DNA from: Branchiostoma floridae
Lineage: Eukaryota; Chordata; Leptocardii; Amphioxiformes; Branchiostomatidae
DNA: 64,000 bases
Reading direction: 5' to 3'
NCBI RefSeq assembly: GCF_000003815.2
Contig: NC_049992.1
Coordinates: 13,307,105-13,371,104 of the forward strand
Positions 1 to 64,000 of this stretch are shown here, one piece after another. The translations under genes were made by a program, and so were the position numbers. The notes beneath the pieces are model-generated. The model did not search any database and was not told where the DNA came from. It was given only the letters and a program-made list of their open reading frames with translations. Each line of letters starts with the position of its first letter. Positions within the stretch are counted from its first letter, which is position 1.

Positions 1-385
1 AGTTTCCCAAACACCTGTCATGCCTGTCCCCAGTTTTGAAAAGGGGCTCAGACTTTATTGTACTTGGAAAATCTTTCCGTACATGTAATTCTAGAATCAG
101 TACAGAAAGCTGGACCTGCATGAAGGCAGGAAAAGGATGTATCCTAAGGCCGTGGCTCGTACAAAGAGACTCGGTCGTGCAACACAATGCAAAGCAGGTT
201 GTACGATTTGTTGTGAGCCGGCGTGGAACAAAGGACACGCGAGCAAGCATTTTAGGCCCGCACAGCTCTGAATAGCAGGACTGTCACAATTAATTTTTGT
301 TGACAGGCTGTGTATTTTGTATGCCCATCCATTGTGCTGGCCAGTGGTATTAATGTGCCGCCACCCTTCTTTGTTCGTCCCGTAG

Positions 386-24299
<23,914 letters not shown>

Positions 24300-27110
24300 C
24301 GGATGGACCTGCCCCCTAAACCAGCTGTAGCCATACAACAGTTCTTCTCTGTAGAAACTTTGGCATCATGAAACTGCACAATCAGGCAATACAGACTTAT
24401 GGTTCAGGAAACCTTTAATGGCCAGACGTTCCACCAACTTCAACCCTGAGTACAGATGGACACAGTCAGACATTCCCCATCTTACACTTCAGCAGGGTTG
24501 GTAGGACTTCAACACTGCAACATGATCACATGCATCATTGCAGACATGTGTGTGTGGGTGGGTGGGTGAAGATGGCGCTAATACTAGGCAGTGCAGTTTG
24601 GGACAGCTGAGCCTATGTTGTTTGCCTGTGGCAGATATCTAGGAAAATTGTGACAGATTAGAACATACTGTAAGCAACTGTATGTAAGCTGTAAAAAAGA
24701 AAAAGTGTAAATTATTCTTGTTGTCCACATTTGCAATCAAAGTCCCTTGGTGATGAAGATGTACATGTCCAAGTAATTAAGATGCATCCGTCAATATGAT
24801 AGCAATTTTCGGGGAACTCCTACAGAGTTGTTGCTGTCCAACCTCCTGTGTTAGTGTGTGAAACAATGTTATTCTAGATGGTGTAACATGAGGCCATCCA
24901 GCCACTGTACTTCTCAGTTGTTAGTGTGATTGACATGCAATATGGACAAGGTCCCTTCAGTTGGAAGCATGTACTGTGATCAGTGCACTGCTAGATGTAA
25001 ACTCTGCCTTAGCTCTCATGTAGAAAGGACTCTATTTGAATTTTGATATACAAACATTTTATCCATGCTTACAGTGTGTTATGGTATAAACAAATGCAAC
25101 AATACATGTTTTAAATGTCAGCTTCTCCAACTGTTGCAACTGGTAAAAACACACTTTTTTTGTGCAAGGAAAAGACATCTTAGTGGATGTATATGTGGCA
25201 ACTAATCAGATCTCTCCAACAGTGCAAAGTCAGAATCTGTTCAAGATAGAATGCAGTAGTCACATCAGAATGTAACCAAGGTTGTCCTTTCTAAAGACTT
25301 ACATAGTTTATCACAGAAGTGAGTCAGCTTGTTTGAAGCGTTATGAAAAGTTTGCTACTGTATTTTCAGGAGATCTTTCAAAGGTGCTGTATGTATATTG
25401 TATAAAAAGAAGCATTGGTCTAACAAAGTGTTACATTGTACCAGACGTTCTGTGGATGTTGTTTGTGTCTGGATAGCTGTACTGTGTATGGGACCAGCAA
25501 TAGGTACAATGTACATGTATGTAGATGTGCATTATTGCTAATTTTCTCAACTTGTTTGATCACAGTAGTCTTTACAGCTTTGACTTGTTACGATTTAGTT
25601 TCTCAGTCAATTCATCGTTACCAAAACCTTGTTAGGTGATAATGATTCACTTTCAGATTAAAATCTTTTACTAGAGAGTTAATAATTGAATAAAAGCAAT
25701 GAAACTGTTTCAACATATAACAAATTGTTTTTAGAAGAAGTATTATTTTGATATCTTCTCATGGTAACAGTTATGTCGAAAATAAGTCAATTTGAGAGCC
25801 AGAAAATGTGAAGTTGTAATTAATTTCATTAAGGGAATATGTTGGTTAGATATAAGTTCTTCAGTGTATTCCCTATGTCACACACTGAATTAAGTGTCAC
25901 ACCATTCAGTTGAAGGAGTTAGCTTTAGCGTTGTCCAAAAACATCACTTTTTAGCAACTTTGCCTTGCTTTAGAGTATGTGGAAGTTGTAAAGACAAGTG
26001 CAAGAATGTGATCATTGTGACCATGTGGTCATTGATACCGCATTGATACATTGATATGCATCATTACTATGGAAAAGATGTCAGATTTCCTAAGTTTTGC
26101 CTCCAGAGAATATTGTACAAAGTGTTTTTATAACCAAAGTACCCTGCACAATGTGACCAAATGTGTTATCTCTAGAACAGGAAATTTCTCAAGGCAGTGC
26201 AATTTCTACTGACATTCGCTGATATGTTTTATGCCAATAGAAATACAGAACTTGTGTGCCCCCCCCCCTCCCCCTTCACTGCACAATTAGCTTTTTCCTC
26301 ATAACTCAACCAGCATAATGAAAGGTCAAAAAGTGATCATATTTTTTAAAGCCCTAGAGTTGCACATTGTGGAATTTAAATGTTGTTTATGTTGTAAAAT
26401 TTAATTCTCAGCATAGCACAGGTGACTCCACACTGCCAAATTGGTACTGCTACATAAAAAGCATTGTAATTTTTTCACTACAGTTACGTATTGTGCGTGT
26501 AGTATCTTTGAGATTACCAAGCAACTTGATCACACATTTTATTGAAATTCCAGTTAGCGCTCGCGTCATTCAAAATCATCCATTCCTGTATCTCCATAGG
26601 CCATTCCCTGTTTGATATCATTCCAGCTGTACTGTACTTAACATTCGTTTTTTTCTTCTTTGTGTTCTTCAAAGGCAGAGCTTGTATGCAATTGTACTAA
26701 ATTATTGTTCCACGATGTGGATGTTAAATGCTAGGAAAAAGCTGTGTTCACTCTGTAGATTTTGACAATCGGTAGTCACTGAGAAGAAAGTGTGTTTGTA
26801 CTATATCCAAGTGGCAAGTGTGGTATAAAGAAATATATCTATAGATATATCTATATATATATACAAAATAGATGTAGATGTTGCCTGTGTATATGCATCA
26901 ATCCCTTCTCAGTAGAAAGATAAAGAATGTATAGAGACAGCATATTCTCGGGCGGTGATATACGTGAATATCCCCCATGTCTGTATATATTAGGTACCAG
27001 CTGTGCAGCCTTACATGGCCTGTCTCCATAGGGTGTACCTTGTGTTGATGTGTAGTCTGTACTTTGTATTTTTCTATTTGTGAAAAATAAAGTGAACCTT
27101 TTGAATGAAT
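24300..27110 (+). other. RERE: RERE 3' untranslated region
   Basis: About 2.8 kb without a supported ORF between the TAA and an AATAAA signal at 27086-27091. It contains GT-rich and TA-rich microsatellites (24548-24570 and 26831-26866) and a C-run near 26260. The 3' end is inferred from the poly(A) signal only. Confidence 0.7.
27086..27091 (+). terminator. Poly(A) signal of RERE
   Basis: Canonical AATAAA followed by a T/G-rich stretch within 50 bases. It is the best-placed signal downstream of the RERE stop codon. Confidence 0.65.
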
Positions 27111-28539
27111 TCTGCTTATTGGTTGTACTGTTATTTTCAAAGATATTTGATGGATCATTGCATAAGGGTTATCTCCTTCCTGTCTTGAAAAGGGAGAAGG
27201 AGAGAAGACCCAACCCTAGCACAGCCGTTGGATGCCCAGTGTGAACATGTGCCTCAGCGTTTGGGCTGCAGTCAGACCTGCTGCGCCATCGCAGAGTGAT
27301 GGACATCCAACAAAAAGGGTTATCTGTAGCTATTGATATCAGTTAGGTTCATCCTTATTATTAGGTGACACCTACAGAAGTTCTCTACAATGCTCTGTCC
27401 TACATAATCACCTTTTCTAAAAATGTTATTTTACATCCATTTTGCAAATGAGGACCTCATTATAAAGATCAAATGTAGATGTAAGTGATATGAATTTGAT
27501 ACTTATAGCATTTGAGGGTTAAGTCAAGGTGAACATAAGTAAACGTACATGATGCAAATTAGCCTTATTGGCATAATCAAGAAATTGCTGGAATAGTTTG
27601 CTAAGACAAGACTCGTACTTGAGACATCTTGTGTTTGCATACAGAAGATCAACTGACATATGAAATCTTCATTTACATAATCAGTGAGAAGCATCAACTA
27701 TGCATCAGTCGAAGAGGACATATCATGTGGCAAAGGTATGAGTTCGTGGAACTCTAGTTCTGGTTTTACCAAAAAAGGGCCCTGCTGCAGTGAAGTCACA
27801 CCCAACAACACCGTGGATGATTTGCAGGAAGGAGCTGCTGCTCAAATATTTTTATTGGTGGGAATATCCATCATTCAGAATGCACTCCCGATCCCGTGAT
27901 CCCTTTTCCCAAGGAGGTTAACATCAACCTCCTTGCTTTTCCCAACGGATACAACATAGTGAGACGTTTTTTTTTTTTCTTCTTATTTGAAAAGGCCATG
28001 TCGTTATTGCTATCTGGTCTGGACTAACATCTATGTTAATCAACATCGAGGTTACTAATATAAGGCGATGAGCTGCATCTTGACGACGGCTCAAAAGCGC
28101 CACATAACGGCCAAAATTATCATTGCAGGAAATCCCGCACCGAATAGAGGCATTTATTACTTGAATCGCTAGGGGTCCTCACTGACACGTGTAGTAACTG
28201 ACATATTGCGACTTCATATATACAGTGAATAAAGCGTGACTGAGACATTGAGATCGGCGGTCATGAAGTTAACAAATAATCTGATGTATCTTTCTCTGTG
28301 TTTTTATCAGATTTGACGGAACAGAGGGCAACGTATTTATGCTACACACGGGTACAATGTATTACAAATATGTTGCTTTGATTGAATTATAGTTTTCTAA
28401 CGCACAGTCTTATTTTTCTGCTATACAAACATTTTGACAGTCTTTCTGCTTTCTTCAGCAGTCTACATTTGTAACGTTATAACAGAAAAATGTGACTGTG
28501 ACTAGAAAAACTATGTACAATTGATTAACCAACCAAGTC
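27111..28539. other. Intergenic region between RERE and the tandem array
   Basis: No gene recognised. It contains a mixed-composition segment at 27225-27310 bounded by gttggatg and catccaac, and the short palindrome at 27910. Confidence 0.6.
27910..27935. repeat. Short inverted repeat, same family as 24144
   Basis: Ten-base arms caaggaggtt and aacctccttg separated by six bases. Same arm sequence as the palindrome in the last RERE intron. Confidence 0.65.
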
Positions 28540-31500
28540 TGTAACGCTACTGTGCATTCTGTGGACTGGTGTTTTTTAATCACATTTGCAAATGATCATG
28601 AACAGTTGAGGAAAGGCAAGGTTGTCAGGGGAAAGAGAAAGATGTCCAAACATATCCTTATATGACAAAAAACTACTTATTTCATAGAAAAATTGACGCG
28701 TACATGAATACAGGCGGCGCTTCTCCGGGCCGCCAAGATGTGACTTGGGCTCCTCGTGCGGCGTCTAGAAATCGATCCTTCTACTGTCGACTGTCGTTAT
28801 AAAAAGCCTGAAAGGCCATTCAACATGTTCAAGAAGACACCTGGGCTTTCCTGGGATAAATTTCACTAGCTTTAAGCCTAGTGTCTTGTAAATATTCACA
28901 TTTTTGTAAGTCGGAACCATATACCCTAACAGAGCCTAATCTGCAGTACCGCTCCCGGCCGCGACCGGAAAAGTGACTAAGACGACCGCCAAATTGCCAA
29001 ATTTCGATCATTTCGTGAATGGGGAACTCGCCAAAGGCTCGGAAAGGGGTTTGAATTTGTTAACCTTATTCACCTTTGTTTTCGAATATGAGACCATCAG
29101 AAAATAAGAATGACTGTATTTAAGAGATTTCACAATCAGGACAATTGGACATTATGTAATAAATGGTATATTTCCTTCGCATTTACCAAAATTGGCGGTC
29201 AAGTGTACATTTCCTATCAATTGTCGCTTTCCGAAGGGCTATCACATCCAAATGTCAATCCCATGTTGTGAAACAAAAAGACGTTGAACAGACACAATAT
29301 GTCTGCATGTATGTCTTGCAATAGACCCAATCTAACTCTCAAAAATGCTGACACGTGATATTTAACGCTATATCTTTAGCCGCCAAGGAGAGTCACCAAA
29401 TTTATACAATGGTTTAAAACAAGACAACCTACCTCCTAATGAAAAAAAAAACTATTTATCATACCGCATGTATGCTACGTGAGTTTAATGACTTGATAAC
29501 CTTGTTATCACTTAGATTTTAAACGTTTTTTAAATTTTTTCTGATCTTAACTGCATTCGCCACTATTAGTTTTGGGATGTCCAGAGGATGTCATTAATCA
29601 TGAAAATCAAGTCAGTGTGAAATGAATCCAGGAGGCGGAAAGACGCACGTATCTCGCTAACGGTGCGTCGCTCATTCCCACGTTTGGCCATCCTGTAAAT
29701 AACTTGTCAGACGAGATGGTCTGTTGTGGAGGTTTACGTGCCTTTCTTGATTTCTCTTGTTCTTGATCTTGAGGTTAAACCGACCACCTAAATAATGTGA
29801 CTCAATCACTGCTAACCCGCGCTATAGCTGCATACTTGCTAATTTTGAGACACGTATCATCAGGAGATGGGCTAGGGCGAACAGTAGAATGTGGGGATTT
29901 TTACCATTTTTTAAACATCGGAGTTCCAATAATGTTCCACACGGAGCTTCATAATCGGTGCATACACCTTCTCTCGTCGCTTAGAATACTGACAAAGGAC
30001 TTTGCCAATGCCATCACACAAAATACAATGGAAACATGTAAACTTTCAATTCATTTCAAACTATCGGTACAATATGTAAAACCCAATCACATAAATGCTA
30101 TCTCCCTCGCACAACTCGGTGTCTTCTATGCACACACTGATTTTAAACCGTGATCCAAAACTACATAGTATTCTTCAATAAGCGAAAAAATGTCATAATG
30201 TAAGCGATCCGACTCTCGATCGCCCAAAAATATCTATACACCCTAGTCTGCATTCTGTCCATGCATGAACAGTTGAGCAAAGGCCAAGGTTGTCAGAGCA
30301 AAGTGAAAGATGTCAAAACATATCCTTAAATGACATAAAACTACCCATTTCGTAGAAAAATTGACGTGTACATGAATACAGGCGGCGCTTCTCCAGGCCG
30401 CCAAGGTGTGACTTGGGCTCCTCGTGCGGCGCCTGGAAATTGATCCTTCTACTGCCAACTATCGTTATAAAAAGTCAAAAAGGCCATTCAACATGTTCAA
30501 GAAGACACTTGGACCTCTCTTGGATACAGTTTACTAGCTTTAAGGCTATCGTCTTTTATACATTCACATTTTTGTAAGTCGGAACCATATACCCTAACAG
30601 AGCCTAATCTGTAGTACCGCTCCCGTCCGCGACCGGAAAAGTGACTAAGACGACCGCCAAATTGCCAAATTTCGATCTTTTCGTGAATGGGGAACTCGCC
30701 AAAGGCTGGGAAAGGGGTTTGAATTTTTTTACCTTATTCACCTTTGTTTTCGAATATAAGACCATCAGAAAACGAGAATGACAGTATTGAAGACATTTTA
30801 CAATCAGAACAATTGGATATTTTTCAGTAAATGGTATATTTCCTTCGCATTTACCAAAATTGGCGGTCAAGTGTACATTTCCTATCAATTGTCGCTTTCT
30901 GAAGGGCTATCACATCCAAATGTCAATCCCATGTTGTGAAACAAAAAGACGTTGAACAGACACAATGTGTCTGCATGTATGTCTTGCAATAGATTCAATT
31001 TCCCTCTCAACAAACCTGATACGATAGTTAAGAGTTATATCTTTAGCCGCCATGGAGAGTCGCTTGATTTGTACGGTCCTTTAAAGTAAAACAAAACAAC
31101 CTACCTCCTGATGAAAGAACACAAATAAAGGATGTATCATATTACACGTATATTCCGTAAGTTTATAAACCTCATGACCTGTTGTTATCACTTAGATGAA
31201 AAAAAAGTTTACTATTTTTCTAATCTTTCTTGCATTCGCCACTATCAGTTTTGGGATGTCCAAAGGATGCCATTAAACATACGAATCAAGTCAGTGTGAA
31301 ACGAATACAGGAGGCGGAAAGGCGCAGGTATCTCGCTAACAAAGCGTCGTTCATTCCCAGATTTGGCCATCCCGTGACTTGTGAAACGAGATGGGCTGTC
31401 ATGGGGATATAGGTCCCTTTCTTGATGACTCCTGTCCTTGATCTTGAGGCCTAGCCGGACCACCTAAATAATGTGACTCAATCGATAGATGAACCGTCCT

Positions 31501-34500
31501 AGCTACTGGCATGTTAGTTTTGAAACATGTGGGCTAGATATAGAGCGAAAGGTAGAATTTGGGGATCTTTCTTCAGTTTCACTGATGTTCCATACAGAGC
31601 TTTATAATCGGCGCACATATAATTTCTTGTCGCTTAAAATACATGTACGACATCACATTCAAAATACACTGGAAACAGTCTATTTCAACTATCGGTACAA
31701 TATAAAACCCAATCATGTAACTAAGTGCTATCTCCCTCGCACAATCCGTTGTCTTCTACATACACACTGATTTCATTTAGAACAGTGATCCAAAACTACA
31801 TAGTATTCTTCAATAAGCGAAAAAAAAATTAGAATGGAATAAATCATAACTCTCGATCGCCCTGAAATATCTATATATACCCTAGTCTGTACTTCATGCA
31901 TTCTGTTGTCTGGTGTCCATTTATTACATTTGCAGATGATCATGAACAGTTTAGGAAATGCTAAGGTTGTCAAAGAAAAGAGAAAGATGTCAAAACATAT
32001 CCTTATATGACATAAAACTACTCATTTCGTAGAAACATTGACGTGAACATGAATACAGGCGGCGCTTCTCCAGGCCACCAAGGTGTGACTTGGGCTCCTC
32101 GTGCGGCGCCTGGAAATTGATCCCTCTACTGTCAACTATCGTTATAAAAAGTCTAAAAGACCAATTGACATGTTAAAGAAGACACCTGGGCCTCTCTGAG
32201 ATAGATTTCACTAGCTTTAAGCCTAGCGTCTTTTATATATTCACATTTTTGCAAGTCGGAACCACATACCCTAGCAGAGCCTTATCTGCAGTACCGCTCC
32301 CGGCCGCGACCGGAAAAGTGACTAAGACGACCGTCAAATTGCCAAATTTCCATCTTTTCGTGAATGGGGAATCCACCAAAGGCTCTGAAAGGGGTTTAAC
32401 TTTGTTAGGCTTATCTAACTTTGTTTTCGAATATGAGACCATGAGAAATCAAGAATGACAGTATTTAAGACATTTCACAATCAGAACAACTCGATATTAT
32501 GTAATAATTTGACTATTTCCTTCGCATTTACCAACATTGGCGGTCAAGTGTACATTTCCTATCAATTGTCGCTTTCCGAAGGGCTAATACATCCAAATGT
32601 CGTTCCCATGTTGTGAAACAAGAAGACGTTGAACAGACACAGTGTGTCTACAGATATGTCTTGCAATATAGGCCCACTTTAAATCTCAAAAATGCTGACA
32701 CGTGATATTTAACATGAACAGTGCAGTGAACGTTATATCTTTAGCCGTCAAGGAGAGTCACTAAATTTATACCATGCTTTAAAACAAGACAACCTACCTT
32801 CCGATGAATGAGAAAAAAAGGATGTGTCATACCACATGTATGGTCCGTAAGTTTAATGACTTGATAACCTTGTTATCACTCACACATAGATTTAAAACGT
32901 TTGGTAATTTTTTTTTCTGATCTTAATTGCATTCGCCACTATTAGTTTTGGGATGTCCAGGGGATACCATCAATCATGAAAATCAAGTCAGTGTGAAACG
33001 AATACAGGAGGCGGAAAGGCGCACGTATCTCGCTAAGGAAGCGTCGTTCATTCCCAGATTTGGCCATCCCTTTAACTTGTAGACGAGATGGGCTGTTATG
33101 GGGGTTTACGTGCCTTTCTTGATTTCTCTTGTTCTTGATCTTGAGGTTAAGCCGGACCACCTAAATAATGTGACTCAATCACTGCTAACCCGCCATAGCT
33201 GCATACTTGCTAATTTTGAGACACGTATTATCAGGAGATGGGCTAGGGCGAACGGTAGAATGTGGGGACACGATGGTCAAATTTGGCCGAAAAGTTTCCA
33301 TTCGAACGCAGAGTATCGGGTTACCGGGGCTCCCGCGCGGTTCCCGCGGAGGGCTGACGGTGACTGAAACATCTTCTAAAATATCGTGATAGTTTGAAAA
33401 ACAACCTCTCGCACGTGCCTCGTCGATATTAAATGAAAACAGGCAGTGTGTACACGTCAAATCTTACCGTGTACGTGTGCTACACAGTTTTGTCTCAATG
33501 TCTTCTGAAATGTGCATAGTTGGTTGATTTAGAAAGGGTGTTCGGTGTGCCAAAAAAGCAAATACCATATTTAGATTGGTCCTAAATTTGACTGAAAATC
33601 CAAATCTTTTATTTCATATAGGTAATGATATTAAGATCAAACTTTCTGTCTTAGGGATTTTTCAACTTCTACTTAAAACTATTTTTAAAGCCAATATAAG
33701 GTCGAAAAATCGTCATTTTTTCAAGTTTTCACACTCAAAGACTCGTAATTCAAAATTGCCTCGATGTTCCAAAAATCCCTAAGACACAAAGCTGGAGATA
33801 TTAGTTTCCGACAATATAAGTCCTGAAAGAGTTGATTTGCACGCGTTTTGCAAGCGATTTAAATACCATGTTTGGTCCTATGTCGAGTCGCACTGATAGT
33901 GACATAGAGTAATTGATACCGCCGTAAACAAGTGTTGTAACATTCAAGGTCACCAATAATGACGCCAGCAGCTTTGTTACATGTCACATGTTCCAAACTA
34001 AGCGGCAGCAAAACCAAGCTTGCCAAATAACGGTTTATATTTGTGAAAATGTTTGTTTTTCTTCTGACGCACGGCACCCGGGAAAATGAGGGCGTTTTCT
34101 GCGTGTTTACTGTAACAACCTGCGGGTGACCTCGGATGACCCCAAATAGAACGCCTGTTCTGTTCGATCACGCCAGCGTTCTGTTCGATGGAAGATGATT
34201 CGTGTTCTAAATCCCCACATAGAAGTCTGGAAATTTTGGGGCCAAATTTTACCATCGTGGGATTTTTACCGGCATTTTTTTTAACATCTGAGTTCCAATA
34301 ATGTTCCACACGGAGCTTCATAATCGGTGCATACACCTTCTCTCGTCGCTTAGAATACTGACAAAAGACTTTGCCAATGCCATCACACAAAATACAATGG
34401 AAACATGTAAACTTTCAATTCATTTTAAACTATCGGTACAATATGTAAAACCCAATCACATAAATGCTATCTCCCTCGCACAATTCGGTCTCTTCTATAC

Positions 34501-35540
34501 ACACACTTATTTTAAACCGTGATCCAAAACTACATAGTATTCTTCAATAAGCGAAAAAATGTCATTATGTAAGCGATCCGACTCTCGATCGCCCAAAAAT
34601 ATCTATACACCCTAGTCTGCATTCTGTCCATGCATGAACAGTTGAGGAAAGGCCAAGGTTGTCAGAGCAAAGTGAAAGATATCAAAACATATCCTTATAT
34701 GACATAAAACTACTCATTTCGTAGAATAATTGACGTGTACATGAATACAGGCGGCGCTTCTCCGGGCCGCCACGGTGTGACTTGGGCTCCTCGTGCGGCG
34801 TCTAGAAATCGATCCTTCTACTGCCAACTGTCGTTATAAAAAGTCAAAAAGGCCATTCAACATGTTCAAGAAGACACTTGGACCTCTCTGGGATACAGTT
34901 TACTAGCTTTAAGGCTATCGTCTTTTATATATTCACATTTTTGTAAGTCTGAACCATATACCCTAACAGAGCCTAATCTGCAGTACCGCTCCCGGCCGCG
35001 ACCGGAAAAGTGACTAAGACGACCTCCAAATTGCCAAATTTCGATCTTTTCGTGAATGGGGAGCTCGCCAAAGGCTCTGAAAGGGGTTTGAATTTGTTAG
35101 GCTTATCTAACTTTGTTTTCGAATATGAGACCATTAGAAATCAAGAATGACAATTTTAAAGACATTTCACAATCAGAACAATTGGACATTAGGTCATAAT
35201 TGGTATATTTCCTTCGCATTCCTAAAACTGGAGTGTACCTTTCCTTTCCTTTTCACCTTCTGAAGGGATGTACCACGTCCAGATTCAATCCCATGATGTG
35301 AAACAAGAAGATGTTGAACAGACAGAATGATGTTATGGGGAGTTTGATACTATACATAACGCACCGTGGATCTGGTTCGAGATTAATTGAACCGTGCAAT
35401 ATAGCTTTTGCCGCCAGGGAGAGCCGCTTTTGAAACAAGACAACCTATCTCCTGATGAAAGAACGAAGATAGAGAGTGTGTCATACTTTGTTCCTTGGGT
35501 TTAATAATTTCAAAACCCTGCCATCACTTAGATTCAAAAC
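28540..35540. repeat. Tandem array of about four 1.67 kb units
   Basis: A marker segment (ggcggcgcttctcc, then a gggctcctcgtgcggcg block) recurs at 28713, 30381, 32059 and 34750. The spacings are 1668, 1678 and 2691 bp; the last is enlarged by an inserted transposon. Further shared blocks are the cggccgcgaccggaaaagtg segment, a ggaggcggaaaggcgca segment, and ttttgggatgtcca. The copies differ by many substitutions and small indels and the fourth is truncated near 35540. ORFs in different copies are not in corresponding frames, so the unit looks non-coding. Array edges are approximate. Confidence 0.85.
33269..34259. mobile_element. 991 bp inverted-terminal-repeat DNA transposon nested in tandem copy 3
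   Basis: Begins cacgatggt(c)aaatttggcc and ends with the inverse, ggccaaattttaccatcgtg. It is flanked by GGA at 33266-33268 and 34260-34262. The uninterrupted copy at 29893-29905 reads gtggggattttt with a single GGA, so the insertion site and 3 bp target duplication can be read directly. An internal hairpin pairs gtcttagggattttt (about 33650) with its complement (about 33770). No transposase ORF. CAC termini with a 3 bp duplication would suit a CACTA/EnSpm-like element, but this is tentative. Confidence 0.85.
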
Positions 35541-38476
35541 ATGTAGCCTTTTTCTGTGAATGTCGATGTGACCAAGGATGTGACCGTGTCAAGTATCAAA
35601 GTTATAAACCTACCTACAAAGAACTAACGCGTTCACAATTTCGTTTTCCACTAGAACTAACGTTATAGTAGAGTGGAACTCGTTGCCACAAAGTACGTAC
35701 TATAGGAGGTTGTTTAGTGTAATATAACCAGCTGCTGCTAAAGTGCGTGCCTGCCAAGCTGTTGTGTTTTGCCCAATGGCGGCCAACCGGTTACGTAGAT
35801 ACATACTATCATAAAAGGCATTTGATATGATACTAAAAAGTTCATGACCTGTCGCAAGAAGGCGTTTCTACACAACCCTGTGCTGCCGCAGTGTGAGGCT
35901 GGTATTTCATCTCCATCCTGTTCACTGTTTCTTCATTCATCTCTTTGGCCTTGTAGCGCAGATATCACGATGAAGTTAATTTGAAAATTACAATTTCCGT
36001 TCATACTATCTCATAAGACGCAAACATGTAGTATAATCTATTTGTTGATAATCTAACTTACTAGTATTCTAATACTCTGGAAAAAAAGAAACACAAACAC
36101 ATTACTTTTTTGTTTCTCTTCCGAACACTATAGATTTTCTACAATGTCGTTAATAATGTAACGAGAAGTAACTAAACCCTTGCCAATACATGTTCATGTA
36201 ATACTATATAAATTATATAGAGAGAAATATCTTTGATATACCATTCATATTTTTTGTAAACTGAAGCATGAAACTACTCTTTTGACCAATCAAGATATGA
36301 AGAAGAATGCAAGGTTGGGGATAAAAGTAAATTCTAGGAAGGGTAGTACCAACGTAGTTTAAGCAATACATCTATTACATGTACAGCATTCAGTCTAATA
36401 CTTGGGGTCATTATTTCAATATCTCAAAAAGAAGGGGCCAAGAAACATTTCTTCCTGAATTACCTCTGAACACTCTTAACAGCCTTTCAAAAACCTTCTC
36501 AAATTGCTTGGAAAGAAACCTTCCTGACAACCCCTCTACAACTTTCCAATGGAATAGCCTGAAATTCATACATGGAAATGGAAAACAATAGATAATGTAG
36601 AGAGAACTGTTTTGATATAGAAAGGTATAGAAAAATGAAATTGGCTTTGAAGATTGTAATGGTATTTACAAGTATAGCGTGTTGCCATTCAGATCTCAAC
36701 CATTCACACCACCTGACCAATCTACATACAACAGAACACCATTATTCTCAGGTTCTTACCTCTTTTACAACATACTTTCTGGCAACTGTTTCATACCCAC
36801 AGCACTTTTTCACAATGACACTTTGAAAGACAAAGTTCGTGTACTTCTCTAGAATTAAATACAGTAAAACAGAAGTCAATGTATGCAAAGAAACTTCTCT
36901 TTTCTGGCAAGTTTTTAGCATTTTGATAGGGTTTACTATTGGAAGACAGCAGGGAAAGTTTTTTTTCATATACATATATATAGTCTGTATTTTAAGCAAT
37001 AAAATGTACAATGCCAATATGATGTACATGTAGTTAGCCTTATGCACAATACACATTAAATGCTTTTTGTAACCTGGCCTGTTAAAAAAATATGCAAGGG
37101 CCACCCCCTATCCACTTGTGTTGGAATGTAGTAGAACTTTAGTCTCTTAAATGTTTAGAAAGAACAGTTTCATATTCCGTGTTTCCCTTGAACAGTAGTA
37201 AGATATACCACACTTCTATTCATGCAACTATAAGGCATTTCCTTCCAAACGTTCATACAATAAACATATCCTTAATATTGCTGTAATCAATGAATACTTT
37301 TGCTTGAACAAAGATGTATATGAATGCAGGCATAACATAATATAATGTAATGTGAGTTGAGGTTGTATGTTAGTATGGGTACCATCCGATTTCTACCAGG
37401 GCTTCTTACACTCGCTACACTAAAAAAAATATTTTTAGGGTAGCGAGTGTACATTTGTGTAAGGAGCCCTGGTAGAAATCAGATGGTACCCAGGCTAGTT
37501 GTATGTGTCATCAGCTATTATTAACTTAAGTGATTAACTGAGTTATCAACACTAAACTATATGTTAGTGATGTTATAGAACAATGATGTCATCAACAAAT
37601 TGTTAAAACTAGAGCGATAATAATTACCAGGTCATAAATACATTATATCAGCAGAACATGGCAAATCTGACTCTGAGTCTATGGCAACGTTCTCATGAAA
37701 GGAATGGCATTCTTTACAATACATGTACATATACATATGCAAGCTTTTACAGGAAAGCAACATGTCATATAGGGTTTTAATAGCTCTGCTGGTTTACTCA
37801 CTCACTGGTTAGTTTTGGAAAGAGAGACAACTACAAGCTTAATGATATCTATGTTTTTGAGTTGTCCAAAACCAACATATGCCAAATGGTTCTGGTTCAG
37901 ACAAGTCAATTATCATGACAAGATAAGCAACTGTTGATTGGAGTACCATAAAGATGGTGAGACAGTAGAAAATTCCTGTACTAGTAGTTTTAGATTCTAC
38001 CAATGCTTTCTTAAAATTTATCATCAGTTTCTGATAATTACTTGTCTTTGACAATACAGTGCATCTGAGTTTAAGCCTCATGGCCAAAAGCTTTGACATA
38101 CGGTTCAAATTTGATTTGATTGCTGTTAGCAGTACATACCCCTGTCCAGCACATTATGTTGTTGACCAGCTATTTAGGCACAAAATTACAACTACTGTTT
38201 TATACAGCATCTGAGTCTATAACCTTTACCTGCATGTGTAAGACATTACGGCTTCCACGTGTCTGTCAGTAAACATTGGACACTTTTACAGACAGACACA
38301 GGAATTGAGAAGTCTTCCTTTCTAGGTGTGAGCCAACTTTAAATAGGTATGCTGAAGTACACTTACTTTACATATGAACATGAGAGACAAGCATGACTAT
38401 TTCCTATTCCACGTGTATTGCTGACGTGTTGAGAGCTGTATGTACTGTACAATGTGAGTGATCCAATCATGTGTGT
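35541..38476. other. Intergenic region downstream of SEC62, including its probable 3' UTR
   Basis: Lies 3' of the minus-strand SEC62 gene. No gene recognised. It includes the long hairpin at 37377-37492. I did not find a convincing minus-strand AATAAA close to the SEC62 stop. Confidence 0.55.
37377..37492. repeat. 116 bp hairpin-forming palindrome (MITE-like)
   Basis: The left arm, gggtaccatccgatttctac followed by cagggcttcttacactcgct, pairs with the right arm, agcgagtgt...gtaaggagccctgg then tagaaatcagatggtaccc. The arms flank an A/T loop. The near-perfect pairing suggests a young fold-back element. Confidence 0.85.
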
Positions 38477-41400
38477 TCAGTCCTGTGTTTGTGTGACGTC
38501 CCCCTGCCCCTTGTCCCCAAGCCCCCCCACTTCCAACTCTTCTTTCTTTATAACTTCAAACCCGTTGTCACCATTAGTGGTATCAGTCCCTCCCCCATTC
38601 CCATCCCCATCTTCCGTCTGTTCTTCCATTTCCTGGTCTTCACTTTCCGACCCGTCTTCATCCTCACTTCCTTCCTCATCTTCATCTCCTTCTAGGTCGT
38701 CATTTCCGTCTTTTTCAGACCCTGATTCGTCCTGGTCCTTGGGAGTCTCCTCTCCCTTTTCCGTTGTTTCTTTGTCGTCTTCTTTTCTTTCCACATCTTC
38801 CACGTGTTCTTCCTCCCTCTCTCCCTTTGCTGTTTCCTCCGAGTCCTTCTGGTCATCCTTCTTGTCCTTGTCCTTGTCTGGTCCCTTGTACTCGTACAGA
38901 TAGAGTGGTCTGAAGGAGTCCAGGAAGCCGACGTCCGCGGTGAGGTTGGGGAGGAACCAGAAGTGGTGATGTCCTCCTGTTCCTGCCCAGATCAGGCAGA
39001 ACAGGATCAGACGGACTGGAATAAAAAACAGGAATACAACATGTTTACGAAAGTGAAACAATCTACATAGAAAAAAAGGAGCTGGGAGGGAAAACTGTAG
39101 CTTAGAACAAGAGACAACAACAGCATACAAGGAGAGAATAACTACAATAAATACGTTGTAAACGTTCTTTACTTTTACCATAAGCACATTTTGCCATCTT
39201 CCCTAACTGGAACTTGACTTTGTAATGGTTATGACTGATACATTTCATATTGATGAGAAATCTGAATGTCTAGTCAAGTCTTGCTACTAACAGTATCACC
39301 TTACCAAGTTAATGGCTGGCTAACACCTGATTTGTTAGTTAAATGGATGATGTGTTTATTTGTTGACTAGTAAATACTTGGTTTATTGCTAGAAAAATAG
39401 TCAAATTACATGTATATTGAAAGCGTGACTTACCGACAGCCAAGAACAGGATGAATCCGATGAAGAAGGCTGCGGCCAGGCTGAGATAGTACACGCCTTG
39501 TCGTGCCTCGTACGGCCACAGTGGGAACAACACCACAACAACGGCAGCAACAACTAGCGTAAGAACACACAAAACACTTTTAATCAAGTACACACACTTA
39601 ATGTTAACACTGTTCTGCAAATTCTACAGTTACTCCCAAAAATCTAACAATTCAAGCTGCTTTGTTCAACACTATTATAACACATATCAAACTAGAGTTT
39701 GGTGACCTCATCTACCTCCATGAAATATCTAGAGCTTTTGTAGTTATGCAAATGACATACAGTAACACTCTTACATGATTTATGCATGGTGGTGTCCATC
39801 ATTGACTAGCTTACACATGTGACATCACTCTGTATCATCTATCATGAAGCGCTTGTGTCATTTTTGCATTAATTATTCAAATAAGTTCCTCATTTTCATG
39901 TTTGGTATCTTATGTTCCACCAGTCATGAATTACATGTTACATTTATTGCAGTCCAGTAATGGAAAACAATGGAATTATATAAGTGCCTCATTAATTATG
40001 CAAATTAGGTATAAACACTAGTGAAAATTTAAGTTTGAAATGAATATTTCATGGAGGTAATATCAAATACCACAAGCCTGACGTTTCTCAGTCATATCAC
40101 TCAAGATAGAAACATTTGTCTTGAGTTCCTATAGATAGATTTAGTTAGTTATTACTGTGAGTCTAGACCCTGATATTTGGTAAAATCTGTTACTTACCCA
40201 GAGCCAGGCCCAGAGCAAAAGTCTTGGGGTGGATGGGGTCAAACACCCAGACATACAGCTGTGGGGACAGAAAAAAGCATGCTGCATTCATTCAGGAATA
40301 TCCTTTATATGTACAAGTGAAGAATCTTCAGCAATAATTAAAGATAAGATTTGTAAAGCTTGAACGGGATGAAAACACTGCTAATGTCCAGAACAGCAAA
40401 TAAATGCTGTGCATATGCGGATGAATGTTAGACATCTAGGTGATATTAACATACACAAGAGAACTGTTAGTCGAGCATCTGGATAGAATTGGAAGTGGCC
40501 AGACATCTGTATAAATTTTGTATTCTGATTTCAACACATTTTCCCGGGAAATTTTACCATCCTCATGTTTCTAGTTACTCATTACCCACGCTCGTACCCA
40601 GCGCCGCGAAGAAGCCATAGGTTTAGATTGTGGGCTCAACCAATACACAAATAAAACTATATGGAATCCACGGCTGTCATTTTGTTTTGTTTTGTTTTTG
40701 TCTCAATTACCTTAGCAAATCGCAAGTTGTGTGACCATTGTGTGCGTCTCTATACAACGTGTGACTGTAACGTTACCCTAGTTAGCTAGTATTTTCTACA
40801 GTTACCGGGGCGAAAAACAAGACGAAAGTTCACTATTTCGGGGGTAAAATGTTGTCACAATGGTGATACGTTATATCAAAGGGAAGTTTAAAATGTACCT
40901 AATTTGGTGGCGCTGCGAGGGTGTTAGATTACCCTTCTAGATTGCCGAGAGGGGAGTTATGTCACGGAAGGGAGTTTGCTACGGTAGGTTTATATCGCTT
41001 CCCCCAGCATGCTTTGCGCGGAAAAGATACGCTCGTACCCAGGTTACCCAGGACACAAAGACTTGGTAAACACGAAAAGGCGCCCCGCTATGTTCAGTGG
41101 GCCCGGGGGGTGGATCTAATTAAAGGACGCTGTGGAGGAGCGTGCTCATTACCTAAACTTCTGTGACCACACAAACCTCATTTGCATCCAAGAAGAGTTG
41201 TTCCTCGTGGAATTCCAACTTTATTTTCCTCTTGCCTTCCTTCTTCTTCTTTCCGCTGGGCGTGTCTTCTACACCCTCCTGGAAAAATGTCAAATCTTAC
41301 TTTCCATTGGACTCTCAATATACTATACTGTTACTAAGAAGTTATAGTAGACAGAGAACGTCTTAATTTTCAAACTTAGAATTTGAAACAATGTGGAACC

Positions 41401-44400
41401 ACGTTGTGTTGTAATGCAGGCAGAATTTGTGTTGTTGTGCTCCCCTGACATGATGACCACTTATATGTGAATACAGAGTTCTACATTAATTTGGTTCTCC
41501 TTTTAGTAGGGGTCCTATACACATTTCTCATGCAGCCGCTATGATAGATCAAAACCCAGGTCAATGAGGCAAACAAAAGACTGGCCATCATAATTAGCAG
41601 TTCAACAAATGATAGCATGGCAATTAGGAAAGTGCCCAATAAGAGAATGGCTGTCTTTCCATCAAATATTTGTATTATTATGTTTTTATTTTGCATCTCT
41701 TAAGGGACTATGGGATCAGTCTACACTTCTCTAAGTTGCTACATATTTGGGTATATAACACTAGTTATGATATTATAATTTGATCTTGTATTGTGAAAAT
41801 TTTTGTGGTTTGGGGGAAGACTAAATGGGAGCTGATTTTAGAAATACTTTTTGTCTATTTGCCTCATTGGCCTAATTTTCAATCTATCATGGCCGTCGTG
41901 TGAGAAATGTGTATTGGCGATATCACCACCCCCCTCCCCCATGTGTACCCAGAGTGTATACAACAGCAGGAAGAGAGAAGGTAGGCAGTGTAGGAGGAGT
42001 TTCTGCCAGATTTTGGAACCGTTGTTCTCACCTCCTCCCTACTGGCAGGCTCCTCCACTGCCTCCTGAGGGCACAAAAAACACACAACATCAACAATGTC
42101 TGCTGTCATCTAACACCGGGAAAGGGTTTTTTAGGAGCCTGTCTCTGTAGTCTTTTATTGTGAGTGAAACTAACTGTTACTGGTAGTAGATCCACATTGA
42201 AAAAATACAGAGCTTTAGCTCTTTCCTTGTTTCTTTTGCATTTTAAAGCAAAGTATTGACTGGAAAAACAACTCTTAAGTTTAAGGAAAATAAAATGTAG
42301 GAAAGATGATTTTGACAGTGGTAGGATTTTTCAACTATGCATAAGAACTTTCTATTTTTAATGAAGATTTTCTCAGAGATTAAAGATATGTTGAGGATTT
42401 TTTTTGCAAAGAAAAGGTCCCGTGCCTATCATAACGGTGGAACCCTTATAAACAGTTTAAAACAGAAATTCAAGGGTGTGGCCTGATATATGTAGTCATG
42501 GTAACACACATTACCTTTTTTCCAGAGGTTTCTGTGTCTTCTTCTTCAGCCTTCTCCTTGGTCTTCTCTTTCTCTCCCTCCTTTTCTTTCTCCTTTTCCT
42601 TGGTCTTCTCCTTCTTTCCTTCCTTCTTTTCTTCTGTCTTCTTCTCCTCCTTCTTTTTCTTGTCTTCCTTTTTCACCATCTTCTTGGCTCGGTAAAACAT
42701 CCCTTTTTCCAGAAGTCTATAGAGGAAGGCAAATACCACAATTCATACCATAAAGGGTCACTATCTATAGGCTACAAAATTAAGCAAAGTCAGAATGAAA
42801 CAATGTACGGTCCAGGGCTCCAGACTAACTTTTTGGCCTAGGAGCACTGCGCTCCTAACTCTAAAAACTTAGGAGCACCAGCAAAAATTTAGGAGCACCA
42901 CTGTAAAAATTGGTAGTAAAAGCAAAAAATCTAAGTATCATTATTGATCACCTGGAATAGCATATTTTCATACAGTAATATGAAAGAAAAACAGTCTTTG
43001 CTTTAAATACGTGAATGTGGAAATACATTGATGTGGTGGTTCTTGGGGATAGGAGGACACAGGTTTTTTGCTACAGACGNNNNNNNNNNNNNNNNNNNNN
43101 NNNNNNNNNNNNNNNNNNNNNNNNNNNNNNNNNNNNNNNNNNNNNNNNNNNNNNNNNNNNNNNNNNNNNNNNNNNNNNNNNNNNNNNNNNNNNNNNNNNN
43201 NNNNNNNNNNNNNNAAACCAAGTTACACAGACAAAAAAGTAATTATGCTTTCTTATTGTAAGAACAATGAAAAATAACTGATTAATCCCAAATTACCATT
43301 TAAATTGAAAAAAAAAAACACAAATAAGTATAAAGGTACAAGTGTCTGACAAAATGGGTGAAATTGAACTGAAAATGGAAATAGTGCAGGCCGCTCTCCA
43401 ACACCAAGATCGTATCTCAAGAATGTTTTTTTTCCACCCTACCATTTTTTTTATAAAGGCCTACTTGTTCACTGTCTCAGGGGCTGCAACATTGTTGTCT
43501 AAAAAGTCATGTTACAAAAGTTTTGTTACTGCCTACTGGACCTCCACTTATCATGCTGTCATAGCATATCATACCATACCATACTATATCAAGGAGGTTA
43601 TTTCCTATACATGAAATCTCCTTGGCCAAACCAAGGCTCTTTCTTCAACCTCCTTGGCCAAACCAATATATATATATATCATGTATACTCTCAAATTTCC
43701 CTATCTGTTTGGACAAACTCACAAAGGGAATACAGTAAATAAAGGTCCAGTGGAAAAACATTTTTTAAACCTCCTTGGTACATGTAATTGAAGACAGTAC
43801 AGACACATGGCAGGCCTTAATGAGGTGTGACCCCCCTGCTGACCATCCCTGTCAGGGGAAGAAACTGATACCTGGCAGGGACAGCCTTTCCCTGCAAAGA
43901 TTCTACTTGGCTGGATGATAAATGATGATTAATTGTAATAGGTCGCACAGTGCGACTGTGGTTACAGATCTGGTCGCACCAGGGGAATTCTACTGGCATA
44001 TGCGACCAACTTGGTCGCAGTCAGGAGCCCTGGTACTACCATATATTTAGTGTTGATCATTCATTCATTCAAACATTGTCTAAGAGCAGCTTATTAATCT
44101 CCAAGCATATCTTGCCTGGCATAAGATAGTATCATAAGCTGGGGAAGTAGTTTAGCCAGCAGAGGAGATAATTGGCTACGCATGGCTCAACTCCTTCCCC
44201 AGCTTATGATACTATCTTATGCCACGCAAGATCTGCTTGGAGATAACAGCTAATAAAGTAAAAGCTCATTTTTTTTCACAACAGACCAACTTACTTTTAG
44301 ATTAACCTGTATTGTAAAATAATAACAATATGGGTAACGACTATTTCAAGAAGTAAGACAATCTTAGCACCCCCTCCAATCTATGCAAAGTAGTATATTG

Positions 44401-46459
44401 TGACATGAATACTAAGTATGGTGTGCTCTACGAAACTATGCCTGAAGTAATATGATCCCTTCACCCACACCTGGAGTCCGAGCACCTGTTTCTCTATGTG
44501 TAACTACTTACACAATTCCAGAATACAAGATTAGCAGCTTCTACTGTCCCTGCCTGAGTCAACCAACAATATAAAAGAAAGAAAGGAGCATTTCCCATGA
44601 ATATAGAGAATGCTTATTGAAACTAATGACTGTTGTACAATGTTGTTACCTCTGGCAGTAGTTGACAGCAGACTCCCGATGAGTGAACAGCACTTCAGTT
44701 TTCCCCTTCCCTTCTGCCCACTTGGAGTCCAACAGACAGTCCACAGCTTTGGAGGCTGTAGAAGAAAGAAATGAGTCTCTTGGTAATACAGTAACTGTAT
44801 AATCTTTTATATCACTCATTAAAAAGAGGTTTAAATTTTGAAAGAGAGTCAATTGTTATTAAATCACTCATTAAAAAGAGGTTTAACTTTTAAAGAGTTA
44901 AGAGAGTCAATTGTTATGCCAATGAAGGTTGGGTAGAAAGAATTCCCAAAAGGGCGAAAGACTTTAAACAGTAAATTTAGACCTAATGTCAAAAGGTTGC
45001 AAAAAAACAAACAACCCATTTCATTACTTATTATTACCATTTCATTATTTTATTTCCACTTTTATTAGTAGAAGAAATCAGGAATTCAGCTTCTGCCATA
45101 TGGAACTACAGTAACATTAAGTGTTGTTTATCAAGGTGAGCTTACCTGTGAAATACTCCACATTGTTCCTCATGATGGAGGTTTTCTTGGTCGGCACATT
45201 GAACCTCAGATATTTCCCAACAGCCGTCTCCTCTTTAGAAACACCATCAGAGTCAACCTGATGACAAAAAAACAACAAAATGTACCATTCTTAAACAAAG
45301 TTTTGAACTGCCATGGGCATGACTTCCAGTGGATAAGTAACTATGATCTGTAAATGTGTAATTGCAGCTTAAATCTGGACTATTCCAATCTTAAGTTAAA
45401 GCATCATATTTTGATAGACAGTCAAGAAAATGTCTTAAAATGAAAAGTTTCATGCCTATCATTCATCAAAGAGAAAGAGTTTTGCAGCCAAAATATATTT
45501 GTGCTCATCAGAGTTATCTTACTAGTATGAGGGTACAGTTGTACTGCACATGTTGTAAGAAGTACTGTGTGGGGCAATGGTTAGACCATTTGGCCTAGAA
45601 CCAAGAGGTCCTGGGTTAGATCCCCTGACATGCCACTTCATTAGTCGGCTACAGGTGACATGCGGGGTGACCTAGGCTTAGGTTTACCCATCACACTTAT
45701 AAATTCCTTTCCGACATGATAGGATCAAGCCTCACAGTCTACAGCCTATGGGCTACAAGATCTTCACTTAGTTGAATATGGTAGTCTCAAAAGGAAGAAG
45801 GAGAAGTACAGTGAGTATTATCAGCTCTAGATCTGGACTGTACAAATTTTAAAATTTAGAGTTCATAATATGAAGAATGATGCTAAAACTAGCTAAAGTC
45901 ATCATTTCTTGCACTAGGTCTGACTGTTTTTTTACATTTCCGGTAGAACCTCTTTAATGGCTCACGTTAGAGACACGGAATGTCAACACAACAGACCCTG
46001 TCCGTAAACATATGGCAAAGTCTTTGACCTCCATTCTGGTAACAAACTTGCGCAATATTGTCAACACAATTTCACACCACGCCAGTGACGCCACCATCTC
46101 ACATGGCGTGGTTGGTGATCATGATCGCCTGTATCTGGAGACTCTACACAGATATGACGGTCCACAAGTAAACCGTTCAACTTCAAATCTGGAGCCGTTC
46201 ACAACAAACTTTCCTTACAGCAGTCAAAAATTATTTCCACTTTCATAGTCACCAAGCCAGCTGATTGCGAATAGGTAAACAATGACACTCATACGCCGTA
46301 ATAAAAAAGGTGTGGAGTTCTTTTTGGTCTAAAATATCCTAGAAAATTGTAGATATCCATGGAGAGTAGTGTCATGTCATATGAAGCTGCATTTGGGTGG
46401 GAAAGGCGAGGATTACTTACGTCTTTAGCCCTCTGCTTCTTTTTCCTTCGTTCCGCCAT
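38477..46459 (-). CDS. SEC62: Translocation protein SEC62
   Basis: ER membrane protein that works with SEC61 and SEC63 in post-translational protein import; vertebrate SEC62 also acts as an ER-phagy receptor. Exons in coding order (minus strand): 46421-46459, 45146-45257, 44650-44755, 42515-42716, 41177-41278, 40198-40258, 39434-39553, 38477-39015. They total 426 codons plus stop; human SEC62 has 399. The start is MAERRKKKQRAKD, similar to human MAERRRHKKR. Conserved blocks: VGKYLRFNVPTKK, SKAVDCLLDSKWAEGKGKTE with LFTHRESAVNYCQR, a long Lys/Glu linker (exon 42515-42716), two transmembrane segments around VVVVLFPLWPYEARQGVYYL and FFIGFILFLAV...LILFCLIWAGTGG, then HHHFWFLPNLTADVGFLDSF. The cytosolic tail is very acidic and contains GFEVIKKEELE, matching the human LC3-interacting FEMI site. 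All splice phases are consistent. Confidence 0.97.
38549..38560 (-). other. SEC62: LC3-interacting region (FEVI) in SEC62 tail
   Basis: The codons read F-E-V-I, preceded by DNG in a Glu/Asp-rich tail and followed by KKEELE. This fits the [WFY]-x-x-[LIV] core in an acidic context and aligns with the LIR of human SEC62. Confidence 0.7.
39691..40060. mobile_element. Short non-autonomous DNA transposon in SEC62 intron
   Basis: Left end actagagtttggtgacctca then acctccatgaaatat; right end gaatatttcatggaggtaat. Same terminal sequence as the element at 12749-13855 but only about 370 bp long. No ORF. Confidence 0.65.
40259..41176 (-). other. SEC62 intron with unclassified GC-richer block
   Basis: acgctcgtacccag occurs twice in the same orientation, near 40590 and 41031. 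A GC-richer block lies between about 40890 and 41130. It could be a transposon remnant; I cannot assign it. Confidence 0.4.
42812..44033. mobile_element. hAT-like non-autonomous element in SEC62 intron (contains N gap)
   Basis: Ends are ccagggctcc (42812-42821) and the inverse ggagccctgg (44024-44033). Repeated ggagcac motifs (taggagcaccagcaaaaa) follow the left end, and gtcgcac repeats precede the right end. CAGGG-type termini are common in hAT elements. The possible 8 bp flanks (gtacggtc/gtactacc) match at only 5 positions, so the target duplication is unproven. No transposase ORF, and 135 Ns lie inside. Confidence 0.5.
43080..43214. other. Assembly gap (135 N)
   Basis: Run of 135 Ns in a SEC62 intron, inside the repeat-rich hAT-like element. 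Confidence 0.99.
44088..44256. repeat. 169 bp fold-back element (MITE-like) in SEC62 intron
   Basis: About 60-base arms (agcttattaatctccaagca ... ataagctggggaag and inverse) surround a central spacer of about 45 bases. Pairing is nearly perfect apart from a few mismatches. No coding potential. Confidence 0.88.
45566..45806 (+). mobile_element. tRNA-derived SINE in SEC62 intron 1
   Basis: The head resembles a tRNA gene: a ggggcaatggttagacca A-box-like segment (45571-45588) and a cctgggttagatcccc B-box-like segment (about 45611-45626). An unrelated body of about 170 bp follows, with a purine-rich tail near 45790-45806. Acceptor-stem pairing is poor, so it is not called as a functional tRNA. 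Confidence 0.6.
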
Positions 46460-46474
46460 TTTGTCCAACACAGC

Positions 46475-46530
46475 AGGGGTGACGTAAGCATTAGCGCAGG
46501 CGCCTAGAGCCCACGGTGAGAGATCTCAAA
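46475..46530 (-). promoter_or_regulatory. Probable SEC62 promoter core with CRE-like and NRF1-like sites
   Basis: Immediately upstream of the SEC62 ATG. TGACGTAA (46480-46487) is a CRE/ATF-like site and agcgcaggcgcc (about 46492-46503) resembles an NRF1 site; there is no TATA box nearby. The same sites recur in the A copies at 48359 and 49542. Confidence 0.5.
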
Positions 46531-49500
46531 TAAAAACAAGGCTTTAAACCATTGAAAAGCCTTTCTTGGTGGGATTTTATGTGAAATCTGGGCATTTTGG
46601 GAGTGGCTGCAGTAGGAAAGAGCCTACACTGGTAGAATTAGTTGTAAAAAATGACCTTTCTCCATCGAGGGGGTTTCCGCACCCCCCTGAAATAGTGGTA
46701 TCGTCGCCAGAATGCTGTTTTCAGCCAAATGGGCCAATCCAAGGGCTCTAATTAGGGGGGTGTATCAAAAGATTAGCCGTATAGAAATTCTTGCCAAGGA
46801 ATTTGCCGAGACTGGACATATTAGGCTATCATTTGAAGGTAAGTTTGTATGGCTTGAACTTTTTATTCTTGAGATAATTGCATATTTGTTTCCTCAACTC
46901 TCCCATTGGAACGCATGTATTAGTGGCTGAAATTCTAATGGCCTCGTCTCCCCTGTAGTGATTCAGGTAGGCATGGATTAGGCCATTCCTGTTCATTTTA
47001 AGGGCTTTTTTGTCATGGATCTGTTACCTGAGCAAGGTATAGGGTTCAGGTGACTGTCATTTACTTGAGATTTACCCCATTTTTTGTTATTTTTGGCTCT
47101 CTTCCTTGTTTTTTAGCCATCCCTCCAATCAGTGCCAGACTGCAGACCAGGGACAGTGTACAGAGGACTTGATTTTGGTATTCTGGGGGTAAATTGTTGG
47201 GGGGGGGGGGGTGATTCCCCTATGGGAGGGGTCCTAGACCAGGTGAATGTTGTGATTTAGCCTTGCAACACTCTTTTTCATTCTTTTTGCCTTTTCTATG
47301 ATTGTCCCTATCCACACGAGTAGTCATTATAGACCCTTCAGGGCCCTTGAATAGACTTTAGGCTTGCCTTGAAAGTGTCTAGAAAGGGGATGTAGGAGTC
47401 TAAGTGAAGGGAACAATGTCTCCATTAGCTTAGGTGACCAACTTTTGGCTTTATTCACTTGTTTCTGTCAAATTCCACCTGTAGCCAGCATCCCTAGCCC
47501 AGGTCCACAGTGCAGGCCTGGCACAGGTAGGTCATCAATCCCCAGGGGAGTGTTTCTTATCAGAGGTCTTTGATATTGATGGTTTTTACTTCACACCCCT
47601 ACCCCGCAGTGGGTTATATGATTGACATCTGTCAATTGTGAACTTGAATTTACTTGTAGTGATTCAGGTAGGCATGGATTAGGCCATTCCTGTTCATTTT
47701 AAGGGCTTTTTTGTCATGGATCTGTTACCTGAGCAAGGTATAGGGTTCAGGTGACTGTCATTTACTTGAGATTTACCCCATTTTTTGTTATTTTTGGCTC
47801 TCTTCCTTGTTTTTTAGCCATCCCTCCAATCAGTGCCAGACTGCAGACCAGGGACAGTGTACAGAGGACTTGATTTTGGTATTCTGGGGGTAAATTGTTG
47901 GGGGGGGGGGGGTGATTCCCCTATGGGAGGGGTCCTAAACCAGGTGAATGTTGTGATTTAGCCTTGCAACACTCTTTTTCATTCTTTTTGCCTTTTCTAT
48001 GATTGTCCCTATCCACACGAGTAGTCATTATAGACCCTTCAGGGCCCTTGAATAGACTTTAGGCTTGCCTTGAAAGTGTCTAGAAAGGGGATGTAGGAGT
48101 CTAAGTGAAGGGAACAATGTCTCCATTAGCTTAGGTGACCAACTTTTGGCTTTATTCACTTGTTTCTGTCAAATTCCACCTGTAGCCAGCATCCCTAGCC
48201 CAGGTCCACAGTGCAGGCCTGGCACAGGTAGGTCATCAATCCCCAGGGGAGTGTTTCTTATCAGAGGTCTTTGATATTGATGGTTTTTACTTCACACCCC
48301 TACCCCGCAGTGGGTTATATGATTGACATCTGTCAATTGTGAACTTGAATTTACTAGAAGGGGTGACGTAAGCATTAGCGCAGGCGCCTAGAGCCCACGG
48401 TGAGAGATCTCAAATAAAAACAAGGCTTTAAACCATTGAAAAGCCTTTCTTGGTGGGATTTTATGTGAAATCTGGGCATTTTGGGAGTGGCTGCAGTAGG
48501 AAAGAGCCTACACTGGTAGAATTAGTTGTAAAAAATGACCTTTCTCCATCGAGGGGGTTTCCGCACCCCCCTGAAATAGTGGTATCGTCGCCAGAATGCT
48601 GTTTTCAGCCAAATGGGCCAATCCAAGGGCTCTAATTAGGGGGGTGTATCAAAAGATTAGCCGTATAGAAATTCTTGCCAAGGAATTTGCCGAGACTGGA
48701 CATATTAGGCTATCATTTGAAGGTAAGTTTGTATGGCTTGAACTTTTTATTCTTGAGATAATTGCATATTTGTTTCCTCAACTCTCCCATTGGAACGCAT
48801 GTATTAGTGGCTGAAATTCTAATGGCCTCGTCTCCCCTGTAGTGATTCAGGTAGGCATGGATTAGGCCATTCCTGTTCATTTTAAGGGCTTTTTTGTCAT
48901 GGATCTGTTACCTGAGCAAGGTATAGGGTTCAGGTGACTGTCATTTACTTGAGATTTACCCCATTTTTTGTTATTTTTGGCTCTCTTCCTTGTTTTTTAG
49001 CCATCCCTCCAATCAGTGCCAGACTGCAGACCAGGGACAGTGTACAGAGGACTTGATTTTGGTATTCTGGGGGTAAATTGTTGGGGGGGGGGGGGTGATT
49101 CCCCTATGGGAGGGGTCCTAGACCAGGTGAATGTTGTGATTTAGCCTTGCAACACTCTTTTTCATTCTTTTTGCCTTTTCTATGATTGTCCCTATCCACA
49201 CGAGTAGTCATTATAGACCCTTCAGGGCCCTTGAATAGACTTTAGGCTTGCCTTGAAAGTGTCTAGAAAGGGGATGTAGGAGTCTAAGTGAAGGGAACAA
49301 TGTCTCCATTAGCTTAGGTGACCAACTTTTGGCTTTATTCACTTGTTTCTGTCAAATTCCACCTGTAGCCAGCATCCCTAGCCCAGGTCCACAGTGCAGG
49401 CCTGGCACAGGTAGGTCATCAATCCCCAGGGGAGTGTTTCTTATCAGAGGTCTTTGATATTGATGGTTTTTACTTCACACCCCTACCCCGCAGTGGGTTA

Positions 49501-50020
49501 TATGATTGACATCTGTCAATTGTGAACTTGAATTTACTAGAAGGGGTGACGTAAGCATTAGCGCAGGCGCCTAGAGCCCACGGTGAGAGATCTCAAATAA
49601 AAACAAGGCTTTAAACCATTGAAAAGCCTTTCTTGGTGGGATTTTATGTGAAATCTGGGCATTTTGGGAGTGGCTGCAGTAGGAAAGAGCCTACACTGGT
49701 AGAATTAGTTGTAAAAAATGACCTTTCTCCATCGAGGGGGTTTCCGCACCCCCCTGAAATAGTGGTATCGTCGCCAGAATGCTGTTTTCAGCCAAATGGG
49801 CCAATCCAAGGGCTCTAATTAGGGGGGTGTATCAAAAGATTAGCCGTATAGAAATTCTTGCCAAGGAATTTGCCGAGACTGGACATATTAGGCTATCATT
49901 TGAAGGTAAGTTTGTATGGCTTGAACTTTTTATTCTTGAGATAATTGCATATTTGTTTCCTCAACTCTCCCATTGGAACGCATGTATTAGTGGCTGAAAT
50001 TCTAATGGCCTCGTCTCCCC
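46475..50020. repeat. Nested tandem duplication A-B-B-A-B-A upstream of SEC62
   Basis: A blocks (479 bp): 46475-46953, 48359-48837, 49542-50020. B blocks (701 bp): 46954-47654, 47655-48355, 48838-49538. A three-base aga joins each B to the following A. The copies are almost identical, including a run of 13 Gs in every B. The one difference I found is A at 47938, where the other B copies have G (47237 and 49121). A1 begins 16 bp upstream of the SEC62 ATG, so promoter-proximal DNA is triplicated. Within B, two segments (agccatccctccaatcagtg... and agcatccctagcccaggtcc...) are diverged repeats of each other. Confidence 0.95.
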
Positions 50021-50135
50021 AGCACTGTCTAGTCTCGCAGAGGTCTCGCGAGAACAAACGAGAGTAATCTCGAAGCAGATGTTGGGATGGGACATCAGGC
50101 CATGGGCTATGGGGCATCGTATTAAAGGTCATTAA
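49779..50135 (+). CDS. Candidate small two-exon gene, unrecognised product
   Basis: Possible exon 49779-49905 starts with ATG after an in-frame upstream stop and ends at gaag|gtaagt. A 117 bp intron ends ctccccag, with a ttctaat branch-like motif upstream. A second exon, 50023-50135, continues the frame (phase 1) to TAA, giving 79 residues. It starts MLFSAKWANPRALIRGVYQK and ends GWDIRPWAMGHRIKGH. ATTAAA lies at the end of the frame. It is divergent from SEC62. I recognise no family. Exon 1 is also present, identical, in the two other A copies. The chance of such a short open frame is not negligible. Confidence 0.25.
50044..50053. promoter_or_regulatory. TCTCGCGAGA palindrome (CGCG box / BANP-type site)
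   Basis: Exact 10 bp palindromic motif known from CpG-island promoters of housekeeping genes. It sits just outside the A-B array, where the unduplicated SEC62 upstream sequence resumes. Confidence 0.55.
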
Positions 50136-51125
50136 AAGGTCTTCATTTATTCATTAAAAGTTTCAGCATCTCAGACAGTCTAATGCCGCCGGGGAGAAAG
50201 CTGGTTCAAAACTTGGGTACAACGTGAATTAAGGATGTAACGTTATATAGATAAAACACACCAGACTTTGCAACAGACCAAGAGAAAGAAAACCGGACCG
50301 TAGGCTCTAGAATCTTGGCTTTGTGAAGTTAGCAAGTAACGTTACATCGTATGTTCACAAGATTCCCCGTCATGATGTGTGATGATGTCCTCTAATGTGT
50401 CTCTTAACCAAGCACGTTGCCCTGGATGATAATCTGAATTTCAAATCAAAAACAATGAGTTCATATCAAGAATGGCCTACAAGTACAATACATAACGTGT
50501 TACTAAAATAGTTTTTTCACATTAAGATTTGTTTTTGTTCCAATACAAATTATCTTTGAACTTCGTACAATCTAAATGTTTGTTACCAGTATCGACATGC
50601 CAATCTTGACATAAGAGGCCGGCATGTTATGACAGGTTTTTGTTGACCTGTTTGTCTTTAGTGAGTTAATGCCGTGTTGTCGTATTTTCTAACTGCTATT
50701 GGGTGACTGTCAAGCAGACGGGGTGACTGTCAAGCATATGTATCACAGTTGGAAGGAGAACAATGTAGAATCTTGATTAATAGTTGATTGTAACAATTCA
50801 AAGCATGTTTTTTCTTTGAAATGTGTCCAGATAGCTGGAGACGATAACGCAAGGCCTTCCTCGTCTGCCCACCTTCTTCAAACGTCGAACTTAAATCCTA
50901 GGAGAGCAAAAACCAAAGAACAATGACATCACCTGTCATATGAGTTCATCTACCTTTGACCTCATTTGGGTCGACCGGTCAGAACGAGCCTGCCCATTCT
51001 GTCCCGGGACAGCGCATAGGTGGGGTGTATCAACATGTAGCTCTGAAGCTTTCTTTAATAATCTACCCCTTATCGGGTAATCTATGCTGCTTGTTTCCTC
51101 TGGTGCGTAGTTTAGGACTTCGAGG
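50136..51125. other. Upstream region of first receptor gene
   Basis: No gene recognised. It contains a direct repeat of gggtgactgtcaagca (50701-50736). The segment at 50930-51125 is less AT-rich and probably includes the receptor promoter and 5' UTR. Confidence 0.5.
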
Positions 51126-54100
51126 ATGTACTGTGGAGTGATTTTAGCGATTGGAGTGGCGGTAAGTGAGAAAAGTGACGAAGTTTTTAAGTGTTTACAC
51201 AGTAGCGCTAAGTGCGTTCTCCGATTTCCACTCAGTGCAACTCGTGTTGCGCAATGTCGACTGTAGGATTCCAAAACTTTGCCGGAATCATGATTTAAGG
51301 GAATAGATTTGTTTTCGTGAACATGTAGACAGTTCTAGACAACATTTAACACATAGGAATCACGTAGGTGTTGAGTTGAACCCCGTAAAAGTACGAACAG
51401 CAAATCACGGTGACGTCACTCACTGGGTGGCCGGAGTGAGAGATAGATCTAGATCTATACGTTTTGCTTATTTTAGCGAAACGGCGCTCTTCCAAAGCCA
51501 TCAAAGGTTATAAAACGTGAGCATGTTAGTCTTCGGTGTTCTGCATTGCATTCCAAAGAGCCATTTTTATGATGGCGCGTTTGGAAAACTACATGTACGC
51601 CAAAAGTTTCCCGTGACTCCTGGCCTGGCCCCGTTAGTCATTTCCGGTTGTTGCAGCTGGCGTGTTTAGCACACGTTGTTTTCGTGCTCCTGTGAATCGG
51701 TCGTGAACTTCATTACCCTTAAGTTGAATGGTTTTATAATCTAAACCTCATATGATGATACATTAATACAAACTTTGTAGTTTTTGCTGTTTTACGGAAC
51801 GCCGTGCTTGGTGCGGCATGGGACGGCTGGGGAATTCCGATGACGTCACCAGCAATCTAGGGCCTGCTGTTCGCCACGCTCCCAGGGTCACGGGCGGGGC
51901 AATGGGGTGGGCTCTTGTTGACAGTTAAGATTTCAAAGGATTTCAAAATCGTAGAAACATGCGTGTTACCTACTTTCTGTTTCCGTAAAAATGCCATGAC
52001 AAATATAAGACGTCCCCGTATTAAAGAAATGTTCCATTAAACAACAAGCAATGTCAATCAATACCCCTTTGATAACTTGGGATAGAAAATTCTAGAAAAG
52101 AGTGATTGAATATAAGTTTGAAAGTATGCAGAAACTCGGAGGACAAAACAACAGTGTCAGACGATTTTTTGTTGTTTATCAATTCTTCAGGTTCTTACTG
52201 GGGTTGTGAGCGGTGATGGACAAGATGAACATTTAGCCACGCCCCCTCCTCCGTGGAGACATGGCGATCTGCTCTGTGATTGGTGTCCACCAGGACAACG
52301 CATGAGCAGTCCCTGCACCGAGCAGTCGCAGACGCAGTGTGTCCCATGTCGGGAGAACGAATATGCCGAGTACTACAACCACCTGTTGGAATGTCGGCTG
52401 TGTAGGGCATGCGTCAGGGTAAGTCTAGAACCCCAAAATTGCCATCTCTCTTCAAATAAGATTTCAGATGTCTTTGGCTATTAGTTGTGAAATGGTACAT
52501 ACTTTTATTTGAGATGAATGTCACTCAAGAGTTCAAACTATTTTAATAATTGCACTGTAACTATGCAGCAGTTGGATACCCAATCATAAATAAACTGAAA
52601 TCATACTCATGTGTAAGTCACCCTTTGTCTTCAAAATACAACTTTCCTCTAAATCAATTATTGAGTTAAGACCTCAGTGTTCTAATTCAACGCCTTTCAT
52701 GTTTTTCCCAAAGCATCACGAACACGACTCGGAAAACTGCACCTCCACCACCAACAGAGAGTGTGAATGTGACCCAGGCTACTACTTATCCGGTGACGTC
52801 TGTGAAGCTCACACGAAGTGTTCCGTCAGATACGGGGTGAAGGAACAAGGTATTGGTGTTGGAACACATGTAGAAAATGCTAACTTTTCCAAACATTGGA
52901 GCATAAAAGTTGGTTAATTTACCCTATGGTACGTTGTATAATTGAATTGTAAATGAAAATACCTAACAGCAAACCAGCTAGTCATATCATGTTTGTTAAC
53001 AGAAAATGACAGTGAACAGTGGTAAATTAATCATTTTATTTCCAGTTAACGTTACATCTTCTACTCTCTGACCATGATAACTTTGAATTCACATTCAGGA
53101 ACGCCCACAAGTGACACCAAATGTGCGCGCTGTGAATCCGGGACCTTTTCTGACGTCATTTCCAGTACAGAGGTCTGTAAAGACCACACCGACTGTACGG
53201 ACTTTGGGCTGTGTGTAGTGGAGAAGGGAAACAGACGTAAAGACAACACCTGTGGAAACTGTACAACCAACGGGACAGGTAGGATACTTAATAGTATATT
53301 CGTTGCATTTTCGCTTGGAAAATAACTTCGACATGTACTTTTTGTTGTTTTGTATATGTCAATTATAAAGAAATAATCGTGCTACTTTAATCAAGTAACA
53401 TAGCACGCTTAAAACTGTTCATTTTCAAAAGCGTTGTTCAGGTTTTATAGATAATGGTATTTTAAACGGTATTCAACAAACCATAGTAGCAAAAGAAGGG
53501 ACATCAAATAGAATAGCACCAAAGCTAAATGAATGACCAAATGTACTTCGTTTTCAGTGACCATTATGACAACTGTCTCTACACCGACAACGGCTTCCAT
53601 AGGCAACTCATCCATAGATACAGGTATGGCATTATATGCATGTTCAAATAGAGTCAATAAAGTGACGTAGTGGCCGTCCTTTTTTAAAAGTGTGATTGGT
53701 TTTGAGTATAGTGTATAATGACAACGTCTGTGATGTTTTTCAGTGACCAAATATTTTAACTGGTCTTGTCTGCGTTTTACAGAAAACTCCACAGCTTTGG
53801 GCAACATTGAGACCCCGACAGATCCATTTACAAGGGGATACATTACACTAGGATGTGTATGTGGTGTTGTCGTCTTACTAGTCTGTGCAGGCGTAGTGAA
53901 AAGGCACTGGCTCCGTGCAAAGTTCAACGAACTTTTGGGGCGAACGTCACAGGACGGACAAGGTCAAAGTCAGGTGGACGGCGGCGTGACCATGCAGCCA
54001 CTGATGACGCAGCGCTCTGGACAGGCGCAAGCAGTTTCTGGAGAGGCACAAGCCGTTGGTGACCGACCGACCGATAGTGTACTCGTTCTGGGATGCTGTC

Positions 54101-54573
54101 CTATCCGCTCTAGTCCCAGACTGCGAAGAGGAGTGTCACGGAATGACGAACGTATGTATCTTCATTTCCCTCGTATATTACTTATCACTAAGTCTTAAGA
54201 CAATGTTTAATCAACAAGGGACTACAGGAATCGTTTTGAAAATTGCTTAAGTCAATTTGTTTCCCATCATGACTTTTCAGACGTTCGTGCAAGGATGGTG
54301 ACGACTGATGACCTGCCCGCCATCGCGGCTGACATAGGGGGCGCATGGAGACCGCTGGGGCGGAGACTGGGCTTCAGTGACGGCAGGCTGGACGGCTTCG
54401 AAAACGACTACCGTTACCTGGAAGAGATGACTCACCAGATGCTCCGCAAATGGATCAACGAGAGCCGGGAAGAAGCGACAAGAGGCAAGCTTGCGGATGC
54501 GCTTGTGGAAGTGAATAAAGAAGCCGTGGCCAGGACTCTGCTCGGACTCGCAATCGGCGAACACAGCGAATAG
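51126..54573 (+). CDS. TNF receptor superfamily member with death domain (receptor 1)
   Basis: Single-pass type I receptor predicted to bind a TNF-family ligand and recruit death-domain adaptors. Exons: 51126-51161, 52191-52418, 52714-52849, 53099-53278, 53558-53623, 53783-54151 (alternative start 53744), 54281-54573; 435 (or 448) residues. Signal peptide MYCGVILAIGVAVLTGVVSG is split by intron 1. The cysteine-rich domains include CDWCPPGQRM, CVPCRENEYAEYYNHLLEC, CECDPGYYLSGDVCEAHTKC and CARCESGTFSDVISS. Stalk with N-glycosylation sequons, transmembrane segment GYITLGCVCGVVVLLVCAGV, then a Gln/Gly-rich cytoplasmic linker. The death domain is in the last exon (ADIGGAWRPLGRRLGFSDGR, then HQMLRKWINESREEATRGKL). 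The ectodomain most resembles vertebrate TNFRSF11B/TNFRSF21 types, but unlike osteoprotegerin it is membrane-anchored. Orthology is not claimed. Signal exon chosen for its ATG, hydrophobicity and gtaagt in phase 0. Confidence 0.92.
51411..51418. promoter_or_regulatory. CRE site (TGACGTCA) in receptor 1 intron 1
   Basis: Perfect 8 bp palindromic CREB/ATF consensus, 250 bp after the signal-peptide exon. Confidence 0.45.
51829..51848. promoter_or_regulatory. NF-kB-like site followed by CRE in receptor 1 intron 1
   Basis: GGGGAATTCC (51829-51838) fits the kB consensus GGGRNWYYCC, and TGACGTCA (51841-51848) follows two bases later. A gggcggggc Sp1-type box is at about 51891-51899. The GC-rich surroundings suggest an intronic enhancer or second promoter. 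Confidence 0.45.
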
Positions 54574-54929
54574 ATGTGCCAAAGACCTAAGCTGCTACCT
54601 GTTAGAAACCAGGCCTTCCTACGGCCGGGGGTACGGGGATCGTAGAATTAGGCAAAAAATCGGGAAATTAGCCATAGGAGTCAGTTCATGCTAAGGTAAA
54701 TGTTTCCCCTCTGGTCGGCCGTTCAACTCCTCTGGCAAATTATTCTCCCTAGTATAGCCAGCGTAGTCGACGTCAGTATGATAGAGTAGTACAGAATACT
54801 GCATCAGATGTTTCCGTTCCTATCAAATACTTATGTCAGGTGTCTTGTATAATATTTGTTGTTTCGTGGTGCCGTTGATCTAAGCCATTTCGCTTAAGTG
54901 AGGCACCACTCTGTACTGTTGTATGTTGC

Positions 54930-54935
54930 AATAAA
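54930..54935 (+). terminator. Poly(A) signal of receptor 1
   Basis: AATAAA 357 bp after the receptor 1 stop codon, the first canonical signal downstream. Confidence 0.6.
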
Positions 54936-55694
54936 GAAAGAAGAAATGGACATCGTTGTTGTTACAGTGAGCCTGACAGCAAAGCGCTGGCAATAGATGT
55001 CGGAAAATGAAATGGAAAAATTCCATAATATATGCGTTGCACATTGTTGCCATAGGATCGATTTTTGTATATATTTGTACAAAGTGAAACAAATAGATTG
55101 ATAAGTTATTACAGCTTTTGGTGTTTTTCTTCTAGATACATTTACATCGGTAGTACCCTATCTGTGATAACAATATTCCCTGCCGGTCAAACATTCGCGT
55201 GGCATATACATAAATAATAATTTTAAAGATATTGCCTTCACGTAAAGATATTCAAGTCTCGGAGGTGTTGCCAACTTTTTGTGCAGTCACTATTTTTTGT
55301 ATAACTATTTTGTATGTAAAAAGATATCAAAAGTGCAAAACGTAGCAGAAACTCGAGCTTGTAATATGTCATCAGCAACAATTAGACAAACATCACAAAA
55401 TATAACAAGTAGCAAATTGAGTCAACTTATCATTTCGAACGCATTTAATCCAAGACAACTGTATATTCCATTTGCTGCAGCAAATAACATTAAGTCTAAA
55501 TTCCAGCAAATGTTGTCATGATCTGTTCAGGTCCAACTTGATATCACAGCTGTTTTCTTAAAGTTGACAACAGACATGTATTATCTTCCTATTTGTACGC
55601 TCAAATCTAGTTGATACATATCATTACAACAAGGGAATGAATATGTAAAAAAAACACTTCATTACTGTTCAAAAATCCAAAGACATACTATAGA
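54936..55694. other. Region between convergent receptors 1 and 2
   Basis: AT-rich, no gene seen; bounded by the poly(A) signals of the two converging genes. Confidence 0.6.
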
Positions 55695-55700
55695 TTTATT
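55695..55700 (-). terminator. Poly(A) signal of receptor 2
   Basis: TTTATT on the plus strand (AATAAA on the minus strand), 106 bp beyond the receptor 2 stop codon. Confidence 0.6.
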
Positions 55701-55805
55701 TCGAAAATATATCAAAAGTGTATGTTGTTATTTGATGAAGGCACATCAATCATTTTGAGAAGTGGAATTTCAATAGAAGTGATGAATAGTATCTTGACAG
55801 GCGGA

Positions 55806-58800
55806 TCAAGAGGAAGGGTTTTGTCCGGATCCGTTCCTCGCGAAAGTAAACAGCTTCTCTGCCACATGACGCAGTCCGACGTTCTCCAATGCGTCACAAA
55901 GGTCCCCAACTGTGGGGGGCTGAGACTCCTCTCTCCTTACATAGGCTCGCAACATCTGATACACGATCTCCCTCTGTCCGTTGAGCTACATATGTATAAG
56001 AACGTATAACAGGAATTGAGATTAGCAAATTTAAGAAGTCAGTATTGTGGTTTCATAGTTTTGATGAAATTGCATATTTTAAAACCTCAATACATAGAAA
56101 GATCGTATAGCAAGGTTTGAGTTCTGTCACAGTGAAAACAACTCTACCATCTATTATTGAACTGTACTTTACATGAAATTGTTCTGTGGTGAAGTAAATT
56201 GAAGTAGAACACATGTACACCTGATAGTCATGGTTGAAGCCGTCACAGTTTCCCTCTGAGAAGTCCAACTGTTCCCTGGCTAGCTGTCTCCAAAGGTCGC
56301 CAACTTCACCACAGATATGGCCAACATGATCCAGTGTCAAACTCATCGCAAATAAATCTGTAAAGTATAGATAGTTGTCGTGAAGACACTTGTATATAGA
56401 TTTTACAGTAGCGTAATTTTGACAACGTTTTGGTGAGTGTAAATAGGTATTAAGAAGAAAAAGGCAAGAGATAAAAGAAGGAATTTCAAAAAGAAAAAAA
56501 AAATCAAGGATGTGCACGGTAAATCTACCTTCGGGTGCAGACATGGATTGGGTTGTCTCTCTACCATCCACAGAGTCCGTACCACCGGCGCGGTACCTCA
56601 TCCCTGCTGCTCCGCGGAGTAAGAGCTGTGTGTTCTCGGTGTTTGTGTCGTTAGCCGGCTGTTGGTCGGGGAGGTGGGCTGGCGGCTGGCGCCGAGACAT
56701 CAGATTTGTTCCCTCCGTTTCAGCGGCAGTGTTATCTGAACTAGACGATGTACGGACCCTACACGGTAGTGGTGTGTCTTTTTTCGTTATGGCAACAACA
56801 AAGTACACAATAAGTCCGATTGGAACTGCAATGAGAACAATAAGTGCGAAGAATCCAGGGTTGGAGAAGTTGGGCTGAATAACGCCAGCCGTGACGTTAT
56901 TCTTCGTTGTAATATTGCCTGGAGAAAAGTAGAAAAGAACATTCGATCACTTGTAAACATGTATTTGATGGGGATACAAATTTATCTACTGATGCGGTAG
57001 ATAATGTATCATGTACATGTGGTTTTACAAGCACTGATGTAATCTTTATATTCAACTAATCACCGGTAGTCTTGTAACATCAAATGTTTTGAATATAATT
57101 ATTTGCATGAAATACAACAATGAGTCATGTTCGCTTACCTGTAGCGATTGTCGCATTGTCAACAGTTTCCGGTGTATTGGTGCCCCTTGCGTTGGCAACT
57201 ATCGGAAAAAAATAGTTGACATGATATTGCAAATATTTGCTGACTGTTCGCGTATTTGCTCCCCCAAGAATGCAAATATGCTGTTTCAACAACCGTTTTA
57301 GAACCAAGTACATTATCTATAAAAACATCATTGAGGTTTAAAAAAAGAATAGAAAACATTCATAAAATGCGATCTGAAGAAACTTTTTACCTACGATAAA
57401 ACCACAACATGACAAAAAGTTATTCCCACCTGTTCCATTTGTTACACACGTGCCGCACAAGTTGTCCATCCTACGGTTTCCCCTGCGCACCACACACTCG
57501 TCCCACACACTACAGTTGGTGTGACTTCTGCACGGCTCCGTGGCAGATATCGTGCTGGAAAACGTACCCGTCTTACACCGGCTGCATTTCGTGTCCTTCT
57601 CCGGTGTGCCTTGGAATTGTAAGGTCAAAAGCATTTCTAAAAGTCTACATTCACGTGAGAAAACTTAGTACGTTTCTCTAACGTTACATGAAAATGTGAT
57701 AATTTATAAAGCTTGTCGTATTTTCACTAACCCACGTGACTGCTGGAAGCAAACAAGTACATTGTAGACGTTTCAACTGACTTTCAACAAACAGACGTAC
57801 CCGGCATAAATGATGGCTAACAAAATACAGCAACAACAACAAAAGGGCTCTCTTTGAAGCAATAAACTTTAACATCTACTCAAACGTTGTGTATAAATAT
57901 GTACAGCTTTTCCCTAGCAGGTATATACAATGAAAGTGCTTAGAAAAGAAGCTTGTCTTATGTAAATGAAATCGTCGGTGTTTACACAACAGACTCACAA
58001 CTAAACTGGCATACCTGCACGTCCGTAAACAAAACGAAATCTCTGAACGTATTTTTGATAGGATCACTTCTTTCAGTAAAGTTGGTGACTAGGAGTATGA
58101 CTACTAGTATGTATGGTGAAAATGCAGGAAAAAATGATAATCATTATTGTCAAGGAATAACTAATATTAGTGTTATGAAGTAATTTGACGATGAGACTGT
58201 GCAACGATAGAGCTATCTATTGTGACGGACAAGTAAAAATATGTGTCCTTACCTTGCTTTGTTACGCCGTGCCCGATTGGACACTTTTTGTGAAGAAGGC
58301 AGAACTCAAACAGTCTGTAGTAACCATCGTCACATTGGCATATCCTGTTGTTTGTAGCCGAACATTCTATCTTAACATGTTCATGTTCGCGGCGGCAGTC
58401 CGAACAACGCCGACACTCATATTCTCGGTTATAGTGTTCCGTGTACTCGTCCCATGGACAGGGTAGACACTCAGTAGCAGTCCGTTCCGTGCATACCCTG
58501 TTCATATAAAAACCTGGCTCGCACCAGTCACAGAACAGAATGGTGCCAGATAGCGGATCGATGTGACGCCATTTTTCGGGACGCTTGTCTTGACTTGTCG
58601 ACTCAGCACCGATGACAAAAGCCTGGGGAAGACAATAGAGAAAAAGATATAATCTTATCATATCAAATTGATAATTTCTATCGATATCTTTAATCTAGTA
58701 CTTAGCATTATATGGCTTCATGTGTCGAGAAGGTTACTCCCCTCCCCAACAAAAATATATACTTCCGCGTTCTCTTAAGGGCATAAACCACTTGAACATT

Positions 58801-59071
58801 GCATGATGCTAACAACACTATACACAATATAATACATAACATTTTGTGGTAATATACATTCTATATATTCCTCATTAAGTCCACAATAAGTATAGTAACA
58901 AAATTAATGACAGAAATGTTTTAAAGAACTTTTGACCTCGCCCCGTTGCGTAACGTTGCGCAATCTGCATCGGAAGCATTGTAGAAGACGTTACCGCCAC
59001 TTAAAGAAAACCAAATGTCAGGAGTCCTTACTTACCGGGACAAACAATATCAGGGAGGCTTTTGATATCAT
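55806..59071 (-). CDS. TNF receptor superfamily member with death domain (receptor 2)
   Basis: Type I death receptor on the minus strand. Exons in coding order: 59036-59071, 58253-58622, 57430-57609, 57139-57198, 56529-56918, 56221-56357, 55806-55985; 450 residues. Signal peptide MISKASLILFVP, then AFVIGAES after the first intron. Cysteine-rich domains: LFCDWCEPGFYMNRVC, CLPCPWDEYTEHYNREYEC, CQCDDGYYRLFEFCLLHKKC and CSRCKTGTFSSTISA. The FCLLHKKCPIGHGV...GTPEKDTKC stretch is strikingly like the corresponding part of osteoprotegerin. Transmembrane segment FFALIVLIAVPIGLIVYFVV, then a long cytoplasmic linker. The death domain is split across two exons (GEVGDLWRQLAREQLDFSEG; IVYQMLRAYVRREES). Compared with its neighbours, the 228 and 136 nt exons are fused into one of 370 nt and the death domain has an extra intron. 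The open frame continuing past 58622 to an ATG at 58661 was not used because a strong acceptor (tcttccccag) precedes 58622. Confidence 0.92.
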
Positions 59072-59713
59072 ATTGGCACATTATTACGCTGCAAATCCTA
59101 TATACAAAACCTAGATATTCCACCAAACGTCCAGTCTGCATACAGGACGATTTTTACATGTCTGGGCAAGTTAGGTGAATTTACCGGAACAGGTGTCAAA
59201 GGGCAGTACCTTAAGACCGCACGGACATGTGAATGTTGTTTAGTTATCTAAGCCATACAATTTTATGTTTATGACCGCGTTTCATATGTACAGTTCATTC
59301 TATTACCACTGATTATGCTTCAAACATGTTGATACAACAGTTGGTCTTATTTACTACTTAGTTCACTGCAATCTGAGACGTCATTTCACCATGAGAATAT
59401 GCTGGAATTCCTCTAAGACGAGGCCCAATTGTTTTTATGCGTCACGAAAAGACAGCAGGGCTAAGTTCGTAATTGATCAAATTATGCAATCCAAAACTTC
59501 TTGTAACGTTACTGTACTGCCTTTTATATTGGCCAGTGAACTACAGGTCAATGAACTTTAACCTTTAACTTGATTCAAAAAGCACGCAACATTCCGTGTT
59601 GGGACGGTAGAGGTGGGAGGGCGGCTGTCATGTAGCGGGATTTTTCCCGAACGTTCTAACACATTTAGAGGTAGATTCTACTCTTCTATCACAAGGTTCA
59701 GCCAGGAGTGGAC
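59072..59713. promoter_or_regulatory. Divergent promoter region between receptors 2 and 3
   Basis: 642 bp between the two start codons on opposite strands. It must contain both 5' ends unless upstream non-coding exons exist. GGGATTTTTCCC (59637-59648) is a palindromic kB-like site 66 bp upstream of the receptor 3 ATG. No TATA box is obvious. Confidence 0.5.
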
Positions 59714-62700
59714 ATGTGGGCACTGTACACAATATGCTGTGGAATTCTATTGACCGTAAGTAAGTTACTGTATTTAACGTTTAAATATATATGATGCTAA
59801 AACATCGGGTGTAGTTTCGATAACGTTACCGTTATAACGTTATATAGCAGGGGTTATCCCTGGCACCTCCTTGGTTATGATCAGTACGTAACGTTAAATC
59901 GAGTAAGTACATGTAACGTTACATGCTTCCAAGATACACATAAGTGTATTTTAACGTCATTTTAAAATGACATCTTTGGTATATAGCAATCCACTGTCCT
60001 CCGATTTTATCAATATCACTGCACTGTCAACCTCCCAGACCATCAGAAACTAAAACAGCAAACATGTTGGCCAGCTAATGTAACGTTATATGACAATCCA
60101 GAGTAATAGGCACAGTAAAATCTTTGCTACAAGTTTGCTATATTGATATAGTTTGCACTTGAGACAATTAAGTGACGTCAGACTTGCACGGCGCCGACAT
60201 TACCTCACCTGATGTGTTCAGTGAACCGTGATGAATATAAACAAGACTGATAGCTCTGTACTGTTCTCTGTATCTGAATCTATATAGCCGGTATAACTGC
60301 CCGAAAAGCTTCAGCCCAACAACAGGTGGTTCTGTGATACTATCACAGTACTAGACTGAACGACTTGTCACACATAAACCTTTGCACATTTAGTTGTAAT
60401 GAAGGTGATCCTATAGTAATAGGCAATGTATTCCACTTAACGATATTTCAGGGGAAAAACTAATATTTGAACAGCTTAATAACTCTGGTTACTCGAAGGC
60501 ATGACTACTTCTTGTTTTGCAGATTAATTTGTTAGTAAGATGTGAGGCAGACGAACCACCCCCCAAATGGGAATACTACAACCCGCTGTCAGGTGTAACA
60601 CTGCTCTGTGATTGGTGCGCTCCTGGGGAGTTCATGGTCACGGAATGTACGGAAACAACCGTCACACAGTGTCGCACATGCGCAGAGAACGAGTACACAG
60701 AACACTACAACCACGTCAGGGAGTGCTTCCGATGCAGGGAATGTCTGAAAGTAAGTGTCATTGTCATAAAAATCATTTTCTTTAAACATTACATGTATTT
60801 TATTTCATTTCCCATTGTGCGGTAGAAGGCCATATCGCAACACGAAGAACGGCAAGCTTTTTATATTTCAAATAATCGTGCATGTCTCTAGCAACCATAA
60901 CATCAGTTAGTTAAAAAACGTAGTCTGTCTAGTACTATTTCAGTATAGTAGTGTGATAACAGTGATTTTACCCCCTGTGAACCCAGGCCCACGAGCACGT
61001 CTTGTTAGGTTGCACACCTACCAACAACAGACAGTGCGTGTGTGAAGACGGCTACTTCCTGGCCTCAGAGTTCTGTTTTCAGCACACGAAATGTCCCATA
61101 CGCTATGGGGTCGTACAGAGAGGTACAGTATGCCTGTCTTTCTTAGATTAAATGTTAGACGGTTAACGACAATATTTGAAATGGAGATAATGCATAGTTT
61201 CATTGTGATATTACTTTCCCATTTTAGAATATATCCCTATTTTTGAGGATGCGTTATGCTTTAAAACAATGAATGCCATTTGCATTTCTCTATGAGTGCT
61301 AGCCTTACTGAAAAAAAGTCAAGAATTGTACATTTGAAAATATTCTTTCTCCTAAGGTACCCCCTGGAAGAACACCAAATGTAGACGGTGCAGTTCAGGC
61401 ACATTCTCTAACGTGGAGTCCAGCATGGCCACATGTAGGAACCACACGGACTGTGGGCCCATGGGGCTGTGTGTCACACAGAGGGGCAACAGGGGGGTGG
61501 ACAACGTCTGTGGAATATGTCCCCACTATAACACAAGTAAGGATGTATTTCGTGAACGTTGGGCTTACAGATCTAGATGAGATGAACACAAAATAAGATC
61601 TGGAACCGCTACCCAAACGCAATTTCTATCAATTCAATGCACGCTGTATTTATGAGTGGATTCCTAGTTCAACCCATTCTGTGGTAGATTTGTTGTCACA
61701 TTAAAGTGCACTTGCCCATCTTTTACACATAAACTACAGCAGCAGCACCAAAGTCTGAAGACAAAACATCTGTATCTACGGCAGGACCTACAGAGTTTGT
61801 CTCCGGTATGTGTGGCTTCAGTATCGGTAATGTTTGAGAGTTTGGGGATAACTAAAAGAATGCTATGGTATTATGGATGTCTTGGTGCACAGAATAAGAA
61901 TAAAATAAGGATATGCTAGATGACCAAAGGTAAGCTTTACCGGTCGACTATTCAAATATGCAAAGTAGATATCTTACACGTAGTCTGTGTAACACAAACT
62001 CTGCTGTCCAGGGCTGTAACTGACCCCTCCCCGCCGGCGGATGCTGGGCGGGCTGCTATAAGCGAGATTTAATCAGGCTATCTTACACGGTATTGCATTT
62101 AGACAAATGGGACGTCGGAAGCTATAGTTTATTATGCGTTTGTCAATCCTAAAATGATATTTTATATCAGCACCTAGGCAAGAAGACAACAACAATACTC
62201 GGAAACACGTCATTGTGACAGATGTAAGATGGGAGCCGATAGTTTACGTCACCATTGCCATAGTCATCCTTGCAGCAATCATAGGTATGTAAGGCACGGA
62301 TTTAATTCTGTAATTAGTTTCGTCAGGTTAGAAGAATTGGAATTGGCAAATTCTTCTTTACAACGATTCTTTCCTGCGTATGGGACGTTACGATTAACCG
62401 GGACGAGGGTGATACAAACTTAGTCACGTTTGGGATTCTGTTTCGCCGCAAAAGCGCCACCTATATCGGCTTCATAAAGCATAGATAAGCAGCACCCCAG
62501 TAAAGCTCTGAGTAACGTGTCTGACAAGCATTGAAATTTAAGCAGGAAAGATTCACTAGTTGTGAAGAAGAATATATCTTATTTCTTCACGTTGATGCTT
62601 GAAAATTTGTTCTGCCACATAAATATAACCATGTAATAACTTGTTACGACATGTTACGAAAGATTTCAAGAAAACTTCTTGTTCTTGTTTTCTTATTTTT

Positions 62701-63626
62701 TTGTTTTTAAGAAAACAATGGAATTTTGATGACACAGTACACGACATGTTACGAAAGATTTCAAGAAAACTTCTTGTTCTTGTTTTCTTATTTTTTTGTT
62801 TTTAAGAAAACAATGGAATTTTGATGACACAGTACATCGATTGATGTGAACTTAATCTTGGATGTTTTTACAGTTGCCGTTTGCTGCATCGTAAAGACAT
62901 TACGAAGACGACGGTCTGATACATCACATGGACTTCCGCCCCTACAGACAACGTTAGCAGGGAAGACACCCATAGTATCGTTTGTACATGTAGGAAAACC
63001 AAAAGGAAAGGAAAGTCCCCCCACCGAGCCTGACCAAGTAGGCTTCGAGACCCACCACACCCATGCTGCTGCTGCTGCAAGACAGACAACTTCCACTAGG
63101 AGAAACCCGTTAGCAATGACCCGTTTGGGTACTCCAACTGTGCCGAGACTTAGGAGAACAAAATCACGACAAAACGACGATGGTGAGTTTGCTACCGATA
63201 GTGTATCACAAAATGCAGATCTAAACACCTGAGCTACCTTAAACGGTCCTCTTAAAAACGTTGTAATTGCACGGTGATTAAAGGTAAGAAATTCATATTT
63301 ATAACACACTATTACTAATGCCAATGTTGTGTTACCAATTTCCAGAACTACGCCGCCGCCCCGGCACCCTAAATGATGTCGAACTCATCGTGGACGACAT
63401 CGGCGGCACCTGGAGGCACCTGGGCCGGGACCTGGGCTTCTCTGACGGCCGGCTGGACGGGTTTCAGAATGACTACCCCCTACAGCTGAGGGAAGCCGTG
63501 TTTCAGATGCTGCGCACGTGGATAGAGGAGAGGAGAGGGGACGTAACATTAGGGAGACTCATGGACGCTTTGAACAATGCGGGGAAACCGGAGCTGGCTG
63601 AGGCTCTACTTGAACAAACATCATAG
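59714..63626 (+). CDS. TNF receptor superfamily member with death domain (receptor 3)
   Basis: Type I death receptor. Exons: 59714-59755, 60523-60750, 60987-61122, 61357-61536, 61740-61805, 62171-62284, 62874-63182, 63346-63626; 451 residues. Signal peptide MWALYTICCGILLT, then INLLVRCEADEP. Cysteine-rich domains: LLCDWCAPGEFMVTEC, CRTCAENEYTEHYNHVREC, CVCEDGYFLASEFCFQHTKC and CRRCSSGTFSNVESS. The stalk is Thr/Ser-rich. Transmembrane segment IVYVTIAIVILAAIIGVAVC spans the 62284/62874 junction, followed by a basic stop-transfer KTLRRRR. The cytoplasmic linker carries an Ala run and many Thr/Pro. The death domain is in the last exon (DDIGGTWRHLGRDLGFSDGR, then FQMLRTWIEERRGDVTLGRL). Exons 2, 3, 4 and 5 have exactly the same lengths as receptor 1 (228, 136, 180, 66). 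An extra intron separates the transmembrane exon from the cytoplasmic exon. Confidence 0.92.
60173..60180. promoter_or_regulatory. CRE site (TGACGTCA) in receptor 3 intron 1
   Basis: Perfect CREB/ATF palindrome, followed by a short GC-rich stretch (cacggcgccg). Position in intron 1 parallels the CREs of receptor 1. Confidence 0.4.
62646..62836. repeat. Perfect 95 bp tandem duplication in receptor 3 intron
   Basis: acgacatgttacgaaagatt ... gacacagtac is present twice, at 62646-62740 and 62741-62836, with no mismatch that I can see. It lies just upstream of the acceptor at 62873. Confidence 0.95.
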
Positions 63627-63836
63627 CATACTGACACATACTGTTTGAAATGCATTGTATTTTGCAATGAATTCATGTAAAAGTATGAAATGTACAAATA
63701 TATACAAATATTTGTAAGAAATCCACCGGTAAAATTATTTCTTTTTACATTAACTACTAGTAGTAACTTGAAGGATAACAAAACATATCCCTCGATGGTA
63801 TCACCATATACCACAAGTATAAGTACAATTCATTGT

Positions 63837-63842
63837 AATAAA
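63837..63842 (+). terminator. Poly(A) signal of receptor 3
   Basis: AATAAA about 210 bp after the receptor 3 stop codon. Confidence 0.6.
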
Positions 63843-64000
63843 CTAACAAACATTTTTGTCATGTTAACAAGTTTTAACGTGATATTCCCCTTACTGATAT
63901 CAACATGATATGCACCCATATCATGTATACAACTACAATGTATATCATACGTTATTGCAGCATTGTCCAATAGCAGCCTTATTATTTTTTAAAATGCTGC
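63843..64000. other. End of window, no feature
   Basis: AT-rich sequence downstream of receptor 3; nothing recognised. Confidence 0.6.

Follow-up and report, generated by a model that had tools for sequence, protein, structure and literature searches.

The six blocks A-B-B-A-B-A found beside SEC62 (46475-50020) are very probably a multi-unit insertion of a young KolobokP-type composite transposon, in which A would be the terminal repeat (LTDR) and B the internal part (INT). What keeps this reading short of certainty is that the longer relatives examined yielded neither a transposase nor a nuclease between A ends. The window is the whole stretch of Branchiostoma floridae DNA that was analysed (64 kb). 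A preliminary description of the same DNA had proposed that SEC62 promoter-proximal DNA was amplified. This proposal is replaced here by a young composite transposon, as copies of A and B are found on many contigs and a target-site duplication brackets the array.

Structure of the array

The blocks were compared base by base at fixed offsets. The exact runs are 46475-46953 (A1), 46954-47654 (B1), 47655-48355 (B2), 48359-48837 (A2), 48838-49538 (B3) and 49542-50020 (A3). The total variation of the array is one base (47938 in B2 is A, where B1 has G at 47237 and B3 has G at 49121). The order ABBABA with a single base difference, previously described, is thus borne out by exact comparison. The same applies to the distance of 16 bp between the start of A1 and the start codon of SEC62 (minus strand; 46459 is the A of the ATG) and to the unvarying run of G, which has an equal length in the three copies of B, their sole difference being 47938. 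The lengths previously given (A, 479 bp; B, 701 bp) agree with the exact runs and are refined as follows. Base 46475 is common to the A1 run and to the flanking AGCA, so that A proper is 478 bp long (GGGG...CCCC). AGAA (three bases and the shared A) is present at the two B-A joints and absent from the B1-B2 joint. B plus AGAA gives an INT of 705 bp, and an A-B-A monomer is 1,661 bp long. The exact repeats of the array (283-1180 bp) are far beyond chance, since the longest of the other exact direct repeats in the 64-kb window is 96 bp.

Table 1. Features of the insertion and of its surroundings, with positions in the window and the basis of each assignment.
Feature	Position	Strand	Basis or remark
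SEC62 coding exon 1	46421..46459	-	start codon 46459; exon end by eye at GTAAGT
Left target-site duplication AGCA	46472..46475	+	same 4 bp directly 3' of A3
A1, LTDR 478 bp, GGGG...CCCC, imperfect terminal inverted repeats	46476..46953	+	offsets, dispersed copies
B1, INT minus its last 4 bp AGAA	46954..47654	+	offsets, joints, dispersed copies
B2, INT with terminal AGAA 48356-48359, variant base 47938	47655..48359	+	offsets, joints
A2, LTDR	48360..48837	+	offsets, joints
B3, INT with terminal AGAA 49539-49542	48838..49542	+	offsets, joints
A3, LTDR, right end of the insertion	49543..50020	+	offsets, joints, flanking duplication
Right target-site duplication AGCA	50021..50024	+	identical to left AGCA
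TCTCGCGAGA, candidate native SEC62 promoter motif	50044..50053	.	position; inferred

Ends and composition of A and B

A starts with GGGGTGACG, and its end, reverse-complemented, is GGGGAGACG; CATTAG is found farther inside both. These terminal inverted repeats are imperfect (8 of the 9 first positions paired, 14 of 19 overall). A 14/19 inverted match at exact ends was found in only 1 of 58,633 other intervals of equal span in the window. The score of A is equalled by 13 of these 58,633 intervals when the left end is free to move by up to 2 bases, and by 223 of 2,000 random intervals in a free local search of the terminal 60 bases. The argument therefore depends on position, the free local search being much less striking. 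The terminal dinucleotides of A in the window are GG...CC, in agreement with the RR...YY rule of KolobokP. GG...CC is also found at the ends of loci L012-L030 and L031-L035, with the exception of the left end of L029 (GA) and of the right end of L020 and the left end of L031, both inside B.

The ratio of observed to expected CpG is 0.52 in A, 0.06 in B and 0.74-0.91 in three flanking stretches. The low value of B is equalled by 6 of 1,152 other 701-bp intervals. The level is maintained through A (0.52-0.54) and then falls sharply to 0.06 in B. The inverted ends, the AGCA flanks and the CpG depletion of B pointed to a mobile element. That A-B might be the exon-containing 5' end of a host gene was also considered; the CpG step from A to B argues against a contiguous gene start.

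Dispersal in the genome

The assembly from which the window comes (513,431,437 bases, 431 contigs) was searched for A and B. At least 41 matches to A (96-100% identity) were found on 14 contigs, including the three of the window; this count is a lower bound, 40 of the 297 first-look candidates having been scored. For B, all 38 candidates were scored and yielded 45 matching stretches, of which three lie in the window; the identity of the stretches ranges from 100% down to 69%, and many of the low ones are partial. Twenty-five stretches were taken at or beside matches to A. They correspond to the best-scoring matches, so that old copies are under-represented. Both ends are available for 24 insertions (window included; L020 and L031 joined; L011 omitted, its ends being outside the stretch).

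These 24 insertions include 15 solo A and five A-B-A (L012, L023, L026, L027, L029), i.e. the LTDR-INT-LTDR plan with an A of 478 bp. The others are A-B-B-A (L016), A-9bp-A (L030), a longer array (L020/L031) and the ABBABA of the window. L027 and L016 contain a run of N in B. L011 is a further array, in which one B contains N and two A are identical to the three A of the window; multimers are thus found at L011, L020/L031 and in the window. The L020/L031 array is A-B-A-B-A-B-A, its last B being split by an insertion of ~7.9 kb; the break shows a 14-bp overlap, as if it were a target-site duplication.

An exact target-site duplication of 4-5 bp, within the 3-5 bp of KolobokP, is found around 20 of the 24 insertions, and the duplicated sequence varies. 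As a control, the left flank of one insertion was paired with the right flank of another, and 19 of 552 such pairs matched. The four insertions devoid of duplication are L013, L014, L034 and L020/L031. From these comparisons of sequence, the SEC62 array is one of these insertions, flanked by AGCA and imported from elsewhere, since many contigs carry A and B and a target-site duplication surrounds the array.

Joints, divergence and age

AGAA is missing at the INT-INT joints of the window (B1|B2) and of L016 and is kept at that of L011; a loss of 3-4 bp at the INT tip is thus seen at two of the three INT-INT joints. The loss of one A, proposed in the preliminary description, is supported; between two B, A has been lost exactly or nearly so. 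Copies of A differ on average by 0.39% in one locus (23 pairs) and by 1.51% across loci (607 pairs). Larger differences in one locus also occur: pairs of A in L011 are up to 7 bases apart, and the pair of L030 is 6 bases apart.

At a rate of 5.1e-9 per base per generation, as reported by PMC12500494, a single difference over 3 x 1,180 bp amounts to ~55,000 generations (Poisson range ~1,400-309,000). The allelic difference in these animals is given by the same source as 3.2-4.2%, which at an equal rate corresponds to 3.1-4.1 million generations for typical alleles. The array, near-perfect, is therefore very young, as was previously suggested, and merged haplotypes are an unlikely source of its copies: 0/478 and at most 1/701 differences are found, versus 3.2-4.2% between alleles. 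Provided that the assembly is right, the array is probably polymorphic in the population, since its estimated age is far below that of typical alleles.

Longer relatives and coding capacity

No transposase-bearing partner was found among the longer relatives examined (L031, L036, L037, L038). L038 (125-3811) carries two copies of A (93% and 86%) around an INT of ~2.7 kb, both ends of which are common with B; this older relative is possibly a decayed longer member of the A-B family. Eight of its 19 listed open frames were compared with Pfam and gave two sub-threshold, unrelated matches only (Ig_6, E 0.038; PvuII endonuclease, E 0.2). The ~7.9-kb insertion inside B at L031 (with 100 N) contains no open frame of 150 codons. 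L036 and L037 show nothing beyond an 81% match to B 514-701.

A contains a 43-codon open frame (46712-46841) followed by GTAAGT; this frame is also largely open in the diverged copy of L038. B contains short exon-like blocks bounded by AG...GT. Two frames of A and one of B have no match in Pfam, and the 43-residue frame of A has none in PDB. Over the window, no match was obtained with Rfam (gathering threshold) or in a tRNA scan. The folding of A as single-stranded DNA is not significant (z -0.72). A scan of IMG/VR, where the genome of the window is possibly absent, gave two single matches to the terminal pattern of A.

Proposed mechanism

The insertion would have taken place between the start codon of SEC62 and the probable native TCTCGCGAGA motif, with duplication of AGCA. 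A transposase acting in trans would mobilise whatever is enclosed by two LTDR ends. LTDR-INT units would be added through unequal exchange or through integration of a circle at the LTDRs; solo A would result from LTDR recombination or from circle integration. The A between B1 and B2 would have been excised as a unit, the 4-bp INT tip AGAA being removed as well. Under the KolobokP model, near-identical copies of A in one locus would require LTDR recombination or conversion.

Reliability of the assembly

That the insertion is real and its copy number or order misassembled is possible, if on the doubtful side; the true allele would then be A-B-A, A-B-B-A or longer. This can hold together with the transposon reading and is graded separately. 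Runs of N are found inside B at three related loci (L011, L016, L027), the window itself has an arbitrary 100-N pad in an atrophin exon, and an array of such kind is reported to have been misassembled in an amphioxus draft genome (PMC3087553). Against it, the array of the window contains no N, the variant base sets B2 apart as a distinct copy, and ABBABA is a structure published for KolobokP (PMC9587614).

The SEC62 promoter

The Sec62 domain (Pfam) is found in further open frames of the minus strand. The insertion separates the gene from TCTCGCGAGA by 3,545 bp containing 66 ATGs on the SEC62 strand. The match at 50044-50053 is the only one to TCTCGCGAGA in the window with at most one mismatch. 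Shuffled sequences give a mean of 0.55 matches and at least one match in 44 of 100 cases; a single match is not unusual by chance, and its weight therefore stems from its position. Joining the flanks without the insert brings TCTCGCGAGA to 35 bp from the ATG of SEC62. In vertebrate promoters, where this element is reported 20-70 nt upstream of the start sites, it drives bidirectional transcription (PMC6192621). The native promoter motif of SEC62 is probably TCTCGCGAGA, which the insertion has moved away from the gene.

At 51127-54573 (+), open frames encode a cysteine-rich region of the TNF receptor and a death domain. These frames probably belong to a TNF-receptor-like gene placed head-to-head with SEC62 (gene start by eye), since they are on the plus strand and SEC62 is on the minus strand.

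The CRE-like site of A1 ends 20 bp from the SEC62 ATG, and this site and a putative NRF1-like motif lie within 20-50 bp of the start codon; 1.38 occurrences of the CRE-like TGACGTAA are expected in the window by chance. The preliminary description counted a promoter core present three times. The motifs sit in A, which is dispersed, and they are part of the element. The CRE-like site of A1 could stand in as SEC62 promoter. That the A1 terminal repeat actually took over this role in this haplotype is considered unlikely. If it did, SEC62 expression would rely on a promoter cassette that is mobile, can be excised, multimerises and varies among individuals. The SEC62 allele, with an insert between its start codon and its probable promoter, is a direct test case for promoter replacement.

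Other features of the window

A 95-bp unit is present twice in tandem with zero differences at 62646-62836; either this duplication is very recent, as for the array, or it is an artefact of the assembly. An older tandem array (28553-35333) is made of units of ~1.67 kb that are 80-92% alike; eight open frames of at least 90 codons are listed in it, the longest of 138. An inverted repeat that is foldback/MITE-like (62-nt arms, 94% complementary, 24 nt spacing) is found inside the SEC62 gene at 44097-44244. The 100-N gap (23304-23403) lies in an exon of the Atrophin-1 family. The Pfam profile ends at 833 and restarts at 837; the pad hides very little coding sequence, since just positions 834-836 of the profile are skipped.

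Comparison with known systems

KolobokP elements are composite-like DNA transposons described by Kojima and Bao in 2022 (PMC9587614). According to this source, their LTDRs are ~450 or 660 bp long, with perfect or imperfect inverted repeats of 11-18 bp, RR...YY termini and duplications of 3-5 bp; solo LTDRs and multimers are frequent. Multimers are (LTDR-INT)n-LTDR; the ABBABA order and a deletion of 3-4 bp at INT-INT joints are also reported. Autonomous members encode a DDD/E Kolobok transposase. The hosts listed include B. belcheri, B. floridae and B. japonicum, the supplement includes 228 families, and the non-autonomous oyster families quoted are 1,738-3,261 bp long (PMC9587614). The A-B family resembles KolobokP in its LTDR-INT-LTDR plan, the length of its LTDR (near 450 bp) and the short inverted repeats of the latter, its RR...YY termini and 3-5 bp duplications, its solo LTDRs and multimers, the loss at INT-INT joints and its Branchiostoma host. 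It differs by a monomer (1,661 bp) slightly below the size of the non-autonomous oyster elements and by the fact that no transposase or His-Me nuclease was seen in the longer relatives examined here.

Solo, monomer, INT-INT and multimer forms of this KolobokP-type family coexist in the genome of a chordate, which makes it useful for studying how LTDRs are excised and how the elements multiply. Among the papers listed by the literature searches, none has the insertion at the SEC62 locus as its topic according to its title or the opening of its abstract, which is weak evidence of absence. As a caution, such arrays in draft genomes are not to be taken as gene-specific duplications without a genome-wide search.

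A non-autonomous LTR retrotransposon (TRIM-like) was also considered and is judged improbable. A would be the LTR, B a short internal domain and solo A would be solo LTRs, arrays sharing their LTRs. A-B-A with near-identical pairs of A, solo A and duplications of 4-5 bp agree with it, as do the direct terminal repeats and shared-repeat arrays common to TRIMs and to the A-B family. The A-B family differs by its termini, GGGG...CCCC rather than TG...CA, by the inverted repeats (14/19) at the A ends, and by direct B-B joints with A lost, unlike products of LTR recombination. A tRNA primer site usually begins with TGG; B starts with TGTAGTGATTCAGG, devoid of TGG (by eye, no tRNA set being used), and no primer site is evident. 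Tandem TRIMs and solo LTRs are documented (PMC11899658).

Compared with the KolobokP-type reading, multiplication in place of native SEC62 promoter DNA, akin to the mirage minisatellites of amphioxus, is hardly credible: a CRE-like motif does lie in A1, whose start is 16 bp from the ATG, and amphioxus genes with tandem repeats across splice sites are known (PMC3087553, PMC3902484), but A and B are on many contigs with their own flanking duplication at most insertions, which makes SEC62 very unlikely as the source of the other copies. Mirages are repeats of the exon-intron boundary of the host gene itself, a candidate dropped here as the A and B units are dispersed in the genome. They are reported in the amphioxus Adh3, globin and PGBD5 genes, the copy number in one globin gene being haplotype-dependent (PMC3087553, PMC3902484), and their units are reported as 10-160 bp long and located at exon-intron boundaries (PMC3087553). 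The SEC62 array resembles mirages as tandem repeats of an amphioxus gene with splice-like signals inside; it differs in that mirages are short units within a single gene, whereas the units of the array are dispersed mobile DNA.
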